From IMG/VR virus record IMGVR_UViG_3300047548_001122, positions 1-64,000 of that record: a stretch of 64,000 nt of DNA; one strand, written 5' to 3'. Position numbers and translations under genes: made by a program. The notes beneath the pieces are model-generated. The model had not been told where the DNA came from and did not search any database. It saw only the letters and a program-made list of their open reading frames with translations. Every line of letters starts with the position of its first letter. Positions within the stretch are counted from its first letter, which is position 1. Source of the stretch: a virus. Positions 1 through 64,000 of the stretch are shown here, piece by piece.

Positions 1-1
1 T

Positions 2-241
2 GAGGCCTGCGGTTGGGTCGGTATGTTACTGATCCACGCTGCGACCCTTCCTACTAGTCTGGGTGTGATTCTGGGATATAGTGATAAACTGCCACCACTG
101 AGCATGGTTCTGATGGTCTGGAGTGGTTTGTTTCTGTTTCTGATACGTGCTCTAGGACGTAACGATAAACTGTATATTATCAGTAACGCTGTTGGTTTCT
201 TCTTCAACAGCATACTGCTTGCTTTGATTGTGATGAAATAA
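2..241 (+). CDS. small membrane protein, 5' end cut by window
   Basis: The reading frame is open from the window edge, so the gene probably begins upstream; an internal ATG lies at 23. The visible part has two hydrophobic stretches (around residues 30-50 and 60-78 of the open frame), so it is probably an inner-membrane protein. Its stop abuts the ATG of the next gene, suggesting one operon. Function unknown. Confidence 0.6.
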   Translation, partial: EACGWVGMLLIHAATLPTSLGVILGYSDKLPPLSMVLMVWSGLFLFLIRALGRNDKLYIISNAVGFFFNSILLALIVMK

Positions 242-447
242 TGCGAAATTATGGAATGGATAGTGATTACGGTAACCGCGTAATCGATGGCTTAGTGATA
301 GCCGCAAAGGAACTTGGATGGACCTTTGATGAAATATTCGATTACCTGGACGATATCTCTACGGTGAATAGGCTACATTGTGCTCGGTACCATAAAGTGA
401 AGAGCAAGGTTTACAAAGCAGTTTTTGTGGAGGTTGATAATGGCTAA
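241..447 (+). CDS. hypothetical protein, 68 aa
   Basis: Starts directly at the stop of the preceding membrane protein and ends 8 nt inside the next gene. It is acidic and soluble, with no transmembrane segment and no motif I recognise. Close spacing on both sides supports it being a real operon member. Confidence 0.6.
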   Translation: MRNYGMDSDYGNRVIDGLVIAAKELGWTFDEIFDYLDDISTVNRLHCARYHKVKSKVYKAVFVEVDNG

Positions 448-670
448 TCTTGAATGGGAAATGCAGGCGTATGGTGCGCCGAAGGCTGAGATTCTGGATT
501 CTATAACGGATTCTCTGACCTTTGAACTGTCGGGACCTGGTATGGTGGTGGCCAGTTATCTATCGGATGCACAAGAGGTTTTGGAGTACAGTCCGAATAC
601 CGCGAGGCAGTATATCAATATCGCCAAAATGCTGATGATGGAATTTCAACTAGGCTTTACTCCACGATGA
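440..670 (+). CDS. hypothetical protein, 76 aa
   Basis: I choose the ATG at 440 because GGAGG lies 9 nt upstream; an in-frame ATG at 425 lacks such a site. The stop overlaps the start of the next gene by 4 nt (ATGA). The C-terminal half is predicted helical. No family recognised. Confidence 0.65.
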   Translation: MANLEWEMQAYGAPKAEILDSITDSLTFELSGPGMVVASYLSDAQEVLEYSPNTARQYINIAKMLMMEFQLGFTPR

Positions 671-978
671 GAAAAAAACGGAATGACCGAAATTATGTTC
701 TATATTCGATTTACTCTGAGAGCACTGGCGATTCTTATATTGGCCTTACTGTTGCTACCGGCCGTGCTTTTCTACGTTCCGTTAAGGTACGTGTTCAGAA
801 ACATTGGTCTAGAGCTAAACGTGAGTCTAAAGATTGGAAACTCTATAACTTTTTACGTGAGAACGAGCCAGAAGCCCTAGAGTATTGCGTCCTCGAGGTG
901 GTACGTGGTCGAAAGCCAGCCTACCAACGGGAACGAGAACTTATCAAAAAATACACACCCTCCCTCAATACTTTCTAA
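667..978 (+). CDS. GIY-YIG-like small nuclease-domain protein
   Basis: The 103-residue protein has the layout of a compact GIY-YIG domain: YSIY near residue 14, SYIGLT near residue 23, a conserved Arg/His stretch (QKHWSRA) in the middle, a late Glu (RERELI) and the closing Y-x-P-S-L-N. GIY-YIG proteins are metal-dependent endonucleases; in phages free-standing versions act in homing or host DNA attack. Here no second DNA-binding domain follows, so the target is unknown. Translationally coupled to the upstream gene (ATGA). Confidence 0.65.
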   Translation: MRKKRNDRNYVLYSIYSESTGDSYIGLTVATGRAFLRSVKVRVQKHWSRAKRESKDWKLYNFLRENEPEALEYCVLEVVRGRKPAYQRERELIKKYTPSLNTF

Positions 979-1012
979 TCTGACAACCCCTGGGTTTTGT
1001 TTGCCCAGGGGC

Positions 1013-1040
1013 TTGCCATTCCTGCCAATACCTGTATACT
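1013..1040 (+). promoter_or_regulatory. sigma70-like early promoter
   Basis: TTGCCA and TATACT with a 16-nt spacer and an extended TG before the -10. A variant of the shared leader (GATGAGTTGATT) follows. It drives two tiny membrane-peptide genes. Confidence 0.7.
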
Positions 1041-1078
1041 CCATACCGTGATGAGTTGATTCTGAATTGGAGAAAAAA

Positions 1079-1159
1079 ATGTTTGCGATTTTTGTAATTT
1101 TTGCGGTTTTGGTTGTCTGGGGTGTTCTGGCTCACGGTTCTGTTACTACTCTGGGTTGA
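1079..1159 (+). CDS. 26-residue membrane peptide
   Basis: ATG preceded by TGGAG at good spacing, directly downstream of a promoter. The peptide is almost entirely hydrophobic for its first 18 residues, a single membrane span. It is very short, so the call rests on position, ribosome site and composition. Confidence 0.5.
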   Translation: MFAIFVIFAVLVVWGVLAHGSVTTLG

Positions 1160-1166
1160 TATCAAA

Positions 1167-1262
1167 ATGGAAACAATCGAAATAATCTTTGTGGTTTTGA
1201 CAATTATCATCGGTCCTTATATTGTCTGGGATGCCATTCAGGATCGAAATAATCTAAAATAA
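1167..1262 (+). CDS. 31-residue membrane peptide
   Basis: Begins 8 nt after the previous tiny gene. One hydrophobic span (residues 4-21) followed by a polar tail. The stop codon lies just before the next promoter's -35. No homology recognised. Confidence 0.5.
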   Translation: METIEIIFVVLTIIIGPYIVWDAIQDRNNLK

Positions 1263-1265
1263 TGC

Positions 1266-1294
1266 TTGACAAAAACCGCGGGTTACCATATAAT
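1266..1294 (+). promoter_or_regulatory. sigma70-like early promoter
   Basis: Consensus TTGACA and TATAAT with a 17-nt spacer, immediately after the stop of the upstream peptide gene. It lacks the TGTTGAGT leader seen at other early promoters. Confidence 0.8.
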
Positions 1295-1325
1295 GGCGGT
1301 GTCGAATTTGAGAGAAAAGTTACCG

Positions 1326-1541
1326 ATGTTTGATTTACAAAAATACAAGTCTCCTCCTTGGGAAACCAGCCTATACAAAGGCATTCCGATTGAGGAAATT
1401 GAAGTGGTGCGAGCCATGATGAAAGCTGAAGGAATCAATTATCGATTCCGTTTCCGTGGTCCGCGACCCTCTAGGTCTTTTCAGAGCTATATTCCTAAGT
1501 CAATGGCCAAAACCTTTGCGGTGTATGCATATGGACGTTAA
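1326..1541 (+). CDS. hypothetical protein, 71 aa
   Basis: I start at 1326 because the longer frame from 1266 runs through the promoter. GAGAG lies upstream. Basic, soluble protein with a proline/arginine-rich middle (FRGPRPSRSF). Overlaps the next gene by about 10 nt. Confidence 0.6.
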   Translation: MFDLQKYKSPPWETSLYKGIPIEEIEVVRAMMKAEGINYRFRFRGPRPSRSFQSYIPKSMAKTFAVYAYGR

Positions 1542-1701
1542 TACTTTTTTAAGAGACCTTGCCGATGAGGCCAGGACCAATCAGGTTGAACTACTCTATG
1601 ACCAGATGATGGAGGACATGTATGGTTCCAATCCATTTTGGGACGGTCCTGGTGATGGGTGGGACTGGAATGATGGTCTAATGTATTGGGAGAGAAAATG
1701 A
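1531..1701 (+). CDS. acidic hypothetical protein, 56 aa
   Basis: Start at 1531 (or the in-frame ATG at 1525) overlaps the upstream gene. Very acidic with a Trp/Asp/Gly-rich tail (GPGDGWDWND). The stop overlaps the next start as ATGA. No family recognised. Confidence 0.5.
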   Translation: MDVNTFLRDLADEARTNQVELLYDQMMEDMYGSNPFWDGPGDGWDWNDGLMYWERK

Positions 1702-1898
1702 TTAGTGTTAGCGAAAATGTAAGAATCCGACATGAGGGTGACCCCTTTAATGTTGCAAATGATATAATTGTCGAAGTGTTAAGGAATGGAACCTGGGAGT
1801 TTTATGAGGGTTTCAACAGCTTGTCAAATGATTATGCTTTTACAAGTGCTCGAGAATCTGCAATCCGAGCAGAAAAAACGCTTGCCATTCCTGCCTAA
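1698..1898 (+). CDS. hypothetical protein, 66 aa
   Basis: ATG at 1698 follows GGGAGAG with good spacing and overlaps the previous stop (ATGA). The C-terminal codons run through the -35 of the next promoter, showing how compact this region is. Function unknown. Confidence 0.6.
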   Translation: MISVSENVRIRHEGDPFNVANDIIVEVLRNGTWEFYEGFNSLSNDYAFTSARESAIRAEKTLAIPA

Positions 1899-1909
1899 AC
1901 CTGTATAAT
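1882..1909 (+). promoter_or_regulatory. early promoter, TTGCCA/TGTATAAT class
   Basis: TTGCCA and TATAAT, 16-nt spacer, extended TG. Six nt later the shared leader TGTTGAGTGA begins (1916), close to the expected transcription start. Confidence 0.85.
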
Positions 1910-1942
1910 GAGTCCTGTTGAGTGAGAGAAAAAGGAAAGATT

Positions 1943-2152
1943 GTGAAAAAATTAACTCCGACAGCTTTATACAAAATGATAACTTCTGAGGGTACGAGTT
2001 TCCCTGAGATTCGTGATGCTGTCATTGCGACCCACGGAACCCCAAAAAACTGGGTTACTGAAGTCCGCAGCCCTCTGCAAGCTCTGATAAATGCAGGAAA
2101 AATTGTGCGCGGAGATGATGTTACAAAAGAAGTTTATTTCCGAATTGCTTAA
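1943..2152 (+). CDS. probable winged-helix-like small protein, 69 aa
   Basis: I choose the GTG at 1943 because AAGGAAAG lies 4-11 nt upstream; an earlier in-frame GTG at 1922 sits in the shared leader. The helix-turn-helix-like spacing (SFPEIRDAVIATHG, then a basic strand ending EVYFRIA) resembles small winged-helix regulators, but this is a pattern judgement only. Confidence 0.6.
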   Translation: MKKLTPTALYKMITSEGTSFPEIRDAVIATHGTPKNWVTEVRSPLQALINAGKIVRGDDVTKEVYFRIA

Positions 2153-2159
2153 AAAATGC

Positions 2160-2187
2160 TTGCCTTTTTTACCAAAACCTGTATAAT
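2160..2187 (+). promoter_or_regulatory. early promoter with shared leader
   Basis: TTGCCT and TATAAT, 16-nt spacer, TG-extended. The leader TGTTGAGTGATTG starts at 2194, and a ribosome site (AAAGGAAA) follows within 10 nt. Confidence 0.85.
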
Positions 2188-2219
2188 TGGTTTTGTTGAG
2201 TGATTGAAAGGAAACGAAA

Positions 2220-2387
2220 ATGGCACCTGTACTGACTGTCCGTGAACTGATTGCAATATTGTCAACCTTTGATGGTGATATGCCTGTGGCGATGGGAATG
2301 AACATGGAATATTATGCGCCCGTTACCGCTGATATGGTTGGACTGTCGGGCAGTGAAGTGGTAATTGACGATTGTTTGGGACTGTGA
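2220..2387 (+). CDS. hypothetical protein, 55 aa
   Basis: First gene of the transcript from the promoter at 2160-2187, with AAAGGAAA upstream. The N-terminus (TVRELIAILSTFDGDMPV) matches a pattern common in short phage proteins of unknown role. Short but well placed. Confidence 0.65.
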   Translation: MAPVLTVRELIAILSTFDGDMPVAMGMNMEYYAPVTADMVGLSGSEVVIDDCLGL

Positions 2388-2408
2388 ACCCTTTGATTTA
2401 AGGAAAAA

Positions 2409-2723
2409 ATGATGAAAACCAAAACTCAAGTATTGCTGGCTGAAAAGCGCGAAGCCCTGAAAACCTTGCGCTATGAGATTAAGACCCTGGCCGAGAATGT
2501 CAAGGCTGACCGTGAAGCTGCGAAAAAAGCGAAGGTCGAAGCTAAGGCTCTGAAGGCTTTCGAAAAAACTCAAAAAGCGATGGCTCGCGAGATGAAAAAA
2601 GCAGAGCGTATTGCGAAGCTGGAAGCTAAACTTGCTGCGATGAAAGCACCAAAGATCGGTGCCGCGGCTCGCAAGGCTGCTAAAAAACCTGGTCCCGTGA
2701 CCGTGATTCAGATGGCTGCTTAA
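2409..2723 (+). CDS. Lys/Ala-rich coiled-coil protein, 104 aa
   Basis: ATG follows AAGGAAAA; a second ATG at 2412 is possible. Residues 5-85 form an almost continuous charged alpha-helix with heptad-like Leu/Ala spacing, very basic overall. It might bind nucleic acid, but composition alone cannot show this. GC content is higher than in downstream genes. Confidence 0.65.
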   Translation: MMKTKTQVLLAEKREALKTLRYEIKTLAENVKADREAAKKAKVEAKALKAFEKTQKAMAREMKKAERIAKLEAKLAAMKAPKIGAAARKAAKKPGPVTVIQMAA

Positions 2724-2736
2724 CCTGGAGAACACC

Positions 2737-3060
2737 ATGAAATTACTGCTGACCACCCAAGTTTACGAGAATTATGCCTGGAATGAAGATGGCACAATTG
2801 GTACCGGTGAACAGGCCTACTGGAAGGCCAAGGGTGGTTCAGAGTACGTGGTAAAAAACTTCAAAGACCACAACCGCGTGACTGAGGTGGTGATGGCTCT
2901 CCGATCCAAGGTGGAGACGGACAATGAATACTTCCGCGAATATCTGATTGACTGGCAGGTGGTACCGAATGATTACCTCACCGAGTTCGAAAAGGATCAG
3001 CTGGCCTATGATGGTAAGATCACCTACCCCGCAACCGAATTAAAGGACGCCTGGTTATGA
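2737..3060 (+). CDS. conserved phage-type hypothetical, 107 aa
   Basis: Good ribosome site (CCTGGAG) 9 nt upstream. Opens with KLLLTTQVYENYAW, a start I associate with phage proteins of unknown function. Acidic, soluble, single domain. The stop overlaps the next ATG by 4 nt. Confidence 0.7.
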   Translation: MKLLLTTQVYENYAWNEDGTIGTGEQAYWKAKGGSEYVVKNFKDHNRVTEVVMALRSKVETDNEYFREYLIDWQVVPNDYLTEFEKDQLAYDGKITYPATELKDAWL

Positions 3061-3224
3061 GCAAGATGAAGTACCTACTGATGGACATTCTGGAACAATA
3101 TGGTGATGGCCGCAATATATCGCAAATATCTGATGATACAGGCCTACCCATGGATGTAGTGTTCAATATACTACAGCAGTATGGCGCCATGGTGGATGAT
3201 ACTACTATTGCAACACTACAATAG
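3057..3224 (+). CDS. hypothetical HTH-like protein, 55 aa
   Basis: Coupled to the upstream gene by ATGA. The segment NISQISDDTGLPMDVVFNIL has helix-turn-helix spacing, so a small DNA-binding role is possible. Last gene before a 178-nt gap. Confidence 0.55.
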   Translation: MSKMKYLLMDILEQYGDGRNISQISDDTGLPMDVVFNILQQYGAMVDDTTIATLQ

Positions 3225-3402
3225 CTGGAACAAAATCGCTAAAAACGGCAGAGCCAAGGAGTCCTCTTGAAGCAGACTATAGTTCGTATAAGGTTCCTTA
3301 GCCTTCTTATTTTGGATCAATTTTCGAAACCCTCCAGAGAATCGCTGTAAAATTTTTTTCCGGTATCCGGCACTCTCTGGAAGTCGCATATAAAGGTAAA
3401 CT
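3225..3402 (+). other. intergenic gap with inverted repeat
   Basis: No convincing gene on either strand. Near the end CCAGAGA and TCTCTGG (about 3332-3380) can pair around a T-rich loop that also holds CCGGTATCCGG. The gap may carry a weak terminator or a leader for the next gene, but no clear promoter is visible. Confidence 0.4.
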
Positions 3403-3636
3403 ATGAAAACACTGACAATCTTTGATATTTTCCCTGGCATTCAAATTATGGATTCTGAACCCGTTGAGGTACGTAATCCCTTCTCTGGTGAAACCTCTGT
3501 GTTAACCCCTGAGGAGGTCGCTGTGTATGACTATCTGAAGGGTTGTGAGATGATGGGTGATTACACTGGAGTACGTAAGGGGTTAGAGTGGTTCATGGAG
3601 AATAACTCTGAAGCTTACATGACATTACTGGATTAA
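3403..3636 (+). CDS. hypothetical protein, 77 aa
   Basis: AAAGG lies 6-10 nt before the ATG. Acidic soluble protein; the middle (EEVAVYDYLKGCEMMGDYTGVRKGLEWFMENN) reads like a small helical domain found in other phage proteins. No assigned function. Confidence 0.65.
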   Translation: MKTLTIFDIFPGIQIMDSEPVEVRNPFSGETSVLTPEEVAVYDYLKGCEMMGDYTGVRKGLEWFMENNSEAYMTLLD

Positions 3637-3638
3637 CA

Positions 3639-3860
3639 ATGCCTATACTCTCTGTACCTATTGAAGAAACCTCTGCCACCGTAGAGGTGGCACCTACTAA
3701 AGGTTCTGACTTCGATAGAATATTTCCCGAAGCCATTATCTTTGGTATTGCGTTGATGGTTGTATATTTCATCATTCGTATGTTTATTGCTTTGTTCCCT
3801 GTAATCTTGGCAGTCGGTGCGATTGGTATTGCAGGGTATTTTGGATTTAAACTACTATGA
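3639..3860 (+). CDS. two-span membrane protein, 73 aa
   Basis: Two nt after the previous stop. An acidic N-terminal arm of about 28 residues precedes two hydrophobic spans (roughly 30-49 and 52-72). Unknown function; possibly holin-sized, but nothing else in the context supports lysis. Confidence 0.6.
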   Translation: MPILSVPIEETSATVEVAPTKGSDFDRIFPEAIIFGIALMVVYFIIRMFIALFPVILAVGAIGIAGYFGFKLL

Positions 3861-3943
3861 TACCCTTTCTGGTAAGTGTGGTAGTTTTGGTTACCATAAT
3901 TCTTTGTTTGGTGATACTCTGTTTAAGTGGTGAAGAGGAATGA
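3857..3943 (+). CDS. 28-residue membrane peptide
   Basis: ATGA overlap with the upstream membrane protein and a second overlap with the next small gene. Single hydrophobic span (residues 3-23) and acidic tail. The double coupling is the main support. Confidence 0.45.
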   Translation: MIPFLVSVVVLVTIILCLVILCLSGEEE

Positions 3944-4032
3944 GAAAATATCCGTCATACTGTTGTCAGCACTGTGGTGAACTGATAGGATGGTTAGGAC
4001 GGATCATGCCTTTCCATAAATGTAAGAGGTGA
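3940..4032 (+). CDS. 30-residue zinc-ribbon-like peptide
   Basis: ATGA overlap with the preceding peptide; GAAGAGG acts as ribosome site. It contains CCQHC and a later H-K-C, enough ligands for one zinc site. Too short to name. Confidence 0.5.
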   Translation: MRKYPSYCCQHCGELIGWLGRIMPFHKCKR

Positions 4033-4035
4033 AGA

Positions 4036-4233
4036 ATGAGTAAAGAACAAATGTGGGAAGATTCCAGATTCCAACTCCTTGCTGACCTAGACCGACTATT
4101 CAATAGTAGCAAAGTGTGGGGTGGCATGGAATGGGTCTATCATCCAATCCATCCTGTCAAGTATCGACCCATGGCTGAAAAAGTCCGAGCAGAGTTAGGT
4201 AAACTGTATGAAGAATACGGAGTGAAAGAATGA
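4036..4233 (+). CDS. hypothetical protein, 65 aa
   Basis: AAGAGGTGAAG precedes the ATG. Soluble, helical, Trp-rich; ends in a charged helix. Overlaps the next gene by 4 nt. Unknown function. Confidence 0.6.
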   Translation: MSKEQMWEDSRFQLLADLDRLFNSSKVWGGMEWVYHPIHPVKYRPMAEKVRAELGKLYEEYGVKE

Positions 4234-4463
4234 ACGAACGAATAATAGAGTTACGGAAGAAAGCCTGGGACTTAGTTCAAACTGACCTTCAAATCAACGA
4301 ACGTGATGAACCTGTGAGTGAACGAGAACAACTTAAAATGGTATTTGATAAATTCGCCGAGTTGATTGTTCGAGAATGTGCTGAGAAAGTTGATTGGATA
4401 CTTGCCGAAGATGGTAAGACACAGGGTGATTTGATTAAAGAACATTTCGGAGTTGAAGAATGA
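4230..4463 (+). CDS. conserved phage hypothetical, 77 aa
   Basis: The pattern NERIIELRKKAW at the start and FAELIVRECAE at residues 45-55 recurs in many unrelated phage proteins of unknown role. Acidic helical protein. ATGA couplings on both sides. Confidence 0.7.
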   Translation: MNERIIELRKKAWDLVQTDLQINERDEPVSEREQLKMVFDKFAELIVRECAEKVDWILAEDGKTQGDLIKEHFGVEE

Positions 4464-4678
4464 ATATGTTTGAACGGTGGATGATGAAACGAATCATCCG
4501 TAAAGAAATTGAAGCCTATGCACGAAAGTCTCCTGATGAGAACCCTGGCGAGCGAGTCGTTGAATTATTTCGATTGATTCGCCTACAATGGGAACAAACC
4601 TTCTATGAAGAAAATGCTGCAACCGTTGCATATAACTTAGAGTTTCCCTTTAACTTGGCTATGAGGAGAATTAAATAA
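4460..4678 (+). CDS. hypothetical protein, 72 aa
   Basis: Translationally coupled to the upstream gene. Basic N-terminal helix then a mixed helical region. The stop shares one base with the ATG of the following peptide. No family recognised. Confidence 0.55.
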   Translation: MNMFERWMMKRIIRKEIEAYARKSPDENPGERVVELFRLIRLQWEQTFYEENAATVAYNLEFPFNLAMRRIK

Positions 4679-4737
4679 TGTTTTGGTTTATGTTAACCTG
4701 TGTAATGATGGTGTGGATTCTAAGGAGTAAAGTATGA
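4678..4737 (+). CDS. 19-residue membrane peptide
   Basis: Overlaps the previous stop by one base and the next ATG by four, and is entirely hydrophobic up to a basic C-terminus. Very short; may serve only to couple translation. Confidence 0.35.
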   Translation: MFWFMLTCVMMVWILRSKV

Positions 4738-4922
4738 AAGATTCTGAAGCGATAATGGTAATCATTTTTGTAGTTGCGGTACTGTTTACATTAGTGTTCG
4801 GTACTCGCCACGCAACCTTTCAAGAATCGATTCAAAATTGTATTCAGGCCAATTCTGATTGGACCGTGGCCACCGCACAAACGTATTGTAACTCTGTAAT
4901 CCGTGAGGGAAAACGTCCTTAA
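4734..4922 (+). CDS. single-span or secreted protein, 62 aa
   Basis: AAGGAG precedes the start. An N-terminal hydrophobic stretch (residues 6-22) is either a signal anchor or a cleavable signal; two Cys follow (residues 36 and 51), possibly a disulfide in the periplasm. Unknown role. Confidence 0.6.
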   Translation: MKDSEAIMVIIFVVAVLFTLVFGTRHATFQESIQNCIQANSDWTVATAQTYCNSVIREGKRP

Positions 4923-4975
4923 CCTAAGTAAGGGTATCGGAAACCCAGGAAAGCGCGGAAGCGCGGTTAAGTAAA

Positions 4976-5173
4976 ATGGCGATAGAAAAAATAAAAACAA
5001 TAACCGGACGACACCCTATTAAAAATTACCCATTCTCCAGAGATGGAGTTGCATATCGATGTAACCTCTGTGGCGGTATCTGGTTAAAAGAGAAAGAATC
5101 AAAGAATCACGATTGTAAACCTATAGATGATGAATATGAACCGAAAACGACAAATTCTGGAACACCTGATTAA
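4976..5173 (+). CDS. zinc-knuckle-like protein, 65 aa
   Basis: Has CNLCGG (Cys 29/32) followed by HDC (His/Cys near residues 46-48), consistent with one zinc site. The C-terminal arm is acidic and disordered. The 3' end overlaps the next gene in another frame. Confidence 0.55.
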   Translation: MAIEKIKTITGRHPIKNYPFSRDGVAYRCNLCGGIWLKEKESKNHDCKPIDDEYEPKTTNSGTPD

Positions 5174-5285
5174 CGACCTCTATGACCAATACTGGGAAAT
5201 GATTGAATTGGCCGTCGAGAGTTCAGACATGCAAGAATCAAAAGATGTGATTGACTACATTAAATCCAAAGTGAGCGAACAATGA
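5136..5285 (+). CDS. hypothetical helical protein, 49 aa
   Basis: Starts inside the previous gene (ATG at 5136; in-frame ATGs at 5127 and 5130 are alternatives) and ends overlapping the next ATG. All-helical, acidic. Support is the double overlap and sensible composition. Confidence 0.5.
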   Translation: MNRKRQILEHLINDLYDQYWEMIELAVESSDMQESKDVIDYIKSKVSEQ

Positions 5286-5674
5286 AAGTTGTAATCAATA
5301 AATGTTATGGTGGTTTTGGTTTGTCGCATGAAGGTGTGATGCGTTATGCTGAATTGAAAGGTATTACTTTGTATTACGAGAATGATGGTTTTCTTTCATC
5401 ATACTATACCATTCCTGTGGACGAATTTCGTAAACTGGATGAAGAAGCAAAAAAGACGCAAGATTTTTCTAAAATCAATTCGGTTCATTTTTGTTTTTAT
5501 GATATGCCACGTACAGATCCCGACCTAGTAAAAGTTGTGGAAGAATTAGGTGAAAAAGCTAATGGTGAATTCGCGGAACTAAAGGTCGTGGATATTCCTG
5601 ATGGTGTTGAATGGGAAATCAATGATTATGACGGAATAGAATCGGTACACGAAGTTCACCGTAGATGGGGTTAA
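5282..5674 (+). CDS. conserved hypothetical, KVVINKCYGGFGLS type, 130 aa
   Basis: The opening MKVVINKCYGGFGLS is a recurrent start of a phage and bacterial family without known activity. The rest is an acidic alpha/beta domain ending ESVHEVHRRWG. The length matches family members I remember. Role unknown. Confidence 0.75.
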   Translation: MKVVINKCYGGFGLSHEGVMRYAELKGITLYYENDGFLSSYYTIPVDEFRKLDEEAKKTQDFSKINSVHFCFYDMPRTDPDLVKVVEELGEKANGEFAELKVVDIPDGVEWEINDYDGIESVHEVHRRWG

Positions 5675-5675
5675 C

Positions 5676-5762
5676 GTGTTCTATATCATTACTTTACTTT
5701 TAGGTTTTGTACCTATCGGCTTAATTTTTATGGGGTATAAAATTGCTGAACTGGTTCTATGA
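5676..5762 (+). CDS. 28-residue membrane peptide (GTG start)
   Basis: GTG just after the previous stop, upstream GGGG. Single hydrophobic span through most of its length. Overlaps the next candidate gene. Weakly supported. Confidence 0.3.
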   Translation: MFYIITLLLGFVPIGLIFMGYKIAELVL

Positions 5763-5895
5763 TATATTTGATAACATCGAATTGCAAGAAGATATCAAAA
5801 CAAAAAGTGTTATCCCTTCGATAATAGTTATCGGAATTGCAACTATCTTAGAAGTTTCTTTTATTGCAATAATTGTAAAAGTGTTGTTTTTTTGA
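5743..5895 (+). CDS. candidate single-span membrane protein (TTG start), 50 aa
   Basis: A TTG with GGGG about 9 nt upstream opens a frame ending in a long hydrophobic span (last 25 residues). No ATG is available in the frame. It could be a tail-anchored protein; support is composition only. Confidence 0.35.
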   Translation: MLNWFYDIFDNIELQEDIKTKSVIPSIIVIGIATILEVSFIAIIVKVLFF

Positions 5896-5909
5896 TAACA
5901 AAATAACGC

Positions 5910-5937
5910 TTGCCTTCCTCCGTGGTTCCTGTATAAT
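5910..5937 (+). promoter_or_regulatory. early promoter with shared leader
   Basis: TTGCCT and TATAAT, 16-nt spacer, TG-extended; leader TGTTGAGTTGAT follows at 5944. Confidence 0.85.
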
Positions 5938-5966
5938 CGATCCTGTTGAGTTGATAAGGACGCATT

Positions 5967-6170
5967 ATGTGGAATCTTGAAGGAATGACAATTACTGGTA
6001 AATACATGGGCGAGTTCCCAGTGGCAGGTGTTGTCGAATTGTCAAGGGTGATGTACGGTGGTGGTATTTCCCATCATGTCAATTTAGAAACACCGATTGT
6101 TGTCTTTGGTGCAACACGGGACCGTATCATTCTGGAACATGCATTTATTGAAACTGTAAAGGATAATTAA
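5967..6170 (+). CDS. hypothetical beta-rich protein, 67 aa
   Basis: First gene after the promoter at 5910-5937; TAAGGA is the ribosome site. Alternating hydrophobic pattern (GMTITGKYMG, GVVELSRVMYGG) predicts a small beta-barrel. No name. Confidence 0.65.
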   Translation: MWNLEGMTITGKYMGEFPVAGVVELSRVMYGGGISHHVNLETPIVVFGATRDRIILEHAFIETVKDN

Positions 6171-6172
6171 TC

Positions 6173-6541
6173 ATGGCTTACATGAATCAAGAAAAGAAAG
6201 CAAAAATCGCTGCTACTCTGAAACCTATTTTGAAAAAATATGGAATTAAGGGTTCGCTCTCCGTTCGTAATCATACGAGCATCGTGCTGACAATTACTTC
6301 TGGCAAGGTGGACTTTTATAAAGATTATGGCGCCGATACAAAATTCGGTATTCAAGTAAACCCATATTGGTATCAGGATCATTTTACGGGTCTATCAAAA
6401 CAGGCTTTGTCTGAAATTATTCCCGCTATGTACTCTGCTGATTATTATGATAATTCGGATGCACAAGTGGATTATTTTGATACTGCTTATTATATTAGTG
6501 TAAATATTGGTAAATGGAATAAACAATATCAGGTTGTTTAA
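6173..6541 (+). CDS. conserved large-phage hypothetical, 122 aa
   Basis: The pattern KKYGIKGSLSVRNHTSIVLTI, then NPYWYQDHF and, near the end, YYISVNIGKWNKQY, is a family I recall from many large phages, with no biochemical role known to me. Single alpha/beta domain. The stop overlaps the next ATG by one base. Confidence 0.75.
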   Translation: MAYMNQEKKAKIAATLKPILKKYGIKGSLSVRNHTSIVLTITSGKVDFYKDYGADTKFGIQVNPYWYQDHFTGLSKQALSEIIPAMYSADYYDNSDAQVDYFDTAYYISVNIGKWNKQYQVV

Positions 6542-6723
6542 TGAAAACGTTTATTGTACAATATAAATCAGATAAAAATCTGTTTAAAGGTAAGAGAGTA
6601 ATACAAGCTTACGAATTAACAGAAGCACAAAATAAATTTTTAAACTGGCTGAAAACTCAGCCAGTTTATTCCCATATGTGGCAGTTAAATTTTGAACTTG
6701 AAGAAATACAGGAGATAAGATGA
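6541..6723 (+). CDS. hypothetical protein, 60 aa
   Basis: Begins at the stop of the previous gene (TAATG) and overlaps the next by 4 nt. Basic beta-alpha pattern, no motif recognised. Confidence 0.55.
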   Translation: MKTFIVQYKSDKNLFKGKRVIQAYELTEAQNKFLNWLKTQPVYSHMWQLNFELEEIQEIR

Positions 6724-6917
6724 ATTTTATGATTATTAATTTTGTTTTGGGTGTAGTGAATATTTTTATTGCTGGTATGAATTGCAGTATGATAATCACC
6801 AGAAAATCTGATGGTATAAAAATTGATTATAAAGATTATCTAGCAACAATTTTGCCTGTTACTATTGGTCTTTATCTTTTGGTCAGTGTTATTGGCCAAG
6901 CATCAACCAATTCTTAA
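6720..6917 (+). CDS. two-span membrane protein, 65 aa
   Basis: GGAGATAAG precedes the ATG. Hydrophobic spans at about residues 2-22 and 41-60 flank a basic loop. Function unknown. Confidence 0.6.
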   Translation: MNFMIINFVLGVVNIFIAGMNCSMIITRKSDGIKIDYKDYLATILPVTIGLYLLVSVIGQASTNS

Positions 6918-6921
6918 AAAA

Positions 6922-7080
6922 ATGATTGAGCTGCGATGGCATATAATGTCAAACCCTAATGGCGAATTTCCGGTTCGGATTTTGCAATATCGCCAAGTGA
7001 TTCGTGATGTTGTGACTGGCGAAACATCCTGGACATCATGGACGGATGTTCCTGATTATAAAGAGGATTTCTCATCCTAA
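6922..7080 (+). CDS. hypothetical protein, 52 aa
   Basis: Start uncertain between ATG 6922 and ATG 6946; neither has a strong ribosome site. Trp/Thr-rich tail (TSWTSWTDVPDY). Small, soluble. Confidence 0.45.
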   Translation: MIELRWHIMSNPNGEFPVRILQYRQVIRDVVTGETSWTSWTDVPDYKEDFSS

Positions 7081-7101
7081 ATAAAATCGGGAGGAATTTA
7101 T

Positions 7102-7311
7102 ATGAGTGAGTGCGACAAGGAACAGATACATGTAATTAATCGCCATCTATTTTCTATGTTGGGAAAACCTGACCTAGTTTATAAGTGGTGGGAATCACCA
7201 AACAAATATTGGGATGGTGAAACTCCCGCATCAATTTACGAAAATGGTGAAGAAGGTAAACAAGAAGTTTACAATTATGTCATGTTTCATGCATATGCAG
7301 CCGGAGGATAA
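7102..7311 (+). CDS. MbcA/ParS (DUF2384)-like domain protein, 69 aa
   Basis: GGGAGG gives a strong start. Residues 20-65 (GKPDLVYKWWESPNKYW, then GETPASIYENGEEG) follow the Xre/MbcA/ParS toxin-binding pattern: helix, W, short proline turn, G-x-T-P and a final helix. In bacteria this domain is the antitoxin of RES toxins. It stands alone here without an N-terminal HTH. The next gene begins 2 nt later. Confidence 0.5.
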   Translation: MSECDKEQIHVINRHLFSMLGKPDLVYKWWESPNKYWDGETPASIYENGEEGKQEVYNYVMFHAYAAGG

Positions 7312-7312
7312 T

Positions 7313-7546
7313 TTGATATCGATTGAAGGACTTACAAAGCGACAACAAAAATTACTTCAAATTATTTGGTCAATTGATAGTAAAGAGCAATTGTTTATGT
7401 GGGTAAGGTCTTTAAAACAAAGTGACCGAGAAATGGTTTCTTCTTTGTTGACTGTAATTAGTTTGGAAATCATGGAAGATTTTATCGATGAAGATTTTAC
7501 TGAAGCAAATGAAGTACTAACAAAGTTTAAATTATCGGAAATTTAA
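7313..7546 (+). CDS. hypothetical helical protein (TTG start), 77 aa
   Basis: I choose TTG 7313 because GGAGG lies 5 nt upstream; the longer ATG frame runs inside the upstream gene. All-helical and acidic; no RES-toxin motifs, so it is not an obvious partner of the DUF2384-like protein. Ends directly at the next ATG. Confidence 0.55.
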   Translation: MISIEGLTKRQQKLLQIIWSIDSKEQLFMWVRSLKQSDREMVSSLLTVISLEIMEDFIDEDFTEANEVLTKFKLSEI

Positions 7547-7885
7547 ATGGGAATGTTCGATTACATAAGATTTGATGGTCAGGAGTATCAAACCAAAGAT
7601 ACACCTAATCAACTTCTCGATTATTATGAAATAAGAGGCATGTTTTTGTATGAGGAAACGTATGATGCTAAATGGATCGATGAAAAAGATCATCTATTTG
7701 GTGGATACATGGAAAAATACAATGAAAAATGGGAAAAATGTGAAAATTTTACCGGTGAAATTCGATTTTATCGTCATTTAGACAAAGAATATAAAATTTG
7801 GGAAGAATTTTCTGCATATTTCATCAAAGGTGAACTGAAAAAACTTGTAAAATTTGAAGAAAATGAAGTAAGAGTATTTGTTTGA
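7547..7885 (+). CDS. conserved phage hypothetical, MGMFDYI type, 112 aa
   Basis: The MGMFDYI opening and a following short beta-rich acidic domain are typical of a widespread phage family of unknown function. Starts at the stop of the previous gene. Confidence 0.7.
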   Translation: MGMFDYIRFDGQEYQTKDTPNQLLDYYEIRGMFLYEETYDAKWIDEKDHLFGGYMEKYNEKWEKCENFTGEIRFYRHLDKEYKIWEEFSAYFIKGELKKLVKFEENEVRVFV

Positions 7886-7892
7886 GTGAAAA

Positions 7893-8045
7893 ATGAACAG
7901 GACTGAGCTAAAAATTCGAAATTTTGTCGCAAAAGACTTGCGAACGCCAAAATATTCGCTAAAACGTCAGCGTACAGCGAAGGATTTTGTTCGCTCAGTC
8001 GAAAAAAATCGCGCAAGAAAGGAAATTTTAGAAAAATATGCTTAA
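7893..8045 (+). CDS. basic small protein, 50 aa
   Basis: Highly basic (15 Arg or Lys among 50), helical, so nucleic-acid or ribosome contact is plausible. Its end overlaps the next gene in another frame by 8 nt. The start lacks a strong ribosome site. Confidence 0.45.
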   Translation: MNRTELKIRNFVAKDLRTPKYSLKRQRTAKDFVRSVEKNRARKEILEKYA

Positions 8046-8445
8046 TCGCAATCAAATTCCTAAAGATTACGATGGATTTTACTTTTTGCCGCCCGATAGT
8101 GAAGATGAAGAAGGTTTTATTTTTCATTTTTTTAAATTAAGAGAAGAATTAAGTGATGGTAAGCCTATTGACAACTCAAAAATGGGTGATATGTTTCACG
8201 TTTGTTTTTTTAAACGTGGTGATTCAGGAAAACCTGAATTTGACGATGCTTTTGAGGCAATTTTCATTGATCCCCTCACATATGTTAGTAAAACTTTAAT
8301 GGGTTCGGAAATATACGGATGTTTTTGCCGAAAAACTGATAAATCGGAAGAATGGTTTCAAGATTACCTCACAAGAGTAGTAAAGCCTGTTACAATGTCT
8401 AAAATGATCGATACATTGAAGAGTATCGCCGAATCTAAATCTTAA
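8038..8445 (+). CDS. hypothetical protein, 135 aa
   Basis: AAAGGAAA about 15 nt upstream. Acidic alpha/beta protein with scattered Cys. No conserved motif recognised; the length and coding pattern make it a confident gene. Confidence 0.65.
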   Translation: MLNRNQIPKDYDGFYFLPPDSEDEEGFIFHFFKLREELSDGKPIDNSKMGDMFHVCFFKRGDSGKPEFDDAFEAIFIDPLTYVSKTLMGSEIYGCFCRKTDKSEEWFQDYLTRVVKPVTMSKMIDTLKSIAESKS

Positions 8446-8466
8446 TTACCTGCAAAGGATTATATT

Positions 8467-9300
8467 ATGCCGAATTGGTGCAACAATTCTATCACCGTAA
8501 AAGGTGACGTTAAATCAATTGATGAATTTGAAAATTTTCTAAACGAAAAAAATGGTAAAGAATGGTTTGACTTCATTCTGCCTTGTCCTGAAGAATTGAA
8601 AAACGCCGAAGCTTCTTTCCATAAACCATCAAATCAAGAATTGGTCGAAAAATACGGCCATTCTGATTGGTATACATGGTCGTTAGAAAAATGGGGTTGT
8701 AAATGGAATTGTGATGCTCAAGATTGGGATCGAGATGGGGATACGATTACATTTTGGTTCGATTCGCCTTGGGGTCCTCCAATTAGTCTTTACGAAGAAA
8801 TGGAAGAACATGGTTTTAATGTAGAAGCTTACTACCATGAAGAAGGTATGGCTTTTGTAGGAAAATTTACGACAGAAGATGGTGACGATAATTTCGAATA
8901 TTCTGATTTAGAATCGCTTGATGATATTCCAGAAGATATTGTTGAATATTGGGGTCTCCGTGAAATGATCGAAGATCGTATGAGTGAATGGGAATCTGAT
9001 ATGGATTGGGATTCTTCTGACGAACCCGAAGATTTTACTACAGATACCGCAAAAGATTGGATTAAAGGTCTACTGAAAGATGGTGTAGTTGAAGTGACCT
9101 TTACAAAGACTGATGGTACTGAACGAGTGATGAAATGTACTCTTAAAGATGAAGTGATTTCTGAACATTGGATTCCAAAAGAAACAGAATCACAAAGAAA
9201 ATATTCTGAAGATGCTCTACCCGTTTTTGATGTTGAATCTAAAGGTTGGCGCTCATTCCGTTGGGATTCAATTAAAGAAGTAAATTTTAGTTTGGAGTAA
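8467..9300 (+). CDS. DUF1281-like / WYL_2 (Sm-fold) fusion protein, 277 aa
   Basis: The N-terminus (MPNWCNNSITVKGD) and the WFDFILPCPEEL segment match the Api92/DUF1281 ferredoxin-like family seen in phages and plasmids. The last 80 residues (VEVTFTKTDGTERVMKCTL, then VFDVESKGWRSFRWDSI) match the WYL_2 (former DUF2693) Sm-like barrel of T4-like phages. A very acidic linker joins them. Both domains lack a known activity; the fusion is unusual to me. AAAGGA site upstream; the tRNA island begins 6 nt after the stop. Confidence 0.7.
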   Translation: MPNWCNNSITVKGDVKSIDEFENFLNEKNGKEWFDFILPCPEELKNAEASFHKPSNQELVEKYGHSDWYTWSLEKWGCKWNCDAQDWDRDGDTITFWFDSPWGPPISLYEEMEEHGFNVEAYYHEEGMAFVGKFTTEDGDDNFEYSDLESLDDIPEDIVEYWGLREMIEDRMSEWESDMDWDSSDEPEDFTTDTAKDWIKGLLKDGVVEVTFTKTDGTERVMKCTLKDEVISEHWIPKETESQRKYSEDALPVFDVESKGWRSFRWDSIKEVNFSLE

Positions 9301-9306
9301 AATGTG

Positions 9307-9383
9307 GGGCCGGAAGCTTAAGTGGTATAAGCGTCCGACTCATAATCGGGTGACAGTGAGTTCGAATCTCACCCGGCCCACCA
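9307..9383 (+). tRNA. tRNA-Met(CAT) or Ile2
   Basis: Full cloverleaf: acceptor GGGCCGG/CCGGCCC, anticodon loop CTCATAA, T arm GTGAG-TTCGAAT-CTCAC and encoded CCA. One of three CAT tRNAs; which is elongator and which is lysidine-modified Ile cannot be told by eye. Confidence 0.95.
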
Positions 9384-9441
9384 TTAACAATATGACAACT
9401 AGTTATTGAGGTAATAATGTTGTATTTGCCCAACAAACCGC

Positions 9442-9470
9442 TTGACAAAAAATATTTTTTACTATATACT
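9442..9470 (+). promoter_or_regulatory. sigma70-like promoter with upstream palindrome
   Basis: TTGACA and TATACT, 17-nt spacer. GTTGTATTTGCCCAAC (9419-9434) lies just upstream, an element repeated before other promoters here. Drives the 41-aa gene and possibly the tRNAs. Confidence 0.75.
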
Positions 9471-9516
9471 ACACATATATTAAATTTTGCAGTAAAAGAT
9501 TACTAAATAAAGTACT

Positions 9517-9642
9517 ATGATGAAAAACACTTTTAACCCCGCAATATGTTTAGATAAGGAAATGCCATTTACATGGCAGGCCTCAGTACGCTCTATTAAT
9601 ACAAGCGGACTTGGCTACCACGATAAAGGGGTTTTTGTATAG
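9517..9642 (+). CDS. small hypothetical protein, 41 aa
   Basis: Lies between a promoter and a strong terminator, the only frame in that transcript. ATGs at 9517 and 9520. No motif; GGGGTTTTTGTAT at its end pairs with a complementary run upstream of the terminator. Confidence 0.45.
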   Translation: MMKNTFNPAICLDKEMPFTWQASVRSINTSGLGYHDKGVFV

Positions 9643-9671
9643 ATTATTGATGTAACAAATAAACCATACAA

Positions 9672-9704
9672 AAACCTCAAGATCGAAAGACTTGAGGTTT
9701 TTTT
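9672..9704 (+). terminator. rho-independent terminator
   Basis: Stem AAACCTCAAG/CTTGAGGTTT with a 9-nt loop followed by a run of T. Ends the short transcript from 9442-9470. The 115 nt between it and tRNA-Gln show no convincing gene. Confidence 0.85.
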
Positions 9705-9818
9705 GTTTTATACGCTAATCGCAACGAGGGTGATGCCAGCGTACAATAAAATGGCTAAAAGGGCGGCACTGAGGATGAAAATACCGGCGAGAACGGTTTA
9801 GTAAAATTCAGATTATGT

Positions 9819-9892
9819 TGGGGTGTGGTGAAGTGGTATCACAGCGGATTTTGATTCCGTTATTCTAAGTTCGATTCTTAGCACCCCTGCCA
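9819..9892 (+). tRNA. tRNA-Gln(TTG)
   Basis: Cloverleaf with anticodon loop TTTTGAT, T arm CTAAG-TTCGATT-CTTAG and CCA. Position 1 is T facing T at 72, an open first pair, in keeping with the weak first pair of glutamine tRNAs. Confidence 0.93.
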
Positions 9893-9967
9893 AATAGAAG
9901 AATACTCTTTGAGGTCTTGGTCGTTACCTGCGTAGCAAAAACGGCGGCAGAGTATTCTTCTATTTGG
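9890..9967 (+). repeat. 19-bp inverted repeat, tRNA spacer hairpin A
   Basis: The CCA of tRNA-Gln starts a 19-nt arm (9890-9908) that pairs perfectly with 9949-9967 around a 40-nt loop. It probably guides 3' processing of the tRNA precursor. Confidence 0.85.
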
Positions 9968-9974
9968 GTAAAAT

Positions 9975-10048
9975 CTCGGTGTGGTGTAATGGCAGCACAG
10001 CAGTCTCCAAAACTGTTAGTTGCGGTTCGAGTCCGTACACCGAGGCCA
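9975..10048 (+). tRNA. tRNA-Trp(CCA)
   Basis: Acceptor CTCGGTG/CACCGAG, anticodon loop CTCCAAA, T arm TGCGG-TTCGAGT-CCGTA, encoded CCA. Confidence 0.95.
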
Positions 10049-10153
10049 TGATTATGTTAACCAATAAAAGGAGAATAATCATGGGGCAATGTCAGTTTAT
10101 ATTTTAGTTGTACTGTTTTTGATTTACGTACATAAAAAAATTTAAGGAACTAT

Positions 10154-10396
10154 ATGAAAGACTATACGCCAAAAATTGCAAAAAAAGATTTAGAACATGG
10201 TGCTTATTATAGTGGCAGTTGCCGTAATGCAAACGAAGCACGATGGAATGCGGAGCGTAATGTTTTTGTACATTGGCGTACTAAGTTCAACAATACATTC
10301 TTAGAAGAAATTCGTCATCCAGAAGATGACCAGATGTTTGATGTATTTGTAGTTGAAGAAAAATTGGAAAATCCTACTAAGGAAATTCCCTTTTAA
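10154..10396 (+). CDS. hypothetical protein, 80 aa
   Basis: AAGGAA precedes the start; it lies between tRNA-Trp and tRNA-His. Soluble, with an acidic C-terminal half ending EEKLENPTKEIPF. No family recognised. The 105 nt before it contain only a doubtful 18-codon hydrophobic frame. Confidence 0.65.
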   Translation: MKDYTPKIAKKDLEHGAYYSGSCRNANEARWNAERNVFVHWRTKFNNTFLEEIRHPEDDQMFDVFVVEEKLENPTKEIPF

Positions 10397-10405
10397 GTAA
10401 TCGAT

Positions 10406-10481
10406 GGTGTCTATAGTGTAGTGGTCTGCATAGGGTGCTGTGAACGCCTTGGTATGAGTTCGATCCTCATTAGACACCCCA
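10406..10481 (+). tRNA. tRNA-His(GTG)
   Basis: Shows the histidine signature: an extra G at -1 (10406) opposite C73. Acceptor GTGTCTA/TAGACAC, anticodon loop CTGTGAA, T arm ATGAG-TTCGATC-CTCAT, CCA. Confidence 0.95.
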
Positions 10482-10486
10482 ATTTC

Positions 10487-10561
10487 GCAGCGGTAGCTTA
10501 AAGGTTAAAGCGTCCGTCTCTAAAACGGACAATGTGGGTTCGATTCCCACCCGCCGCACCA
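10487..10561 (+). tRNA. tRNA-Arg(TCT)
   Basis: Anticodon stem TCCGT/ACGGA with loop CTCTAAA, T arm GTGGG-TTCGATT-CCCAC, CCA. One A-C mismatch in the acceptor stem (position 3-70). A second Arg(TCT) lies at 16749. Confidence 0.93.
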
Positions 10562-10665
10562 TTTTTTATAGGAGAGTAACATGGAGAAACTTGTTGCATA
10601 GATTCGACCGCCATAAATTTCTGTTAGTCTTTTTTACTTTTTAAATTAACTAACAGGAGAATAAT

Positions 10666-11091
10666 ATGTGCATAGAATTAAAAATCAAATCTAAACATTT
10701 AAGTTTAGAATCGAAAGTAATTCGTTTTGAAGAACGTAAACTTCAAAAGCAAGTTAAGTGGTTGTATGAAAATGATCCTACAAAAGATTCCGATTCTTAT
10801 TCGGTGATGAGTAAGAGTGATTATTGGAAAACAGTTTGGAAATTAGGGTCATTGACTGACCACAGAAAACGTGTTGTTGGTACCGAAAACAGGGCTACAT
10901 TTTTAGCAAGAGCTTATATTGAAGGTGTTCCTTATAATAAAGTTGAATCTAAACGTAAGGATGAAAAACACTATGAGTTCAATTGTAAAGTTCTTCCTAG
11001 AGTGTTAGATATGGTTAGGAAATATCATCCTGTTTATGAAGTAAGAAAAAATATTACACTTGATGTATTGAAAGACTGGTGTAATATGTAA
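10666..11091 (+). CDS. hypothetical basic protein, 141 aa
   Basis: CAGGAG ribosome site. CTGTTAGT (10621-10628) and ACTAACAG (10649-10656) form a hairpin touching this site and may regulate translation. The protein is basic and helical; no motif recognised. Confidence 0.65.
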   Translation: MCIELKIKSKHLSLESKVIRFEERKLQKQVKWLYENDPTKDSDSYSVMSKSDYWKTVWKLGSLTDHRKRVVGTENRATFLARAYIEGVPYNKVESKRKDEKHYEFNCKVLPRVLDMVRKYHPVYEVRKNITLDVLKDWCNM

Positions 11092-11182
11092 GTGTCTCAC
11101 CCTTGTATACGGTGTATAATAGGACAAGTTGTATACAGTCTACAGACCCCGACTTCGGATCCTCGGTCGAAAAATGAGGATC

Positions 11183-11274
11183 CATATTGAAATACATTGT
11201 ATTCAGTTCGACTCTGATAGTTTCGTGTATTCCGGATATAACACGGAGCATAGCCAACAGTGTGTTTCAATATG
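11183..11274 (+). repeat. 18-bp inverted repeat, tRNA spacer hairpin B
   Basis: Arms 11183-11200 and 11257-11274 pair fully (two G-T pairs), with a 56-nt interior holding a T-loop-like hairpin (CAG-TTCGACT-CTG). The right arm ends at base 1 of tRNA-Val. Shares CATATTGAA/TTCAATATG with hairpins C and D. The ~90 nt upstream, back to 11092, hold two GGATCC copies but no gene. Confidence 0.8.
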
Positions 11275-11348
11275 CATCGTTAGCTCAGCGGTAGAGCAAT
11301 GCCCTTACAAGGCGGAGGTCCGCGGTTCGAACCCGTGACGATGTACCA
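11274..11348 (+). tRNA. tRNA-Val(TAC)
   Basis: Acceptor GCATCGT/ACGATGT (G1-T72 wobble), anticodon loop CTTACAA, T arm CGCGG-TTCGAAC-CCGTG, CCA. Confidence 0.93.
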
Positions 11349-11354
11349 GTTTAA

Positions 11355-11428
11355 CTCGGTATGGTGAAATGGTATCATGCGTGCTTTGGGAGCATGTGGC
11401 GGAAGTTCGATTCTTCCTACCGAGACCA
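11355..11428 (+). tRNA. tRNA-Pro(TGG)
   Basis: Acceptor CTCGGTA/TACCGAG, anticodon loop TTTGGGA, T arm GGAAG-TTCGATT-CTTCC, CCA. Confidence 0.95.
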
Positions 11429-11444
11429 ATTAAAGGAGAGTGAT

Positions 11445-11609
11445 ATGTCTAGGACTTTTCGTAAAGAACGTAAGACGACCAAAAAAGTAAGAGATGGTCA
11501 TAGACAATTTGTTTCTGTTAGTTGTGAACACCATGGAGGTTGTCCATGGTGTGAAAGAAATCGTTTGATTAATCAAAAAAAACTTAATCAAACAAAGTTT
11601 TATGAATAA
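11445..11609 (+). CDS. small basic Cys/His protein, 54 aa
   Basis: AAGGAGAG before the ATG at 11445. Very basic N-terminus, then SCEHHGGCPWCERNR, enough Cys/His for one zinc site. Lies inside the tRNA array, so an RNA-binding role is tempting but unproven. The stop is 1 nt before tRNA-Ala. Confidence 0.6.
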   Translation: MSRTFRKERKTTKKVRDGHRQFVSVSCEHHGGCPWCERNRLINQKKLNQTKFYE

Positions 11610-11610
11610 T

Positions 11611-11690
11611 GGGGATAGGGACTGCTTGGGGTGGTCGCCTCACTTGCAATGAGGATATTCAGTTCGGTTCAAATCCGAATATCTCCACCA
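11611..11690 (+). tRNA. tRNA-Ala(TGC)
   Basis: Acceptor GGGGATA/TATCTCC, anticodon arm CCTCA-CTTGCAA-TGAGG, T arm TTCGG-TTCAAAT-CCGAA, CCA. Confidence 0.94.
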
Positions 11691-11699
11691 TTATACTAT

Positions 11700-11773
11700 G
11701 CTCTCATAGTTAAGTGGTATAACGCATCCTTGGTAAGGATGTATTACAAGTTCGATTCTTGTTGAGAGCACCA
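11700..11773 (+). tRNA. tRNA-Thr(GGT)
   Basis: Acceptor GCTCTCA/TGAGAGC, anticodon arm CATCC-TTGGTAA-GGATG, T arm ACAAG-TTCGATT-CTTGT, CCA. Confidence 0.95.
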
Positions 11774-11774
11774 T

Positions 11775-11850
11775 GCAACTTTAGCTGATGTGGTCATAGC
11801 GGCGGCCTGAAGAGCCGTTGAACCAGGTTCGATTCCTGGAGGTTGCACCA
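11775..11850 (+). tRNA. tRNA-Phe(GAA)
   Basis: Acceptor GCAACTT/AGGTTGC, anticodon loop CTGAAGA, T arm CCAGG-TTCGATT-CCTGG, CCA. One base separates it from tRNA-Thr. Confidence 0.94.
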
Positions 11851-11852
11851 TT

Positions 11853-11926
11853 CCTTCCGTAGCTCAAAGGTAGAGCAATCGATTGATAATCGATAGACAG
11901 TGGATCGTTACCATTCGGAAGGACCA
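11853..11926 (+). tRNA. tRNA-Ile(GAT)
   Basis: Acceptor CCTTCCG/CGGAAGG, anticodon arm ATCGA-TTGATAA-TCGAT, CCA. The T loop reads ATCGTTA instead of TTCRANN, a variant shared with tRNA-Asp here. Confidence 0.92.
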
Positions 11927-11933
11927 AGTTTTT

Positions 11934-12010
11934 GCCCCGGTGACGGAACTGGTATACGTGTTGGTCTTAGAAGCCAAATTTTAGGAGTTCGACTCTCCTC
12001 TGGGGCACCA
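11934..12010 (+). tRNA. tRNA-Leu(TAG), short variable loop
   Basis: Leucine-type D loop, anticodon arm TTGGT-CTTAGAA-GCCAA, T arm AGGAG-TTCGACT-CTCCT, CCA. The variable region is about 5 nt instead of the long class II arm normal for leucine. Confidence 0.9.
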
Positions 12011-12011
12011 T

Positions 12012-12087
12012 CGGTCTTTAGTAAAATGGATGATTACGGCGGGCTACGGACCCGCAGGTGGGAGTTCGATTCTCTCAGGACCGGCCA
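12012..12087 (+). tRNA. tRNA-Arg(ACG)
   Basis: Acceptor CGGTCTT/AGGACCG, anticodon arm GCGGG-CTACGGA-CCCGC, T arm GGGAG-TTCGATT-CTCTC, CCA. ACG would need adenosine-to-inosine editing by the host enzyme. Confidence 0.93.
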
Positions 12088-12184
12088 TATTGAAACACAT
12101 TTTGTATGCTAAACGGCACAGCCGCGGAACTTGAACTCCGTAGATGTGAGGTTCGAGTCCTCACCGAAGTGTGTTTCAATATGG
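12085..12184 (+). repeat. 20-bp hairpin C enclosing a cloverleaf-like RNA
   Basis: Arms 12085-12104 and 12165-12184 pair along all 20 positions. The interior has a D-arm-like hairpin, an anticodon-like arm with an 8-nt loop (GCGGA/TCCGT) and a textbook T arm (GTGAGG-TTCGAGT-CCTCAC). There is no CCA. The arms overlap the CCA of tRNA-Arg and the first two bases of tRNA-Ser. Confidence 0.8.
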
Positions 12185-12272
12185 AAGTGTGGCAGAGCCC
12201 GGTTTAATGCACCTGACTTGAAATCAGACGAACAGAAATGTTCCGTGAGTTCGAATCTCACCGCTTCCGCCA
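12183..12272 (+). tRNA. tRNA-Ser(TGA)
   Basis: Class II tRNA: acceptor GGAAGTG/CGCTTCC, anticodon loop CTTGAAA, variable arm GAACAGAAATGTTC, T arm GTGAG-TTCGAAT-CTCAC, CCA. Confidence 0.95.
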
Positions 12273-12354
12273 TATTGTGTTGCAACTAATCTGAGGGAGT
12301 CCACGTTAGCCTCAGTTAAAATGACAAAAATCGGGGCCAATTAAAGGAAATTAA

Positions 12355-12516
12355 ATGTTAATGTTAGTTTTAAAAATATTTTTATATTGGATTGGATTAG
12401 GTATTTTTATTTCGTCATTGATGTTTAGTTGTTTAATGTTTGCAAAAGTTTGTGAAACTACGGTGAATTGGCTGAGTGGCTTAAGGCAGCGGTTTGCTAA
12501 ACCGTCGAAGGTTTAA
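12355..12516 (+). CDS. candidate membrane protein overlapping tRNA-Ser(GCT), 53 aa
   Basis: AAAGGAAA upstream and one strong hydrophobic span (residues 2-30). Its last 55 nt run through the following tRNA gene, so either the C-terminus is incidental or the two genes share sequence. Confidence 0.45.
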   Translation: MLMLVLKIFLYWIGLGIFISSLMFSCLMFAKVCETTVNWLSGLRQRFAKPSKV

Positions 12517-12551
12517 ATCTTCCATTGGTTCGAATCCAATATTCACCGCCA
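12462..12551 (+). tRNA. tRNA-Ser(GCT)
   Basis: Class II: acceptor GGTGAAT/ATTCACC, anticodon loop TTGCTAA, variable arm GAAGGTTTAAATCTTC, T arm ATTGG-TTCGAAT-CCAAT, CCA. Confidence 0.95.
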
Positions 12552-12567
12552 TAATTTAGGAGTAAAT

Positions 12568-13131
12568 ATGCCAGCAAATTTTTTAGTTAGTGATACACAT
12601 TTCGGGCACGCTGGTGTATGTAAATTCCTGCGTGATGATGGAACAAAACTTAGACCATGGGATAATCCAGATGAGATGGATGAAGAAATGGTTAAGCGTT
12701 GGAATGAAACAGTAAGGCCTAACGATAAAGTTTACCATCTTGGTGATGTTGTGATTAATCGCAAAGCACTTAAAATACTTTCAAGACTGAATGGTGATAA
12801 AGTGCTGATTAAAGGTAATCACGATATCTTTAAACTTGGAGATTATACGGAATATTTTCGTGACATTCGTAGTTATCATGTAATGAATGGAATGATTCTT
12901 AGTCATATTCCTGTACATGAAGAAAGTCTAGCACGATTTGGAACGAATATTCATGGACATCTTCATTACAACAGAGTGAAGAAAGATGGAGTAATTGATC
13001 CGAGGTATTGGTGTGCTTGTGTTGAGCATACTGATTATCGGCCAATTCTTTTTGAAGATGTTATTAAAAGAATTAAGGAACAAGGTGGGACTGTAGGGTT
13101 TAAAAACGGAAACGGTCCCACTGTAGATTAA
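12568..13131 (+). CDS. calcineurin-like metallophosphoesterase, 187 aa
   Basis: All family metal ligands are visible: D9-x-H11, G59-D60, GNHD at 83-86, SH at 112-113 and GHLH at 130-133. The enzyme hydrolyses phosphoester bonds with a two-metal centre; small phage versions are thought to act on nucleotides or RNA ends, but the substrate is unknown. AGGAG site at good spacing. It lies inside the tRNA array and stops 1 nt before tRNA-Cys, so a role in RNA end processing is possible (inference). Confidence 0.88.
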   Translation: MPANFLVSDTHFGHAGVCKFLRDDGTKLRPWDNPDEMDEEMVKRWNETVRPNDKVYHLGDVVINRKALKILSRLNGDKVLIKGNHDIFKLGDYTEYFRDIRSYHVMNGMILSHIPVHEESLARFGTNIHGHLHYNRVKKDGVIDPRYWCACVEHTDYRPILFEDVIKRIKEQGGTVGFKNGNGPTVD

Positions 13132-13132
13132 T

Positions 13133-13210
13133 GGTAAGGTGGCTGAGTGGTCCAAAGCGACAGTCTGCAAAACTGTAAAACCATCGGTTCAAATCCGATC
13201 CTTACCTCCA
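13133..13210 (+). tRNA. tRNA-Cys(GCA)
   Basis: Acceptor GGTAAGG/CCTTACC, anticodon arm ACAGT-CTGCAAA-ACTGT, T arm ATCGG-TTCAAAT-CCGAT, CCA. Confidence 0.95.
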
Positions 13211-13268
13211 TTAACAATTTGACAACAAATGTTATCAGGAAGATAACGTTGTATTTTGGCAACAGTGC

Positions 13269-13296
13269 TTGACAATTGTACTGGTTCCTGTATAAT
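13269..13296 (+). promoter_or_regulatory. early promoter with shared leader
   Basis: TTGACA and TATAAT, 16-nt spacer, TG-extended; leader TGTTGAGTGATTG at 13303. The palindromic element GTTG...CAAC (13248-13263) precedes it. No protein gene follows, so it serves the RNA island. Confidence 0.85.
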
Positions 13297-13358
13297 AGAC
13301 TTTGTTGAGTGATTGATGCAGTACGGAAAGAAACGATGTTGTATAAAAACAACACCGC

Positions 13359-13387
13359 TTGACAAAACGATTAAGTGGTGTTATAAT
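13359..13387 (+). promoter_or_regulatory. sigma70-like promoter for the tRNA/ncRNA region
   Basis: TTGACA and TATAAT, 17-nt spacer, preceded by GTTGTATAAAAACAAC (13338-13353). Second of two tandem promoters. Confidence 0.85.
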
Positions 13388-13542
13388 GTTGTTTCAGTAG
13401 TTGAGTTTCTTTAACAAATTGCGAATTAAAACAGGTGTGAGCGACCTGTCTCTGAATAGAGTTTGACAAGGTTTTGGTGTGGCAAAGACTTCGGCACCAT
13501 GTAACAGTCTGTACCTTGTTAGTTCTAAATTTTTAGTTTTAT
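13388..13542 (+). other. structured leader/spacer before tRNA-Glu
   Basis: No gene. Two hairpins are clear: ACAGGT/ACCTGT (13431-13449) and ACAAGGT/ACCTTGT (13466-13519), the second enclosing further pairing. Likely a processed spacer RNA. Confidence 0.5.
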
Positions 13543-13617
13543 GTTCCGTGGGACGGCTGGTGTGGTCAACTGCCTTTCAAGCAGTGCAGATGGGATCGAA
13601 ACCCATACGGAACTCCA
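13543..13617 (+). tRNA. tRNA-Glu(TTC)
   Basis: Acceptor GTTCCGT/ACGGAAC, anticodon arm ACTGC-CTTTCAA-GCAGT, T arm ATGGG-ATCGAAA-CCCAT (T54 replaced by A), CCA. Confidence 0.94.
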
Positions 13618-13719
13618 TATTGAAGTGTATTCTGAAACCTGTAGAGTCGTACAGCGGAATGCATAGTCAGGGTATAAGCTGGTATCTGGGAGATACGACC
13701 TGAGTATACTTCAATATGG
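13615..13719 (+). repeat. 18-bp inverted repeat, tRNA spacer hairpin D
   Basis: Arm 13615-13632 begins with the CCA of tRNA-Glu and pairs throughout with 13702-13719. The inside contains GTATC-TGGGA-GATAC. Shares CCATATTGAA/TTCAATATGG with hairpins B and C. Confidence 0.82.
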
Positions 13720-13841
13720 TGAAGTAACAAGGTTAGGATTTGGTCATAATTGTGGCTGTGCGCTGAAATAACCTATAATGCGAAACCCGAAAGGGTATCC
13801 TTGTGGCAAGCAGAGAGTTGGCGTGGCGACCAATCACCATA
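13715..13841 (+). ncRNA. structured spacer RNA
   Basis: TATGGTGA pairs with TCACCATA at its ends, GATTTGGTC with GACCAATC just inside, and AACCC-GAAA-GGGT forms a GNRA-type hairpin. The first arm overlaps the right arm of hairpin D, so the two folds may be alternatives. No known family recognised. Confidence 0.5.
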
Positions 13842-13897
13842 ATCATTTTTTTTATAAGGAGACCTGTCATGGATAGTGACAAGAGTGATAAGATTAT

Positions 13898-13973
13898 GGG
13901 GCTATAGTCAAACGGTTAAGACAGCGGACTTTTAATCCGTCAGGTCAGGGTTCGAATCCCTGTGGCCCCACCA
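13898..13973 (+). tRNA. tRNA-Lys(TTT)
   Basis: Acceptor GGGGCTA/TGGCCCC, anticodon arm GCGGA-CTTTTAA-TCCGT, T arm CAGGG-TTCGAAT-CCCTG, CCA. Confidence 0.95.
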
Positions 13974-14052
13974 ATCTGAAAGTACACTGTGTGTCAGACT
14001 GCTTCGGCGAATTGATAAACATTAAGTTGAGATAGTGTACTTCCAAATTGGT
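13970..14052 (+). repeat. 19-nt inverted repeat, tRNA spacer hairpin E
   Basis: The end of tRNA-Lys (ACCA) opens an arm, 13970-13988, that pairs with 14034-14052 at 17 of 19 positions. The right arm covers the first bases of tRNA-Asp. Same design as hairpins A-D with a different sequence. Confidence 0.75.
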
Positions 14053-14124
14053 TCCAAAGTGTTCATGGACGCACATATGCCTGTCACGCATAAAGAAGGG
14101 GATCGTTACCCCTTGGAACCGCCA
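14050..14124 (+). tRNA. tRNA-Asp(GTC)
   Basis: Acceptor GGTTCCA/TGGAACC, anticodon arm TATGC-CTGTCAC-GCATA, CCA. T loop ATCGTTA, as in tRNA-Ile(GAT). Confidence 0.93.
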
Positions 14125-14234
14125 AGATGCACACCTTCGCTTTGAGGTGTGGCAGGATAGCCTCTCCTTCCTAGGATGGATGCTTCTCAGACTGCAACTA
14201 GAGTTCTCGCAAAAGAACATAGCAGAGTTTCAAT
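14125..14234 (+). other. structured tRNA spacer
   Basis: No gene. Hairpins CACACCT/AGGTGTG and GTTCT-CGCAAA-AGAAC are visible. Role unknown. Confidence 0.45.
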
Positions 14235-14313
14235 TCCGCAGAACCCGAGCAAGGTGCATGGGCGTGACTGTTAATCACTGGCTAGTAGAGTTCGATTCTC
14301 TAATGCGGAGCCA
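14235..14313 (+). tRNA. tRNA-Asn(GTT)
   Basis: Acceptor TCCGCAG/ATGCGGA with a mismatch at pair 7, anticodon loop CTGTTAA, T arm TAGAG-TTCGATT-CTCTA, CCA. Slightly long D loop. Confidence 0.9.
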
Positions 14314-14703
14314 AAATTCCGGTTACTACTTTCCTGAAAGTAGCGTGTGGCGACGAGAATTGTCCCGGTGGCTATGGCACCGTTAGCGCATACGTAAGCA
14401 GACAACATAGCAACGTGGACACTACGTAGCAAACCGCAATTAGTGTTCGGACAGGGAAACAACTCCAGCTTAGGGGCGACCGTGGAAAGCGTGGCCTAAG
14501 CAAATTTAATTGTGTTATTATGGAAAATTCCAGTGATCGCTGGATAGTGCTCCCCAAAATGATTTGATGTCCGGATTATTCAAGTCTATAGGGTGTGACT
14601 GACGAAAAACCTATGACGATAGGAACAATAAGAGCAGTCCTACAAAATGCAAACCCTAGGCGGTGAATCCTAGGTATAACGTGATAACACAATTAAGTTT
14701 TTT
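14314..14703 (+). ncRNA. 390-nt structured spacer, includes hairpin F
   Basis: No protein gene. Several strong hairpins: CTACTTT/AAAGTAG, CGGTG-GCTATGG-CACCG, GCTTAGG/CCTAAGC, CCAG-TGAT-CGCTGG. A 19-bp stem joins 14502-14520 with 14682-14700, three bases before tRNA-Tyr. It may hold one or more unknown RNAs. Confidence 0.5.
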
Positions 14704-14796
14704 GGGTGTCTTGATGCTATGGCGTGTGCATCCCCGGACTGTAAATCCGGTCCCTTGTGGTAAACATTCGCGGTTCGAATCCGTGGACACCCACCA
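14704..14796 (+). tRNA. tRNA-Tyr(GTA)
   Basis: Class II tRNA: acceptor GGGTGTC/GACACCC, anticodon arm CCGGA-CTGTAAA-TCCGG, long variable arm, T arm CGCGG-TTCGAAT-CCGTG, CCA. Confidence 0.94.
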
Positions 14797-14802
14797 AGTT
14801 TT

Positions 14803-14884
14803 GCAGGATAAGGAAAAAGCATATGCCCCTATGGAGCATGTTATACTAGTTGCTATTCAGGTTCGATTCCTGAATCCTGCACCA
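14803..14884 (+). tRNA. tRNA-like element, anticodon arm not recognisable
   Basis: Acceptor GCAGGAT/ATCCTGC, T arm TCAGG-TTCGATT-CCTGA and CCA are perfect. The centre does not give a 5-bp stem with a 7-nt loop; instead AGCA/TGCT closes a 12-nt loop. Either a decayed tRNA or a tRNA-mimic. Confidence 0.5.
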
Positions 14885-15137
14885 GAATCCTCCTTACCGT
14901 TCAGTGGAGTAACGGCGGTACTTGCAGTCGAAAGTGTGCAAGCGTCATTGTGTTGCGAAAAACACTCGGCAGAACAGAAATCCTAGGATAATGCCGCAGA
15001 GACCCGCTCTAATGGGTGCCTTATGAAAAGACTGTTCCTGTGGTCGGCCGAGCCACAGTGTGAATAATCGGATGGACAGTGTAACTACTCAGTCTAGGGC
15101 TTATGGGAATAAGTAGCTAGACATCACACATAAACGC
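14885..15137 (+). other. structured spacer without gene
   Basis: About 250 nt with hairpins such as CAGTC-GAAA-GTG and AGTCTAG...CTAGAC (near 15090-15122), the latter close to the next promoter and possibly a terminator without a T run. No coding frame is convincing. Confidence 0.4.
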
Positions 15138-15166
15138 TTGACAAGAGTTTTTATGTGTGGTATAAT
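15138..15166 (+). promoter_or_regulatory. sigma70-like promoter for the large ncRNA
   Basis: TTGACA and TATAAT, 17-nt spacer, directly upstream of ~1 kb with no protein gene. Confidence 0.85.
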
Positions 15167-15172
15167 AGATGT

Positions 15173-16151
15173 TTAATTGGGAGTATAGTCTCATTAGAAT
15201 AAGTGGCGTGAGCCACCCAAAGCAGAAGTGTCCTACACACCTGCGCCAGTGATGGTTCATCTATACAAGCCTGCTCACTAGGGCGACCTAGCGATCACTG
15301 ATAAGACCGGTGGTTGTAACAATGAAGCTGGTGTAGTGGAAAGAATTGTATGCTCAAGCGCCGCAAGGTAACGCAAGTATACAGAGAGTAACGGGTGGTG
15401 CTGACCTCACTACAAAACCAATCAGTTAGTTGGTATGAGAAAGGGTAGTGCATTTGTCCAAGGTGTTGCAACCAAGGGCTTATGTGCAGTATTAATGGTT
15501 TATGGAACTGCCGTGAGGCGTTACATGAATCGTGAAATACTACTGAGTAGCCGGCAGGCAAAAGGTACGTGGTGTGTTGTATGATGTGGATTAATAGTTC
15601 ATGTCGCAACAGGAGCAGCACATCATAGTAGGTTCGATATAGCGTAATGGTAACGCGATTGCCTTTAGAGCAATTGACTGTTGGTTCGAGTCCAACTATC
15701 AAATAAAAAAAGCAAAGACTGCTCCGGTTAGTAGTGAAAGGTATCTAATACTTGGCTCGCAAGAGAATCAAGTCTGACGTAGCTCGCAAGGTGAAATCAG
15801 TTTATATCGGAAGATTCGTAAGGTGTTAGCGCACTTGAATGGCTCGCAAGGTCAACGGGTAAGAAGGTGTAGAGTAACTATTAACGACAAGTCTAATGCC
15901 TGACTTTCAAAACGGCGATACTGGTGATAGACGATGATACCGCAAGGGTTGTCGTGGATGTCGTGAGAAGTCTGACCCGCAAGGTCTTATATAATGCACG
16001 AAGTGTCACTATGGAAGGTGTAATCTCAGCCGACCACTTACTAAAGCACATTATTCTTTCAAGAGGTTCTTAGTCGTACCTGTAGTTTGTTTTAGTGTGC
16101 TTCAGTAATAAAATTCGCGTGTGAGGCGAGAGGAGAGTTCGTACTCTCCTC
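15173..16151 (+). ncRNA. large ornate structured RNA, GOLLD-like candidate
   Basis: Nearly 1 kb without a coding gene, starting at a strong promoter and ending in a hairpin. It is packed with GNRA-capped stems: GTGGC-GTGA-GCCAC (15203-15216), CTAGG-GCGA-CCTAG (15278-15291), GCC-GTGA-GGC (15510-15519) and six or more GCAA loops, four between 15750 and 15945. A complete tRNA-shaped element lies in the middle. Large size, phage and tRNA-array context and an embedded tRNA match what is known of GOLLD RNAs; I cannot align it to the family model. Ends are estimates. Confidence 0.6.
15633..15704 (+). tRNA. candidate suppressor tRNA(TTA), no CCA
   Basis: Perfect D arm (GCG/CGC), anticodon arm ATTGC-CTTTAGA-GCAAT and T arm GTTGG-TTCGAGT-CCAAC. 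The anticodon TTA (15665-15667) would read UAA. The acceptor TTCGATA/TATCAAA has one mismatch and no CCA is encoded. It may be a working ochre suppressor or a structural tRNA domain of the surrounding RNA. Confidence 0.6.
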
Positions 16152-16160
16152 AAACTTTTT
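16130..16160 (+). terminator. terminator-like hairpin
   Basis: GAGGAGAG-TTCGTA-CTCTCCTC, a perfect 8-bp stem, followed by AAACTTTTT. The displaced T run makes it a weak terminator or an RNA-end hairpin just before tRNA-Met. Confidence 0.55.
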
Positions 16161-16164
16161 CAAT

Positions 16165-16242
16165 AGCGGGGTAGAGAAGAGGTCGTTTTCGCCGGTCTCA
16201 TAAGCCGGAAATCGTGTGGTTCGAATCCCACCCCCGCTACCA
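16165..16242 (+). tRNA. tRNA-Met/Ile2(CAT)
   Basis: Acceptor AGCGGGG/CCCCGCT, anticodon loop CTCATAA. The T arm fits GTG-GG/CCCAC only with one bulged T, an irregularity worth noting. CCA encoded. Confidence 0.85.
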
Positions 16243-16248
16243 ATATAT

Positions 16249-16323
16249 GGTAGTGTAGCATAACGGTAGTGCGCCACCTTCATACGGTGTTCGGTGTAAG
16301 TTCGATTCTTACCACTACTACCA
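16249..16323 (+). tRNA. tRNA-Met(CAT)
   Basis: Acceptor GGTAGTG/CACTACT (G-T first pair), D stem GCA/TGC, anticodon loop TTCATAC, T arm GTAAG-TTCGATT-CTTAC, CCA. Third CAT anticodon in the window. Confidence 0.9.
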
Positions 16324-16342
16324 GCATAAGTAGTGTATAATA

Positions 16343-16416
16343 GCCCTTTTAGTTAAATGGTATAACGCTTGACTTGTAATCATGAATTGGTGGTTCGATT
16401 CCATCAAGGGGCACCA
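16343..16416 (+). tRNA. tRNA-Thr(TGT)
   Basis: Acceptor GCCCTTT/AAGGGGC, anticodon loop CTTGTAA, T arm GGTGG-TTCGATT-CCATC, CCA. One mismatch in the anticodon stem. Confidence 0.92.
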
Positions 16417-16432
16417 ATAACAAGGAAGTAAA

Positions 16433-16600
16433 ATGACAGACGGTGGTAAAGGAAGTAAGCCAAGACCATTTTCGGTTACACAAGATAAATTTTCTGATAA
16501 TTGGGATAAAATATTTAAGAATGAATATCAGGATGAATTGAGTACCGAAGATGCTGTGCTAGATGCTTTTGAAGATAAGAAAGAAACAAAGCGGGATTAG
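16433..16600 (+). CDS. acidic small protein overlapping tRNA-Gly, 55 aa
   Basis: AAGGAAG before the ATG. Charged, soluble protein (FSVTQDKFSDNWDKIFKNEY). Its last 10 nt are the first bases of tRNA-Gly(TCC). No family recognised. Confidence 0.55.
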   Translation: MTDGGKGSKPRPFSVTQDKFSDNWDKIFKNEYQDELSTEDAVLDAFEDKKETKRD

Positions 16601-16664
16601 TTTAATGGTAAAACTACAGATTTCCAATCTGTTGTTATCAGTTCGATTCTGATATCCCGCTCCA
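16591..16664 (+). tRNA. tRNA-Gly(TCC)
   Basis: Acceptor GCGGGAT/ATCCCGC, anticodon arm ACAGA-TTTCCAA-TCTGT, T arm ATCAG-TTCGATT-CTGAT, CCA. Confidence 0.95.
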
Positions 16665-16670
16665 AAATTT

Positions 16671-16744
16671 GCGGAATTAGTTTAATGGTAGAACGAAACC
16701 TTGCCAAGGTCTAGACACCAGTTCGATTCTGGTATTCCGCTCCA
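16671..16744 (+). tRNA. tRNA-Gly(GCC)
   Basis: Acceptor GCGGAAT/ATTCCGC, anticodon loop TTGCCAA, T arm ACCAG-TTCGATT-CTGGT, CCA. Its halves resemble tRNA-Gly(TCC) just upstream, suggesting duplication. Confidence 0.94.
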
Positions 16745-16748
16745 AATC

Positions 16749-16823
16749 CTGGCTGTCGTATAACGGATAATACAAGAGACTTCTAATCTTTAAATCGGGG
16801 TTCGATTCCCTGCAGCCGGACCA
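16749..16823 (+). tRNA. tRNA-Arg(TCT)
   Basis: Acceptor CTGGCTG/CAGCCGG, anticodon arm AGAGA-CTTCTAA-TCTTT, T arm CGGGG-TTCGATT-CCCTG, CCA. Second Arg(TCT), differing in sequence from the one at 10487. Confidence 0.93.
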
Positions 16824-16826
16824 AAT

Positions 16827-16918
16827 GCCCCTGTAGTTTAACGGAAAAACAGCGGATTTATATCCCGTGTGCAACAGATAATTGGCCAATGTGGGTTCGA
16901 CTCCCGCCGGGGGCACCA
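16827..16918 (+). tRNA. tRNA with TAT anticodon (Ile?), long variable region
   Basis: Acceptor GCCCCTG/CGGGGGC, T arm GTGGG-TTCGACT-CCCGC, CCA. The best anticodon loop is TTTATAT (anticodon TAT, codon AUA). A variable region of over 20 nt is unusual for isoleucine, so the identity is uncertain. Confidence 0.65.
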
Positions 16919-16938
16919 ATAACAATAAGGAGAATGTA

Positions 16939-17409
16939 ATGCGTAAAATCAATATGGATGAAGTTAAAACATTCATTGAATCTCAAAGTCCAGAAACTAA
17001 AATTTATATCGGATGCGACTCCGAACGATTTAAATTGGACGGAGTTTGGTACGCGGATTACATTCTCGCAATCGTAGTGCATATTAATGGAAATAATGGT
17101 TGTAAACTTTTTGGTGAAGTGGTGCGTGAACGAGACTACGACCAAAAGAAAAACAAACCTAGATATCGTTTGATGAATGAAGTTTATAAAGTATCGGAAC
17201 TATATTTGAAACTTGCTGAATGTATTGGTGACCGCCATGTTGAAGTCCATTTGGATATTAATCCTGATGAACATCATGGAAGCAACTGTGTGATGCAAGA
17301 AGCAATTGGATATATTCGTGGTACATGTAACGTAATTCCTTTAATTAAACCTAATGCATTTGCAGCATCTTATGCAGCAGATAGATTTAAAGGATTGCGA
17401 GTAGCTTGA
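16939..17409 (+). CDS. RNase H-like (YkuK/DUF458-type) protein, 156 aa
   Basis: I start at 16939, 10 nt after AAGGAG; the longer frame begins inside the tRNA. KIYIGCDSERF near residue 25 resembles the first strand and catalytic Asp of the RNaseH_like (DUF458) family, with a later Asp (VHLDINPDEHHG) and Lys/Asn motifs. Family members are predicted nucleases without a proven substrate. Location between tRNAs and the intron-bearing tRNA-Leu suggests RNA metabolism (inference). Confidence 0.65.
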   Translation: MRKINMDEVKTFIESQSPETKIYIGCDSERFKLDGVWYADYILAIVVHINGNNGCKLFGEVVRERDYDQKKNKPRYRLMNEVYKVSELYLKLAECIGDRHVEVHLDINPDEHHGSNCVMQEAIGYIRGTCNVIPLIKPNAFAASYAADRFKGLRVA

Positions 17410-17413
17410 ATTT

Positions 17414-17421
17414 TATAAATA
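17414..17421 (+). promoter_or_regulatory. T4-type late promoter TATAAATA
   Basis: Exact T4 late -10 element upstream of the HNH gene. The expected start, 6-7 nt later, falls inside the 5' arm of a hairpin that covers the gene's ribosome site. Confidence 0.75.
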
Positions 17422-17451
17422 GACACTCCAGATAATCTTTCAGGAGTGTCT
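17421..17451 (+). promoter_or_regulatory. hairpin sequestering the HNH ribosome site
   Basis: AGACACTCC (17421-17429) pairs with GGAGTGTCT (17443-17451); GGAG is the ribosome site of the ATG at 17452. Read-through transcripts would be silenced, while transcripts from the late promoter lose the 5' arm. This is the known T4 arrangement for I-TevI and similar genes. Confidence 0.78.
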
Positions 17452-17904
17452 ATGAAAAAGATAAGTGCAACGGATCAAGAAATAATTGAAGTATCCAATA
17501 CTTCACAATCAGCATCACAAGCAGCACAAATTTTAGGTATTCAATATGGTACATATCGAGTTCATGCTTTACGATTGGGAGTATTTAAACCCAACCAGCG
17601 TGGATTAGGTAGACCAAAACCTAAAAAAGAAGGTAACGGAAAAATTTCACTGAAGGATATCTTTGAAGGAAAACATCCATCATATCAATCTAATAAATTG
17701 AGAAAAAGATTGTTCAGTGAAGGTTATAAAGAGAAAAGGTGTGAGATATGTGGAGTAACTGAATGGAACGGGAAAGAATTATCGTTTCAGCTTGAACATA
17801 TCGACGGAAACTGTTATAATCATACTTTCGATAACTTAATGATTATTTGTCCGAACTGTCATTCACAGACGGACACATATTGTGGTAGAAATAAAACGAA
17901 ATAA
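17452..17904 (+). CDS. HNH homing endonuclease, 150 aa
   Basis: N-terminal helix-turn-helix-like DNA-binding part (TDQEIIEVSNTSQSASQAAQ...) then an HNH nuclease: CEICG, LEHIDGN and ICPNCH with the His/Asn catalytic spacing and two CxxC zinc pairs. I use the ATG at 17452 rather than an upstream GTG because GGAG sits 5 nt before it. The stop is 1 nt before a tRNA-Leu interrupted by a group I intron, so the enzyme probably cuts the intronless tRNA allele and spreads the intron. Expression looks restricted to late infection. Confidence 0.88.
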   Translation: MKKISATDQEIIEVSNTSQSASQAAQILGIQYGTYRVHALRLGVFKPNQRGLGRPKPKKEGNGKISLKDIFEGKHPSYQSNKLRKRLFSEGYKEKRCEICGVTEWNGKELSFQLEHIDGNCYNHTFDNLMIICPNCHSQTDTYCGRNKTK

Positions 17905-17905
17905 T

Positions 17906-18202
17906 GCCTCGATGGTGAAATAGGTAGACACAAGGGACTTGAGATTAAAATTTGAGTGCCCTATTGGAAACGATAGGAGTAGAACCCGTCAAATTCGGTG
18001 AAAGCTTTAAAATGCTAATACCGAGCGAAGCTTAGATAGAAATATCTTTGAACGTGTAGAGACTAGACGGCGGGCATCTAAAGTGAAAGCTATGATGAAG
18101 GTATAGTCCAGACCACAAACAGGAGACTGGTAGTGAAAACTATAGTGGTAAGAAAATCCCTCGCCGCAAGGCGTGCCGGTTCGATTCCGGCTCGAGGTAC
18201 CA
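17906..18202 (+). tRNA. tRNA-Leu(TAA) split by a group I intron
   Basis: Exon 1 is 17906-17940, exon 2 is 18153-18202. Joined, they give acceptor GCCTCGA/TCGAGGT, anticodon arm AGGGA-CTTAAAA-TCCCT with anticodon TAA, a class II variable arm (CGCCGCAAGGCG), T arm GCCGG-TTCGATT-CCGGC and CCA. The intron lies between T34 and A35, the same place as in cyanobacterial and plastid tRNA-Leu(UAA). Confidence 0.9.
17941..18152 (+). other. group I self-splicing intron, 212 nt
   Basis: The 5' exon GGGACTT pairs with GAGTGCCC inside the intron, leaving the hallmark T-G pair at the splice site (P1). P7 is formed by GACTA (18061-18065, in GAGACTAGACGG) and TAGTC (18104-18108). The intron ends in G at 18152. 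It has no internal gene; the HNH gene stands just outside. Confidence 0.88.
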
Positions 18203-18271
18203 AATATTATTTGTCTATTGTTGTGATAGAAAAATATCATTAGACTTTTGTGACTAATTAGTATAAACTAT

Positions 18272-18308
18272 GACTAAGTATTAGAAATAGTACTTAGTCT
18301 TTTTTTTT
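18272..18308 (+). terminator. rho-independent terminator
   Basis: GACTAAGTA/TACTTAGTC around a 10-nt loop, followed by nine T. It closes the tRNA island and sits only 10 nt before the ahpC start, so it could also act as an attenuator. Confidence 0.85.
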
Positions 18309-18319
18309 GGAGAAAATAA

Positions 18320-18910
18320 ATGAAAACAGTAGGCGATAAACTCGAACCATTTGTAGTAACAGGCATTAATCCTGGAAGTGACAAATTTTTTGATATTACA
18401 GAAAAATCTTTTGATGGTAAATGGAAAGTAATTGTTTACTATCCAAAAGATTTCACATTCGTATGTCCAACAGAAATTGTTGCATATGATAAATTGTTCC
18501 AAGATTTTGCAGACCGTGATGCAGTTCTTCTTACCGGTTCAACCGATAACGAATTTTGCAAACTTGCATGGCAAAATGCACATGAAGATTTGAAGAAAAT
18601 CAAACACATTCAGTTTGCTGACACTATTCGTCAAGGTTATCAAACTGGCGATACGCCATCAACACTTGGTGGAGAAAGTAACTATCGTTGGAATGAAGGT
18701 TTGATTAATCAATTAGGAGTTTTTTATGAACCAGCGGGGGCTGCTCTTCGTGCTACTTTTATTGTTGACCCTGATAACGTTATTCAACACGTTACGGTTA
18801 ACAACCTCAATGTAGGTCGTTCGCCAGAAGAAACTCTGCGTGTATTGGATGCTTTGCAAACAGGAGAATTGTGTGCATGTAACCGTACAGTTGGTGGAGA
18901 AACACTATAA
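18320..18910 (+). CDS. ahpC: 2-Cys peroxiredoxin (AhpC/TSA family), 196 aa
   Basis: Reduces hydrogen peroxide and organic peroxides in the cytoplasm using a reactive cysteine. The active-site motif FTFVCPTE places the peroxidatic Cys at 49; the resolving Cys is in ELCACN near the C-terminus (185/187). The length is normal. GGAG lies before the ATG. It forms an overlapping cassette with a 23-residue CPSC peptide and AhpD, the enzyme that recycles AhpC in some bacteria. Probably an acquired host gene that protects the infected cell from oxidative stress. Confidence 0.95.
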   Translation: MKTVGDKLEPFVVTGINPGSDKFFDITEKSFDGKWKVIVYYPKDFTFVCPTEIVAYDKLFQDFADRDAVLLTGSTDNEFCKLAWQNAHEDLKKIKHIQFADTIRQGYQTGDTPSTLGGESNYRWNEGLINQLGVFYEPAGAALRATFIVDPDNVIQHVTVNNLNVGRSPEETLRVLDALQTGELCACNRTVGGETL

Positions 18911-18981
18911 TGAATTACAGAGAACGATTTGAATATTTGAAAAACAACCATTGTCCTTCATGCAAAGGAGGTGTAAAATGA
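18910..18981 (+). CDS. 23-residue CPSC peptide between ahpC and ahpD
   Basis: The ATG shares a base with the ahpC stop (TAATG) and the TGA overlaps the ahpD ATG (ATGA). The C-terminus reads NNHCPSCKGGVK, a thioredoxin-like or zinc-type CxxC. Its end codons also encode the ahpD ribosome site (AAAGGAGG). It may be a tiny redox partner or only a coupling device. Confidence 0.55.
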   Translation: MNYRERFEYLKNNHCPSCKGGVK

Positions 18982-19487
18982 GTTGGGTTGAACAATTAAA
19001 AGAAAGTCTACCAGACTATGCTAAAGATACAAAACTTAATCTTGATGCAGTAATCAATCGTTCATCATTACCAGTTGAAGAAGCAAATGCTTTAGCTTTA
19101 GCTGCAGCATTTGCAACAAGTAATGTGAAACTTTGGACATACATTTCTTCTTTCGTGGAAGAAACTGAAAAAAATGCTGCTCTGTCAGCGGCGACAATTA
19201 TGGCTCAAAACAACGTTTGGTACCCCTACGTTGAAATGGCTGAAGATGCAAATCTTACAGGGTTGCCAGCTCAGTTACGTATGAATGTCATCAGTAGTCA
19301 TGGGGGCACTACCAAAGCCAAATTTGAGGCATATAGTCTTGCAGCTTCAATTGTTGGAAAATGTCATTTTTGCGTAAAAGCGCATTATGAGACTTTGAAG
19401 AAAGAGGGTTATACCGTAGAACAACTCCGAGACATCGGAAGAATCGCAGCTGTTATAACCAGTCTATCAAAAGTCTTGGTTGGTTGA
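18978..19487 (+). CDS. ahpD: alkylhydroperoxidase AhpD, 169 aa
   Basis: All-helical AhpD fold with the catalytic CxxC (Cys129-HF-Cys132) and His136 in KCHFCVKAH, plus Glu117 upstream, matching the Glu/Cys/Cys/His relay of the family. AhpD reduces AhpC, drawing electrons from lipoamide. I start at 18978 because AAAGGAGG lies 7-14 nt upstream. A terminator follows, closing the antioxidant operon. Confidence 0.93.
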   Translation: MSWVEQLKESLPDYAKDTKLNLDAVINRSSLPVEEANALALAAAFATSNVKLWTYISSFVEETEKNAALSAATIMAQNNVWYPYVEMAEDANLTGLPAQLRMNVISSHGGTTKAKFEAYSLAASIVGKCHFCVKAHYETLKKEGYTVEQLRDIGRIAAVITSLSKVLVG

Positions 19488-19490
19488 TAA

Positions 19491-19518
19491 AAGGGAACTT
19501 TGGTTCCCTTTTTTTTTC
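19491..19518 (+). terminator. rho-independent terminator
   Basis: AAGGGAAC-TTTG-GTTCCCTT followed by seven T, just after ahpD. Confidence 0.92.
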
Positions 19519-19660
19519 GCCTGCGGCTTAGATTGCCTAAATACTTACTTGATCTAAATCAATTTTTTATGTATTTCGTAAAAAATCTATAACCACATTA
19601 AATTGTGCTGTTCATCAAAAAAGTGCTTTTCGTCATTTGTTTTAAGGGGAAAACACTATC

Positions 19661-19876
19661 ATGTCCGACGATTCGGAAGATATAAAATCTAAATTAGAGA
19701 AGTTTAAACCAAAAAAGAAAAAAATAACAGTACCAACAGAATTTTTAGATAATGCAAAAAGTTATGATGACAAGTTAATTGTCGTGAAAATGTTTGCGGA
19801 GAAGAATAAACAAAATACTGTAAAACTGTTTAAAAACATGTTGAAAGATTCAATAGAGAAAAAGAAAAAAGTTTAA
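19661..19876 (+). CDS. small charged protein, 71 aa
   Basis: AAGGGGAAAA precedes the ATG. Lys-rich ends flank a helical core (FLDNAKSYDDKLIVVKMFAEKN). It sits 3 nt before a membrane-protein gene and may be its partner. No family named. Confidence 0.65.
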   Translation: MSDDSEDIKSKLEKFKPKKKKITVPTEFLDNAKSYDDKLIVVKMFAEKNKQNTVKLFKNMLKDSIEKKKKV

Positions 19877-19879
19877 AAA

Positions 19880-20653
19880 ATGGATCCATTAACACTATTT
19901 GCTTTAGCTAATGGTGCGGTTCAAGCAGTAAAAAAAGGTTGTGAATTATATAAAGAAATAGCATCAGCAGCAGGTGATGTTAAAGGTATTTTAAATGATC
20001 TTGATGAGCAGTTTCATTCGAAATTTAAAGATCGTTCCCCAACGGTTGCTGAAAAAAATCAATTTATACAAGAAAAAAACCGTATAATTGAATTAAGTAA
20101 ACAACAACCAAATGATATTTACACAACCATAGGTGAAGAGCTTGGAGTATATTTTGAAAATTTTGCCAAATGTCAAGCTATTTTTGAAGAAGAAGAAAAA
20201 CACGCACTTGAGGTTTACACTGGAGAAACCAGTTTAGGTAAAAGAGCCTTACAAAGAGTATTGATGCAAAGCAGATTAGTTGCTATGCAGGCCGAGTTGC
20301 GTGAATTGATGGTATATAATTGTCCTCCAGAATTAGGTGATCTCTATACTAGAGTTGAAAATATGATGGAGAGAATGAAAAAAGAACAATCATATGCTTG
20401 GGCTAAAAAAAGAGAATCGGACAAAATTGCCGAACAAAAAAGAATACGTAGATTAAATCGCATTAAATCTAAAATTTGGAAATACGCTTTAATTATTATT
20501 ACCGGACTTTACCTAATATGGTTAATTTGGGCAATAGTTCAAATTAGAATAGAAAACAATCCAGAATTAGGCCGTTGTTTAATACCGAAAGGAACATGGC
20601 CTTATCAACATTACAACAATTTAAAATGGATAAATTGTGAAATACTTCAATAG
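19880..20653 (+). CDS. tail-anchored phage membrane protein, 257 aa
   Basis: Long helical N-terminal region (1-190) with coiled-coil character, then a single transmembrane span (about 203-222, ALIIITGLYLIWLIWAIV) and a 30-residue tail with two Cys. The layout resembles proteins seen in T4-like aquatic phages whose role is unknown. A promoter for the next operon follows. Confidence 0.7.
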   Translation: MDPLTLFALANGAVQAVKKGCELYKEIASAAGDVKGILNDLDEQFHSKFKDRSPTVAEKNQFIQEKNRIIELSKQQPNDIYTTIGEELGVYFENFAKCQAIFEEEEKHALEVYTGETSLGKRALQRVLMQSRLVAMQAELRELMVYNCPPELGDLYTRVENMMERMKKEQSYAWAKKRESDKIAEQKRIRRLNRIKSKIWKYALIIITGLYLIWLIWAIVQIRIENNPELGRCLIPKGTWPYQHYNNLKWINCEILQ

Positions 20654-20691
20654 GCAAATGTTGTAACAACACAACAGTTAAAATTACCTGC

Positions 20692-20720
20692 TTGACTTTC
20701 ATCTAAGAGTTCTATATAAT
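20692..20720 (+). promoter_or_regulatory. sigma70-like promoter
   Basis: TTGACT and TATAAT, 17-nt spacer, before the 359-aa gene and the nuclease/sugar operon. Confidence 0.78.
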
Positions 20721-20765
20721 AGTGTAGGTGTAAAAATTTATTAGGCAATATTTGAGGATTAAAAA

Positions 20766-21845
20766 ATGGGAAGAATTCTTGACGCTAATCAGGCTTTTGC
20801 TGGAAGTGAACCTAAATTTTCCACGGAACTAACACAATTGGACTTAATGAAGTCTTTGTCTTGGTATGCACAAAACAAAGATACCAAAGACGCCTACAAG
20901 TACGCTTCCGATTATTTCAAGAAAAAATATAAATTAAAAGTTGATGATGTAGTTAAAGAAAAATCTCCAACGTTTGGTTATATTTGTAGAATTTTGAGTA
21001 ATGGTGGAGAACTGTCTACTAAAGATAGAGTTTGGTTTGAAAAAGAAGTTGAAGATGTTAAAAAATCTCTATCGAACAAAAAAGTAGTTGTAGATGCTCC
21101 TGTTATAACAAACGTTATAAACATTCAAGATAGAATTAAAGAAAAATCAAAAGAATGTATTGGTGAACTAGAAGGTCAAATTGATGAATTGATTGAATCT
21201 AATTTTTCCGCCAATGTTTCTCCTTATTCTATTATGTACACGATGGAAATAAAAGGAGTTCACACTAAACATATTTCTGAATGGTTTAAAGAAAAGAGAG
21301 TACACTACGATTCTGTAATGACTTCGAAAGATGATGATATAAAAGAATCATATTCAAACTTCAAAAAAACAGAATTGAAAAAGTTGGTCGCATTTTGTGA
21401 CCAAGTTATTTTGGATTGTTCTAGAGTTACTGGTGAAGCTTTGAAAACTAGAAAACCTAGGAAGAGAAAAGTTAAAACTGCCGATCAACTTACGGCAAAG
21501 GCAAAATATTGTAAAGAATTTAAAGAATTAAACTTGACATCCATTGATATTAAGAGTATAATAGGTGTTATGCAACTTTGGGTATACAATACCAAGAATC
21601 GTAAACTTGGTGTTTATTCTGCTATTGATGCTTCTGGACTAAGTATTAAGGGAAGTAGTATAATTAATTTTAGTTCGGATAAATCGACACAGAAAACGTT
21701 ACGTAAACCTGATGTTACACTGCCTGAAATATTAAAAGGCGGTAAAGTTTATTTGAGAAACGCTCTTGATGGCATTAAAGCTGTTGCAAGTCCCTTGAGT
21801 GGACGATTGAATGAAGAAATTATTTTACTTAGGGTAACAAAATGA
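20766..21845 (+). CDS. conserved T4-like phage hypothetical, 359 aa
   Basis: First gene of a long operon; TGAGGA lies upstream. N-terminal helical region (about 1-100), a middle helical repeat, a basic linker near residue 230 (RKPRKRKVK) that could bind nucleic acid, and a C-terminal alpha/beta part. I know no function. Overlaps the next gene by 4 nt. Confidence 0.7.
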   Translation: MGRILDANQAFAGSEPKFSTELTQLDLMKSLSWYAQNKDTKDAYKYASDYFKKKYKLKVDDVVKEKSPTFGYICRILSNGGELSTKDRVWFEKEVEDVKKSLSNKKVVVDAPVITNVINIQDRIKEKSKECIGELEGQIDELIESNFSANVSPYSIMYTMEIKGVHTKHISEWFKEKRVHYDSVMTSKDDDIKESYSNFKKTELKKLVAFCDQVILDCSRVTGEALKTRKPRKRKVKTADQLTAKAKYCKEFKELNLTSIDIKSIIGVMQLWVYNTKNRKLGVYSAIDASGLSIKGSSIINFSSDKSTQKTLRKPDVTLPEILKGGKVYLRNALDGIKAVASPLSGRLNEEIILLRVTK

Positions 21846-22681
21846 AAATCGCAGTATGTAGTGACCTACACCTAGAGTTTGGTGACCTAGAACTTCACAA
21901 TGAAGAAAATGCGGATGTGTTGATTCTCGGTGGAGATATTTTTATTGCAGATGAAATGCAAGGATTTAGTGCAGATGATTCTGGTAATATCATCACTAAA
22001 GAATTCTCATTATTGGCAAGAGCTGAACGATACAATAATTTTATTGTTCGATGCTGTGAAAGATTTAAGCATGTAATCATGATTATGGGTAATCACGAAC
22101 ACTATCATGGAGACTTTGCAAAAAGTGCGAAAATAATTCGTGGCACTTTTGGTGATTTACACAATTTCCATTTCTTAGACAAAGAATGGCGCATCATCAA
22201 CGGTATTCTGTTTTTCGGTGGAACCTTGTGGACTAATATGAACAATGAAGATAGAACGACGATTCACAATATGCACCATTATATGAATGATTATCGTCAG
22301 ATCAAAAATAGTTTGGTTGGAGAAGGATGTCGTTTTCATCCACAAGATTCTATTAAAGACCACTATGAGTTTAAACAAGAATTGGACAATGTTTTAGAAA
22401 AACATCCTAATATGCCGGTTGTGGTTGTTGGACATCACGCACCAAGTAAAGTTAGTACTCATCCTAGATATAAAGATGAAACTATTATGAATGGCGCATA
22501 TAGTACTAATTTGGATGATTTTATTTTAGATCGTAGGCAAATTAAATTGTGGACTCACGGCCACACGCACGAAGAATTTGATTATATGATTGGTACTACC
22601 CGCATCGTTTGTAATCCTAGAGGTTATGATGGTTATGAAGATAGAGCAGAGAACTTTAAATTAAAGTATGTGGAGATTTGA
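21842..22681 (+). CDS. calcineurin-like phosphoesterase, 279 aa
   Basis: Metal-binding motifs in order: D8-x-H10, GGD at 30-32, MGNHEHY near 80, GHH near 198 and HGHTH near 240. Two-metal phosphoesterase of the same superfamily as the protein at 12568 but longer and distinct. Substrate unknown. ATGA overlap with the preceding gene; the next gene is the RNase H exonuclease. Confidence 0.88.
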   Translation: MKIAVCSDLHLEFGDLELHNEENADVLILGGDIFIADEMQGFSADDSGNIITKEFSLLARAERYNNFIVRCCERFKHVIMIMGNHEHYHGDFAKSAKIIRGTFGDLHNFHFLDKEWRIINGILFFGGTLWTNMNNEDRTTIHNMHHYMNDYRQIKNSLVGEGCRFHPQDSIKDHYEFKQELDNVLEKHPNMPVVVVGHHAPSKVSTHPRYKDETIMNGAYSTNLDDFILDRRQIKLWTHGHTHEEFDYMIGTTRIVCNPRGYDGYEDRAENFKLKYVEI

Positions 22682-22713
22682 ACTAAATACTTCATAAACT
22701 TATTGAAAATAAA

Positions 22714-23562
22714 ATGATTATATTTGATTACAACCAGGTGGCCATTTCGTCATTGATGGAACAAATTGGATCTTCTAAAAAACCCGTTGAGGAAGATTTG
22801 GTACGTCATATGATATTGAATGTGATTCGAACCTACGTCAAGAAATTTAAAGAAAAATACGGACCAGAAGTTATCATTGCATGTGATAATAAAAACTATT
22901 GGCGCCGAGAAATATTTCCCGAATACAAAGCTTCCAGAAAGAAAACAAGAGATGCTTCTGGTCATGATTGGACTTCAATCTTTGAAGTTTTGGGAAAAAT
23001 AAAACAGGAACTTAAAGATCATTCGCCTTATAAAGTTATTGATGTTGATACTTGTGAGGCGGATGATATCATTGCAGTTTTGACGATGAAACATAGTTCC
23101 ACCCAAAATGTTATGATCTTATCTTCAGATAAGGACTTTTCACAACTACAGAAATATCCTAATGTTGAACAATATTCTCCAATATTGAAAAAACATATCA
23201 AAGAACATTTTCCTTCCGTACAACTAAAACAATTAATTATTCGTGGTGATAAAGGTGATGGCATTCCCAATATCTTATCGAAAGATGATGTGTTTGTTAC
23301 TGGTGGTCGACAGAAACCAATTACTGAAGCTAAAATAATTAATTGGTTGAATCAAGAACCAAAAGATTTTTGTAATGAAGAAATGCTTCGTAATTATAGT
23401 AGAAATGAGATGCTTATTGACTTGTCAAAGATACCAGAAAATTTAATCAATCAAATTTTGGAAAAATACGACACTGTTAAAGGTAAGTCTAAGAACGAAT
23501 TCATGAATTACATGATTAAAAATAAACTCAAGAATTTACTTGAAGTGATAGACGAATTTTAA
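22714..23562 (+). CDS. rnh: T4-type RNase H, FEN-1 family 5' exonuclease, 282 aa
   Basis: Removes RNA primers and adjacent DNA during lagging-strand synthesis. Visible acidic metal ligands: D5 in IIFDYN, IIACDNKNYWRR, DTCEADDII, LSSDKDF and RGDKGDGIPN, the FEN-1 order. The basic YKASRKKTR segment matches the T4 arch. T4 keeps rnh next to dsbA, 33, 59 and 32; here it is about 14 kb away. Confidence 0.9.
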   Translation: MIIFDYNQVAISSLMEQIGSSKKPVEEDLVRHMILNVIRTYVKKFKEKYGPEVIIACDNKNYWRREIFPEYKASRKKTRDASGHDWTSIFEVLGKIKQELKDHSPYKVIDVDTCEADDIIAVLTMKHSSTQNVMILSSDKDFSQLQKYPNVEQYSPILKKHIKEHFPSVQLKQLIIRGDKGDGIPNILSKDDVFVTGGRQKPITEAKIINWLNQEPKDFCNEEMLRNYSRNEMLIDLSKIPENLINQILEKYDTVKGKSKNEFMNYMIKNKLKNLLEVIDEF

Positions 23563-23573
23563 AGGATAAAAAA

Positions 23574-23999
23574 ATGTATTTGTATTCTGAAATTATGGAG
23601 ATGTTTGAGAAAGCTCCAACAAAAAAAGAAAAAATTGAAGTTTTAAAGAGATTTGAACATCCAAACTTCAAAGAGTTTTTTAATTATGCTTTTAATCCAG
23701 ATATTCAATTCGATGTTGAAATTCCTGATTATAAGTCGTCGGTTGAACCGGCAGGATTAAACACAGCATACTTGGATGCAGAATTGGGTAGAACTTATAG
23801 GTTTATTGTAGGCCATCCAAAAAGAGCTAATGGACTTAAACCTAAAAAACAAACTGAACTACTTTTGATTCTTTTGGAAACTCTCCATAAAGATGAAGCT
23901 GATTTATATGTAAGAATGCTCAGAAAAGATTTGAAGGTGAAATTTCTTACCAAAAAATTTATCAAAGAAGTTTATCCTGATTTGCCATTTGAGGCTTAA
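23574..23999 (+). CDS. conserved T4-like phage protein (DUF6433-type), 141 aa
   Basis: Segments YSEIMEMFEKAPTKKEK, PAGLNTAYLDAELGRTYRF and LETLHKDEADLYVRMLRKDL match a family I remember from T4-like cyanophages. It resembles the N-terminal helical domain of DNA ligases, so a DNA role is possible. AAAGGA ribosome site. Confidence 0.72.
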   Translation: MYLYSEIMEMFEKAPTKKEKIEVLKRFEHPNFKEFFNYAFNPDIQFDVEIPDYKSSVEPAGLNTAYLDAELGRTYRFIVGHPKRANGLKPKKQTELLLILLETLHKDEADLYVRMLRKDLKVKFLTKKFIKEVYPDLPFEA

Positions 24000-24818
24000 A
24001 TGAAATATGTAATTGTATCTGGCGGTTTTGATCCAATTCATTCTGGTCATATTGAGTTATTGAAAAAGGCATCTTCGCTTGGAGATAAGTTAATTGTTGG
24101 TGTCAACAGTGATGCTTGGTTGTCTAGAAAAAAAGGCAAACCTTTTATGCCGTTTAATGAAAGAAAGAAAGTATTAGAATCTATAAAATGGGTAGATGAA
24201 GTTTGGGAGTTTGATGACTCCGATAATTCTGCTTGCAAATTACTTGAGAGTGTTATAGAATACACTTTACGTCATTCAAACATTTTTGACCCACCTGAAA
24301 TTATATTTGCTAATGGTGGTGATAGAACTGAAAAAAATATACCAGAAATGAAAGTAAATGGAGTTGAATTTGTTTTTGGTATAGGTGGCGATGATAAGAA
24401 AAATTCAAGTTCTTGGTTATTGGAAGAATGGAAATGTCCAAAAACCGAAAGACCTTGGGGTTACTATCGTGTGCTGCATGAAAATGGTAAAGAAGTTAAA
24501 GTAAAAGAGTTGACGGTAGAACCCGGTCAATCTTTGAGTATGCAAAAGCATGAATTGAGATCCGAACACTGGTTCATTGTTGAAGGTGATGCTGAAGTTT
24601 ATACGATAAACAAAAAATCAGACCAAGAACTGGTTGGAATATTTCATAAACATCAGTCGTTACATATTAAAAAATCTGAGTGGCATCAATTATGCAACCC
24701 AGGAAATACACCTTTAAAAATGGTTGAAATACAATATGGTGAAAAATGTGAAGAAGAAGATATTGAAAGGACTAAAATAAATGAAAGTAGCAGTAGTTAC
24801 ACCAACGATAGGATCTGA
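24000..24818 (+). CDS. nucleotidyltransferase-cupin fusion, 272 aa
   Basis: Residues 1-145 are a cytidylyltransferase-like domain with the nucleotide-binding HxGH (SGGFDPIHSGH, 7-17). Residues 150-260 are a type II phosphomannose-isomerase cupin: ERPWGYYRVL, LSMQKHELRSEHWFIVEGDAEV and HKHQSLHIKKSEWHQLCNP supply the metal-binding His/Glu. Together they may activate and isomerise a sugar or polyol phosphate. The last 38 nt overlap the glycosyltransferase gene in another frame. Confidence 0.82.
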   Translation: MKYVIVSGGFDPIHSGHIELLKKASSLGDKLIVGVNSDAWLSRKKGKPFMPFNERKKVLESIKWVDEVWEFDDSDNSACKLLESVIEYTLRHSNIFDPPEIIFANGGDRTEKNIPEMKVNGVEFVFGIGGDDKKNSSSWLLEEWKCPKTERPWGYYRVLHENGKEVKVKELTVEPGQSLSMQKHELRSEHWFIVEGDAEVYTINKKSDQELVGIFHKHQSLHIKKSEWHQLCNPGNTPLKMVEIQYGEKCEEEDIERTKINESSSSYTNDRI

Positions 24819-25530
24819 AACTCTTTCTCGGTGCATTGAATCCGTCGATTCACAGACGCATCAGGATTTAGTTCATTATCTTTTTCTTGATGGTAGAGAA
24901 CATGAAAGTAAAATTTGGCATCAACTTGAAGGCGCATCAAAGATTAAAACGATCCGTCTTGAAGAAAATGTGGGTAAAGATTGGTACGGTCATCGTGTAT
25001 ATGCTGCATGTAGTTTTCTTGTCAATGCTGATGTTATATGTTACCTCGATGAAGATAATTGGATCGAACCTAATCATGTTGAGAAACTCGTTCAGGTACT
25101 TAATGAAGGGTATGACTGGGCTTATTCGTTAAGGAAAATCTATGATAAAGAAGGTAACTACCTTTGTGAAGATAATTGCGAATCGCTTGGAAAATGGCCT
25201 GTATATTTTAATGATGAAACATTTCATATTGATACCTCATCTTTTGCTGTTAGGCGTGATGTTGCTACTGCTATAGGACACGCATGGTATGGACAATGGG
25301 GTGCAGACCGACAATTTTTTTCATACTTAAAAAAAGTTTTCCCTCGTTTTAATTGTTCTAATGAATATTCGTTATGTTATAGATTGGATGGAAATCCAAA
25401 TTCTGTTACAAATGAGTTTTTTGAAAAAGGCAACAAAGTTACAGAAGAGAAATATGGCAAGGACTATCCTTGGTTGAAGAGAGAAAAAATATTACATGAA
25501 ATTGGACCAGGCATTAAAATCGTTGCGTGA
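24781..25530 (+). CDS. family 2 glycosyltransferase, 249 aa
   Basis: GT-A fold opening (VAVVTPTIGSETLSRCIESV), and the metal-binding acidic motif in VICYLDEDNW at about residue 85. Cytoplasmic enzyme that transfers a nucleotide-activated sugar. With the upstream fusion enzyme and downstream GalE it forms a sugar-modification cassette, perhaps for phage DNA, virion or host surface. Overlaps both neighbours. Confidence 0.85.
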   Translation: MKVAVVTPTIGSETLSRCIESVDSQTHQDLVHYLFLDGREHESKIWHQLEGASKIKTIRLEENVGKDWYGHRVYAACSFLVNADVICYLDEDNWIEPNHVEKLVQVLNEGYDWAYSLRKIYDKEGNYLCEDNCESLGKWPVYFNDETFHIDTSSFAVRRDVATAIGHAWYGQWGADRQFFSYLKKVFPRFNCSNEYSLCYRLDGNPNSVTNEFFEKGNKVTEEKYGKDYPWLKREKILHEIGPGIKIVA

Positions 25531-26497
25531 TAAGGTGTTGAAAAGAAAGAAAAGAGCCTTGGTTACTGGAGGTTCTGGTTACCTTGGCTCTCATGTTTGT
25601 AAACTTCTAAAGAAACAAGGTTGGAGAGTTCACGTACTCGATATTAGGAAACCAGAACACAATTATTATGATTTCTTGCATATACAAGATATATGCGATT
25701 TTGATGAATTAAAAAGAATATTTTGGTTATACCCAGATTTTGATGTTGTATTTCATTTTGCTGGTAAAATAGAAGTGGGGGAATCTACACGAAAACCCAC
25801 TCACTATTTTAGAACAAACGTTGCTGGTACTTGTCTTTTGTTGTATATGATGAACCTGACTTCATGTAAGAATATCATATATTCATCTACGGCTGGACTT
25901 TACAAAACAAGTAATGAACAGTTAAAAGAGACTGATGAATTAAATCCCGATAATAATCCTTACGCTGGTAGTAAGTATGCTTCGGAAATAGCCATTCGTC
26001 AATCTGGATTGAACTATATTATTTTCCGTTACTTTAATTTGGCGGGAGCTGACGAAGAAGGTGACATAGGTGAAAATCATGACCCAGAAACTCATCTGAT
26101 TCCTAGAATTCTCCAAAATCTAAATAATGTTGAAATATATGGAAATGATTATGATACTAAAGATGGAACGTGTGTTCGTGATTACGTACATGTTTCCGAT
26201 GTAGCAGAAATACACTTAACTGCTGCAAACCACCTGATAGAGGAAAAAGAATCTTATATAATGAATCTAGGAACAGGAGTAGGTTATTCTGTTTCTGAGA
26301 TTATTGATACCGTAGAAAAAATTACGAATGAAAAAGTTACTAGAAAAAATCTTACTCGCCGATTGGGCGACCCACCAAAATTAATTTCAAATATCGAATT
26401 ATCTAAAAGAGTATTTGGATTTACACCTAAACACGATTTAACCTCCATAATAAAAACTGCATATAATTGGGAAAAAAATGGCCGCAAAACACCTTGA
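25496..26497 (+). CDS. galE: UDP-glucose 4-epimerase-like SDR, 333 aa
   Basis: NAD-binding Rossmann motif GGSGYLGSH at 25-33, SSTAGLY and the catalytic Tyr-x3-Lys in YAGSKYASE, and the GalE-type DGTCVRDYVHV and NLGTGVGYSV. Length matches bacterial GalE. Interconverts nucleotide sugars; exact substrate unproven. The extra N-terminal 18 residues overlap the glycosyltransferase gene, so a slightly later start is possible. Confidence 0.88.
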   Translation: MKLDQALKSLRDKVLKRKKRALVTGGSGYLGSHVCKLLKKQGWRVHVLDIRKPEHNYYDFLHIQDICDFDELKRIFWLYPDFDVVFHFAGKIEVGESTRKPTHYFRTNVAGTCLLLYMMNLTSCKNIIYSSTAGLYKTSNEQLKETDELNPDNNPYAGSKYASEIAIRQSGLNYIIFRYFNLAGADEEGDIGENHDPETHLIPRILQNLNNVEIYGNDYDTKDGTCVRDYVHVSDVAEIHLTAANHLIEEKESYIMNLGTGVGYSVSEIIDTVEKITNEKVTRKNLTRRLGDPPKLISNIELSKRVFGFTPKHDLTSIIKTAYNWEKNGRKTP

Positions 26498-27047
26498 GAA
26501 TTTTCCACTACCGTATGATGATGAAATCTCCATACACCTTTTAAGAAATCATGTTCATTTCTTAAATGGAGATATCGATGAGAATAATACACTAGATGCA
26601 ATCAGATGGATCACTTATGAAAATCTTCTTCCTGGAGATTATGATTTGATAATGTACATAAATTCCGACGGTGGTAGTCTTGTTGATGCTTTTGCTTTGA
26701 TTGATATCATGCAAAAGTCTGAAAAACCAATAACGACAATAGGAATAGGTTCAGTTTGTTCGGCCGCTTTTTTAATATTCGCTGCAGGAACAAAAGGACA
26801 AAGATTGATATCCAAAACAGCTAGTATTATGAGTCATCAGTTTTCAGATGGTTATGTGGGAAAATACCATGATATCAAGGCATTAACCAAAGAAAATGAT
26901 TTGATGAATCTTAGGATGACAAATTTGTTGAAAGAATGTACAGGCCTAGATGGTCGGACAGTAAAGTCTAAATTTTTGCCGGCAACAGATTCTTGGTTTA
27001 CGGCAGAAGAAATTATTGATTTAGGTGTAGCAGATAAAATCTTTTAA
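26478..27047 (+). CDS. clpP: ClpP-type serine protease, 189 aa
   Basis: The ClpP triad is placed as in E. coli: Ser95 in GSVCSAAF, His120 in MSHQ and Asp171 in ATDSWF, with identical spacing. Oligomeric protease subunit that needs a Clp ATPase; none is visible here, so it may use or block the host unfoldase, or process phage proteins. The 5' end overlaps galE by 20 nt. Confidence 0.88.
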   Translation: MAAKHLENFPLPYDDEISIHLLRNHVHFLNGDIDENNTLDAIRWITYENLLPGDYDLIMYINSDGGSLVDAFALIDIMQKSEKPITTIGIGSVCSAAFLIFAAGTKGQRLISKTASIMSHQFSDGYVGKYHDIKALTKENDLMNLRMTNLLKECTGLDGRTVKSKFLPATDSWFTAEEIIDLGVADKIF

Positions 27048-27065
27048 AGGGAGGAAAAATCTAAA

Positions 27066-27218
27066 ATGATTCACGGTGGTCAAAAATTTCAAAAAACAGA
27101 AAAAACAAAATTTAAGAGAACTCGTTCCGAAGAAGAAGTGAAACTTCAGAAAAAGAGGCATCATGATAAATCATTTTATCGTTTAGTGAAACAGGAGAAA
27201 GAAGATTATGTCGTATAG
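27066..27218 (+). CDS. basic small protein, 50 aa
   Basis: GGGAGG upstream. Strongly charged, Lys/Arg-rich, with no hydrophobic core. Overlaps the next gene by 11 nt. Function unknown. Confidence 0.5.
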   Translation: MIHGGQKFQKTEKTKFKRTRSEEEVKLQKKRHHDKSFYRLVKQEKEDYVV

Positions 27219-27375
27219 AACATTATTACAGAGTCAGATAAAGGAATTGGAAGAGAAAATTGCTAAATTTGAGGGAGATAAATCCATTTTAATGGATCAA
27301 CTTCAAATGTTACGCAAAAATGAATTTGAAGAGGAAATGAGAGAAGAATCTGGTCAGCAGTTATTAAAAGGTTAA
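27208..27375 (+). CDS. coiled-coil small protein, 55 aa
   Basis: AGGAGAAAGAAG precedes the ATG. Nearly continuous amphipathic helix with heptads (LLQSQIKELEEKIAKFEG). Unknown role. Confidence 0.55.
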   Translation: MSYRTLLQSQIKELEEKIAKFEGDKSILMDQLQMLRKNEFEEEMREESGQQLLKG

Positions 27376-27397
27376 TATTAATAAAATAACAACGGGC

Positions 27398-27426
27398 TTG
27401 CCAAAATGCCGAATTTATGACATAAT
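27398..27426 (+). promoter_or_regulatory. sigma70-like promoter
   Basis: TTGCCA and CATAAT, 17-nt spacer, ending 6 nt before the ATG of the SWIM protein. Transcripts would have an extremely short or absent leader. Confidence 0.6.
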
Positions 27427-27432
27427 TCGGAC

Positions 27433-27849
27433 ATGTTTAAAATTCTACAAGAAACTACAGATTGGTCCGATTGCGATTATCAAGTTTGTAACCATACATA
27501 TTTGATAAGTCCGAAAGGAAAAGTTATCGCTTATGCAACTGAGCATACGGGCGATGTTATCAAATTGAAAAATGGTTGGAATTTTGATAAACGTTATCGA
27601 AAGTTTATCGAAGTTGTCAATCCTGCACTATCCGCACTAATACCAAAAGATTATCAAAAAGAAAAGTTGCAAAAACCGCAACTTGTCAAATCGTCAAATA
27701 TACGTAATTTCAAAGTGTTATCGAAAGGTAAACATTATTACGTTTCTTATAACATTTCAGGAAATTTCTATAATTGCAACTGTACGGGGTTCGGGTACCG
27801 TAGAACTTGTTCACATGTTAAGGCTGTTGCAGAAAAACAACAGGCTTGA
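27433..27849 (+). CDS. SWIM zinc-finger protein, 138 aa
   Basis: The C-terminus carries the SWIM pattern C-x-C-x(n)-C-x-H: CNC at about 116-118, then TCSHVKAV. SWIM fingers bind DNA or proteins. The N-terminal 60 residues form a small beta-rich domain with a Cys pair. Function not known; no other domain is fused. Confidence 0.75.
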   Translation: MFKILQETTDWSDCDYQVCNHTYLISPKGKVIAYATEHTGDVIKLKNGWNFDKRYRKFIEVVNPALSALIPKDYQKEKLQKPQLVKSSNIRNFKVLSKGKHYYVSYNISGNFYNCNCTGFGYRRTCSHVKAVAEKQQA

Positions 27850-27873
27850 CAATTCTGCCTAAACCTGTATAAT
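27846..27873 (+). promoter_or_regulatory. early promoter with shared leader
   Basis: TTGACA and TATAAT, 16-nt spacer, TG-extended; leader TGTTGAGTGATT at 27880. The -35 overlaps the stop of the upstream gene. Confidence 0.88.
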
Positions 27874-27906
27874 ATCCTTTGTTGAGTGATTATTAAGGAA
27901 ATTGAA

Positions 27907-28206
27907 ATGTCTAAGCTTACTGAATACAGTCTCGAAATTTACAAATCCGACAAGCGTATCAAAAAAGATGAGCGCTACGGTAAAAATAAAGTAGGTCTCC
28001 GTTTTATAGAAGTCCTAGATTTTGCACCGGTTACAAAAGACTATATTAACGCTCTTGCTGAAGATAAGCGTAATGAAGGTTTTGTTGTTGAAATTTTTGA
28101 AACTTTTGTTACCCGTAAAAATCTGATTGGTGGCAAAGAATTTCAAGAGCGTTACGATACGCCTTATTATTGCAGTCCTTCTTCCGAATCTTATTGGAGT
28201 ATGTAA
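27907..28206 (+). CDS. hypothetical protein, 99 aa
   Basis: Start at 27907 after AAGGAAATTG; the longer frame from 27886 lies in the leader. Charged alpha/beta protein, no motif. First gene after an early promoter and coupled to the next (TAATG). Confidence 0.65.
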   Translation: MSKLTEYSLEIYKSDKRIKKDERYGKNKVGLRFIEVLDFAPVTKDYINALAEDKRNEGFVVEIFETFVTRKNLIGGKEFQERYDTPYYCSPSSESYWSM

Positions 28207-28397
28207 TGGATAAAATTAATTCGTTTATAGTTGTTTCTGTATCGGATAATTTATCTAAAATGTCGTCTGCCGAATTGAAAATGGTAGCTGAACTTTTGGT
28301 CGATTCTAAAAACGCTTCTCGTCTATGTGATTATTTGGACTTTTATATTCAGGATAAAATGCTTTCCGAAATTGAGGTTCAGGATCCAGTTTACTAA
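28206..28397 (+). CDS. hypothetical helical protein, 63 aa
   Basis: ATG shares a base with the previous stop. Helical, acidic (SSAELKMVAELLVDSKNASR). Followed at once by the next gene, again TAATG. Confidence 0.6.
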   Translation: MDKINSFIVVSVSDNLSKMSSAELKMVAELLVDSKNASRLCDYLDFYIQDKMLSEIEVQDPVY

Positions 28398-28750
28398 TGA
28401 TAATCTACACCTATCAAAAATCCAAGAAAAAAAAGAAGCTCACGGTTAAACAGCGCGAGCTCGAAGATTCTTGGAATAAAATAGTTAATAAACATGCAAA
28501 ACCAGTAGTTGTCAAAAAGAAAATTACTAAACCGACAACTATTGCAAAACTTGTAATACCTGAGGGACGTAATCCTTACGACCTTCCGTCCGTTGATACT
28601 GGAGGCGGTCTGACGAACTGGAATCGCAAGGACAAGGTGACCACGTACACCGGTACAGCCATGAAAGGGATTGGCACCCTCCACAAGTCCAACGCGGTTC
28701 CGGTGTTCACGGACGAAGAGGCCAAAGACCAAGCAAACATGCGAAGATGA
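28397..28750 (+). CDS. conserved phage hypothetical, 117 aa
   Basis: Basic N-terminus (KSKKKKKLTVKQREL), then a tail with SVDTGGGLTNWNRK, YTGTAMKGIGTLHKSNAVPVF and DQANMRR, a pattern common to many phage and prophage proteins of unknown role. Its second half is clearly more GC-rich than neighbouring genes, suggesting separate origin. Confidence 0.75.
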   Translation: MIIYTYQKSKKKKKLTVKQRELEDSWNKIVNKHAKPVVVKKKITKPTTIAKLVIPEGRNPYDLPSVDTGGGLTNWNRKDKVTTYTGTAMKGIGTLHKSNAVPVFTDEEAKDQANMRR

Positions 28751-28811
28751 TAACATTTTCAAAATTGCAACAAATTGTCAAAAAAGAAACTGTTGTATTT
28801 TCACAACATGG

Positions 28812-28839
28812 TTGCCATTCCTGCCGGTTCGTGTATAAT
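28812..28839 (+). promoter_or_regulatory. early promoter with shared leader and upstream palindrome
   Basis: TTGCCA and TATAAT, 16-nt spacer, TG-extended; leader TGTTGAGTGATTG at 28846. GTTGTATTTTCACAAC lies at 28792-28807. Confidence 0.88.
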
Positions 28840-28873
28840 AGGTTCTGTTGAGTGATTGATTGAGATACAAATT

Positions 28874-29623
28874 ATGAAACTACTTTCTACTGGCAATCCC
28901 AAAGTATTAAAAGGAATGAAACAAGGTTATAATACCTATATTCTTCATTTGGCACCTGCAAATGTTAGCGGTTATGAAACTTGCCCGAAGCGTACTGCTG
29001 GTTGCACCGCTGCTTGCCTTAACACCGCTGGTCGCGGCGGCATGTTTAAAAAAGGCGAATCTACTAACGTAATTCAAGAAGCTCGTAAACGTAAAACCCG
29101 ATTCTTTTTCGAAGAGCGTGCCGGCTTTATGGAGTGGCTTGTAAAAGATATCGAATTGGCGATTAAACAATCAATTAAGAAAAATCTAATTCCTGTTTTC
29201 CGTTTGAACGGTACTTCTGACCTTGCGTGGGAAAAATATGAGGTTGTTCGAAACGGTAAATTGTATCGAAATATTTTCAGTGCTTTTCCTGAAGTCCAAT
29301 TTTATGATTATACCAAGATTCTTGGTCGTAAAATTCAAAATATTGAAAATTATCATTTGACGTTTTCTGCTGCTGATGGTAATGATGCTGATGTAAGAAA
29401 AGCAATTGAACAAGGTTATAATGTTGCAACGGTGTTTGGTTTGAAAAAAACTGAACCGATGCCTAATGAATATATGGGTTTGCCAGTATTCAACGGTGAT
29501 GAATCTGATTTGCGATTCCTTGATCCTGAAGGTGTTGTGGTTGGCTTGTATGCAAAAGGTAAAGCCAAAAAAGACACTTCTGGTTTTGTGAAATATCCTA
29601 CTATTTTGATGAAAGCTGCTTAA
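28874..29623 (+). CDS. Gp88-family phage protein, 250 aa
   Basis: Cys-rich centre (ETCPKRTAGCTAACLNTAGRGG) followed by an AR-KRKTRFF stretch is the signature of the 'gene product 88' family first described in mycobacteriophages; activity unknown. The four Cys could hold a metal or Fe-S site. I prefer ATG 28874 to the longer frame that starts in the promoter leader. Confidence 0.78.
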   Translation: MKLLSTGNPKVLKGMKQGYNTYILHLAPANVSGYETCPKRTAGCTAACLNTAGRGGMFKKGESTNVIQEARKRKTRFFFEERAGFMEWLVKDIELAIKQSIKKNLIPVFRLNGTSDLAWEKYEVVRNGKLYRNIFSAFPEVQFYDYTKILGRKIQNIENYHLTFSAADGNDADVRKAIEQGYNVATVFGLKKTEPMPNEYMGLPVFNGDESDLRFLDPEGVVVGLYAKGKAKKDTSGFVKYPTILMKAA

Positions 29624-29624
29624 T

Positions 29625-29849
29625 ATGAGTATCGTTCAAAAAATTCAAAATGAAATTATGATCGCTGAACTTTCGTTTAGTGAAATTGCAGAAAAGTTTA
29701 ATGTACCTTACGCTGATGTAAACTTGATTGCTGAAGAAATGATGGAACAAGATTCTTATAATGATTCCATGGACGGTGATTTTGATTCGGCCATGGCTTC
29801 TGCTGGGTATGGTACCGATGAGGATTATGGTTATTATGGAGATGAATAA
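29625..29849 (+). CDS. acidic protein with HTH-like start, 74 aa
   Basis: LSFSEIAEKFNVPYADVNLIAEEM (around 17-40) reads as a helix-turn-helix; the C-terminal half is Asp/Gly/Tyr-rich and disordered. Starts 1 nt after the Gp88 gene. Confidence 0.6.
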   Translation: MSIVQKIQNEIMIAELSFSEIAEKFNVPYADVNLIAEEMMEQDSYNDSMDGDFDSAMASAGYGTDEDYGYYGDE

Positions 29850-29850
29850 T

Positions 29851-30087
29851 ATGCTTAACGAATGGCAAAAAATTAAAGAAACTTTCGATGTTCGGCATGG
29901 CGGACCGTTTGATCGTGGATCGGCCGATAGTTATTATAATCGTCCTCGAAACCCGCATTATTTCAAAGAAGGTACTCGGACATCCGAAGAGGTGAAGTTA
30001 GATCAAATGAGTTTTGATGAAATTTTCGCTTATAATGCAGGATATGATTACAATGAAAAGTATGGTGATAAGAAAGATTGGGGTTAA
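29851..30087 (+). CDS. hypothetical protein, 78 aa
   Basis: GGAGATGAAT before the ATG at 29851 (29842 possible). Has GGPFDRGSADSYYNR, a pattern common in short phage proteins. Soluble, Tyr-rich, unknown. Confidence 0.65.
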   Translation: MLNEWQKIKETFDVRHGGPFDRGSADSYYNRPRNPHYFKEGTRTSEEVKLDQMSFDEIFAYNAGYDYNEKYGDKKDWG

Positions 30088-30088
30088 T

Positions 30089-30253
30089 ATGGATAATTTT
30101 CTAATTTCGGTTGAGTATGAACCTGTATCAGAATCATACATGGCTTGTTATTCTAACGGTGCCAACATTCTTCTGGGTGCCAACACCTATCATGATGCGG
30201 TGCTCGAAGCTGATATGCTTGATGTTGAAAATTATGAAAGGGGATATAACTAA
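30089..30253 (+). CDS. hypothetical protein, 54 aa
   Basis: GGGGTTAAT precedes the ATG at 30089. Acidic alpha/beta mini-domain. The stop shares a base with the next start. Confidence 0.6.
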   Translation: MDNFLISVEYEPVSESYMACYSNGANILLGANTYHDAVLEADMLDVENYERGYN

Positions 30254-30651
30254 TGGGTACTCGTTCACTTACATACGTTTACGATGGCGCCGAACCTGTT
30301 GTTTGCATGTATCGCCAATTTGATGGTTATCCCTCTGGACACGGTTCTGAACTGGCAGAATTTCTTTTTGACGGAAAACTGGTGAATGGTATTCCTTTTG
30401 GGTCGAAAGAAAAACTGTTTAATGGTATGGGTTGTTTGGCTGCACAAATGGTCGCAAAATTCAAACAAGAAGTCGGTGGATTTTATCTACTACCCACAAG
30501 AAAAGATCACGATTCATGGCAAGATTATGAATATCATGTATTTGAAGATAAAGTGATTGTTTATTCTGGTCGCGGTAAAGAAAACAATATAATTTTTAAT
30601 GGACCTTGGGCAGACTTTGCCGAATTCTGTTCCGAGGATTATGTTTCTTAA
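30253..30651 (+). CDS. conserved phage hypothetical, MGTRSLTYVY type, 132 aa
   Basis: Opening MGTRSLTYVYDG followed by MYRQFDGYPSGHG is a widespread phage and bacterial family without known activity. Single alpha/beta domain, normal length. Confidence 0.78.
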   Translation: MGTRSLTYVYDGAEPVVCMYRQFDGYPSGHGSELAEFLFDGKLVNGIPFGSKEKLFNGMGCLAAQMVAKFKQEVGGFYLLPTRKDHDSWQDYEYHVFEDKVIVYSGRGKENNIIFNGPWADFAEFCSEDYVS

Positions 30652-30673
30652 TCGGCAAATAACCGTACCACGC

Positions 30674-30702
30674 TTGCCAAACATCGTAAAGTGTGGTATA
30701 CT
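30674..30702 (+). promoter_or_regulatory. sigma70-like promoter
   Basis: TTGCCA and TATACT, 17-nt spacer; no TGTTGAGT leader. Upstream of the HTH-like gene at 30738. Confidence 0.75.
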
Positions 30703-30737
30703 ATAGTCTCATTAAATGAAATAGGAGTAATTATATT

Positions 30738-31268
30738 ATGGCAAAAACTAAAACTACCAAAGCAGTTAAACTCAAACCTTTCGAGAAACTGCTGACCATT
30801 ATGGTCTCTGGCAATCCTGTTACAGTTGAAGAAATCGATGCTACACTAGGCAAAGAAATTCATATGTATCGCCTTTCTACCTATATTTGGCATATCAAAA
30901 CTTTCGCTAACGGTACTGTGAAAGCCATCAAAGATGGTCGTAAAGTGACTGCTTATCAAATCATCAATCCTAGCGAAGTGAAAAAATATATGAAGTCTGC
31001 TGGTGTACTTGATGCAAACTTTGTTCCCGGTCAAGCCAAGAAAGTAGTTCGTGGTGGTGTCAGTTCTACAACCACTAAGACTGTTGTTGCTAAGGCAAAA
31101 ACTGTAGCAAAAACTAAAACAAAAACCGTTACAAAACTTAAAGATTTGAACTCTACACCAGTTCAAAAACAAGTTGATGTTCCTGTTGTTGAAGAAATTA
31201 TGAGTGATGGTTTCGATCCTGAAGTGAACGATATCGTCAACGAAATTCGTGCAACAATTAACGACTAA
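30738..31268 (+). CDS. winged-helix-like basic protein, 176 aa
   Basis: Residues 12-75 (FEKLLTIMVSGNPVTVEEIDATLG, then TYIWHIKTFANGTVKAIKDGRKVTAYQI) fit a winged helix with a beta wing. A long Lys/Thr/Val-rich tail follows, then an acidic end. Probably DNA-binding; target unknown. Own promoter and AGGAG site. Confidence 0.65.
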   Translation: MAKTKTTKAVKLKPFEKLLTIMVSGNPVTVEEIDATLGKEIHMYRLSTYIWHIKTFANGTVKAIKDGRKVTAYQIINPSEVKKYMKSAGVLDANFVPGQAKKVVRGGVSSTTTKTVVAKAKTVAKTKTKTVTKLKDLNSTPVQKQVDVPVVEEIMSDGFDPEVNDIVNEIRATIND

Positions 31269-31339
31269 TCAAAAATGGGGGAGTGGCGACTTGCTTCGCC
31301 TATTCTTAAACAACAGCAGACTATCGGGAGATACTCATC

Positions 31340-32083
31340 GTGCCCCTACCTTTTCTTAAAAAAAGTATATTTTTGTTGATGTTGTATTCACCATTTTGTT
31401 TGGCGAATTACGTTAATGGATATGGTGAATTTTATTATGGTCCAGACACGGCTGATAATACGGCTTGTGAATATGCTTTTGACCGTGCAAAACAAAACGC
31501 TATACAAAACCATCTAGGTATAGAGATAGAATCATATACGCTTGAAAATTGCAGAACCGAGAATGATTGCGCTATCAATGTTGATACGTACATACAAATG
31601 TTCGGTAAAGTGAAACAAGTAGTGAAAAAAGATGTAAGGACTCAAGAAGAGTATGGAAGAAAAGTTTGCATCGCTGATATCACTGCTGTTGTTGAAAGAA
31701 TAGAGAATAAAACATCATTTTCAGTAAATGGTAAAACAAAGTATATTGAAAATGAAGAAATACAATTTTCATTTATTTCAAACACGATAGGTTTTGTTTC
31801 TGTATATAATTTTTATGATAATAAGTATATAAAAATATACGAAACTCAAATCAACAAACCAAATGATGAAATCGCAATTAAAAAACCGAAAGAAAGAATA
31901 TTCGCTTCTCTTCCTAAAAATCAATATCAATCAAATGAACTTCTAGTTTTCGTCTTTTCTAAAGAAAAACCTTTAAATAAAAAAACATATAGTGCGTTTG
32001 AATTTGCAAATATTTTGGCATCATTAGATTCGAATGTCAAAAGAACAATTTTTAGATTTATAACTATAGGTAAGAAACTGTGA
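31340..32083 (+). CDS. secreted protein with FlgT/LPP20-like N-terminal domain, 247 aa
   Basis: GTG start 10 nt after GGGAG. A signal peptide (basic KK, hydrophobic to about 22, SPFCLA cleavage) precedes a domain with the A-x3-A-x3-AI-x-N-x-LG-I spacing of FlgT/LPP20 proteins. The C-terminus is beta-rich. It leads a three-gene set of exported proteins. Its role in a phage is unclear; envelope modification is an inference. Confidence 0.7.
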   Translation: MPLPFLKKSIFLLMLYSPFCLANYVNGYGEFYYGPDTADNTACEYAFDRAKQNAIQNHLGIEIESYTLENCRTENDCAINVDTYIQMFGKVKQVVKKDVRTQEEYGRKVCIADITAVVERIENKTSFSVNGKTKYIENEEIQFSFISNTIGFVSVYNFYDNKYIKIYETQINKPNDEIAIKKPKERIFASLPKNQYQSNELLVFVFSKEKPLNKKTYSAFEFANILASLDSNVKRTIFRFITIGKKL

Positions 32084-32196
32084 AAATCTTGACTTTGTTT
32101 TTGTTTTGTGTTATGATCTTTCAAGGTTGCACAGCAATTGTTAAAGGTATCTCTTACATGGAAAGTATTTGTGAATCTTGTGATGCGAGAAAATAA
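32080..32196 (+). CDS. small lipoprotein, 38 aa
   Basis: GTG start overlapping the previous stop. Hydrophobic signal with lipobox IFQGC (Cys 17), leaving a 22-residue mature lipopeptide with two more Cys. Size is compatible with an outer-membrane spanin or an exclusion factor, neither of which can be shown. Confidence 0.65.
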   Translation: MKILTLFLFCVMIFQGCTAIVKGISYMESICESCDARK

Positions 32197-32197
32197 A

Positions 32198-32785
32198 ATG
32201 AAAAAGTTAATTATTATACCTGCCATTGTTATGATGACAGCATGTAGTTCTACCAAATATCCAACAGGTACAGAATACAAAGCTCCTGAGTTTGGTGGCG
32301 GCAATCAACAATCTGAAGTGAAATATCCTGATTGGTATACAGAAAAACCTGATAAAGAAGATACTGCTCTGTATGCAGTAGCATCAGAATATTCTGGCAA
32401 TTTTCAGTTTGCTATTGATAAATCTATGCTCTCGGCTAAACGTGAACTAGCGTCACAGTTTTCGTCACATGTTGATGCTCTATTCAAAGATTATTTGACT
32501 GAAATTGGCGATGCTGACTCTTCTACTGTACAAGAGATTAATCGTACAACAAAAATGGTTGTTTCGAAAGTGAATCTAATTGGTGTACAGAGAACTAATT
32601 TCAAAGTGGTCCATGAGAAAGATGGTTATCGAGCTTTCGTAAAACTTAAATATAATGCCGATCAATCAAACAAACTTCTTGTGAGTGAGATTAAAAAGAA
32701 TCGTAAACTTGCAGCAAAGATGGAATCTTCCAGAGCATTTAAAGAATTGGAAGATACAATCGAAAAGATGGAAAATAAACCATGA
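32198..32785 (+). CDS. LPP20-family lipoprotein, 195 aa
   Basis: Lipobox MTAC (Cys 16) then a mature domain with YPDWYTEKP, ALYAVASEYSG and the AKRELASQF helix typical of LPP20/FlgP outer-membrane lipoproteins. Starts 1 nt after the small lipoprotein, ends overlapping the next ATG. Acts at the host envelope; function in infection unknown. Confidence 0.75.
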   Translation: MKKLIIIPAIVMMTACSSTKYPTGTEYKAPEFGGGNQQSEVKYPDWYTEKPDKEDTALYAVASEYSGNFQFAIDKSMLSAKRELASQFSSHVDALFKDYLTEIGDADSSTVQEINRTTKMVVSKVNLIGVQRTNFKVVHEKDGYRAFVKLKYNADQSNKLLVSEIKKNRKLAAKMESSRAFKELEDTIEKMENKP

Positions 32786-32961
32786 AGATATTTGATTATC
32801 TAAAACATAGTTCTATTACTGTTACCTTTATAATGAATCCTTTCCATTGGTATTTTGTTCCAACAGCATTTAAAACAGAAGATGTTTGGTCTGGCAATAG
32901 TTTTAACTTTAGATTTATCTTTCTTGCACTTTGTTTATCTATTGATGATGGGAGTTGGTAA
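32782..32961 (+). CDS. hypothetical protein, 59 aa
   Basis: ATGA overlap upstream, TAATG overlap downstream. Aromatic-rich and partly hydrophobic (FIMNPFHWYFV; FRFIFLALCL). Similar short proteins are common in aquatic T4-like phages. No function. Confidence 0.6.
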   Translation: MKIFDYLKHSSITVTFIMNPFHWYFVPTAFKTEDVWSGNSFNFRFIFLALCLSIDDGSW

Positions 32962-33209
32962 TGACACAATTTGATTTGGAACAAGCTATCATGCGTCTTT
33001 GGGGTACGGACGAAGATATTCAAATGATCTATGAAAATGTAATGGAAAAAAATCCATCACAAGATGTACTTGCAAATGCTCTGTTGGGATTAAAAGTACT
33101 TACTCAAATGCGCGGCGAAAAGTGTTTTGAACTTTTTGAAACGTTTATCCGCGAATACTATGAACTGAAAAAACAAAATGAATATCTTTTATCTCAGCAA
33201 AAATCCTAA
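32961..33209 (+). CDS. hypothetical helical protein, 82 aa
   Basis: All-helical, acidic, ending in a coiled-coil-like tail (EYYELKKQNEYLLSQQKS). Its last 32 nt overlap the next gene in another frame. Unknown function. Confidence 0.6.
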   Translation: MTQFDLEQAIMRLWGTDEDIQMIYENVMEKNPSQDVLANALLGLKVLTQMRGEKCFELFETFIREYYELKKQNEYLLSQQKS

Positions 33210-33738
33210 AGAGTGTGCAGAAATGCACCTCGATAAACATGTAGTGAAAATGATTATCGAGTATGCACAATTAATGTCAACTGCTCATCGATTGTTGGAT
33301 GGTCAAGAATATTTTGATCTTACTTCAAATGGTCGTAAGATTAAACGGTGGCGAGTGAATGATGATCGTGAAGGTCAATTGATGAAAGCTTCACACATCA
33401 ATCACCCTTCTGCCATTTGGACTCGAGCCTCAGATTTAAATTATATTTGGCTCTATAATATGTGGTGTCATCTTTTGGATGAGTACACCTATCGTTATGG
33501 TAAAATACATGCTTGTGCTAGATTAAAAGAAACTTTAAAATCTTTGCCAAAAAATATTTCCATTGGATATTTTACTGAACCTACGCCTGCGATGCCAGAC
33601 GAATGTAAGATTGCCGGTGATTCATTGTCCTCATATCATAAATATTACTTAGAAAAGAAAAATCATTTTGCTAAATGGACTAAGAGACAGCCTCCCATTT
33701 GGTATATCGACGCGATTGATAATAATGCCCACGTATAG
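33178..33738 (+). CDS. conserved phage protein, MNIFYLSKNP type, 186 aa
   Basis: The start MNIFYLSKNPKECAEMHLDKHVVKMI... is shared by a family found across T4-like phages; conserved His/Asp/Lys (HLDKHVVK) and INHPSAIW suggest an enzyme, but no activity is known to me. The length is typical. Confidence 0.75.
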   Translation: MNIFYLSKNPKECAEMHLDKHVVKMIIEYAQLMSTAHRLLDGQEYFDLTSNGRKIKRWRVNDDREGQLMKASHINHPSAIWTRASDLNYIWLYNMWCHLLDEYTYRYGKIHACARLKETLKSLPKNISIGYFTEPTPAMPDECKIAGDSLSSYHKYYLEKKNHFAKWTKRQPPIWYIDAIDNNAHV

Positions 33739-34027
33739 ATTTTTAAACACCGAAACCGGTGAAGAGTTTGATGATTTTCTAAGTATATCATCTAAAGAGG
33801 AACTTCTCAAAAAGAATCCTCACATTCAACAAGTATTAACCACCTTTGGTATTTCCAGTATGGTAGGTGATATTCATTCTAAAACTGATAATACTTGGAA
33901 AGAAGTGTTATCGAAAGTTGCTGAAGCCCATCCCAATAGTAAAGTTGGCCAACAACACGGAAGAAAATCAATTAAACAAGTTAAAACGGATCAAATTGTA
34001 CAAAAGTGGAAGAATAGAATAACTTAA
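33725..34027 (+). CDS. FmdB-like N-terminus protein without cysteines, 100 aa
   Basis: MPTYRFLNTETGEEFDDF resembles the opening of FmdB zinc-ribbon proteins but the Cys ligands are missing, as in cyanophage relatives I recall. C-terminus is basic (GRKSIKQVKTD). Overlaps the upstream gene by 14 nt. Confidence 0.65.
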   Translation: MPTYRFLNTETGEEFDDFLSISSKEELLKKNPHIQQVLTTFGISSMVGDIHSKTDNTWKEVLSKVAEAHPNSKVGQQHGRKSIKQVKTDQIVQKWKNRIT

Positions 34028-34028
34028 T

Positions 34029-34748
34029 ATGGTATTTAATCATGTAAAACTTAGTGAATTGGAGTATCAATTAGAATCGGTCACAACCGAAACCGGTAGA
34101 GTATATAAAACTCCAGAAGGAAATTTGTATCCCTCCATCACTACCGTTTTATCTTTTTCTTCAGACAAATCATTTCTCGAACAATGGAGAAAACGTATAG
34201 GTGAAGCTGAAGCAAATAGAATAACGAAAAAGTCATCTGACCGTGGAACTAAGTTACATGATGTTTGTGAGAAATATCTTCTAAACGAACTTAATGATTT
34301 TAAGATTCGTATGATGATGCCTGATATAAAGGACTTCTTCTTACAGTTAAAACCATTTATCGATAAACATGTTGGAGATGTTTATGGATTGGAATTACCA
34401 CTTTACAGTGATTCATTAAAACTGGCTGGTAGAACGGACTGTATCGCCGAGTGGGACGGTGAGTTATCGGTAATTGATTATAAAAACTCAATAAAAGAAA
34501 AGAACGAAGAATGGATTACAGGTTATTTCCTACAGTGTTCGGCATATGCCGTCATGTTTGAAGAAAGAACTGGTAGAGAAATTAAAAAAATTGTGGTGGC
34601 AATAGCAAATGAAGAAGGTAAACCTCAGATTTTTATCAAACAAAAAGATAAATATCTAGAAGAACTCCAATCTTATATCGAAAGGTTCTGGAAAAATGAA
34701 GAAAATTCTAACGCTATTGCTGTTATTGCCGGTAATAGCCTTTTGTAA
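34029..34748 (+). CDS. PD-(D/E)XK exonuclease, MGME1/RecB-like, 239 aa
   Basis: Nuclease motifs in order: DRGTKLHDVCE (about 70-80), AGRTDCIAEWDG and VIDYKNS (catalytic D-x-K near 155) and the helix QCSAYAVMFEE. Family members degrade single-stranded DNA ends; in phages they serve repair or recombination. The 3' end overlaps the next gene by 53 nt. Confidence 0.82.
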   Translation: MVFNHVKLSELEYQLESVTTETGRVYKTPEGNLYPSITTVLSFSSDKSFLEQWRKRIGEAEANRITKKSSDRGTKLHDVCEKYLLNELNDFKIRMMMPDIKDFFLQLKPFIDKHVGDVYGLELPLYSDSLKLAGRTDCIAEWDGELSVIDYKNSIKEKNEEWITGYFLQCSAYAVMFEERTGREIKKIVVAIANEEGKPQIFIKQKDKYLEELQSYIERFWKNEENSNAIAVIAGNSLL

Positions 34749-35040
34749 TGAATCGGAAGTAGATCCTGACCAAGCAGTATATAAAGATACAAGAATAGTA
34801 TGTACTAACGGTTCTTCTCTATTTGAAGCACTAAAGAAATATGGAGAAATTCCAATGCTCTCCTTGACTTCATTTAGAACATTAGCAAACGATCAAAAAA
34901 CAACTGCATCACAACTTGATTCCAGATTATTTGCAAATCCTTCTACGGGAACTTGGACGTTGGTGGAAAGACATGAAGGTGATTTATATTGTGTCATTGG
35001 AATAGGCGAACAATTGAAACCTATTCAAAGGACTAAGTAA
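34696..35040 (+). CDS. secreted hypothetical protein, 114 aa
   Basis: Classic signal peptide (MKKILTLLLLLPVIAFC). The mature part holds two Cys (IVCTNG and LYCVIG) that could form a disulfide. It begins inside the nuclease gene, after AAAGGTTCTGG. Similar exported proteins occur in aquatic phages; role unknown. Confidence 0.7.
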   Translation: MKKILTLLLLLPVIAFCNESEVDPDQAVYKDTRIVCTNGSSLFEALKKYGEIPMLSLTSFRTLANDQKTTASQLDSRLFANPSTGTWTLVERHEGDLYCVIGIGEQLKPIQRTK

Positions 35041-35044
35041 AAAT

Positions 35045-35212
35045 ATGTTTTACGCTCTTTTCGTAACATTTGTTTTGAACGGTAATCCTCCTGTAGAACA
35101 GAGATGGAAAGCATATGAAACGTTTGATGAATGTTGGGAAGCAGCTACAATAATAGTAAGAGGTAGAGATAATTTTACCGCAAGGTGTGTTTTAGTTGAA
35201 AGTAAAGAATAG
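35045..35212 (+). CDS. hypothetical protein, 55 aa
   Basis: Hydrophobic start (MFYALFVTFVLN) then a Trp/Thr-rich helix and two Cys. No strong ribosome site. It ends one base before the tmRNA acceptor segment, so tmRNA may be co-transcribed with it. Confidence 0.55.
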   Translation: MFYALFVTFVLNGNPPVEQRWKAYETFDECWEAATIIVRGRDNFTARCVLVESKE

Positions 35213-35278
35213 AATTGTTGTAATCCCTTCAAAGTGAAGGCATTCTGGACGTGGGTTCGACTCCCACCATCTCCACCA
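35213..35278 (+). ncRNA. ssrA: permuted tmRNA, acceptor piece (3' part of mature RNA)
   Basis: Contains hairpin CCTTC-AAAGT-GAAGG, then CTGGAC, T arm GTGGG-TTCGACT-CCCAC, acceptor strand CATCTCC, discriminator A and CCA (35276-35278). CATCTCC pairs with GGGGATG at 35369-35375 and CATTCTG (35241-35247) pairs with CAGGGTG (35388-35394) as helix P2. In ordinary tmRNA genes this piece lies downstream of the tag; here it lies upstream. The 5' end is approximate. Confidence 0.9.
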
Positions 35279-35368
35279 AAAGCGCAGATAGACGCTATGT
35301 TGGCTTCAGATCGCAACTAGCGAACATACGCGAGACAGGTTCCCACTACGAACTTCTGTGCTTTTGAT
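35279..35368 (+). other. tmRNA intervening segment (removed)
   Basis: Ninety nt linking the CCA end to the 5' end of the coding piece. Its ends pair over 12 bp (35277-35288 with 35355-35366), starting in the CCA, the same design as the tRNA spacers. Removal would leave a two-piece tmRNA. Confidence 0.8.
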
Positions 35369-35555
35369 GGGGATGACCTGGTTTCGACAGGGTGAGATAA
35401 TGGAGAAGGCAACACGGTAGGCGATGACCGTAAATCAAGCAAAAATAGTAACTGCAAACGATGAAAGTTACGCTCTAGCAGCTTAAGCTCTAGATGAGGT
35501 TTCGCAAGGTGTGCCTTATAATCAAAACACCTTGCACCAAATCACTTAGAGTAGA
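35369..35555 (+). ncRNA. ssrA: permuted tmRNA, coding piece with tag reading frame
   Basis: Starts GGGGATGACCTGG-TTTCGACAGG, the tmRNA D-loop analogue. The resume codon GCA is at 35439 and the tag reads AKIVTANDESYALAA up to TAA (35484-35486), ending in the protease signal ALAA. A 9-bp hairpin GCAAGGTGT/ACACCTTGC follows. No T arm occurs downstream, so the gene is truly permuted. It rescues stalled ribosomes and marks the product for proteolysis. Confidence 0.93.
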
Positions 35556-35572
35556 TTAATGATTTTCTCTAC

Positions 35573-35602
35573 TTGACTTTTGATTACATTATGATATATA
35601 AT
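35573..35602 (+). promoter_or_regulatory. sigma70-like promoter of pqqA
   Basis: TTGACT and TATAAT, 18-nt spacer. The leader contains CATGGC-TATTG-GCCATG and a strong ribosome site (TAGGAG) before pqqA. Confidence 0.8.
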
Positions 35603-35640
35603 TTCACATGGCTATTGGCCATGACAACTAGGAGAAAACT

Positions 35641-35715
35641 ATGAATTGGACTACACCTTCAGCACAAGATATGCGTTTCGGTTTCGAAATCACGATGTAT
35701 ATCGCAAATCGTTAA
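35641..35715 (+). CDS. pqqA: PQQ precursor peptide PqqA, 24 aa
   Basis: Ribosomally made substrate from which PqqE/D/F/B/C build the cofactor pyrroloquinoline quinone. The peptide shows the family pattern: W3, P6, R12 and the core GFEITMY with Glu16 and Tyr20 (E-x3-Y), the two residues that are cross-linked to become PQQ, then the basic end IANR. The 24-residue length is typical. AGGAG lies 6 nt upstream and a dedicated promoter precedes it. No other pqq gene is in the window, so host enzymes must process it. PQQ serves methanol dehydrogenases, pointing to a methylotroph host. Confidence 0.9.
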   Translation: MNWTTPSAQDMRFGFEITMYIANR

Positions 35716-35726
35716 TTGAAATAGTG

Positions 35727-35769
35727 GGTTTGGTGGCATCACCCGGATTTTTCCGAAAAACCACCAACC
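35727..35769 (+). terminator. hairpin after pqqA
   Basis: GGTTTGGTGG pairs with CCACCAACC (one bulge), with CGG/CCG in the loop. No T run follows, so it may stabilise the pqqA message rather than terminate it. Confidence 0.5.
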
Positions 35770-35844
35770 GTAACATAAAAAACACTAAATACAATACTGG
35801 CATCACACACACTCGCCAGTAAACACACAACACAGGAGTAACAC

Positions 35845-36117
35845 ATGAGTAATCTTACCCCGTTCGAGATTCGTCTTGAACTTCTAAAAATGGCGAAAGA
35901 ACTTTTGATGGAAGAATATTATTCCAACAAAGATCGCCTAACAAATGAATGGCAAGTAAAGGTAGAGTCCGCTAAACTAAACGGACAAGTTATACCTGAA
36001 CATCCAGCCTTTCCAACATATCCCTCAGAAAATGATATCATCGTCAAAGCACAGTCTTTGAACGGATTCGTTTCTAACATCACAGCAGAAAAGACACCAA
36101 GCAAAAAGTCTGCCTGA
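35845..36117 (+). CDS. conserved T4-like phage hypothetical, 90 aa
   Basis: CAGGAG ribosome site. TPFEIRLELLKMAKELLMEEYY, then PEHPAFPTYPSENDIIVKAQSLN, matches a family recalled from cyanophages. Helical N-terminus, proline-rich middle. Function unknown. Confidence 0.75.
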   Translation: MSNLTPFEIRLELLKMAKELLMEEYYSNKDRLTNEWQVKVESAKLNGQVIPEHPAFPTYPSENDIIVKAQSLNGFVSNITAEKTPSKKSA

Positions 36118-36124
36118 CGGGACC

Positions 36125-36144
36125 AGATGTGCTTCGGCACATCT
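36125..36144 (+). other. UUCG-capped hairpin
   Basis: AGATGTGC-TTCG-GCACATCT, a perfect 8-bp stem with the very stable TTCG loop, between two genes. T4 uses such hairpins as processing or weak termination signals. Confidence 0.7.
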
Positions 36145-36163
36145 CTAACTTATAGGAGAAAAT

Positions 36164-36724
36164 ATGCGTTTTTTAATTTTATTAACTAGTTTTATATTTG
36201 CTTTATTTTTATATACATTTGCGGCAGCATTTTCAAGTGTAGAAATACCAACGAAATTAAATGTTAAACTTACTGATTTAAGTAAAACAGCTAGACAAGA
36301 AGTAGAATGTTTGGCGCAAAACATTTATTTTGAATCAGCACAAGAACCTGTCGAAGGACAAATTGCTGTTGCATTTGTCACCTTGAATCGTATGAAAAGT
36401 GGACAATTTCCCAACACATATTGCGATGTTGTAAAACAAAAGACATACAATGATAGGTATGTTGTTTGCCAATTTTCTTGGTATTGTGAAGATAGGCCAT
36501 TGGCGATCTTGAGAGGTAATGGCTTGACAACTAAGAACAATATGTTGTATAATAACATTGTTGATTTATCTTTGAACTTTTATTTAAATAATAATAGTAT
36601 GAAAGATCCAACTAAAGGTGCTTTATTTTACCATGCCGATTATGTTTCACCTGGCTGGCCAAATATGAGAAGAACAGCTTACATTGGTAGACACATTTTT
36701 TACAACAAAGTTAGACATGTTTAA
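36164..36724 (+). CDS. SleB-type cell wall hydrolase, 186 aa
   Basis: Hydrophobic signal or signal-anchor (residues 3-23) then the Hydrolase_2 domain: catalytic Glu57 in ECLAQNIYFESAQEP and EGQIAVAFVTLNR, later CQFSWYC and GALFYHADYVSPGW. These enzymes cut peptidoglycan glycan strands as lytic transglycosylases. Here it may act in lysis or wall remodelling. A promoter for downstream genes lies within its 3' part. Confidence 0.85.
   Translation: MRFLILLTSFIFALFLYTFAAAFSSVEIPTKLNVKLTDLSKTARQEVECLAQNIYFESAQEPVEGQIAVAFVTLNRMKSGQFPNTYCDVVKQKTYNDRYVVCQFSWYCEDRPLAILRGNGLTTKNNMLYNNIVDLSLNFYLNNNSMKDPTKGALFYHADYVSPGWPNMRRTAYIGRHIFYNKVRHV
36524..36553 (+). promoter_or_regulatory. internal sigma70-like promoter
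   Basis: TTGACA and TATAAT, 18-nt spacer, TG before the -10, inside the SleB gene. It could drive the dsbA-33-59 group. Confidence 0.6.
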
Positions 36725-36741
36725 AATTGAAAGGAAAATGA

Positions 36742-36999
36742 ATGGATAAGGAAACAATCTTGACCAACAATAACACTAGAAGTTATGCTATTATTTTTTC
36801 AGTGACACTTATTGTTCTTGGAGCTATTTCTGCACTTTGCATTTATGGTTTGAATGAAAGACGATTGATGGCAGCAAATATTGAAAATGCTATTAGTAAA
36901 GGTATTGACCCACTTTCGGTTCGATGTTCTTATGCTCGTGGTGATGACATTATTTGTGTAACTCATGCAGCAGCAGGTACTAGACTAACCGGCCGATAA
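36742..36999 (+). CDS. single-span membrane protein, 85 aa
   Basis: One transmembrane span (about 15-36), then a helix and a short Cys-containing tail (VRCSYARGDDIICVTHA). Similar small proteins sit near dsbA in T4-like aquatic phages. Role unknown. Confidence 0.65.
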   Translation: MDKETILTNNNTRSYAIIFSVTLIVLGAISALCIYGLNERRLMAANIENAISKGIDPLSVRCSYARGDDIICVTHAAAGTRLTGR

Positions 37000-37013
37000 T
37001 TAGGAGATATATT

Positions 37014-37286
37014 ATGGCAGTACAACAATTAGCAGTAAATGTTTTGTCAAACCCGAAAGATAGAGAGACTTTTCTTGGAGCTCTAAAAGAATGTTCGGAT
37101 TCAATGACAAGAATGGAAGCAGAAAAAGATTTCATTCGTGAGGTAATTTCAAACACATCAAAAAATTTGCAGTTACCTAAAAAACTTGTATCAAAAATGG
37201 TTAAAGTTTATCATAAACAAAATTATGATGAAGAAGTCGCTACGCATGAACAATTTGAAACTCTTTATGAAACGGTCGTAAAATGA
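37014..37286 (+). CDS. dsbA: dsDNA-binding protein DsbA-like, late transcription regulator, 90 aa
   Basis: Matches T4 dsbA in length and pattern: helical N-terminus, NTSKNLQLPKKLVSKMVKVYHKQNYDEEV and the acidic end EQFETLYETV. T4 DsbA binds double-stranded DNA near late promoters. It is in the T4 order dsbA, (extra gene), 33, 59, with 32 downstream. The stop overlaps the next ATG by 4 nt. Confidence 0.82.
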   Translation: MAVQQLAVNVLSNPKDRETFLGALKECSDSMTRMEAEKDFIREVISNTSKNLQLPKKLVSKMVKVYHKQNYDEEVATHEQFETLYETVVK

Positions 37287-37660
37287 AATATACATTTACA
37301 TGTGAAGATATTGGTACTGAATGGAAAAATACTGTCGAGTTTCAAGCAATTCAAGTCGATGATATCATGCAAAACTTTAAGTATTTTTTGAAGGGATGTA
37401 GTTTCGATTCGGATTTAGTAGAATCTAGATTTATGGATGAAGATGATATGGATAACATTGAGTTGAAATTACAAGAATTTCTTCCTGAAGAAAAAAGTAA
37501 ATCGGATGCAGTTATGAAGTTCACTGTCGATTCTTTATCGTCGTGGCCTAAAAACTTTTCGGTTAAATCAGCTGATGAATGTCCAAGATGTAAACTTCCT
37601 ATTAGTGTGATGTATCGCCACGGATGCCCAGACCCTCTGTGCAAACACAATGCCAACTAA
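37283..37660 (+). CDS. zinc-ribbon-tailed hypothetical, 125 aa
   Basis: Acidic beta-rich N-terminal domain (1-90) and a C-terminal Cys-rich module: CPRC near 99-102 and CPDPLCKH near 114-121, a likely zinc site. Inserted between dsbA and 33, where T4 has no gene. Might connect to late transcription. Confidence 0.68.
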   Translation: MKYTFTCEDIGTEWKNTVEFQAIQVDDIMQNFKYFLKGCSFDSDLVESRFMDEDDMDNIELKLQEFLPEEKSKSDAVMKFTVDSLSSWPKNFSVKSADECPRCKLPISVMYRHGCPDPLCKHNAN

Positions 37661-37874
37661 AGACGAAATGATGAAGTTTGCTAAATCCATAGAATCTATG
37701 GTTGCAAACACAGATTATAATTATATTGAAGCTATTGTTGAACATTGTAAACAAACTGGTTTAGAAATAGAAGTCGCTGCTTCTCTTATCAATCAGAATT
37801 TAAAAGCGAAGATTGAAAATGAAGCGATGAACAACAATTTACTCAAAGTGAAAACCAATCAACTACCTATATGA
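37650..37874 (+). CDS. 33: late transcription coactivator gp33, 74 aa
   Basis: Shorter than T4 gp33 but in the same slot, with the cyanophage-type pattern MPTKDEMMKFAKSIE, NYIEAIVEHC, LEIEVAASLI and a C-terminal LPI that would be the sliding-clamp contact. gp33 links host RNA polymerase to the clamp at late promoters. Overlaps neighbours at both ends. Confidence 0.82.
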   Translation: MPTKDEMMKFAKSIESMVANTDYNYIEAIVEHCKQTGLEIEVAASLINQNLKAKIENEAMNNNLLKVKTNQLPI

Positions 37875-38470
37875 TTACTGGCTATGAGGCTTTTGGAATA
37901 TATAATGCACTCAAACTACATTTTACACAAGATTCGTATGATTACTTCAAGTACAATGGTAAAACGAATATTAGTTTGAGTTCATTTGAAAATCGTAAAG
38001 ATAAATGGCATTTCACAAAGCTTTCTAAGAAGTTTAATGATAAGGAAGAGTTAATTTTTTTCATCGTATCCAATCTTTTACAGAATGATAAATTTTGGAT
38101 AGGAGATTTATTGACCGAGGATTCTGATGTTAGATATTTAAGTAGAAAAAAAGTTTTACAGTCATTATCTTACTTTTTCGAAAATGACTGTAAAAAACTT
38201 TTTGATGGTGTTACAAACCCAAATGAATTGATTTTAGTAACTGGTGGAGATCATCCTAAATTACTGAAGTCTTTTATGAGAAAAGAAATTGAAATAGAAA
38301 CCTTGTGTTTGTTGGATTCTATTTTGAATTTCGTTCCTATGTGGAAACAAAAAATAAAAGACGATATAGTATGGCCAAATCATAGGTTAAAAATCGTGAA
38401 GTATAGAGATTTTTTACCAAAAGACAAGACCAAATTTAAAGTAATTTTAAGGAAGATCATAAATGCATAG
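37871..38470 (+). CDS. 59: helicase loader gp59, 199 aa
   Basis: MITGYEAFGIYNALKLHF and FKYNGKTNISLSSFENRKDKWHF are hallmarks of gp59, which loads the gp41 helicase onto gp32-coated forks. The length matches T4 (217) closely, and order 33-59-...-32 is conserved. The final codons overlap the carboxypeptidase gene. Confidence 0.9.
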   Translation: MITGYEAFGIYNALKLHFTQDSYDYFKYNGKTNISLSSFENRKDKWHFTKLSKKFNDKEELIFFIVSNLLQNDKFWIGDLLTEDSDVRYLSRKKVLQSLSYFFENDCKKLFDGVTNPNELILVTGGDHPKLLKSFMRKEIEIETLCLLDSILNFVPMWKQKIKDDIVWPNHRLKIVKYRDFLPKDKTKFKVILRKIINA

Positions 38471-39359
38471 ACTAATTCCACTAATAATTTTATTCTTTTG
38501 TTTTTCAGCACAAGCTAAACATAAAAAACACGGACCAGTTGATCCTCGTGAACCAGCTATTATACATTATGACGTTACAGAAGATAGAGTTCTTTACAAT
38601 AAAAACATAAACCAGACCAGGCAAATTGCTAGTGTTACAAAATTGATGACTGCTATGGTCGCTTTAGATTATAGCACAAATATGAAAAAGGAACTGAACT
38701 TAGTAGGAAAAGTCAGTTCTAGTTTGCCTCGTAAATCGTATAAGAGAGGTGAATTATTTGAAGCTATGTTGATTCGTAGTGATAATGCTGCAGCAGAAAC
38801 TTTGGCTAGTGATTATCCTGGAGGTAGAAAAGTTTTTATAGAAGAGATGAATAAGAAAGCTCAATCTCTGGGTATGAATAATACAGTTTTTCAAGACCCT
38901 ACTGGATTAAGTAATCATAACACCTCTACCGCGTCTGAAGTTGTGAATATGGTTATGGCAGCAAGTGATTATCCTTTGATACTGAATACCAGTACTAAGA
39001 AACAAACTTATATTGAAACAAAATATAAGAAAAAAGTTAGAACGATCATGCTGAGAAACACAAATCGGGCTATACTCTTTGAATTTGATAATGTAATTGT
39101 AAGTAAAACCGGATATACAACACCGGCAGGATTTTGTGTTGCGATTATGGTAGAACAAAAGAAAAAGAAGGTAGTTCAACAGGAAACTTACGGAATTATG
39201 GAATACTTTGTAGGTAAACCTGGACCTAAAGATCAAATTGTGGTAAATAAGCATGTTATTGTGATTTTGGGAGCCAAAAACCCTAAAGAAAGAGTTGACA
39301 CCGTGAAAGAAATAATGTATAATAATGTTATGGATCAAGATTTGGAAGAAGTAAAATGA
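38463..39359 (+). CDS. D-alanyl-D-alanine carboxypeptidase (PBP5-like), 298 aa
   Basis: Signal peptide (to about residue 18, SAQA) followed by a penicillin-binding domain with all three active-site motifs: S57-V-T-K60, S106-D-N108 and K215-T-G217. It trims D-Ala from peptidoglycan stem peptides in the periplasm. A phage copy between 59 and 32 is unusual; it may strengthen or reshape the wall, or block other phages. A promoter lies at its 3' end. Confidence 0.9.
   Translation: MHRLIPLIILFFCFSAQAKHKKHGPVDPREPAIIHYDVTEDRVLYNKNINQTRQIASVTKLMTAMVALDYSTNMKKELNLVGKVSSSLPRKSYKRGELFEAMLIRSDNAAAETLASDYPGGRKVFIEEMNKKAQSLGMNNTVFQDPTGLSNHNTSTASEVVNMVMAASDYPLILNTSTKKQTYIETKYKKKVRTIMLRNTNRAILFEFDNVIVSKTGYTTPAGFCVAIMVEQKKKKVVQQETYGIMEYFVGKPGPKDQIVVNKHVIVILGAKNPKERVDTVKEIMYNNVMDQDLEEVK
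39295..39323 (+). promoter_or_regulatory. internal sigma70-like promoter
   Basis: TTGACA and TATAAT, 17-nt spacer, TG-extended, in the last codons of the carboxypeptidase gene, reading toward 39356 and gene 32. Confidence 0.65.
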
Positions 39360-39577
39360 ATAAGAATGATTTTGTGAATATTATGGAAAAGATTAAAAAC
39401 CTTCAGGAATATGAAGTAGAATATATTTTACCTGAAGATTTTGATTTTTATGGTGTAGTTCCTTTTGATATGAAAATATCTTCCGGTATCGCATACGTTA
39501 GATTGGTTGCACCTTCTTTAGAAGAAGCAGTAAATCGTGTTGAACGTTATTTTATGGGTGGGATGAATTATGAATAA
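39356..39577 (+). CDS. conserved phage hypothetical, 73 aa
   Basis: EVEYILPEDFDFYGVVPFDMKISSG is a pattern shared with T4-like cyanophage proteins next to gene 32. Small alpha/beta domain. ATGA overlap upstream, 8-nt overlap downstream. Confidence 0.68.
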   Translation: MNKNDFVNIMEKIKNLQEYEVEYILPEDFDFYGVVPFDMKISSGIAYVRLVAPSLEEAVNRVERYFMGGMNYE

Positions 39578-39779
39578 TATTACTATTACAGATAGAGATG
39601 ATTGGAAACTAAAAGTTTCTATAAATCCTTGTGATAAACCAGAAGATTGTTTTCATATATGTTTTTCTGGAGAACAGTATAATAAAGAAGGTGAGATGAC
39701 TGAAAAATCATCCTATGATTTCTTTTTAAACGAAACAGAGTTGGTATCATTAAGTAATTTCCTACTTAAAAGAAGTTAA
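39570..39779 (+). CDS. hypothetical beta-rich protein, 69 aa
   Basis: Strand-rich domain with a Cys pair (PCDKPEDCFHICF). Overlaps the previous gene and ends 1 nt before the next. Unknown. Confidence 0.6.
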   Translation: MNNITITDRDDWKLKVSINPCDKPEDCFHICFSGEQYNKEGEMTEKSSYDFFLNETELVSLSNFLLKRS

Positions 39780-39780
39780 T

Positions 39781-40275
39781 ATGATTAAAAAAATATATTT
39801 GGATATGGATGGTGTTTTGTGTGATTTTGAAAAAAGGTATTTTGACCTTTTTGATGAGACACCAGGTGAAACCAGGGACAAGAAAAATTTTAATCCTAAC
39901 TGGAAGGCCTTTGTTAAGGGTGAAAATTTTGCCAGTTTAGATTGGTATCCTGGTGGAAAAGAATTATTGGAGTTTATAAAAACTTACCCAGTGGAAGTTG
40001 AAATACTTTCTTCTTCAGGTGGAGAAAAGTTTCATGGCGAAGTTAATGTACAAAAAATTAACTGGTTAAGAAAACATGGTATTCGATACAAAGCAAATAT
40101 TGTTCCTGGTCGTAAACACAAGAAAGAATATGCTCAGCCTGATACTATTCTGATTGATGACACTGAAGATAATATACATGATTTTAATGCAGCTGGTGGC
40201 CACGGTATACTTCACAAAGATGTGGGTAAAACTAAGGCACAATTGAAAAAATTGCTTGCAAAGAATACTAAATAA
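39781..40275 (+). CDS. HAD-family 5'(3')-deoxyribonucleotidase-like phosphatase, 164 aa
   Basis: Catalytic D8-M-D10-G in YLDMDGVLCDF, a middle SSSGG (motif II Ser), and LIDDTEDNIHDF (acidic motif IV). This is the NT5C layout; such enzymes dephosphorylate nucleotides and may tune the dNTP pool. A promoter for gene 32 overlaps its end. Confidence 0.82.
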   Translation: MIKKIYLDMDGVLCDFEKRYFDLFDETPGETRDKKNFNPNWKAFVKGENFASLDWYPGGKELLEFIKTYPVEVEILSSSGGEKFHGEVNVQKINWLRKHGIRYKANIVPGRKHKKEYAQPDTILIDDTEDNIHDFNAAGGHGILHKDVGKTKAQLKKLLAKNTK

Positions 40276-40285
40276 ATGATATACT
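40256..40285 (+). promoter_or_regulatory. candidate promoter of gene 32
   Basis: TTGCAA and TATACT with an 18-nt spacer, extended TG. Weaker than the early class. Confidence 0.5.
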
Positions 40286-40349
40286 ATGATTTATGTGGAT
40301 AACCCGTTTTATACACCGTTAATACTACGTTTATACGAAAGGAAGTACT

Positions 40350-41240
40350 ATGTCTAGTTTTGCAAACCTCAAACGCAATCGCAGTTCTTTGGAAAAACTA
40401 ACCAAAGCTCTCGAATCAAATACTCAATCAACCGAATCAAACTCAAAAGACGATAATCGATTCTGGCAACCATCTGTTGATAAAGCAGGTAATGGTATGG
40501 CAGTTATTCGTTTTCTTCCAGCACCAGCTGTTGATGGTGATGAAGGACTACCTTGGGTTCGAATCTTTCACCACGGTTTTCAGGGACCAGGCGGTTGGTT
40601 GATCGATAACTGTTTAACTACAGTAAATGAAAAGTGTCCTGTATGTGAACACAATTCAACACTATGGAATTCTGGTGTAGAAGCTAATAAAGATATCGCA
40701 CGTAAACAAAAGCGTAAACTATCTTATATCGCAAACATTTATGTTGTTTCCGATCCTAGCAATCCAGAAAATGAAGGTAAAATCAAACTATTCAAGTTTG
40801 GTAAAAAGATTTTTGACAAGATTACAGAAGCAATGAATCCAGAATTTGCTGATGAAACTCCTGTAAATCCTTTTGACCTTTGGGAAGGCGCTAACTTCAA
40901 ATTGAAGATGCGTAATGTGGAAGGTTATCGTAATTATGATAAATCAGAATTTGCTGATAAGTCGGCACTTCTTGATGGTGATGATGAAAAACTTGAAGAA
41001 CTTTGGAAGAGCGAATTCTCACTCAAAGAATTTACTGAGAAGAAGCACTTCAAGGCTTATGACCAACTCAAAGCTCGTCTTGATAAAGCTCTAGGTTTTG
41101 AGTCTATTGCTCCAAAAACTAAAGCTGAAGATTTCGTTGCGAAAACTTCTCCTGACTTAGAAGAAGCATCATCATTTAATACTTCTGGTATTGATGATGA
41201 CGATTTGGATTATTTCAAATCACTTGCTGAACAAGAGTAA
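40350..41240 (+). CDS. 32: single-stranded DNA-binding protein gp32, 296 aa
   Basis: Coats single-stranded DNA in replication, recombination and repair. N-terminal LAST-type basic motif (KRNRSSLEKL, 8-17), central domain with a zinc site (H74/H75, C88, C96, C99), and an acidic C-terminus ending EDFxx-rich DDDDLDYFKSLAEQE. Length matches T4 gp32 (301). GAAAGGAAG ribosome site; a strong terminator follows. Confidence 0.95.
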   Translation: MSSFANLKRNRSSLEKLTKALESNTQSTESNSKDDNRFWQPSVDKAGNGMAVIRFLPAPAVDGDEGLPWVRIFHHGFQGPGGWLIDNCLTTVNEKCPVCEHNSTLWNSGVEANKDIARKQKRKLSYIANIYVVSDPSNPENEGKIKLFKFGKKIFDKITEAMNPEFADETPVNPFDLWEGANFKLKMRNVEGYRNYDKSEFADKSALLDGDDEKLEELWKSEFSLKEFTEKKHFKAYDQLKARLDKALGFESIAPKTKAEDFVAKTSPDLEEASSFNTSGIDDDDLDYFKSLAEQE

Positions 41241-41242
41241 AA

Positions 41243-41268
41243 GAAAACCCACCGAAAGGTGGGTTTTC
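41243..41268 (+). terminator. bidirectional terminator between gene 32 and the minus-strand tail genes
   Basis: GAAAACCCACC-GAAA-GGTGGGTTTTC: an 11-bp stem flanked by A and T runs on both sides, so it can stop convergent transcripts. Confidence 0.92.
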
Positions 41269-43046
41269 TATATTAATTTTTGAGCTAAAATTGGTAAATA
41301 ATCGTTTTGAGTAGTATCATCACTTAATGCAATATTATTGTTTTCAAAGGTGGTATTGTTGACTATGACGACAGATGATGAATCTAATATACTATCAGTC
41401 ATTACATCAAATGAACTCATTTCTATTCTTTCTCCAGAATCTGGTGACATTATATTTTTAAACAAAGAAGAAACTTTGTCTGGCTTCTTTTCCGCTTCTC
41501 TTAAATTTAAAGGCTCATTTCCAAACTTTGACCTTCTACTTTGTAGATAAGAAGTTCCTGATTGTTTCAACCAGTCATTATTTGCCAAATATATTTTTTG
41601 CATTTTTTCATTACCAGGAAACAGTATTTCAACCATAGATCGATTTGCTGTTCCTTCTCGCTCAGCCTGCAATACCTTAGGTACATTGTGAGCTCCTATA
41701 CCCCAAGCCATTCCTAAATTTGCTGGAGTAACAGGAATTTTATTTTTCTCAAAATATGCAACATTTCCCTTCATTAATTCTACTGATAATATGTCTTGAG
41801 TTTTTTCATTAAAAAGGGTATTCATAGATAAACCGGTTCCCGCCAATATGCCAGGCGCGTAACCTTTTTCTCCTTTTTTGGGACCACCAGTCAGTTCTGT
41901 TCCAAATAATGTAGATGGCATAAATTGAAGGGCTCCAACAGCGGCTTGTCCTGGACTAATTTTATCTCTCGCTAACTGAAATTTAAGAACTTCCTCTAAT
42001 GTAAATTCTGTTAATTTTTTTCTTTTTCCTAAAAATTGTTCTGAGTATTCTTCAGCTGTTTGTTGTTGTTTAAAATTTGGATTAAGTTTCTTCTCTTTAG
42101 TTATAGGATCTGTTATGAATTTTTTATAAGTAAATTCTCTTCTGCCTGTTTTTTTATCTACAGTACTTTCTCCAAATGCAATATCATAATTTTTTGCAGA
42201 TTCGGATGCTTTAATCTTATCAAATACCTCTTTTAAACTAAAATAACCAGCAGGAATTTCAACGTTTGGCTGTATTACTTCAGCAGCATTTGCTGATGGT
42301 ATAAGATTAGTTACACCTTCTGTTATATTTTTTCCTATATCTTCTACGTTTAAATTTTTAGCTTTTAACATTAGAGAATCTATTAGTTCATTAATAGAAA
42401 CTGTTAAATTATTAGTAAAATCATCAAAAGATTTTTTTAAATCTATATTTTTGACTTTATCGATTGCAGTGGAAATTCCTTTAAATGCAAGAAACAATAA
42501 TCCACCAGCACCAAATACCAATAACATAGTACTTAAAGAACTACTAGATTTATCACTCTCTATCTTCGTGGGTTTTTTTGACTGTTCTCTTAATTTAGAT
42601 AATTGGGATTCATATTGTTGTTCTCTTCTAGCTGCAGCTTTAAAATACATGTCAGCTTTTGTTGCTGCATCCATTTTTTCCAATTTCAATAGTTTTACTA
42701 CATTTTGTCTAATTACATTAAAATCTCTATGAATTGATGGAAGAACAGATAAATTTTTTGTAGTGAGTGTAGTATTGTATTGTATTTGCTCGAATAGTGG
42801 TTTAACGTCAGAAACATCCATTGAAGAATCTTCAATGGATTTTCCAGTGGTTCTAGATGTTCCAGAAGTTTTTGCTTTGAATGGTTTTAAACCAGGAAAA
42901 AGAGATGCTAATAAACCTTTCTGATTTATAATTTGTCTAGGATCAAACTTTTCTTTTAATCTCTCTTTAATGCCGCCAGCTAAAGATCCGGTGACACTAC
43001 CACCTTGACTTCTTCTGTGAGCAACTATATCGGATAATCTTGACAT
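41268..43046 (-). CDS. virion transglycosylase sharing tape-measure N-terminus, 592 aa
   Basis: Residues 1-150 are closely similar to the neighbouring tape-measure-like protein (RRSQGGSVTGSLAGG, KERLKEKFDPRQ, LFPGLK). A short hydrophobic span follows near 175-190. Residues 290-480 look like a lytic transglycosylase: KASESAKNYDIAFGE (candidate catalytic Glu), AAVGALQFMPSTLFG and GMAWGIGAHNVPKV. It is probably packed in the tail to breach peptidoglycan during DNA entry. Confidence 0.75.
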   Translation of the reverse strand: MSRLSDIVAHRRSQGGSVTGSLAGGIKERLKEKFDPRQIINQKGLLASLFPGLKPFKAKTSGTSRTTGKSIEDSSMDVSDVKPLFEQIQYNTTLTTKNLSVLPSIHRDFNVIRQNVVKLLKLEKMDAATKADMYFKAAARREQQYESQLSKLREQSKKPTKIESDKSSSSLSTMLLVFGAGGLLFLAFKGISTAIDKVKNIDLKKSFDDFTNNLTVSINELIDSLMLKAKNLNVEDIGKNITEGVTNLIPSANAAEVIQPNVEIPAGYFSLKEVFDKIKASESAKNYDIAFGESTVDKKTGRREFTYKKFITDPITKEKKLNPNFKQQQTAEEYSEQFLGKRKKLTEFTLEEVLKFQLARDKISPGQAAVGALQFMPSTLFGTELTGGPKKGEKGYAPGILAGTGLSMNTLFNEKTQDILSVELMKGNVAYFEKNKIPVTPANLGMAWGIGAHNVPKVLQAEREGTANRSMVEILFPGNEKMQKIYLANNDWLKQSGTSYLQSRRSKFGNEPLNLREAEKKPDKVSSLFKNIMSPDSGERIEMSSFDVMTDSILDSSSVVIVNNTTFENNNIALSDDTTQNDYLPILAQKLI

Positions 43047-44962
43047 TATTTTACATTCTTATACCATGGAGTTACTAAAAGTTCATCATAATAATCGGAA
43101 ATAAAATTTTCATTCCATACAGAAGCCGGTTTTGGAGAAAAAGGTGGTTGACCTTTTTTTTGTTGAGAATTGTTTATTATAACAACTGGTTCTGAAACTT
43201 CACTCGTTATACCTTTATTTTGTTGAGTCATTTCAAGTATTTTTTCACTAAAACTTTTTCTAGCAGCGTTTGCTGATTCTGTAATTACGTTTTTAAATTC
43301 TGTACCTTTTTCGGTTACAAAATTTAATGCGTTTCCTGCAACAGTTTTTCCTTGATTTTCTAAAGCATCAACTTCTTTTTGAACCGCTTCTTCTATACCT
43401 GTTGCTTTCCAAATTTTATTGGAGATTCCTGCCAATACGTTAGGATCATACTGTCGTAATTTTGCCCTCTCAATTTGATTTTTTAAAGTTTCATAGTATT
43501 GAGGTGCTAAAGTATCTTTCGCTATTTTATCAACATCATTCAACATACTATCTTGCAATTCCATTAGTCTTGATGAATAATTGCTTAATTCTTCACTTCT
43601 TCTCTTCTCAGCTTCTGGACCAACTGCAGCAGTGTGTTTCTTTAATTTTAGATATTTTTCAAGCAATTCTAAATATTGTTCTCTTTTGTCTCCCCAAGAA
43701 GTAGCTTGTTCTTTTGTCATATACAATAGTTGGGGGTCTTTTATTCCAGGAATTGCTACTTCGTATGGATATGGTGCCATCACACTTTTTCTCTTTTGAT
43801 TTCCTTCAATATTGTATATTTCAGATAAAGTTTTTTTATTTAAAAATTTAGCTGCTAAATTATCTGGTCGATCCATACTTTCGTACATTTTGCCAGTTTT
43901 TCCCCTTTGTATTAAAGGTTTTTCTGGAGTACCTCCGCCTCTTCTGTCGCTTGTTGGAAAAACAGTGTTTGATTCATCTTTTAGTTTATTTAAAAAATTG
44001 AAATTTTCTAGAGGATCTTCATTAGAATAAAATTCATCTATTATTTTTGCTCCTAATGCAGCAGCGATTACAGGAAGAGCATAAGGAAGTATTCCCATTG
44101 CTAACCTTGTCAAACCTAAACGTGAAAATAACCAACCTATTATGCTAGTTCCCAATGAAGTTAAAATTCTAAAACCTAATCCGGCACCTTTAAAAAACTC
44201 TAATATTTTTTTTCCAAAAAACACTTCAAGAGCTAATCCAAGTCCTGTTTTTAAAAATCCAGCAAGTCCTAAAATAGTGTCCATTAAAAAACCAACTGCA
44301 CTCGATATAACATTAATTAGAAGTTCACCTAATAATTGAAATGTTCCGATAATTGCTTTTCCTAATGTTACTATGGAATTTATTATTAATTTAATTCCTT
44401 TTACAATAGAGGATAAGATAGTTCCTAAAAGTCCTTTTTTATCATCTTTTTCACCATCTTTAAGATTACTTAATTCTCGACTTTTGTTTCTTTCCTTTTT
44501 CAATTCTCTTTCGTATTTGTCCTCTCGATCTTTTGCTTTCACAAAATACATATCGGCTTTAGTTCTTGCATCACCACCTTTCATTTTAACCAATTTTACC
44601 ATATTCTGACGTATTACATTTACATCTCTGTGTAGAGCGGGTAAAACCATGGTATTTTTTGCAGTTACTTTCGTATTAAAAGAAATGGTTTCTAATATAG
44701 GTTTAATTTCATCAAAAGATGTTCTCTGTAGCGAAGAACTTGACAATTCTTTTGCGGAAGTTTTAGCTTGATATGCTTTTAATCCTGGAAATAAAGCAGC
44801 CAATAAACCCCTTTGATTTACAAGTTGTCTAGGATCAAATTTTTCCTTTAATCTTTCTTTAATGCCACCAGCTAAAGATCCGGTGACACTTCCACCTTGA
44901 CTTCTTTTGTAGGCTATGATTTCAGACAATCTGTTTGAAGTAGGTTTATTTTTAGTTGCCAT
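43046..44962 (-). CDS. tape measure-like tail protein, 638 aa
   Basis: Shared N-terminal domain (1-150), then a long hydrophobic central zone (about 185-305: GLLGTILSSIVKGIKLIIN, AVGFLMDTILGLAGFLKTG, LPVIAAALGAKII) and a helical C-terminus, as in tape measure proteins. T4 gp29 has 590 residues and the same neighbourhood (hub genes). It lies just downstream of the chaperone pair with a frameshift site, the standard place for a tape measure gene. Overlaps the transglycosylase start by 1 nt. Confidence 0.7.
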   Translation of the reverse strand: MATKNKPTSNRLSEIIAYKRSQGGSVTGSLAGGIKERLKEKFDPRQLVNQRGLLAALFPGLKAYQAKTSAKELSSSSLQRTSFDEIKPILETISFNTKVTAKNTMVLPALHRDVNVIRQNMVKLVKMKGGDARTKADMYFVKAKDREDKYERELKKERNKSRELSNLKDGEKDDKKGLLGTILSSIVKGIKLIINSIVTLGKAIIGTFQLLGELLINVISSAVGFLMDTILGLAGFLKTGLGLALEVFFGKKILEFFKGAGLGFRILTSLGTSIIGWLFSRLGLTRLAMGILPYALPVIAAALGAKIIDEFYSNEDPLENFNFLNKLKDESNTVFPTSDRRGGGTPEKPLIQRGKTGKMYESMDRPDNLAAKFLNKKTLSEIYNIEGNQKRKSVMAPYPYEVAIPGIKDPQLLYMTKEQATSWGDKREQYLELLEKYLKLKKHTAAVGPEAEKRRSEELSNYSSRLMELQDSMLNDVDKIAKDTLAPQYYETLKNQIERAKLRQYDPNVLAGISNKIWKATGIEEAVQKEVDALENQGKTVAGNALNFVTEKGTEFKNVITESANAARKSFSEKILEMTQQNKGITSEVSEPVVIINNSQQKKGQPPFSPKPASVWNENFISDYYDELLVTPWYKNVK

Positions 44963-44965
44963 CTT

Positions 44966-45163
44966 TTATCTCTTTTGTTTTTGTGCTGCTTTTAATCTTT
45001 CTGCTTCTTCTTCTAGATACCTCATTAACATATTCACATAGATATCTTTTTCCCACGGAATCAAATTTTCCAATTCAGTTAAACTGTATTTGTGATGTTG
45101 CATTAGAGCAAAATTGGTATGATAATGATTCTGTAGGTTATCATGGCCAAAAATTATCCGAAA
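44966..45163 (-). CDS. tail chaperone extension, read by -1 frameshift
   Basis: Frame -1 relative to gp26 is open from the slippery site at 45160-45166 to a TAA at 44966-44968. It encodes FRIIFGHDNLQNHYHT and then MQHHKYSLTELENLIPWE plus a charged helix. The first in-frame ATG is at 45103 (45 aa alone), so the part before it can only be made by frameshifting. The position corresponds to the gpGT extension of lambda, which binds the tape measure. Confidence 0.72.
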   Translation of the reverse strand, partial: FRIIFGHDNLQNHYHTNFALMQHHKYSLTELENLIPWEKDIYVNMLMRYLEEEAERLKAAQKQKR

Positions 45164-45882
45164 AAACTTTGGAGTCCTTCCAACTCAATACTTTCATGAT
45201 ACCCACACTTATTACAATTGAAGTCCATTTGTTTTTTTAACTTCGGCATAGTATCAAAAAAGTCTTTAATTTTTTCTAAATCTTTTGATTGTAATGAATC
45301 TAAAAATTCTGTTAATTCTTCTTTTGTTGAATCTTTTGCATAATAAATGTTGTCTTTGTCGTAGATGTAATCGATGCAACTAATAATTAATTCTAAAACA
45401 ACATTGAAGTCATCGACATCACCTGTTTCTTTAATTAAACCCATTTTAGGATATTTCATAACAATACCTAAATTTTCACTCAATTCTATTTTATTTGAAT
45501 GTGATGGACCACTTTTGGGTTCTATCTCTAGAACATTCACTTCTATTTCTACAGAACTATTACATTTTTTAGGTTCTTCTTCTGTACCAACCTCATTGTT
45601 GCATCTGTATTTTAATTTGACTATTTCACCGATTGATCTTGCTCTCAAATTTAAAAATAGATATTCGATGTCAAAAGTTGGTAAATCTTTTATTTCAACA
45701 TCACTTATAACGCAATTGTTTAATACTTGAATAATTGTATCGACAGAATATTTTACATCATCCGATTCATATGCCATTAAAAATAACTTCTCTTCTTTTA
45801 CAGTAAAAGGTCTGAACTTTATCGCTTCTCCTGTTGAGTTTAATTTAATTTCATATACGGGAACATCAATTTTAGGTAACAT
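45154..45882 (-). CDS. 26: gp26-like baseplate hub / tail assembly chaperone, 242 aa
   Basis: Matches the T4 gp26 family: MLPKIDVPVYEIKLNSTG, FRPFTVKEEKLFLMA, and the late FNCNKCGYHESIEL with Cys pairs that may bind zinc (also CNN...KKCN). The C-terminus reads GLQSFFG over a T-TTT-TTC heptamer. GGAG precedes the ATG. T4 gp26 acts in hub assembly; here context points to a tail chaperone. Confidence 0.85.
   Translation of the reverse strand: MLPKIDVPVYEIKLNSTGEAIKFRPFTVKEEKLFLMAYESDDVKYSVDTIIQVLNNCVISDVEIKDLPTFDIEYLFLNLRARSIGEIVKLKYRCNNEVGTEEEPKKCNSSVEIEVNVLEIEPKSGPSHSNKIELSENLGIVMKYPKMGLIKETGDVDDFNVVLELIISCIDYIYDKDNIYYAKDSTKEELTEFLDSLQSKDLEKIKDFFDTMPKLKKQMDFNCNKCGYHESIELEGLQSFFG
45160..45166 (-). 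promoter_or_regulatory. -1 ribosomal frameshift site T TTT TTC
   Basis: In the gp26 frame the codons read AGT TTT TTC GGA TAA, placing a canonical X XXY YYZ heptamer two codons before the stop. A Shine-Dalgarno-like AAGGA lies about 8-9 nt upstream, the distance that stimulates -1 slipping in dnaX. The shifted frame stays open for 65 codons. Confidence 0.75.
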
Positions 45883-45893
45883 AGTATCTCCAT

Positions 45894-46658
45894 TTAAAAT
45901 CTAAAGAAATTTTCAAATAATTTTGTGCTTTTTGCCCCAAAGTAGGACGCTGCTGCTTCTCCAAGGTCTGTATATCCCTCATAGATAGGTTCATATTTTT
46001 GGTATGCGAATTGAACAGTTAATCTATGATAACCATCATCACCCCAAGCCAAAGGCATAGCAGCAACACCTATTGGAAATGCATCTATTAATTTTACTGC
46101 ATAGACTTGTTTAATAAAATCGTCATACTGAAGAATTTGGATATCTGTCATATAACGAGTTTCTTCATCATGCGAAAATCTTAAATTATTTGTAATCGGA
46201 TTCATAATTGAACTAATCCAAGAATCAAATAATTTTCTTTCATAAAAATCATTAGTGCATATAAATCCTAAGTTTATATCATTATATTGTTTTTGATATG
46301 GAACCTTAAATGAAGGTCCATAAATTTTTACATCCGCTGTTTGTAAAGTTTTACCTGGTAGTTCGGCAGTTTCACACTGTAACGACAAATATCTTGTTAT
46401 ATTAGGATTCGAACCTCTTTTTGTATCACCAGATGGCCAAGATTTTCCTGTTCTTTCATAAGTTGTCGCCCGACTGACCCAATCGGTAACATCGGTGACT
46501 AATGTGTTTGGTAAGTTTAGTAATTGTTCCAATACGTTACTGTCGATGTTGCCGTCAATATACCTTGGAATAGGAAGAATCATTTTAAATCTGTTTGGTC
46601 TAGCCAAATCACCTTTAGATTTTATATGCGAAAGAAATAAAGTTGGTGTAAAAGACAT
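45894..46658 (-). CDS. 54: gp54-like tail tube initiator, 254 aa
   Basis: I use the ATG at 46658 (TAATG with the upstream gene) rather than the longer frame. Patterns ARPNRFKMILPIPR, LSLQCETAELPGKTLQTADV and YNDINLGFICTNDFYER belong to the tube/tube-initiator fold of gp19, gp48 and gp54. It caps the hub and starts tube growth. In T4, gp48 and gp54 are adjacent; here gp48 is on the other strand. Confidence 0.82.
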   Translation of the reverse strand: MSFTPTLFLSHIKSKGDLARPNRFKMILPIPRYIDGNIDSNVLEQLLNLPNTLVTDVTDWVSRATTYERTGKSWPSGDTKRGSNPNITRYLSLQCETAELPGKTLQTADVKIYGPSFKVPYQKQYNDINLGFICTNDFYERKLFDSWISSIMNPITNNLRFSHDEETRYMTDIQILQYDDFIKQVYAVKLIDAFPIGVAAMPLAWGDDGYHRLTVQFAYQKYEPIYEGYTDLGEAAASYFGAKSTKLFENFFRF

Positions 46659-47248
46659 TAAAATAATTCCTTTGAATCCTGAAATACTTGTGATTTTGAA
46701 ATAGGTTTTTTTTCTGAAGCAAAACTTTCTACTGGTAACAAAGCAGCAATATCCCATTCATCCGCACCAATTTCCAAAAATCTGGATTGTATTTGAGTAA
46801 ATAGATACCTTTTTATGCAGGCATTTTGTTCGAAAATTTTAGATGCAGATTTTAGTGTTTGATAGGACAATCTAAGTTTCGTGGTGGCGTCGAACTTGTC
46901 GTTCGTTGCATATGAACTTAGTTTATCCAGTAATATTAATCTTTGTTTTGGATGAATATAGTGAATATTCAATCCTAAAAATCCGTCTGAATAAGGTTCT
47001 ATTGGTAAGACTAAAGGGAAAGTATCATAATACTTCATTTTATCTTTAGTCTTTGGATCATAAACGAAAAAGTAAAGTTTACCAACAATACTTCTTTCAC
47101 GAAGTCTTGCCAAGTCATTCATCAAACTTGCTTTAGTTGGTTTTAAATTTGAAATTTTCGTGCGTAACCATTCCCTAGATTCTCTGGATCTAGAGTTGAA
47201 ACCTTCTTTTTGAAGTGATGCTTGAATACGGTCGATTAGATATGCCAT
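46658..47248 (-). CDS. conserved T4-like structural-region protein, 196 aa
   Basis: GKLYFFVYDPKTKDKMKYYDTFPLVLP and GFLGLNIHYIHPKQR are typical of a family found in this position in T4-like cyanophages. No activity known to me. A TATAAATA lies 4 nt before its ATG on the minus strand, too close for a normal leader. Confidence 0.72.
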   Translation of the reverse strand: MAYLIDRIQASLQKEGFNSRSRESREWLRTKISNLKPTKASLMNDLARLRERSIVGKLYFFVYDPKTKDKMKYYDTFPLVLPIEPYSDGFLGLNIHYIHPKQRLILLDKLSSYATNDKFDATTKLRLSYQTLKSASKIFEQNACIKRYLFTQIQSRFLEIGADEWDIAALLPVESFASEKKPISKSQVFQDSKELF

Positions 47249-47255
47249 CGACTAT

Positions 47256-47690
47256 TTATACTAGACCTAAATCTCTTTCTGTGAGTATCTTAAACTGCCA
47301 ACCTCTTTCCTTACAGAATATGTCAGCAGCTTTCCATTTTTCTTGGTTTATAGCATACGTCATAGATTCTTGTAAAAATCTTTTCGTTTTTCTTTTCTGT
47401 ACGGGTCTTTTAGTTTGGGCTTCAGGTTTCACTTCTAAAATATGAGTCATTACCGACCCGTCTTTTTTTTGAGTTTTTACTATGAAATCGGGAAAATAAC
47501 GATGCATTTTATTGTCTATTGGACTTCTGTATGGAATAAACAATTCTTCAGATGCCCACCAAACTACTCCTGGATTTTCATCCAAGTACTTCATAACTCT
47601 CAATTCCCAAGAGGAACGAAAGATTATGTTGGTAGGATCACCCTTATATTTTGAGGGATTGAGTGGAGTAAACTTTCCTGTATATGGCAT
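47256..47690 (-). CDS. 4: head completion protein gp4, 144 aa
   Basis: Clear gp4 (gp50/65) match: GKFTPLNPSKYKGDPTNII, FRSSWELRVMKYLDENP, WASEELFIPYRSP, RYFPDFIV, HILEVKPEAQ and WKAADIFCKERGWQFKILTE. The fold is nuclease-like (D and E-x-K), which seals the packaged head before tail joining. First gene of the minus-strand unit. Confidence 0.93.
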   Translation of the reverse strand: MPYTGKFTPLNPSKYKGDPTNIIFRSSWELRVMKYLDENPGVVWWASEELFIPYRSPIDNKMHRYFPDFIVKTQKKDGSVMTHILEVKPEAQTKRPVQKRKTKRFLQESMTYAINQEKWKAADIFCKERGWQFKILTERDLGLV

Positions 47691-47719
47691 AAATATTATA
47701 TATTCAACAAAGGAAAGAT
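47691..47719. promoter_or_regulatory. divergent intergenic promoter region
   Basis: Only 29 nt separate divergent gp4 and gp48. It contains CATAAATA on the + strand, close to the T4 late motif, and AT-rich sequence that could serve the minus strand. Confidence 0.4.
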
Positions 47720-48994
47720 ATGCCTTTTTTCAGTTTAACCGACATAAAAATAAAAGACCCCACGAACACTGCTACGCAAGGTTCTCTTTTACCTAGTCCT
47801 TACGAAAGTAACGTCCTTCGATATCCACTCGATATTGGATCTTTAGATAAAGGACATTATATGGTAATACATGTCAATCAACAAGTAAAAACGCAATTCA
47901 CAGGTGAAAAGGTGGAAGGTGATCTTCCTACCATTATAGAAAATCAAAACAGATACGGAACCGGTCAAGCAGTCAATACTTTGGGACCAGATACTTCTAA
48001 ACTTATAAATGATGTATCTAATTCAGAAACATTTAATAGTTTTGTTAATGCTTCTTCCGAAATGTGGAATAAAGTGAATTCTTTTGGTATTGATTCAGAA
48101 ATTTTTCGAGATATATCTGAAGCGGCCGGTTCAACAAAAGATTATGTAAAACCTGCTGTCGATGGAGTTAAAGAATTTCTTAACGATTCTGCAAAGTTAT
48201 TTGCAGAAGGAAAAGGTTTACGAACTATTGAAAGAACTACCGATACTATAGCTCTCTATATGCCAGACACTTTAAACTTTACTCACAATCAAAATTACTC
48301 TTCTATGGAGTTAGGTGGTGGCTTAGCACTTCTTGGTGCTGCAGCTTCTGGTTATAGTTATTTGAGTGGAATGACCGATAAAAACCAAATTAAAAATCAA
48401 CTTTTAAAAAATTTAAGTCCTTTTATAGCTTCTAGAGGTTTAGATACTATACTTGGATCAAACGCAGGTAGAGCTGTTTTTGCTGCTAGTACTGGTACTG
48501 TAATCAACCCGCAATTAGAGTTGATTTATACATCACCTTCTTTTAGAGAATTTAGATTCGACTTTATGTTATATCCTAGAAGCTCTAAAGAAGCTAAAGA
48601 AGTATATAAAATTCTTCATAGATTGAAGTTTCATCAAGCTCCAGAAATTTTACAAGAAGGTTCTGCTGGAGGATTAGGTGCTTTCTTTTTAGTTCCCCCT
48701 TCAGAGTTTGATATTAAGTTTTATTATAATGGAAGAATAAATCCAAATATTCCACCAATTTCAACTTGCATTTTAACTTCTATAGACACAGATTACGCAC
48801 CAAATGGATGGTCCGCATATGAAGTTCCTAAAGATAATGGACAACCAATGATGGGAAGTACAGGTATGCCGGTTGGTATCAAATTATCTTTAGTTTTCCA
48901 AGAAACAGAATTGATAACAAAAAACAATTTCAAATCACAAGGACCCTTAGACGTTGACAATTTTGATCGTGTAAGAGCTTGGACGGTGGGTTAA
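47720..48994 (+). CDS. 48: gp48-like baseplate tube cap, 424 aa
   Basis: Start after AAAGGAAAG. The N-terminal half carries loops and a glycine/alanine-rich hydrophobic helix (GGGLALLGAAASGYSYLSG), and residues 270-410 have the tube-like fold: REFRFDFMLYPRSSKEAKEV, FFLVPPSEFDIKFYYNGR and SIDTDYAPNGWSAY. gp48 caps the hub and, with gp54, starts the tail tube. Confidence 0.85.
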   Translation: MPFFSLTDIKIKDPTNTATQGSLLPSPYESNVLRYPLDIGSLDKGHYMVIHVNQQVKTQFTGEKVEGDLPTIIENQNRYGTGQAVNTLGPDTSKLINDVSNSETFNSFVNASSEMWNKVNSFGIDSEIFRDISEAAGSTKDYVKPAVDGVKEFLNDSAKLFAEGKGLRTIERTTDTIALYMPDTLNFTHNQNYSSMELGGGLALLGAAASGYSYLSGMTDKNQIKNQLLKNLSPFIASRGLDTILGSNAGRAVFAASTGTVINPQLELIYTSPSFREFRFDFMLYPRSSKEAKEVYKILHRLKFHQAPEILQEGSAGGLGAFFLVPPSEFDIKFYYNGRINPNIPPISTCILTSIDTDYAPNGWSAYEVPKDNGQPMMGSTGMPVGIKLSLVFQETELITKNNFKSQGPLDVDNFDRVRAWTVG

Positions 48995-48998
48995 AAAA

Positions 48999-49652
48999 AT
49001 GGCAAAATATTTCAATTACTTTCCAACAACTCCTTATTTTACTGATAATGACCAAACTTCGATTGATGTTGTTACAAATTTGACTTTTAAATTTAAGTTT
49101 AATGAAACATTCAAAGAGAATTCGGTTGTTTATTATGACTATATTGTTCCTGAAGGTGAAACTCCAGAAATATTAGCTTCAAAGGTTTATAATTCTTCAG
49201 AAAGACACTGGATAATTTTGATGGTTAATAATATAATAAATCCATTAAATGATTGGCCAATGAACGGTTATGCTCTGAACAAATATATTAATTTAAAATA
49301 TTCTACTAGTGAGTATGCTGACACAGCAAACACTTCAAACACAGGTATTCAATGGGCAGAATCCAACGTTAAAGAATATTTTGTAAAGGAAAAGAAAACT
49401 ATATTGGTCACGGGAAAAAGTGAAGAAAAAACAATTTTTATTACCCAACAAGACTATGCGAATACTTCACCAATAACTTCGAATAATTATACTTTAGGTG
49501 ACAACACTCAAATAGAAATAACAACTACTAGAGGAACAAAAACATATTATGATTATGAAATTGAAAATAATGAAAGTAAAAGAAAAATTAAACTATTAAA
49601 ACAAGAATTTGTACCTTTTGTTGAAAAAGAATTTAGAAAATTGACCAAATAA
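48999..49652 (+). CDS. 53: gp53 baseplate wedge protein, 217 aa
   Basis: Begins FNYFPTTPYF and contains YDYIVPEGETPEILASKVYNSSERHW, the LysM-like core of gp53, and ILMVNNIINPLNDWPM. It joins neighbouring wedges during baseplate assembly. T4 length is 196. It is close to gp48 (4-nt gap) and the hub gene. Confidence 0.9.
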   Translation: MAKYFNYFPTTPYFTDNDQTSIDVVTNLTFKFKFNETFKENSVVYYDYIVPEGETPEILASKVYNSSERHWIILMVNNIINPLNDWPMNGYALNKYINLKYSTSEYADTANTSNTGIQWAESNVKEYFVKEKKTILVTGKSEEKTIFITQQDYANTSPITSNNYTLGDNTQIEITTTRGTKTYYDYEIENNESKRKIKLLKQEFVPFVEKEFRKLTK

Positions 49653-49653
49653 T

Positions 49654-51012
49654 ATGGATATAGATTATTTTAAGTCTACTGGTTTTAGAATAAAAGAATT
49701 AAAAATCAGCACAAAAGACGGAACAAAATTAGACATAACACAACTATATGAAGAATTGAATATATTCGATTCTATTTTTCAACCTTGCCTATCTGGTAAT
49801 ATTCTAATCAGAGATTCTAATGGTTTAATACATAATTTACTTTTGGATGGTAATGAGTTTTTACTAATAAACATTGGTAAAAGTGATGATGATGATTTTA
49901 GTATAAAAAAATTTTTTAGAATTTATAAAATAACTGATAGACAAAATGTTAATTATAACTCTGAAACTTATATATTACATTTTGTTTCTGAAGAATATGT
50001 TGTTTCAACTTTAACTAAAATTACTCAAACATATTCTGGAAAAACTATTTCTGAAATTGCTAAACAGATAATGGTTGATTATCTAAAAGTTCCAAAAGAC
50101 AAAATGAAATATACTAATATTGATAGTTCTTTAGGAATAAAATCTCCAGATTTTGCAACATGGGTACCTATAGACGCATTAACGTATTTGGCTAAAAATG
50201 CTATTGACGAAAGAGGTGTACCCGGATTTTTATTTTTTGAAAATTTTTTTGGATATAATTTTTCTAGTCTTGGAAATTTACTATCAAAAAAATCTGTTTT
50301 TAATTTAAACTTTAATCCTAAGAATTTAAATTCATCAACCGAAAGTTCTGATTTTTTAGGTGTTAGACATTTTGAAGTTTTACAACAATTTGACACTTTA
50401 AAAAATATTAAAGGTGGTGTTTATGGGGGAAAATATAAAGGATTTAATCCACATACAAATCAGTATATGGAATTTTTATTTAAATATGATGCTATAGGAC
50501 ACCCTAAAAGTCCAGAAAATAGTGCTCCTTCTGTAGGTAATATAAAAACTAATGAAGGTTCTACATTAGAATCCCATTTTGATGCTTCTATACAACACGG
50601 TTTAACATATCTATTGGCCGATAAAAATGAAACTATAGCAGCAAATGATCGTGATGCTGCACAAGAAAGAATGGATTACGAAAATGTTATTTTTCAAAGA
50701 AAAGCCATTTTTTCAATGTTGCTTTCACAAAGAGTTAAAGTTGTTGTGCCTGGGAACTTTTTAATTACTTCTGGAAATAATGTTTTTCTTCATGTTCCTA
50801 AATTTTCTGCTGGGAAAATTCCTGGCGAAGATCCTTGGGATAGAACGTTATATGGAAGTTATATAATTATTGCTTCTCGACACATAATAAAACCAAATGG
50901 AATTTATGAAACTATTTTTGAAGCTTGTACGAATAGTTCGAATAGGAGTGATGACAACTTGATGTATAGTAGAGCTGATTATTTTAAAGAGGATTATAAT
51001 GCTATCAGTTAA
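49654..51012 (+). CDS. gp27-like baseplate hub protein, 452 aa
   Basis: N-terminal GNILIRDSNGLIHN, LLDGNEFLLINIG and KFFRIYKITDR match the gp27/VgrG hub barrel pattern; the ring it forms receives the spike and continues the tube. Longer than T4 gp27 (391), with a Ser/Asn-rich insertion near 200-240. Overlaps the next gene by 14 nt, as hub and spike genes often do. Confidence 0.7.
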   Translation: MDIDYFKSTGFRIKELKISTKDGTKLDITQLYEELNIFDSIFQPCLSGNILIRDSNGLIHNLLLDGNEFLLINIGKSDDDDFSIKKFFRIYKITDRQNVNYNSETYILHFVSEEYVVSTLTKITQTYSGKTISEIAKQIMVDYLKVPKDKMKYTNIDSSLGIKSPDFATWVPIDALTYLAKNAIDERGVPGFLFFENFFGYNFSSLGNLLSKKSVFNLNFNPKNLNSSTESSDFLGVRHFEVLQQFDTLKNIKGGVYGGKYKGFNPHTNQYMEFLFKYDAIGHPKSPENSAPSVGNIKTNEGSTLESHFDASIQHGLTYLLADKNETIAANDRDAAQERMDYENVIFQRKAIFSMLLSQRVKVVVPGNFLITSGNNVFLHVPKFSAGKIPGEDPWDRTLYGSYIIIASRHIIKPNGIYETIFEACTNSSNRSDDNLMYSRADYFKEDYNAIS

Positions 51013-52798
51013 AGAGTACAAAGGTGTAGTTGTAGACAATGTGGATCCAGATGGAAAAAGTAGACTAAAAGTTTTTCTACTTGGATGGCACGATTTTACA
51101 GGAATGAAAACTAAAGTCAAAGATTTAAAATGGGTATTCTGTAAATCTTCATCAACAAACATTAGTAACATACCAAAAGTTGGACAAATAGTGGATGTAA
51201 CATATAATGGTGATTTTGATCCATTGAGTCAAGGATATTGGACTCCAAGTTCGCATTATACGAAGAATGATTCCGCTTTAAAATCTATTTTACCATTTCT
51301 CGTTTATGACACCGAATCGAAACAATTTGTAACCAATTTTAATGAGGGATATGATAACACTAAAGAATTGGAAGAATTGAATTCCAAAAAAAGTGAGTAC
51401 GAATCTCAATTAGAGGAATTAAAAAATCAATTAACTTCAATAAACGATGAAGCTCAAAATGTTAATGATCCAATTACAATAGAAGCTTCAAAAAGCGAAT
51501 TAGATCGATTGAAGCTAGAACTAAAACGAAAAGAAGTAGTAGAAGAGCAAACAATACTTAGATATGAAAGTTCATTAGTTAGTGGAAATCGTGCAGCAGC
51601 AGTTCTTTGGAACTCTGAAAATGCCAAAACAACTCCATATGGAAAAATACCTTCTGGAGAAGATCAGGTTTTTGCAACTTTAGAAGAATATCAAAATTTT
51701 TATAATGCCGATGATCAATCTAGATATGATGCAGAACTTGAAGATGTACGTAATCAAATAGGACAAATTATACAGCAATCTGCTGCATTAACGCAAGAAA
51801 TAAGAAACAATTCAACAAAGTCTATAAACTTAAATGATGCAAGCAAAAATATACAGTCAGAAATAGAAACATTAAGCCTTCAGATAGAAGATGTAAATTC
51901 TAAAATCAAAAACTTAGAAAGTTCAGCTCCAAGTGGTGATGCAGCAAGTAAAGCAAATGTTAAAGTTGAAGAAGTCAGTAATCAACAAAATATAGAAACG
52001 GAATATGATGAAAAAACAGGAATTTTATACGGTAATATAGACGGAAAAAGATTAGTTATAGGTAATTGGACAGGACTTAATTTTTATACTCCTGGTTTTT
52101 TTGGCCAAACTGGAGTACCAATTTATCAACGAATGTCGAGCATTTTAACAGACAACATTCCTATAACAGAAAAATCTTATTTAACTCCTGTTGATGAGTT
52201 TGCAAAGGAAAGAGGAGATACTACGGTAAATCATCCATCTAAAAATCCTGTTATAAAAAAAGCTGATAATGATAAAACATGGAATTGCGACATATCTTAT
52301 GAAACTAGATTGAAGATATTAACTAAACGCAAAGATTTAATGAGTGCATTACAATGGGTAAGAGATAAAATTTCAGCTTTACTTACAGATGCATCGGGCT
52401 CATCTACCGGTCGATGGATAAAAGCAACAGCTACTCTTTTAACTAATATTTTAAAAGGTATTCAAAAATTTTTAAAATTTATTAATGATGTTGTATTGGA
52501 AATTATTAGTATAACTGCACAGATAAGACAATTAATAACTTGGATTTTGTCTTTACCTGCTAGAATTTTGGCTTTGTTACAAGATTGTATAACTCACTTT
52601 TTTAATAGTGTCTCATCTGCATTTTCTGAATCTTTAGGATCAACAGGACTTGATGGAGAAAAAATTGCTTTTTCGGAAGTTACAGAATTAGTGGGTCAAG
52701 CTCAGAGTACTTTTAATACAGCACTAGAAACAGTTGAGTTAACTAAAATAGCTTACATAGAAATTAAAACGGTTGAAGCTACATTTGAAAAGGTATAA
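50999..52798 (+). CDS. gp5-like OB-fold hub protein with coiled coil, no lysozyme, 599 aa
   Basis: Residues 1-100 form the gp5/VgrG OB fold (VKEYKGVVVDNVDPDGKSRLKVFL, GQIVDVTYNGDFDP). A long coiled coil follows (about 120-310), then a mixed region and hydrophobic helices near 470-540 (LLTNILKGIQKFLKFIND). The T4 gp5 lysozyme domain is absent; wall cutting is probably done by the minus-strand transglycosylase. Confidence 0.7.
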   Translation: MLSVKEYKGVVVDNVDPDGKSRLKVFLLGWHDFTGMKTKVKDLKWVFCKSSSTNISNIPKVGQIVDVTYNGDFDPLSQGYWTPSSHYTKNDSALKSILPFLVYDTESKQFVTNFNEGYDNTKELEELNSKKSEYESQLEELKNQLTSINDEAQNVNDPITIEASKSELDRLKLELKRKEVVEEQTILRYESSLVSGNRAAAVLWNSENAKTTPYGKIPSGEDQVFATLEEYQNFYNADDQSRYDAELEDVRNQIGQIIQQSAALTQEIRNNSTKSINLNDASKNIQSEIETLSLQIEDVNSKIKNLESSAPSGDAASKANVKVEEVSNQQNIETEYDEKTGILYGNIDGKRLVIGNWTGLNFYTPGFFGQTGVPIYQRMSSILTDNIPITEKSYLTPVDEFAKERGDTTVNHPSKNPVIKKADNDKTWNCDISYETRLKILTKRKDLMSALQWVRDKISALLTDASGSSTGRWIKATATLLTNILKGIQKFLKFINDVVLEIISITAQIRQLITWILSLPARILALLQDCITHFFNSVSSAFSESLGSTGLDGEKIAFSEVTELVGQAQSTFNTALETVELTKIAYIEIKTVEATFEKV

Positions 52799-52800
52799 TA

Positions 52801-53607
52801 ATGGCAGATACGGAAGTTAGTAAACCACAAGGTGATAGTACTTGGTATGAACCGGATTCAGAATCAGCAAATTCAGCATATCCACATACTCACGGATTTT
52901 ATTCTAATTCAGGACATTTTGCTGAATTCGATGATACGCCAGGATCCGAAAGAATAAGATTACAACATCGTATAGGAAATTATACTGAAATACAATCTGA
53001 TGGTACAGAGATTCATAAAATAGTTGGTGATAATTATGAAATTACAGTAAAAAATAATCACGTTTATATTGAAGGGTATTGTAGTGTCGTAATAAAGGGA
53101 GATTCAAAACTAAGCGTTGAAGGTAACGTATATCAAAATATTCAAGGTAATGTATATCAAAATATTGAAGGTGAGATGGACGCAGTTGTTAGTGGAGAAG
53201 TTAACATATCATCCGAATCTGATGTTAATATAACTGCTGGTGGATTAAGTGGACAAATTTATCTTAATGCGCCATTAGGAGTGTATATAGATAGTGATGT
53301 AACAATAAAAGGTTCTCTTTCTACGACTGGTTATATAGCTTGTTCTGAAGATATTGTCGCATCTAAAAAAGTTTTTGGTGCTTTAGGATTAGTAACCCCC
53401 GTGGGGGTTTTAGTTGGATTACCAGACTCAGCTGTTATTCCTTCGGGAATTACTTCTGCCTTTCAAATCAGTTCTTTAGTGTCGGTAACCGCTCCAATTT
53501 TAAATGATGTTTATGGACCAATAGCTATGTTTAGAACAAAATATACGTTTCACTCTCATCCAGCGTACAGTGGACCAACAGGAATACCTTTCACAGGAGC
53601 TTTATAA
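52801..53607 (+). CDS. gp5 C-terminal-like beta-helix spike, 268 aa
   Basis: After a short N-terminal region, residues 60-150 hold the octad-like V-x-G repeats of the spike beta-helix: IQGNVYQNIEGEMDAVVSG, EVNISSESDVNITAGG. The C-terminus ends TFHSHPAYSGPTG, His-rich as in spike tips that bind metal. With the preceding gene it forms a split version of gp5. Confidence 0.75.
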   Translation: MADTEVSKPQGDSTWYEPDSESANSAYPHTHGFYSNSGHFAEFDDTPGSERIRLQHRIGNYTEIQSDGTEIHKIVGDNYEITVKNNHVYIEGYCSVVIKGDSKLSVEGNVYQNIQGNVYQNIEGEMDAVVSGEVNISSESDVNITAGGLSGQIYLNAPLGVYIDSDVTIKGSLSTTGYIACSEDIVASKKVFGALGLVTPVGVLVGLPDSAVIPSGITSAFQISSLVSVTAPILNDVYGPIAMFRTKYTFHSHPAYSGPTGIPFTGAL

Positions 53608-54416
53608 TGGCAAACGTTTTAGATAGACTTACTTCAACTTTTGATTCGTCCAAATTCGGAAATGATATTAATTTAAGTGAAAAAGCACAACAATTTTTGA
53701 ATACCAACCCAATAAAAGTTTCTGCTTGGGCAGCAAACGATTTATCAAATGGTGCAGTAACAAGATCGGATTATTTTCAAAATCCTATGTCATCAATTAT
53801 TACGTCAATATCATCAAATGTGAATTCTATTATCGCATTATGTACGAATGATCCGGCAAATAATTATCCTTCTGCTACGGCATCAGTAAAAAATTTGGCT
53901 AATTCTTCAAATAATCTAATAAATCAATTAAATTTATTTTTAGGACATACAGATAGAATTTCGGGAGTTTCCGAACCAATAGTTGATATCGCAACAAACA
54001 CTTTAAAACCAGATTATCAGTCTTGTATAGGTGTTGGTGGAATGTTACTGACATTGACAGCTACAACTGACAATGTTAGAACTGCTGAACCTATTTTAAA
54101 TTTTTTCACTAGTCTGTATATAGAAGATGAATTGACTGCGAACAATTGGAGTATAGGAAATTCAAAAGTTTCATTACAAACTATACCTTCCGCATTGACA
54201 TCTTCTGAGGTAAATGCAATGAATGTAATAATAAACACGGCAAATACTTTAATATATCAAAGAAGAACAGAGGATGAGAACTATTTTTACGGTTCACAAC
54301 AAATATTGGATGATTTTCAGTTATTAAATTCATTGGAAAACTCTGGTAGTACAGAGAGGAACCTAATTAACAGTAAAATTGGAACCACAAAACTCAAAAC
54401 CTCTGTAGGTAGTTGA
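53607..54416 (+). CDS. structural-region protein, 269 aa
   Basis: Lies between the spike and gp25 genes, TAATG-coupled to the spike. Helical with Asn/Ser-rich segments; IASxx-like internal repeats are not obvious. Similar genes occupy this slot in T4-like aquatic phages. Likely virion protein, function unknown. Confidence 0.65.
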   Translation: MANVLDRLTSTFDSSKFGNDINLSEKAQQFLNTNPIKVSAWAANDLSNGAVTRSDYFQNPMSSIITSISSNVNSIIALCTNDPANNYPSATASVKNLANSSNNLINQLNLFLGHTDRISGVSEPIVDIATNTLKPDYQSCIGVGGMLLTLTATTDNVRTAEPILNFFTSLYIEDELTANNWSIGNSKVSLQTIPSALTSSEVNAMNVIINTANTLIYQRRTEDENYFYGSQQILDDFQLLNSLENSGSTERNLINSKIGTTKLKTSVGS

Positions 54417-54427
54417 ATAAATAAAGA

Positions 54428-54832
54428 ATGGCAAACATTACTACGAATGTCGCAAGAACGTATAAGGACTTAGACCTCCTTTTTAATGTTCATCCGATAA
54501 AAAAAGACATCAATAAACACACTGCCGAAATGGCGGTGATTAATTCTATTAAAAATCTGGTTCTCACAAATCATTATGAAAGACCGTTTCAACCAGAACT
54601 TGGATGTAACGTTTCTAAACTTTTATTTGAGAATTTAGATTTTGTTACTGCAGCTTCTCTGGAAAGAGAAATACAACAAACTATTAATAATTTTGAACCT
54701 AGAGCCTCAGTATATAGAGTAAAAGCTATTCCAGACTATGATAATAATGGATTTACCGTTGATATGGAATTTTTAATTAGAAATAGAACAGAGCCCGTAA
54801 CAATAACATTTTTTCTAGATCGAGTAAGATAA
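54428..54832 (+). CDS. 25: gp25 baseplate wedge protein, 134 aa
   Basis: Typical gp25: YKDLDLLFNVHPIKKDI, EMAVINSIKNLVLTNHYERPFQPELG, and the end of a small lysozyme-like fold. It triggers sheath polymerisation with gp6 and gp53. AATAAATA sits a few nt before the ATG. Directly followed by gp6. Confidence 0.94.
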   Translation: MANITTNVARTYKDLDLLFNVHPIKKDINKHTAEMAVINSIKNLVLTNHYERPFQPELGCNVSKLLFENLDFVTAASLEREIQQTINNFEPRASVYRVKAIPDYDNNGFTVDMEFLIRNRTEPVTITFFLDRVR

Positions 54833-56908
54833 ATGACAGATCGTTTAAGAGTAACCGAACTTGATTTTGATACTATAAAATCAAATTTAAAAACATTTTT
54901 AAAAAGTCAGAATGAATTTTCAGATTATGATTTTGATGGTTCTGGTTTAAGTGTTCTTTTAGATATATTAGCTTATAATACACACTATAATGCCTACTAT
55001 CTAAACATGATTGCAAATGAATCTTTTTTAGATACTGCATTATTAAGAAATTCGGTTGTTTCACATGCTAAAAAATTTGGTTATGTTCCAAGGTCATCAA
55101 CAGCGGCAAGAGCTACAGTTAATTTTACAATCAACACTTTAGATTCAACTCCCGGCACTTTGACTTTACCTAAGGGATATAAATTTTTAACTAGTTTATT
55201 GGATGACAGACTCTATACTTTTGTCACACTAGAAGATACTACGGTTTCTAAGTCAGGAACAAATTTTGTTTTTTCAAATTTAAAAATATATGAAGGTTCT
55301 TTAAACAGATATTCGTTCAATCATTCCGAATCGTCAAATCCAAAACAAATATTTTCTATACCAGAAACAAACATTGACACCTCAACATTAAAAGTTACTG
55401 TACAACAATCAAGTTCAAATACCGATACTGTTGTTTATAATTTAGCTAGTGATGTAATTAATCTTACTGCAAATTCTAATGTTTATTTCTTACAGGAAGG
55501 AGTAAATAACCAATATGAAATTTATTTCGGTGATAATGTTATTGGTAAAAAACTTCCTGATGGTGGTGTAGTAAGTGTTAGTTATCTCTCAACAAGTGGA
55601 TCAGTAGCCAATAAAGCTAATAATTTTACTGCCACAGGATCAATTTTATCATATACGAATTTTACCGTATCTTCTGTTGCAGCTGCCGCTGGTGGGTCTG
55701 AAAGAGAAACGGTAGATCAAATTAAGTTTGCGGCACCTTTACAGTTTACTTCACAGAATAGAGCAGTAACGAAAAACGATTACGTTAAGATAATACAACA
55801 AAGATATCCACAGTTTGATGCGGTAAACGTATGGGGTGGTGAAGAAAATATTCCTCCAGTTTATGGTAAAGTTTTTATTTCTGCAAAACCAAAATTAGGA
55901 TTTGAAGTTTCCGATACCGAAAAAGATTATTTTATTAATGAAATAGTTAAACCTGTGAGTGTATTAACTGTTACGCCTGAATTTGTAGATGTTGATTATA
56001 ACTTTATTAAATTAATTTCTACTGTCTATTATGATCCAACAAAAACAGATTTGAATACTTCTACTTTACAGTCTAAAGTAACTAGTTCTATAAATTCTTT
56101 TGCAAATCAAAATTTAAATAAATTTAATTCTTTGTTTAGTTCATCAAAGTTGAGAACAAATATTGATAATAGTGATACTTCAATAACTTCAAATGAATTA
56201 GAAATATTTTTATCCAAAAGATTTAGACCCACTTTAAATCAAACAAATACATATACTTTAGATTTTGGTATGGAATTATCTAGAGGAACAACTTTAGATA
56301 ACTTTTATTCTTCACCAAATTTTACAATTTTGGATGAAAATTTAGTTCAGAGAACTTGTTTCTTAGAAGAAGTTCCATCTTCATTTACTGGCGTAGAAAC
56401 AATAACCGTAATAACACCAGGATCAGGATACACATCAACACCAACTATTGAAATTGTTGGTGATGGTCGAGGTGCTAAAGCTTCAGCTATTATCGTTAAC
56501 GGTAAATTAAACTCTGTTGTGGTTACAAATCCTGGAGTAGGATACACCACTGCAACCATAAGAATAATTGGTGGTGGAGGAACAGGAGCAACAGCTGATT
56601 CAGTTTTGGAAAATAGATTCGGTAAAATAAGAATAGCTTATTTTAAACCAGATGAAGTTACAAGTAGAAGTACAAAAGTCATTTTGAATTCTGAAAAAAA
56701 TGAAGGGTTTACAGGAACTATTGATTACGTTTTAGGTAAAGTTACAATTAACGATTTTGCTCCCCTATCGATTGACAATGATTTTGGAGAACTGAGTATT
56801 AATGTTAGACCAAAATCAACCGTATTACAGTCTATAAAAAATAAAATGTTAGCTTTTGACAGTGCTGATCCAACAAGTGTTGTCGTACAATTGAAAGCTG
56901 TAAAGTAA
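54833..56908 (+). CDS. 6: gp6 baseplate wedge protein, 691 aa
   Basis: The N-terminus (LRVTELDFDTIKSNLKTFLKSQ, GSGLSVLLDILAYNTHYNAYYLNMIANESFLDTA) is the conserved gp6/gpJ baseplate domain. gp6 dimers form the inner ring linking wedges. A glycine-rich strand repeat (GVETITVITPGSGYTSTP, VVVTNPGVGYTTA) lies near 525-590. Length close to T4 (660). Confidence 0.93.
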   Translation: MTDRLRVTELDFDTIKSNLKTFLKSQNEFSDYDFDGSGLSVLLDILAYNTHYNAYYLNMIANESFLDTALLRNSVVSHAKKFGYVPRSSTAARATVNFTINTLDSTPGTLTLPKGYKFLTSLLDDRLYTFVTLEDTTVSKSGTNFVFSNLKIYEGSLNRYSFNHSESSNPKQIFSIPETNIDTSTLKVTVQQSSSNTDTVVYNLASDVINLTANSNVYFLQEGVNNQYEIYFGDNVIGKKLPDGGVVSVSYLSTSGSVANKANNFTATGSILSYTNFTVSSVAAAAGGSERETVDQIKFAAPLQFTSQNRAVTKNDYVKIIQQRYPQFDAVNVWGGEENIPPVYGKVFISAKPKLGFEVSDTEKDYFINEIVKPVSVLTVTPEFVDVDYNFIKLISTVYYDPTKTDLNTSTLQSKVTSSINSFANQNLNKFNSLFSSSKLRTNIDNSDTSITSNELEIFLSKRFRPTLNQTNTYTLDFGMELSRGTTLDNFYSSPNFTILDENLVQRTCFLEEVPSSFTGVETITVITPGSGYTSTPTIEIVGDGRGAKASAIIVNGKLNSVVVTNPGVGYTTATIRIIGGGGTGATADSVLENRFGKIRIAYFKPDEVTSRSTKVILNSEKNEGFTGTIDYVLGKVTINDFAPLSIDNDFGELSINVRPKSTVLQSIKNKMLAFDSADPTSVVVQLKAVK

Positions 56909-56909
56909 A

Positions 56910-59702
56910 ATGTCACAATTAGTCACTTCTAGTTTAGTATCGAGCCAACTTCCCGATTTTGTTAGATCGGATAATCCTAAATTCGTACTATTTTTGGAAA
57001 AATATTACGAGTGGTTGGAAAAAAGTAATAATGTAATTTTTGAAACGAATACTTTATACGACTCTAAAGATTTAGATATTGCTGATGAATACTATTTAAA
57101 TGAGATAGTAAAGGAAATATTACCTTATTTTCCAAAAGAAATTCTTTTAGACAAATCAAAATTTATAAAACAAGTAGGAGAGTTTTATAGAAGCAAAGGC
57201 ACTCCTGAATCTCTAAAATTCCTTTTTAGAATATTATATAATGAAGAAATCGAAGTTTATTTTCCCAAAGAACAGGTACTAAAACTATCGGACGGAAAAT
57301 GGGTTCTTCCTTTATCTTTGAGAGTTGAAACAGGTGATAATAATATTTTTGATATTGAACGTTGCAAAATAACAGGTACGTCATCAAAATCAACAGCTAT
57401 TGTTGAGAAGGTTATAAAATCTGTTGATAGACAATTAGGTATTCAATATATTGAACTGTATATTTCAAATATCGAAAAATTATTTACCACTGGTGAAAAC
57501 GTAACAACAACAATAGTTAGAACTGATGGTACTGAAGATTTTGTTACTGCAAAATTAATTGGATCACTTTCTGAAATTAAAATTGATCCTAGAAATAGAG
57601 GATTATTTTATAATGGTTACGACCCTGAACTAAATTATGATGGCGATCCAGTTACAATTGTTGGAGGATTAAATCCTACATCAAATAATCCTATTGGTGC
57701 TATAGCAACAGTAGGTAATGTTTTAAAAGGTTCGGTAGATGATGTTTTAATTACTAATGGAGGTTTTGGATTTAGAAGTCCTATTCTATATCAGAATTCT
57801 TCAATATTAGATTTTAATGGTGGGTTTAAGGATGTTCTTTTGGGTGCTGAAGCAAAAGCTCAAATACTTTTATTAAATGAAAAAGTATATAGAACTGTGA
57901 ATGTTAGTAATATAACCATAGAAAGTTTTTATGGTTCAAATATTAATGCTATTGATAATTTAGCAAATACAAAAACCATTAATGAATTAACCACGAAACA
58001 AACATTAAATGTTTTTCCAATTTCTTATGTTACAGTAGAATCTTCTGGTGGTGGGTATAAAACAAAACCAGATTTAAATTTTTATAGTTTGTATATGGAA
58101 GAACTTGAAGATACGTTGGTTATATCTTCAGCTACAGCCGTTAAAGACACAAATGTACTATTAGATGAATCTCAAGATTTAACACTCTCTTTTGAACCAG
58201 GTGAATCCGTTAGATTATTTTTAAAGAACAGATATGAAGAAGTAAAGATTGTAGCTAATGTTTCATCTAATACAATAACTTTTTTTGATAATTTTGAAAA
58301 TAATATTGACAATCTTTCTGTTTATAAATTGAACAGAAGAAAATTGACTGAAGTTGGTTCACTGGGCAGAATAGAAATCATAAATGGTGGTAATGGATAT
58401 AATGTTGGTGATTCATTAGTTTTCAGTAGTAATGGAAGAGGATATGGAGCAAATGCTAACGTAACTTCCGTACATGCAGGAAATAATGGAATTAAAACTG
58501 TAGAATTTTATGAAACAACCGATTATATAAGAGGTGGTGAAGGATACACAAGAGCAGATTTACCAACAGTAACAGTCACATCTTCTGGTGGTTCTAACGC
58601 TGTTCTTAAAGTCACCGAAATTTTAGGAGACGGGGTATCAACTGATATTTCTACAACTAGAATTGGTGCCATTTCCACAATTAGAGTAGTAAGTTATGGT
58701 TATGATTACATTGCATCTCCTATAGTCTCGTTAAGAAATGCTGATATATTATTGAGTAACGTTACTGAAGGTGAGATTTATGTAGCCAATAGTAAAGTTT
58801 ACCAAGGAGATACTAATGCAACTTCCTCATGGTCGGCTTACGTTGACAAATATTTTACCGCTAATAACTTCCTACGTGTTTATGACTATAAAGGAACTTT
58901 TGATAACGATTTACCAGTAAAATCCGATGATGATGTGACAACAGGAAATGTTATCTCTTACTCTGCTTATGGTGACGGTAAAGCTAAAGCAACAGCTACT
59001 TTTGAAAACGGATTGATTCGTTATCCTGGAATTTATTTGAATACTGATGGACAACCAAGTTCAGATCAAAAACTTCAAGACGATAAAAAGTACCATAACT
59101 ATTCATATGTTATTAATACAACAAACGAAAATTATAAGTTCAAGAAAACTTTACAAGAAGTTTTACACCCTATAGGCATGAAGTCGTTTGCAACCAGAAT
59201 TGATACTAATCCTAAACAAGCTTCAACTAAGAATTTGAGTATTATATATTTGACTCAAGATATACATTCGAATACGTTTAATATATCGAATTCTACAAAC
59301 AATATGATTTCCACATCATTGACACCCAATGTACAATCGGAAATTATTGTTGGTGATATTATCATATTGAAGAATTTGGAAAAACAGTTAGTTGGAACAG
59401 CAAACATAGTTTCCAGTTCTAATGTGATTACAGGTAACGGCACCAACTTTATAAATGATATTGTTGATGGCCAGACGATCTACCTATCATCTGGCAATAC
59501 AATAGTAGTGAAAACTGTGGTTAATGCAAATACAATTTTTGCAGAGTCTAGCTTAAATATCACCTCAAATGATTTATTGATTAATGTGTCTTTCGATGAG
59601 ACTAGAGAAGTAACATTTGTAAATTCTAACACCGTTCTTGTAGATACTAACTTTACTGCCACAAACAATTTCGTTTCAGTAATCGTACAAAAAGTGAGAT
59701 AA
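56910..59702 (+). CDS. gp7-like baseplate wedge / structural protein, 930 aa
   Basis: Follows gp6 and precedes gp8, the position of T4 gene 7. Opening QLPDFVRSDNPKFVLFLEKYYEWLE and FYRSKGTPESLKFLFRILYNEEIE are typical of the cyanophage-type protein in this slot. Further on are glycine-rich strand repeats (INGGNGYNVGDSL; GEGYTRADLPTVTVTSSGG). Assignment to gp7 is by position. Confidence 0.72.
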   Translation: MSQLVTSSLVSSQLPDFVRSDNPKFVLFLEKYYEWLEKSNNVIFETNTLYDSKDLDIADEYYLNEIVKEILPYFPKEILLDKSKFIKQVGEFYRSKGTPESLKFLFRILYNEEIEVYFPKEQVLKLSDGKWVLPLSLRVETGDNNIFDIERCKITGTSSKSTAIVEKVIKSVDRQLGIQYIELYISNIEKLFTTGENVTTTIVRTDGTEDFVTAKLIGSLSEIKIDPRNRGLFYNGYDPELNYDGDPVTIVGGLNPTSNNPIGAIATVGNVLKGSVDDVLITNGGFGFRSPILYQNSSILDFNGGFKDVLLGAEAKAQILLLNEKVYRTVNVSNITIESFYGSNINAIDNLANTKTINELTTKQTLNVFPISYVTVESSGGGYKTKPDLNFYSLYMEELEDTLVISSATAVKDTNVLLDESQDLTLSFEPGESVRLFLKNRYEEVKIVANVSSNTITFFDNFENNIDNLSVYKLNRRKLTEVGSLGRIEIINGGNGYNVGDSLVFSSNGRGYGANANVTSVHAGNNGIKTVEFYETTDYIRGGEGYTRADLPTVTVTSSGGSNAVLKVTEILGDGVSTDISTTRIGAISTIRVVSYGYDYIASPIVSLRNADILLSNVTEGEIYVANSKVYQGDTNATSSWSAYVDKYFTANNFLRVYDYKGTFDNDLPVKSDDDVTTGNVISYSAYGDGKAKATATFENGLIRYPGIYLNTDGQPSSDQKLQDDKKYHNYSYVINTTNENYKFKKTLQEVLHPIGMKSFATRIDTNPKQASTKNLSIIYLTQDIHSNTFNISNSTNNMISTSLTPNVQSEIIVGDIIILKNLEKQLVGTANIVSSSNVITGNGTNFINDIVDGQTIYLSSGNTIVVKTVVNANTIFAESSLNITSNDLLINVSFDETREVTFVNSNTVLVDTNFTATNNFVSVIVQKVR

Positions 59703-59710
59703 ATAAGTCC

Positions 59711-61048
59711 ATGTCCTCAATTATAACAAACAATTTTTCTACTTTAATTGCACAACAGTTCATCAATATATTGGATGTTGGTGCAAATTCTTACCTTCCT
59801 TTATCAAGAAGGTCATATGTTTTTGCAACTTTAGGAAAACAGACGGTTTGGAATGAAAACGATACTGCTCCTACTCCAGGTCAATCAACTAGAGACTTGA
59901 TTGATTTTAGTGATAGGGCAATTGTTGCAAAAAGAATTGATTTGGATAGTGTTTCATTTGTTGTTCCCAGATACAATTGGACCTCTGGAGTAACATATTC
60001 TAGATACGGTTGTACAATTTGCCCAATAGGAACACCATTCTACGTTTTGAATTCTAAAGGTCAAGTTTTTAAGTGTTTAGATAATAATGGAAATTCTGCA
60101 TCCACCGATGAACCTGAATTATTTTTATCTGCAACATCCTTAGAAGAGCCATATTTTTTAACCTCCGATGGTTATAAGTGGAAATATTTGTACACTTTAA
60201 GTTCAAATCAGAAACAAAAATTTTTAAACGAAGAATGGATGCCAGTAACATTCAATCGATTCGTTAAAGCTGCCGCCATTAATAGAAGTATTGATATTGT
60301 TAGACTGACAAATTCTGGAAATAATTATGTTGATGGTCCAAATCAAAACATCATAACAATCGAAGGTGATGGAAGAAATGCGGTATTGAAAGCAAACGTA
60401 GTTGGTGGACAAGTAATTGATATTGTTGTACAGAGTAGAGGACAAGATTATACGAAAGCAAACCTTTCTTTTACTGATATTGCCGGTGGCGTTGGAACTG
60501 GAGCTTCAGCTGTTGTTACATTATCGCCACAAAACGGTCACGGATATGACCCAGTAGAGGAATTATATGCTAATACTGTTATGTTTAATGTTGATTTTGA
60601 AGGCAGTGTTGGTGGTTTATTTCCGGCAGAAAACGAATTTAGAGAAGTTACTTTACTTTACAATCCTTATGTTCGAGGAACAGAAACTTTAGCTTCAAGT
60701 ACATTTTATGAGATGTATAGCGAAATTCTAGTTTCACCTGGTGTTGGAGATTATAATAATGATGAAGTTATTATACAGGGAGAAGATTTAGAAACTGCAA
60801 CATTTAGTGCTGAAGTAATTGCTTTCGATGAAGGAACAAACGTAATTTATGTTAATAATTTAAGAGGAACATTTTCACCAAACTCTCCAATTAAAGGATT
60901 AACAAGTGGAGCGATAAGAATTGGTATTAATTCGAATCCACCACCATTGCAGTTATATTCGGGAAAAGTTTTATTTGTTTCCGATAAAGTACCAGTTACT
61001 AGAGATCCAGACCAAACAGATAGAATAAGATTTATTTTAAGTTTCTAA
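59711..61048 (+). CDS. 8: gp8-like baseplate wedge protein, 445 aa
   Basis: NSKGQVFKCLDNNGNSASTDEP and LTSDGYKWKYLYTLSSNQKQKFL are gp8 hallmarks. Longer than T4 gp8 (334), the extra part being C-terminal strands. GATAAATA and the stop of the previous gene lie just upstream; no clear ribosome site is visible. Confidence 0.85.
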   Translation: MSSIITNNFSTLIAQQFINILDVGANSYLPLSRRSYVFATLGKQTVWNENDTAPTPGQSTRDLIDFSDRAIVAKRIDLDSVSFVVPRYNWTSGVTYSRYGCTICPIGTPFYVLNSKGQVFKCLDNNGNSASTDEPELFLSATSLEEPYFLTSDGYKWKYLYTLSSNQKQKFLNEEWMPVTFNRFVKAAAINRSIDIVRLTNSGNNYVDGPNQNIITIEGDGRNAVLKANVVGGQVIDIVVQSRGQDYTKANLSFTDIAGGVGTGASAVVTLSPQNGHGYDPVEELYANTVMFNVDFEGSVGGLFPAENEFREVTLLYNPYVRGTETLASSTFYEMYSEILVSPGVGDYNNDEVIIQGEDLETATFSAEVIAFDEGTNVIYVNNLRGTFSPNSPIKGLTSGAIRIGINSNPPPLQLYSGKVLFVSDKVPVTRDPDQTDRIRFILSF

Positions 61049-61059
61049 AAGAGGAATAA

Positions 61060-64000
61060 ATGACTAAGCTTTTTAATTACGATCCATATTTTGACGATTT
61101 TGATGAAGATAAAAATTTCATGCGAGTTCTTTTTAGACCTGGTTATTCACTTCAGGCTAGAGAGTTAACTCAACTGCAAACTATTTTATCCAATCAAATA
61201 GAAAAGTTTGGCAACCATATTTTTAAAAATGGAAGTCCTATAACTGGTGGAAAAGTATCTTTAGATGATAGAGCTTATTATTTAATTTTAAAATCACAAT
61301 ATTCTGGACAAGATATAGTTTTAGAAGATTTTTTAGGTAAAACAATTGTTTCTTATAATTCAACAAAAATAATTAGAGCTAAAGTTATTGCAATTGATAA
61401 TTCAACAGCTTTTCCAATTTTGATTGTAAAATATTTAAGTGGAGATTTTTTTACTGAGGGTGATGAATTAAAAATATACGGACAAAATATTTTTGCCGAA
61501 CTTGCAGACACGGATGCTACAGGTCGTTCTTATGTTGCCAGTATACAGGATGGTATTTACTATTTTAAAGGTCAATTTGTTAAAATTTCTCCTCAGTTTT
61601 TAGTTTTAGAAATTTTTTATAGATTAGGGTTGAATTCTACAACTATCAATAAACAACCTTCATATAGAATAGGTATTGAATTTGAAGAATTGGTTATTGA
61701 TGAAATCGATGATGTCAGTCTTTTAGATCCTGCTCAAGGTTCATTTAACTATCAAGCTCCTGGTGCTACAAGATATAAAATTAATACTACTTTAAGTAAA
61801 AGAACACTTGATTCTGTTGACGAATCTTCTTTCTTTGAAGTATTAAGAATTGTTGAAGGTGTAAAAACAAAAGAAATAGATTATCCTATTTACAGTGAAA
61901 TTGAAAAAACTTTAGCTAGAAGAACTTTTGAAGAATCTGGAAACTACACAGTCGATCCTTTTGTAATCTCACTTGAAGAAGATTATGTGGATACTTCAAA
62001 CAGCAATTATGTTGATCCTGATTATTTCACTGCGGTTTTAGATCCAGGTAAAGCATATGTTGGTGGTTATGAGGTTCAAACTATTGCTCCAACAAAATTG
62101 CAGGTTGCTAGAGGAAGAACAACAGCAAATGTTAATGACTATGATTTACCTACGAATTATTCAAGTTATTTTTATGCGGCAAATGTACATGGTTCATTAA
62201 CAATTTCCGACTTTGATTTGTTTGATATTCATTGTGCCAATCATTCAAGTGTAAGTCTCGCTTCAACAACAGAATATAATTCATCTAAAATAGGCACACT
62301 TCGTGCTCACATGATGAAATATGACACATCAACAGCTTCCGATAACGGCACCACACATAAGTTTACGATAAACGTTTTTGATGTAAATGCTTCATCTATT
62401 ACAGGTTCATTAGCATCTTCCGGTTCGAATACTAGGTATGTTGTTTTACCTTCTTCATTTGCTCAACTTCCATCAGACAGTTATGCTGGTATGTTCTTTA
62501 GTATAAAGGATGGTGCCGGCGCTAGTTTGGCTCCAATCAGAATTGAAGGTTCGGACGGTTCAGCAAAAGCAATATGGTTATCTTCTGCTTTACCATTTAC
62601 ACCAGCTTCAAATACATTTTCAATCGATTCAGACTTTAAAACTTCAGAATCAATTGTATTAAAAGATGGAACAGCAAAAGTTTTTGCGGCAGATATTGAT
62701 TCCGAATCTAAAGATAACGATGGTTTTTCTTTCATAACAGAACCAAATAGACAAGGTTTAATTTTTGATGTTCCCTATGAAGCAATAAAAGCAAATACAA
62801 TTACTAATTTTGATTTCTTTGCTAGAAAAGTTTATTCAAACAAAGTTTCTAACGCCGGCGGTGTAATCACTCTGGCTACATCTGGTACAGACACTTTTGC
62901 TTTTGCTGGAACTCCAGGAACTTTATCTGATAATGTTATTTTAAATAATATTATCTGTTTCATTCGTTACGATTCGGCGTCAAATGGTACTTCTGGAATT
63001 ACACCAAATACTGTTTGTAGTTTAGCTAATAATTTATTTACTGTAACTGCTATTAACGATTCCACACTTGAAATAGATTTTAATACTGCCGGTGTTCGTG
63101 CTGACTTTATTGTTACAACTAAAGTTAATAATGCCGAAGATGGAACAAATGGTGCGATACGTGTAAAAACAATGTATCCACTATCGAACACTAAACACGA
63201 AGCCGTTGCATATACTGTTGATACTACAACAGGATTAACTTTAGCAAACACTGGAACAGTTACTCCAATTTCCGGTGGTTATGTTTTCCCAGATTTGGGT
63301 GTAACGTATTTTGATAATGAAGCGTTGACTGATGAAGGAACCGTAAGAAAATTAAAAACACCTGGCGTTCCTGTGAGTTTGCAAGTTCCTGATGTTTATG
63401 AAATTGTAAAAATCATTGATTCTAGAACTACCACAGGTAATATCACAACAGCTATGCTAACTGACCCAGCATACGATGTTACAAATAGATACGAATTTGA
63501 TAATGGTCAAAGAAAAACACATTACGATCATGCCACAATTAAACTAAAAAGAGGTTTTAGTTCACCTGTCGGTGGATCAATTTATGTAATGTACAATTAT
63601 ATGAGGCACAGTCAAGCACCATCGCCACAAAATATAGGATTGTTTACGGTTGATTCTTACCTTGGTGGTGGATCGAACATTACATATGATACCATTTCTA
63701 AATTTTTAGATAGAGATAAAGGAAAGTTTTTATCAGGTAGATCATCATTCGACTTTAGACCAACTAGAGAAATCGCAGGAGATTCCATTTCAGGAGCAGT
63801 TTGTCCTGATCCTGATTTTACTGCCGAACTTTCTTTCCAGAATTTCTTAGGAAGAGTAGATAAAATTGTTATTAAACCTTCTAAAGAAATCGTAGTAATT
63901 TCTGGCGAGTCTGCTGTTAAACCTTTACCTCCGCCAAATGACATTAACGACATGTTAATTTACACGTTGTATATTCCACCTTATACAGAAAGTGTAAAAG
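61060..64000 (+). CDS. DUF4815-type virion structural protein, 3' end outside window
   Basis: AAGAGGAA before ATG at 61060; the frame stays open to the window edge (over 980 residues). The N-terminus YDPYFDDFDEDKNFMRVLF, then RPGYSLQARELTQLQTIL and GNHIFKNGSPITGG, is the DUF4815 signature of T4-like aquatic phages, thought to be a baseplate or fibre component. Later regions are Ser/Thr/Gly-rich beta strands typical of extended fibres. Confidence 0.82.
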   Translation, partial: MTKLFNYDPYFDDFDEDKNFMRVLFRPGYSLQARELTQLQTILSNQIEKFGNHIFKNGSPITGGKVSLDDRAYYLILKSQYSGQDIVLEDFLGKTIVSYNSTKIIRAKVIAIDNSTAFPILIVKYLSGDFFTEGDELKIYGQNIFAELADTDATGRSYVASIQDGIYYFKGQFVKISPQFLVLEIFYRLGLNSTTINKQPSYRIGIEFEELVIDEIDDVSLLDPAQGSFNYQAPGATRYKINTTLSKRTLDSVDESSFFEVLRIVEGVKTKEIDYPIYSEIEKTLARRTFEESGNYTVDPFVISLEEDYVDTSNSNYVDPDYFTAVLDPGKAYVGGYEVQTIAPTKLQVARGRTTANVNDYDLPTNYSSYFYAANVHGSLTISDFDLFDIHCANHSSVSLASTTEYNSSKIGTLRAHMMKYDTSTASDNGTTHKFTINVFDVNASSITGSLASSGSNTRYVVLPSSFAQLPSDSYAGMFFSIKDGAGASLAPIRIEGSDGSAKAIWLSSALPFTPASNTFSIDSDFKTSESIVLKDGTAKVFAADIDSESKDNDGFSFITEPNRQGLIFDVPYEAIKANTITNFDFFARKVYSNKVSNAGGVITLATSGTDTFAFAGTPGTLSDNVILNNIICFIRYDSASNGTSGITPNTVCSLANNLFTVTAINDSTLEIDFNTAGVRADFIVTTKVNNAEDGTNGAIRVKTMYPLSNTKHEAVAYTVDTTTGLTLANTGTVTPISGGYVFPDLGVTYFDNEALTDEGTVRKLKTPGVPVSLQVPDVYEIVKIIDSRTTTGNITTAMLTDPAYDVTNRYEFDNGQRKTHYDHATIKLKRGFSSPVGGSIYVMYNYMRHSQAPSPQNIGLFTVDSYLGGGSNITYDTISKFLDRDKGKFLSGRSSFDFRPTREIAGDSISGAVCPDPDFTAELSFQNFLGRVDKIVIKPSKEIVVISGESAVKPLPPPNDINDMLIYTLYIPPYTESVK

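Follow-up and report, generated by a model that had tools for sequence, protein, structure and literature searches.

An IC3-type group I intron in a phage tRNA-Leu(UAA) gene, with a free-standing HNH endonuclease gene at the same locus

The tRNA-Leu(UAA) gene at positions 17906-18202 of the window, a stretch formed by the first 64 kb of a virus record with 214,237 bases, harbors, between U34 and A35, a group I intron of 212 nt (17941-18152), identified as such by computation. In appearance it is a typical IC3 tRNA intron, and it belongs to a family that has probably been passed among phages, driven most likely by HNH endonucleases cleaving intronless tRNA-Leu(UAA) genes. As deduced from sequence comparisons, free-standing HNHs encoded beside or inside tRNA-Leu(UAA) would cleave the intronless gene, repair from an intron-bearing phage would copy the tRNA together with its intron, and protection of the HNH carrier would then come from the intron or from an altered site (pair G31-C39), a scheme that follows the logic named collaborative homing. 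In the phage considered here, the intron-bearing tRNA seems to have taken the place of another tRNA-Leu, one without an intron, next to an HNH that was already there.

All features of the locus lie on the plus strand. The 5' exon (17906-17940) extends to U34 and the 3' exon (18153-18202) includes an encoded CCA; joined, they form an 85-nt tRNA-Leu(UAA) with a regular fold. A first-pass annotation had described an insert of 212 nt between anticodon bases 34 and 35, a splice-site T-G pair in P1, a P7 composed of GACTA and TAGTC, a last base G (G18152) and a regular spliced tRNA; all of this held, the U-G pair being that of the 5' splice site and the insert measuring exactly 212 nt. Scoring with a group I model, as it had proposed, returned RF00028 at 17931-18133 (65.7 bits, E 2e-14; gathering score 50), the only group I intron match of Rfam in the whole record. 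The 212 nt contained no ORF, so the insert is not an intron-encoded HEG element.

A manual P1-P9 structure was scored on an alignment of 30 tRNA-Leu introns from phages and bacteria. Paired cells amounted to 93.7 %, against 75.2 % in shuffles and 28.6-40.2 % in a slid register; 36 of 54 pairs displayed changes on both sides and the covariation score was 0.476 (shuffles, 0.153). The fold z-score of the insert was -3.7, and with the Rfam and covariation scores this places it well outside what chance would produce. P1 (17937-17957) pairs exon ACUU (17937-17940) with guide GAGU (17954-17957) and comprises the splice-site U-G wobble; its pairs UG, UA and CG were unvarying in the 30 sequences. P2 (17960-17977) is a hairpin of 7 bp with a GAAA loop, in which 7/7 pairs were changed on both sides. 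The 5' strand of P3 (17985-17990) is partnered by 18066-18067 and 18071-18074, with four covarying pairs and 100 % of cells paired. P4 (17995-17999/18020-18024) and a short P5 (18004-18005/18014-18015) occupy 17995-18024 without P5abc, and are followed by P6 and the P6a hairpin with its GAAA loop (18026-18054). The guanosine-binding helix P7 (5' strand 18061-18065, partner 18104-18108; 99 % of cells paired) crosses P3 and thereby forms the group I pseudoknot. P8 (18075-18097) is a hairpin with three covarying pairs, while P9 (18113-18148) includes P9a (GAGA loop) and P9b (GAAA loop). Strong covariation was also encountered in P2, P6a, P8 and P9b, and omega G, the terminal guanosine (18152), occupies an invariant alignment column.

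The insert thus displays the P3-P8 core, the P3/P7 pseudoknot, the U-G wobble in P1 and the terminal G of group I introns. The first-pass annotation had made its claim dependent in part on such a core; it is present, pseudoknot included, and is supported by covariation. The subclass, which had been left for assignment, is IC3-type, as judged from structure, alignment and tree: the intron is compact, located in a tRNA anticodon loop, has a short P5 without P5abc and is homologous to tRNA introns. Along its entire extent it could be aligned with the tRNA-Leu introns of cyanobacteria and proteobacteria, and a single tree of the core brings it together with introns of tRNA-Ile and tRNA-Arg.

As indicated by the conserved structure, the intron should be self-splicing. 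After transcription, guanosine would attack at the U-G pair, exon ligation would follow at omega G, and excision would restore the only UAA-anticodon tRNA of the phage. The split gene was called by ARAGORN with the intron option and was missed without it, and no other tRNA with a UAA anticodon was called in the record. Since UUA accounts for 43.6 % of Leu codons in the long ORFs of the record and this tRNA is the only one called with that anticodon, splicing would matter for its use. A decayed intron in a dead tRNA gene is a very unlikely alternative: the core elements, U-G pair and omega G are all intact, the exons are regular and the relatives display long-term compensatory change.

Introns at this site appear to be common among phages. 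A scan of viral contigs with a 17-base P7 core motif returned at least 119 stretches, and a locus search that required the splice site with a paired anticodon stem and a T-loop identified at least 76 viral loci with an insert at tRNA-Leu U34|A35, including the window and Agrobacterium phage Atu_ph07. These 76 loci represented at least 64 different upstream contexts, and some were located on contigs larger than 300 kb. The 735-kb phage LR756501 carries a similar insert at the same tRNA-Leu site, and Lak-B1 displays an IC3-like insert of 348 nt at U34|A35 (L123:3006-3420); in the Lak paper, baboon Lak phages are listed with one intron, in tRNA-Tyr (PMC6784885). Five phage tRNA-Leu introns (L007, L011, L024, L056 and L100) were 679-809 nt long and enclosed an HNH gene, which was antisense in L007 and L100. 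Phage tRNA-Leu(UAA) introns readily go unnoticed, since they are passed over by standard tRNA calls, and Rfam alone undercounts them, since its gathering score misses the introns of L077 and L116, which are 91 % identical to that of the window.

In cells, U34|A35 introns were encountered in cyanobacteria, in dozens of Pseudomonadota and in some Acidobacteriota. The site was therefore correctly described as that of the cyanobacterial intron (the analysed set had 12 rows from cyanobacteria), but it is not specific, Pseudomonadota and Acidobacteriota sharing it. In trees of the intron core, the window intron was placed within phage tRNA-Leu introns (a three-row clade supported at 100/94 and an 11-row clade at 91/89), while the cyanobacterial introns formed their own clade (100/100) on a long branch, with the window outside. 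A tree that held the phage clade of the window together with cyanobacteria was not rejected (AU p=0.54), nor was one that joined the two main phage clades (p=0.54), and the alignment of 229 columns cannot settle this deep order. The suggested comparison with bacterial tRNA introns thus yielded a grouping with phage introns, and spoke neither for nor against closeness to the cyanobacterial lineage.

We consider it very unlikely that a cyanobacterium or a cyanophage was the direct donor of the tRNA with its intron, the phage then being a viral carrier of the old intron known from cyanobacteria and plastids. Such an origin would agree with the identical insertion site and ribozyme type and with the AU value just given, but besides the nesting among phage introns, the nearest baseplate relatives of the phage belong to Methylophilales and Pelagibacter phages, its tmRNA is of betaproteobacterial type and many Pseudomonadota use U34|A35 too. 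The earlier proposal of a phage vehicle for the spread of the intron remains plausible between phages, while no supporting evidence was found for cyanobacteria or plastids. Plasmid matches were merely weak bacterial homologues.

The gene immediately upstream (17446-17904) encodes a free-standing HNH endonuclease of 152 aa (PHROG 10822, E 1.9e-30) with a CxxC zinc-knuckle and an EH..N..H motif. One base separates its stop codon from the tRNA, and it lies outside both intron and tRNA. It is the single copy of its family in the 214-kb record; relatives are present in many phages, and none was found in Pfam or PDB. A free-standing nuclease gene adjoining an intron-bearing gene is the arrangement of collaborative homing. 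The homing nuclease that had been attributed to the phage intron does adjoin the tRNA gene, but it is not encoded within the intron and its closest kin lie beside intronless tRNA-Leu genes.

Proximity was counted with a family profile within 200 bp of tRNA-Leu, whether upstream, downstream or intronic. HNHs were found near 32/76 intron-bearing viral tRNA-Leu genes and near none of 120 comparable intronless viral genes with a near-matching exon pattern; none of the 67 cellular intron-bearing tRNA-Leu genes had a family member within the same distance. HNH density was 5.4 hits per 100 kb in the intron-bearing viral set against 0.46 in the intronless one. These contrasts, together with the several HNH lineages that adjoin the gene upstream, downstream or intronically and with a change of tRNA exons between unchanged flanks (see below), argue against an IC3 intron that was vertically inherited or passively acquired and is now immobile, the HNH being an unrelated free-standing element of the tRNA array. 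This explanation, which we consider unlikely, would account for the lack of an ORF in the intron, for the majority of intron-bearing phage loci without a nearby family HNH (44/76, some of which have short flanks), for the disagreement of window HNH and intron trees and for the occurrence of HNH relatives in many phages.

Mobility driven by HNHs, the preferred interpretation, is also suggested by the alleles of anticodon-stem pair 31-39. All intron-bearing viral genes displayed A31-U39, a pair that P1 pairing may need too. The intronless genes next to close relatives of the window HNH (L363/L364 and L365) displayed G-C. In samples of intronless alleles taken regardless of HNH and with matched D-loop pattern, an HNH was located within 200 bp of 1/295 A31-U39 genes and of 8/52 G31-C39 genes (Fisher p 1e-6); several of these eight cases were duplicates, and an earlier count with duplicates collapsed gave five against zero (p ~3e-4), both p values being optimistic because the loci are not phylogenetically independent. 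The single exception (L623), an intact HNH adjoining an intronless A31-U39 tRNA-Leu, breaks a strict rule by which HNHs would never lie beside that allele. HNH counts like these (32/76, 1/295 and 8/52) would be expected of a nuclease that cleaves ordinary intronless genes and is blocked by an intron or a changed site, and the sequence pattern fits such protection. At one locus (L511, ~2110-2300), a truncated C-terminal HNH remnant was fused to an intronless G31-C39 tRNA-Leu, and in three others (L468, L519 and L521) the HNH reading frame reached or entered the tRNA gene.

A sister phage (L363/L364) displays the same order as the window, i.e. tRNA array, RNase H-like gene, HNH, tRNA-Leu, AhpC and CMD, and the 100 nt that flank its tRNA at each end share 90-91 % identity with the window. 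Its tRNA-Leu is intronless and only 75 % identical to the window exons, which are themselves 90-91 % identical to intron-bearing phage tRNAs (L077, L006 and L023) with unrelated flanks. In this syntenic sister the HNH is the same but the tRNA-Leu next to it is another one and lacks an intron, so that the intron-bearing tRNA of the window looks swapped in: tRNA and intron seem to have been inserted together beside the resident HNH. The HNH tree, in which the window HNH grouped with those of intronless G31-C39 loci (98/98), speaks for this direction without proving it.

Introns close to that of the window (L116, L006 and L023) adjoin another HNH clade (100/99). Joint acquisition of HNH and intron was thus not encountered, the two window trees being incongruent, and for this reason the window HNH need not have moved the window intron. 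The simple reading of it as the intron's own partner was rejected, its relatives adjoining intronless tRNA-Leu. HNH and intron appear to be partners of convenience and not one inherited unit, which fits the turnover of HEGs at intron loci published as an alternative to joint homing (PMC10448857).

A broader proposal is more tentative. The anticodon arm of tRNA-Leu(UAA) could be a contested homing site, targeted by several HNH lineages, from which phages would escape through an IC3 intron or through G31-C39; exchange of tRNA and intron between phages would then provide a viral route that could have seeded bacteria. We hold this to be possible, somewhat short of an even chance. For the debate on vertical descent versus lateral spread, the ancient intron of tRNA-Leu is a textbook example, and a phage reservoir with nucleases beside the same tRNA offers a concrete and testable route of spread.

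Compared with known systems, the window intron shares the U34|A35 site, the ribozyme core, the small size and the absence of a nuclease ORF with cyanobacterial and plastid tRNA-Leu(UAA) IC3 introns. It differs in that the cyanobacterial introns form a separate clade, while that of the window is phage-borne, belongs to an all-phage clade and has an HNH in its locus. Proteobacterial tRNA IC3 introns (Azoarcus tRNA-Ile type; alphaproteobacterial and other tRNA-Leu) display the P7 motif GTGTAGAGACTAGACGG, are near 200-240 nt long and, for the Leu ones, occupy the same site, but reside in cellular genomes. Lak megaphages likewise carry introns in tRNA genes, with the IC3-like one of Lak-B1 at the same site; these were called "enigmatic" in 2019 and the first of their kind to the authors' knowledge, with tRNA-Tyr and tRNA-Thr named, and the accessible part of that account, unlike the present one, gives no intron class, site rule or nuclease link (PMC6784885). 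In cyanophage S-PM2, collaborative homing was described for F-CphI and the psbA intron, where a free-standing nuclease gene also adjoins the intron-bearing gene and the intron stops cutting of the carrier's own copy (PMC6083498). The present case differs in having a tRNA as host gene, a nuclease that is an HNH of another family, a cleavage that is predicted, and intronless carriers whose site is altered.

A review of bacterial group I introns from 2014 reported that known phage introns were all in protein genes despite the many phage tRNAs (PMC3984707). In the main texts that describe Atu_ph07 and huge phages the word "intron" does not occur, and phages are unmentioned in the text of a group I intron database paper. 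As far as the literature shows, the association of a phage IC3 tRNA intron with free-standing HNHs and protected alleles is new; earlier descriptions may exist in subscription literature.

The record displayed further RNA features. An array of 28 intronless tRNA genes extends over 9307-16918, and the other 150 kb of the record yielded no further tRNAs. Within the array, a GOLLD RNA (15569-16032; RF02032, 205.7 bits) embeds a tRNA (15632-15705) with anticodon UUA, which is ochre-suppressor-like. Another tRNA (10487-10561) has anticodon CUA, is labelled 'Pyl' by ARAGORN and is amber-suppressor-like; TAG still terminates 10/104 ORFs of at least 200 aa in the record. The tmRNA (35176-35577; RF01850, 160.6 bits; RF04321, 156.3 bits) is circularly permuted, two-piece and of betaproteobacterial type, with the tag ANDESYALAA.

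Follow-up and report, generated by a model that had tools for sequence, protein, structure and literature searches.

An intact permuted (two-piece) tmRNA gene of the beta type occupies positions 35216–35545 of the window, the 64,000-nucleotide stretch of phage DNA analyzed here, which comprises bases 1–64000 of a 214,237-base IMG/VR virus record. Its anatomy, the covariation of its helices and its recurrence among phages, taken together with what is known of tmRNA biology, make it very likely that this phage ssrA gene yields an RNA that is cleaved, alanylated and delivered by the host SmpB, and that tags stalled products and recycles ribosomes. The same record codes for a gp20 portal protein, a terminase, gp23, gp32, gp59, UvsW and UvsX, all of the T4-like type, and these genes identify the source as a T4-like phage.

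ARAGORN called a permuted tmRNA (tmRNA*) with the tag ANDESYALAA at 35186–35577, and two Rfam covariance models of the permuted type matched well above their gathering cut-offs: RF01850 (beta_tmRNA) with 160.6 bits (E = 1.1 × 10−49, cut-off 84) and RF04321 (tmRNA_permuted) with 156.3 bits (E = 3.6 × 10−31, cut-off 47). No match to the conventional one-piece model RF00023 was listed in the Rfam scan of the window, and the fold z-score of the tmRNA region was −3.7. A preliminary description, made from the letters alone, had read the locus as a phage-encoded two-piece tmRNA of the circularly permuted kind and had proposed such models as the check; their matches, along with the T4-like genes, bear this reading out. 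The acceptor half, with its G3:U70 acceptor stem, T arm and CCA, lies upstream of the coding half, and each element which that description had named was recovered where it had been placed, including the acceptor stem GGGGATG/CATCTCC (7/7 pairs, G3:U70 among them) and the P2 helix CAGGGTG/CATTCTG (7/7 pairs). Downstream of the tag, we found neither a T arm nor the acceptor half of a conventional one-piece gene, which had been named as the counter-evidence to look for. Setting aside the T-loop motifs in the tRNA/intron region (10.0–18.2 kb), GGTTCGANTCC occurs only once on the plus strand, at position 35254, and there it precedes the tag. In the predicted fold, the ends of the spacer pair as a 10-bp helix (AAAGCGCAGA/TCTGTGCTTT) that starts immediately 3' of the ACCA. 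The individual features are collected in Table 1.

Table 1. Features of the permuted tmRNA gene and its flanks (window coordinates).
Feature	Position	Strand	Remarks
55-aa ORF	35045–35212	+	No PHROG match; ends directly 5' of the acceptor piece
Acceptor piece	35216–35278	+	RF04321 and RF01850 alignments, coordinates checked
P2 3' strand CATTCTG	35241–35247	+	In acceptor piece, after the 5' segment
T stem GTGGG/CCCAC	35251–35255/35263–35267	+	T stem-loop 35251–35267
Acceptor 3' strand CATCTCC	35268–35274	+	
ACCA	35275–35278	+	Discriminator A plus CCA
Spacer, 90 nt	35279–35368	+	Between the halves; putatively excised, as in known permuted-tmRNA processing
Coding piece	35369–35545	+	ARAGORN, Rfam, fold; nominal 3' end
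Acceptor 5' strand GGGGATG	35369–35375	+	
D-loop analogue GGTTTCGAC	Within coding piece	+	
P2 5' strand CAGGGTG	35388–35394	+	
Hairpin ACGGT/ACCGT	35414–35431	+	Coding piece
Tag frame ANDESYALAA and stop	35454–35486	+	Tag 35454–35483, TAA 35484–35486
3' hairpin GCAAGGTGT/ACACCTTGC	35504–35535	+	Coding piece
Promoter-like TTGACT-18-TATAAT	35573–35602	+	11/12 match; between tmRNA and pqqA
pqqA	35641–35715	+	PQQ precursor peptide MNWTTPSAQDMRFGFEITMYIANR; PF08042, 38.7 bits (cut-off 21.1)

The tag required correction. The preliminary description had given it as AKIVTANDESYALAA, which is misread at its N terminus and five residues too long; the extra AKIVT arose because reading began upstream of the resume codon. 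In alignments to the permuted models, the tag begins with GC(A/C)AAC and is thus ANDESYALAA, with a degron-like LAA end followed directly by a stop. The ALAA ending is shared by 45 of 65 phage copies. The complete tag is one residue off ANDETYALAA, the tag of five presumptive methylotroph genomes, and is identical to that of some permuted genes of Burkholderiales (L273, L274 and L277).

Conservation and proposed function

We compared 75 distinct copies of permuted tmRNAs drawn from viral contigs, cultured phages and bacteria. Pairing within sequences exceeded that of shuffled combinations for P1 (6.49 of 7 pairs versus 5.63 shuffled, maximum 5.88), P2 (6.83 versus 5.44, maximum 5.71) and the T stem (5.00 of 5 versus 4.13, maximum 4.36). 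Compensatory changes were seen at acceptor pairs 4–6 (e.g., GGGGATG/CATCTCC and GGGCCAG/CTGGTCC), at P2 pairs 2–7 and in the T stem; of the loci compared, L002–L121 had been retrieved with a search pattern in which some acceptor-stem positions were fixed. The phages with pqqA were retrieved by a protein motif and were thus not chosen on their acceptor sequence. All 18 distinct copies from this set have G3:U70 and ACCA, a count to be read with the preference of both ARAGORN and the search pattern for a CCA end, and in 17 of their 18 distinct spacers the terminal helix is 7 bp or longer. Median spacer lengths in two sets of phages are 74 and 84.5 nt, as against 4–43 nt in ten bacterial copies.

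The tmRNA is the RNA that rescues stalled ribosomes, and the two-piece version in the window is, to judge by its sequence, probably functional. Transcription of the precursor would begin with the acceptor half, and pairing in the acceptor stem and spacer helix would keep the two halves joined until host tRNA-processing enzymes excise the spacer. The acceptor stem and P2 would then hold the two resulting RNAs together, and the acceptor piece could be charged by the host AlaRS through G3:U70. We found no SmpB gene in the 214-kb record, which may be incomplete; given this absence, trans-translation would need the SmpB of the host to bring the charged tmRNA to ribosomes stalled on broken mRNA. Addition of ANDESYALAA would then free the ribosome and hand the tagged product to ClpXP-type proteases of the host. 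The most likely gain for the phage is continued ribosome recycling at late stages of infection, once host RNA is no longer renewed. The phage also carries about 29 tRNA genes.

Fragments of tmRNA genes arise in temperate phages through integration there (PMC9004378), and the locus might by the same route be a decayed, non-coding relic, such as an attachment-site fragment, whose function is lost. We consider this highly improbable: both halves, the helices of the tRNA domain, G3:U70, ACCA, the resume region, the open tag and its stop are all intact, the spacer helix is conserved, and the covariation points to upkeep in the relatives. Little more credence is due to a modified decoy that competes with the host tmRNA instead of working as one. 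Inhibition by a phage tmRNA has been reported for mycobacteriophage DS6A (PMC11915505), but the DS6A tmRNA is CDS-less, of a type that has no tag, whereas the window tmRNA carries a complete tag that ends in a standard degron.

Phage relatives and the pqqA neighborhood

A 2022 study described two-piece tmRNAs in aquatic phages: of the 133 distinct phage tmRNA structures that it counted, 53 were two-piece, and 50 of these 53 came from marine or aquatic phages (PMC9004378). We found dozens more in IMG/VR, as well as permuted tmRNAs above cut-off in cultured phages of Stenotrophomonas, Pseudomonas and Alcaligenes. Thus, the phage two-piece tmRNA is already known as a kind, and the window gene is a further member of it. 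The OM43 phage Melnitz (PMC9004378) resembles the window phage in being a T4-like myophage of a methylotroph group with a permuted tmRNA whose nearest relatives lie outside the host's own lineage. However, Melnitz has a copy that falls with alphaproteobacterial genes and is associated with a glutamine riboswitch, whereas the window copy is of the beta type (RF01850) and adjoins pqqA. The Stenotrophomonas phages Marzo and IME-SM1, the Pseudomonas phage PaMx31 (SM1 type) and the Alcaligenes phage QDWS595 match both RF04321 and RF01850 above cut-off, like the window, but belong to other phage groups, and the tag of the Stenotrophomonas phage tmRNA is VAANDDSYTVRIAA, unlike that of the window. The permuted tmRNAs of these cultured phages mostly lack annotation in public records; the above-cut-off genes of PaMx31 (L139) and QDWS595 (L140) are among those unannotated. 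Comparison of 18 kb found no closely related cultured phage at the DNA level.

The permuted tmRNA of betaproteobacteria, reportedly recognized as a third lineage by Sharkady and Williams in 2004, shares with the window gene the RF01850 match, the order of the halves, a tag of the ANDxxxALAA kind and the spacer helix. It differs in the length of the spacer, which is 90 nt in the window, and the bacterial and window copies fall on separate branches of the tree, with weak support.

The next gene downstream of the tmRNA is pqqA. The PqqA motif QDMRFGFEITMY was found at 73 viral loci, and in 30 contigs, the window included and some of them near-copies of one another, a permuted tmRNA lies on the same strand within 0.9 kb of pqqA. 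The distance is at most 150 bases in 23 of these 30, and both gene orders occur. At 16 pqqA loci lacking an ARAGORN tmRNA, we found no permuted tmRNA above the Rfam cut-off; there, pqqA mostly lies near tRNA genes. Hence, pqqA is a recurrent neighbor of the phage permuted tmRNA. The presence of pqqA in methylotroph phages has been reported before (PMC7678222), and our literature search returned no paper tying pqqA to tmRNA in viruses. The preliminary description had singled out a phage-encoded copy beside pqqA as notable; its emphasis on the phage holds poorly, since two-piece tmRNAs are known and common in aquatic phages.

Directly upstream of the tmRNA we found no clear promoter; the 55-aa ORF abuts the acceptor piece, so the gap is too small for the tmRNA to have its own. 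The promoter-like site between the tmRNA and pqqA has counterparts in two relatives (L229 and L204), and such sites in the region are not above chance (4 versus 4.7 expected). An A+T-rich element resembling TATAAT or ATAGATAAT occurs in the tmRNA–pqqA gap of the window (35573–35640) and of five further loci (L204, L208, L218, L223 and L243). In several phages, it is followed by a short hairpin of variable sequence ahead of the pqqA ribosome site.

ssrA architecture in the likely hosts and origin of the phage gene

PqqA matches were found in 23 of 399 Burkholderiales genomes. All 12 of these that were typed have a one-piece tmRNA (194–225 bits), and none of the 12 has a permuted one above cut-off. 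Hexulose-6-phosphate synthase, a marker of RuMP methylotrophs, is above its curated cut-off in seven of the 12; six of these seven genomes are 1.3–1.4 Mb in size, several with two or three PqqA matches. Such small, PqqA-rich RuMP genomes fit Methylophilaceae, a name that we infer. On the strength of its pqqA, the phage likely has a pqqA-bearing RuMP methylotroph as host, and in these best-fitting genomes ssrA is one-piece in 7/7 and the permuted gene present in 0/7. Should the host belong to the typed methylotroph group, phage and host ssrA would differ in architecture. The beta permuted form is above the RF01850 cut-off in four of 150 Burkholderiales genomes and was found in six of 61 genomes of one Burkholderiales family (the G240 family).

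The preliminary description had suggested a comparison with the host ssrA to see if the gene was captured. As the likely hosts have a one-piece ssrA, the present host type was probably not the source of the window tmRNA. Some Burkholderiales do carry the permuted form, in part with the identical tag, but it is unlikely that the phage recently took its ssrA from the present host, given the one-piece genes of the presumptive methylotroph hosts, the lack of any PqqA match in the six G240-family genomes with the permuted form, and the position of the window copy in a tree of 116 tmRNAs, where it clusters with phage copies (a set of six, support 94/72). The one-piece bacterial copies all fall on one side of this tree (93/90). 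A search of an 84,980-species genome collection gave no bacterial twin of the acceptor piece; a looser acceptor-piece pattern matched four Rhodocyclaceae-type genomes.

More tentatively, the beta-type permuted tmRNA could be a phage-borne lineage maintained and passed on among phages of hosts with one-piece ssrA and paired with pqqA in methylotroph phages, from which the scattered Burkholderiales copies may derive; we regard this as a possibility, albeit a doubtful one. The likely mismatch suggests that a phage and its probable host can have ribosome-rescue RNAs of different gene architecture, and so that phage tmRNA is more than a recent copy of host ssrA. If phages carry the permuted form, its patchy occurrence in Burkholderiales would gain a testable source.

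Other RNAs in the window

A 212-nt group I intron (17941–18152) interrupts a tRNA-Leu(UAA) gene (17906–18202) after anticodon U34, the classic position of the cyanobacterial and plastid trnL intron. Default ARAGORN missed this gene, and its joined exons form a full tRNA-Leu(taa). An HNH endonuclease ORF lies just upstream of it and an ORF resembling AhpC/TSA-family peroxiredoxins (18320–18910) just downstream.

The linker of a GOLLD RNA (15569–16032; 205.7 bits) contains a tRNA (15632–15705) whose anticodon, UUA, reads the ochre stop; tRNAs in GOLLD linkers are known (PMC12286853). A second tRNA (10487–10561), labeled tRNA-Pyl by ARAGORN, has the anticodon CUA, which reads the amber stop. We considered stop-codon recoding as the reason for these two tRNAs and rejected it because the long ORFs use all three stops normally (TAA 87, TGA 46, TAG 14). 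Two more T-loop motifs, at 12090–12180 and 14799–14883, lie in tRNA-like stretches beyond the ARAGORN calls, which are perhaps odd or decayed tRNAs.

Follow-up and report, generated by a model that had tools for sequence, protein, structure and literature searches.

The window analysed here is a 64,000-nucleotide stretch of a 214,237-bp IMG/VR virus contig (G000). At positions 35641–35715 on the plus strand it holds a frame that translates to MNWTTPSAQDMRFGFEITMYIANR, with the stop codon lying within these coordinates. A first-pass annotation had named this frame as pqqA, the gene for the PQQ precursor peptide, and had suggested a profile search as a check. Both curated profiles bore out the name: the 24-residue peptide scored 38.7 bits against Pfam PF08042 (cut-off 21.1, E 9e-10) and 38.4 bits against the NCBIfam equivalog TIGR02107 (cut-off 20, E 8e-10). 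The residues listed at that stage, W3, P6, R12, the core G14-F-E16-I-T-M-Y20 and the C-terminal IANR, all agree with the translation. PqqE is reported to cross-link Glu16 and Tyr20 of PqqA while the peptide is bound by PqqD, which binds the leader (PMC10906245). The Glu-x3-Tyr cross-linking pair of the family corresponds to E16 and Y20 of the phage peptide, and the residues of the N-terminal leader, the part that PqqD would be predicted to bind, are conserved as well. Judged by translation, profiles and conserved residues, the frame encodes a full, intact PqqA, the sole one in the contig. The features of the locus are listed in Table 1.

Table 1. Features in and around the phage pqqA gene (window positions)
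Feature	Position	Strand	Basis or remark
PD-(D/E)XK nuclease, conserved 5' neighbour	34029..34748	+	PF12705; used as pqqA-independent bait
Permuted two-piece tmRNA, tag ANDESYALAA, directly 5' of pqqA	35186..35577	+	ARAGORN; Rfam RF01850 (E 7e-51), RF04321
Putative sigma-70-like promoter, TTGACT-18-TATAAT	35573..35602	+	consensus match only, 11/12 positions
Short hairpin CATGGC-tattg-GCCATG, 17 nt, between -10 and SD	35607..35623	+	fold
Shine-Dalgarno AGGAG	35630..35634	+	sequence; 6 nt upstream of ATG
pqqA, 24-residue PQQ precursor peptide	35641..35715	+	translation, PF08042, TIGR02107, relatives
Stem-loop 3' of pqqA, possible transcript end, without clear T run	35727..35769	+	fold
90-aa protein, function unassigned, conserved 3' neighbour, no part in PqqA role claimed	35845..36117	+	91% in L092, 71% in L100

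The genes near pqqA code for relatives of T4-like baseplate wedge, baseplate hub, tail-tube cap, gp59, gp32 and DsbA proteins, and the large baseplate protein has its top database match in methylophage Melnitz (39%). The contig is a T4-like myovirus, and pqqA lies within a true viral genome, not in host contamination. When 24 kb of the window were compared with phages by megablast, no match was obtained. The contig carries 28 tRNAs and the permuted tmRNA (ARAGORN; Rfam). Two of the ARAGORN tRNAs in this large set, at 10487-10561 (anticodon CTA, labelled Pyl) and 15632-15705 (anticodon TTA, labelled Stop), are possible suppressors for TAG and TAA. The window also encodes a phage D-Ala-D-Ala carboxypeptidase-like protein at 38463-39359 (Peptidase_S11, E 3e-40) and, at 41268-44962 on the minus strand, two adjacent large proteins of 592 and 638 aa with no PHROG match, one of which gave a weak DUF6987 hint only. 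The tags of the tmRNAs beside pqqA vary among the window and the loci L092, L343, L345, L350, L100 and L070 (ANDESYALAA, ANDSEYALAA, ANDETFALAA and ANDEQFALAA). The tmRNA is one-piece in the Methylotenera, Methylovorus and Comamonadaceae examined and permuted in Thauera; the nucleotide matches were short, and host inference from the tmRNA was rejected as uninformative.

The good ribosome site proposed for the gene is indeed present (Table 1), and such sites are common to phage copies. Among the matches listed, 150 of 159 distinct phage pqqA upstream regions have an SD core, whereas a control offset gave 9 of 159; the IANR class gave 78 of 81 copies vs. 3 at the control offset. These sequences are related, and neither these counts nor those for the hairpin are independent events. 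The gene had also been credited with a promoter of its own. The two hexamers are in the proposed place; when the local 100 bp were shuffled 1000 times, their score of 11/12 was reached in 4 cases. The hexamers are present in relative L349, but they are degenerate in L092 and L343, so the promoter was rejected as a conserved element and is kept as a plausible, putative one. Between it and the ribosome site lies the short hairpin. A perfect stem of ≥6 bp lies just 5' of the SD in 48% of the IANR-class copies among the matches listed (9% in shuffles); nearly all of these stems begin between -44 and -33, and their sequences are unrelated between phages. The corresponding figures for bacterial pqqA copies are 14 and 7%. 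The 5' hairpin is a candidate stabiliser that would protect a short mRNA; an operator is the alternative reading. The arms of the downstream stem-loop (GGTTTGGTGG...CCACC) are similar in relatives L092, L343, L345 and L350.

Related phages, which the first-pass annotation had proposed to search, carry the gene too. With the upstream nuclease as a bait independent of pqqA we recovered 30 phage loci; pqqA lay downstream in 11/11 at ≥74% identity and in 0/19 of the more distant relatives (≤73%), some on short contigs. ARAGORN placed a permuted tmRNA upstream in 8 of 9 close relatives tested. The order tmRNA, pqqA, 90-aa neighbour, cell-wall hydrolase is kept in the distant relative L100, and L070 has the order nuclease, tmRNA, pqqA, hydrolase, gp59, but with a PqqA of a different type. 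This other phage type (core RLGFE(I/V)TMYF) was seen in L070 (near 3.3 kb), L020, L028, L036, L043 and L063; its presence in L070 within the gene order of the window suggests peptide exchange with host type. In the Venkman family, where YqaJ served as bait, pqqA was found in 26 of 28 loci at ≥92% identity (in the remaining two the contig stops short), 1 of 4 at 79-80%, 4 of 4 at 62-68% and none at ≤53%.

The pN/pS ratio over 164 distinct phage copies (among the matches listed) was ∼0.21, a value biased somewhat low since the search pattern itself requires W, P, R, G, E and Y. Between the window pqqA and most of its close relatives pN was 0.04-0.07 at pS of 0.15-0.68. In a scan anchored on the leader only, with the core left free, Glu and Tyr were kept in 120/120 copies (among the matches listed). 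These sequence comparisons indicate that phage pqqA is under purifying selection. Alternatively, pqqA might be a functionless host gene copied by chance; imprecise excision has been proposed for phage capture of tmRNA genes (PMC9004378). Such a passenger would not be expected to be under purifying selection, to keep a ribosome site in 150 of 159 copies (among the matches listed), to hold a fixed position throughout the 11/11 clade, or to recur in several unrelated lineages, and we regard this explanation as extremely improbable.

The claim that the phage carries no modifying enzymes was upheld: a search of the window and the remainder of the contig for relatives of pqqB, C, D and E was negative, and no complete pqqABCDE operon was found. 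Among the matches listed, pqqB-E were found beside pqqA in 0/166 and 0/109 viral loci vs. 38/119 bacterial loci. Nor was a PQQ beta-propeller dehydrogenase, mdh included, found on G000, a contig that may be incomplete. We extended this search to 49 carrier records (G000 and 48 others), comparing each record with one of two PQQ-dehydrogenase profiles, and 48 of the 49 were negative. The single positive record, G422/L068 (IMGVR_UViG_3300025120_009955), is of bacterial look. Its xoxF lies ∼6 kb from pqqA; bacterial-looking neighbours encode a formate dehydrogenase-like protein, SoxYZ and adenylate cyclase, and no protein of the phage reference set matched the contig. The reading that a phage here carries a methanol dehydrogenase of its own was set aside, and the contig is probably a bacterial fragment. 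Since 48 of 49 carrier records gave no PQQ dehydrogenase, the enzymes fed by the phage are most likely those of the host.

A solitary substrate gene with no enzyme beside it could also act as a decoy, its peptide competing with host PqqA for PqqD/PqqE and so shutting down host PQQ synthesis. A decoy need not keep the cross-linking residues, yet Glu and Tyr stand in 120/120 copies (among the matches listed) together with a host-type leader, and the hosts themselves maintain many solitary pqqA copies; we consider it very unlikely. PqqA or a derived peptide might instead serve a PQQ-unrelated role, e.g., in signalling, host shut-off or superinfection exclusion. Tiny and well signalled, the gene sits near a tmRNA or tRNA in many phages: among the matches listed for the IANR class, 31/116 copies lie no farther than ∼500 bp from a permuted tmRNA, and 17/116 are near a tRNA. 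The constraint is, however, on the leader and on the Glu-x3-Tyr core familiar from PQQ chemistry, and where the host of a carrier is known it is a PQQ user, which leaves this role a slim chance.

Among 50,697 phage records, PqqA was found in Melnitz (four isolates), P19250A, Venkman, MEP301, MEP401, MEP402 and one Manatee Spring podovirus, in none of which it is annotated as pqqA. The methylophage isolates span at least four lineages (Melnitz, Venkman/P19250A, MEP301 and MEP401/402). Melnitz is T4-like and MEP402 is classed in Zobellviridae; by structural genes Venkman/P19250A and MEP301 belong to other lineages. The other two matches, filed under Acinetobacter phage MD-2021a (CAKLQF020000010.1 and CAKLQH020000055.1/L008), were rejected, as they hold a bacterial pqqABCDE operon; at least the pqq stretch of these two records is bacterial chromosome filed as phage. 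In the collection, phages that infect the PQQ makers Pseudomonas and Acinetobacter yielded no pqqA of their own, so a benefit of PqqA to phages is not general. Three scans of IMG/VR with degenerate DNA patterns gave at least 274 pqqA loci (120, then 45 and 109 new), and every readable match among those listed has a complete leader. As a guard against contamination the loci were compared with the proteins of isolated methylophages and of G000. Phage homologues were found in 141/165 and 97/109 viral loci (among the matches listed) vs. 0/119 bacterial pqqA loci, which argues that these loci are really phage. Three contigs with a solitary pqqA are of jumbo-phage size: L051 (356 kb), L485 (364 kb) and L487 (231 kb).

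The first-pass annotation had placed the window phage in a methylotroph and had recommended a comparison with PqqA of Methylophilaceae. That comparison did not support a methylotroph host: counted over the 22 residues from Trp on, 56 Methylophilaceae copies share at most 16/22 with the window peptide, whereas Comamonadaceae and other Burkholderiales reach up to 20/22, most with the same extra residue before Trp. The peptide is of the type MxW...EITMYIANR, as in Comamonadaceae/Burkholderiaceae-like bacteria, and does not have the Methylophilaceae form MW...EVTMYV(M/C)N(K/R). The closest copy among 399 Burkholderiales-order genomes, 88% identical, is part of a pqq operon; among solved structures, a protein encoded near it is most closely related to quinoprotein ethanol dehydrogenases. 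The window phage probably infects a member of the Burkholderiales other than Methylophilaceae, and the enzymes served may be of the ethanol or XoxF type.

Methanol oxidation, the step that the phage had been thought to keep running, is thus not supported for the window phage, because its PqqA is of the non-Methylophilaceae type and the nearest bacterial copy lies by an ethanol dehydrogenase. A methylotroph host is the right reading for the isolated methylophages: all nine named pqqA-positive isolates with a stated host infect Methylophilales. This count would favour a methanol-specific version, in which the host is a methylotroph and phage PqqA serves its methanol dehydrogenase during infection. 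So would the finding of mdh on a Baikal phage and on another contig assigned to the same virus, one of the two also with pqqA, and the strong PQQ alcohol dehydrogenase matches of several genomes with a close PqqA. The genomes with the closest PqqA mostly hold several such dehydrogenases. With the Burkholderiales-type peptide, the 88% match beside a quinoprotein ethanol dehydrogenase and mdh not found on G000, we consider this version rather unlikely for the window phage.

In our preferred reading, the stand-alone pqqA mini-gene quite probably resupplies the consumed precursor of PQQ synthesis for use by host enzymes. This supply of substrate, as proposed in the first-pass annotation, is well supported by the profile matches, the conserved Glu/Tyr pair, purifying selection, the copies in relatives, and a contig on which pqqB-E and a PQQ dehydrogenase were not found. 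On infection, host PqqD would bind phage PqqA, host PqqE would cross-link it at Glu16-Tyr20, and host PqqB, PqqC and peptidases would process it to PQQ, which would load the PQQ-dependent alcohol/aldehyde dehydrogenases of the host. Each PQQ takes one PqqA, the sole component of the pathway that is consumed one-for-one. With host transcription halted by phage takeover, PqqA would for this reason plausibly be the first to run short, and a 75-bp gene could restore flux with enzymes borrowed from the host. We infer expression, acceptance by host PqqD/PqqE, limitation by PqqA and benefit to the phage. The dosage logic has a host precedent, because Methylophilaceae multiply pqqA without the other pqq genes: they hold 3-12 pqqA but, save in one case, a single set of the others (PMC4109929), and in a methanol-grown PQQ producer two of five pqqA are strongly expressed (PMC9851590). 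In Acetobacter, PqqA was not the sole limit, since overexpression of pqqAB raised PQQ by 29% only vs. eightfold with the whole cluster (PMC7936290). A wider proposal, on which we are evenly divided, is that precursor-only supply by a hairpin-capped mini-transcript, often by a tmRNA, is convergent and common in unrelated phage lineages of PQQ-dependent bacteria with methylotroph and non-methylotroph hosts, and that the peptide type tracks host PqqD/PqqE.

The idea is not new in kind. Coutinho et al. (2020) described pqqA and methanol dehydrogenase of a Baikal phage, with enhanced methanol oxidation as the proposed effect (PMC7678222), and a 2026 reservoir study listed viral pqqA, pqqD and pqqE among phosphate-solubilising genes (PMC13188868). 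In the main text, pqqA goes unmentioned by the Melnitz, Venkman and MEP301 papers, by the work on the OM43 phage group (PMC10580990) and by a survey of viral metabolic genes across the ocean. The breadth, solitary design and tmRNA neighbourhood of phage pqqA are undescribed in the open literature covered. Gene callers skip genes of 22-26 residues, and phage pqqA has thus been missed even in isolated, published methylophages. The gene bears on C1 and alcohol oxidation and is recurrent in phages; its solitary and mostly unannotated presence in hundreds of phage sequences, which belong to several unrelated lineages, suggests that phages sustain host alcohol oxidation by replenishing this single raw material. 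The gene can serve as a marker of phages whose hosts make PQQ, and with the cultured pairs of Melnitz, Venkman and MEP301, PqqA limitation in infected cells is now testable. If true, this would be a clear example of a host pathway to which a phage contributes the stoichiometric substrate but no enzyme.

Compared with PqqA of the bacterial pqqABCDE pathway (PF08042/TIGR02107), the phage copy is alike in length, W3/P6/R12, the GFE(I/V)TMY core and the Glu-x3-Tyr pair; it differs in being phage-borne and solitary, in adjoining a tmRNA, and in its short 5' hairpin, which is rarer in bacterial copies than in phage ones. The solitary extra pqqA on Methylophilaceae chromosomes (PMC4109929, PMC9851590) is also a substrate gene multiplied without the enzymes, but those copies are chromosomal. 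Methylophages Melnitz, Venkman, P19250A, MEP301, MEP401 and MEP402 carry, like the window phage, a solitary, intact and unannotated pqqA; their PqqA is of the V(M/L)NK or IMTR type, and only Melnitz is a T4-like relative. For Baikal phage VP_266 (PMC7678222), too, pqqA has been proposed as an auxiliary metabolic gene for PQQ. VP_266 is one contig with mdh and an assigned Methylophilaceae host, whereas the window phage has a Burkholderiales-type PqqA, with no dehydrogenase found, and phage pqqA is shown here to be widely distributed.
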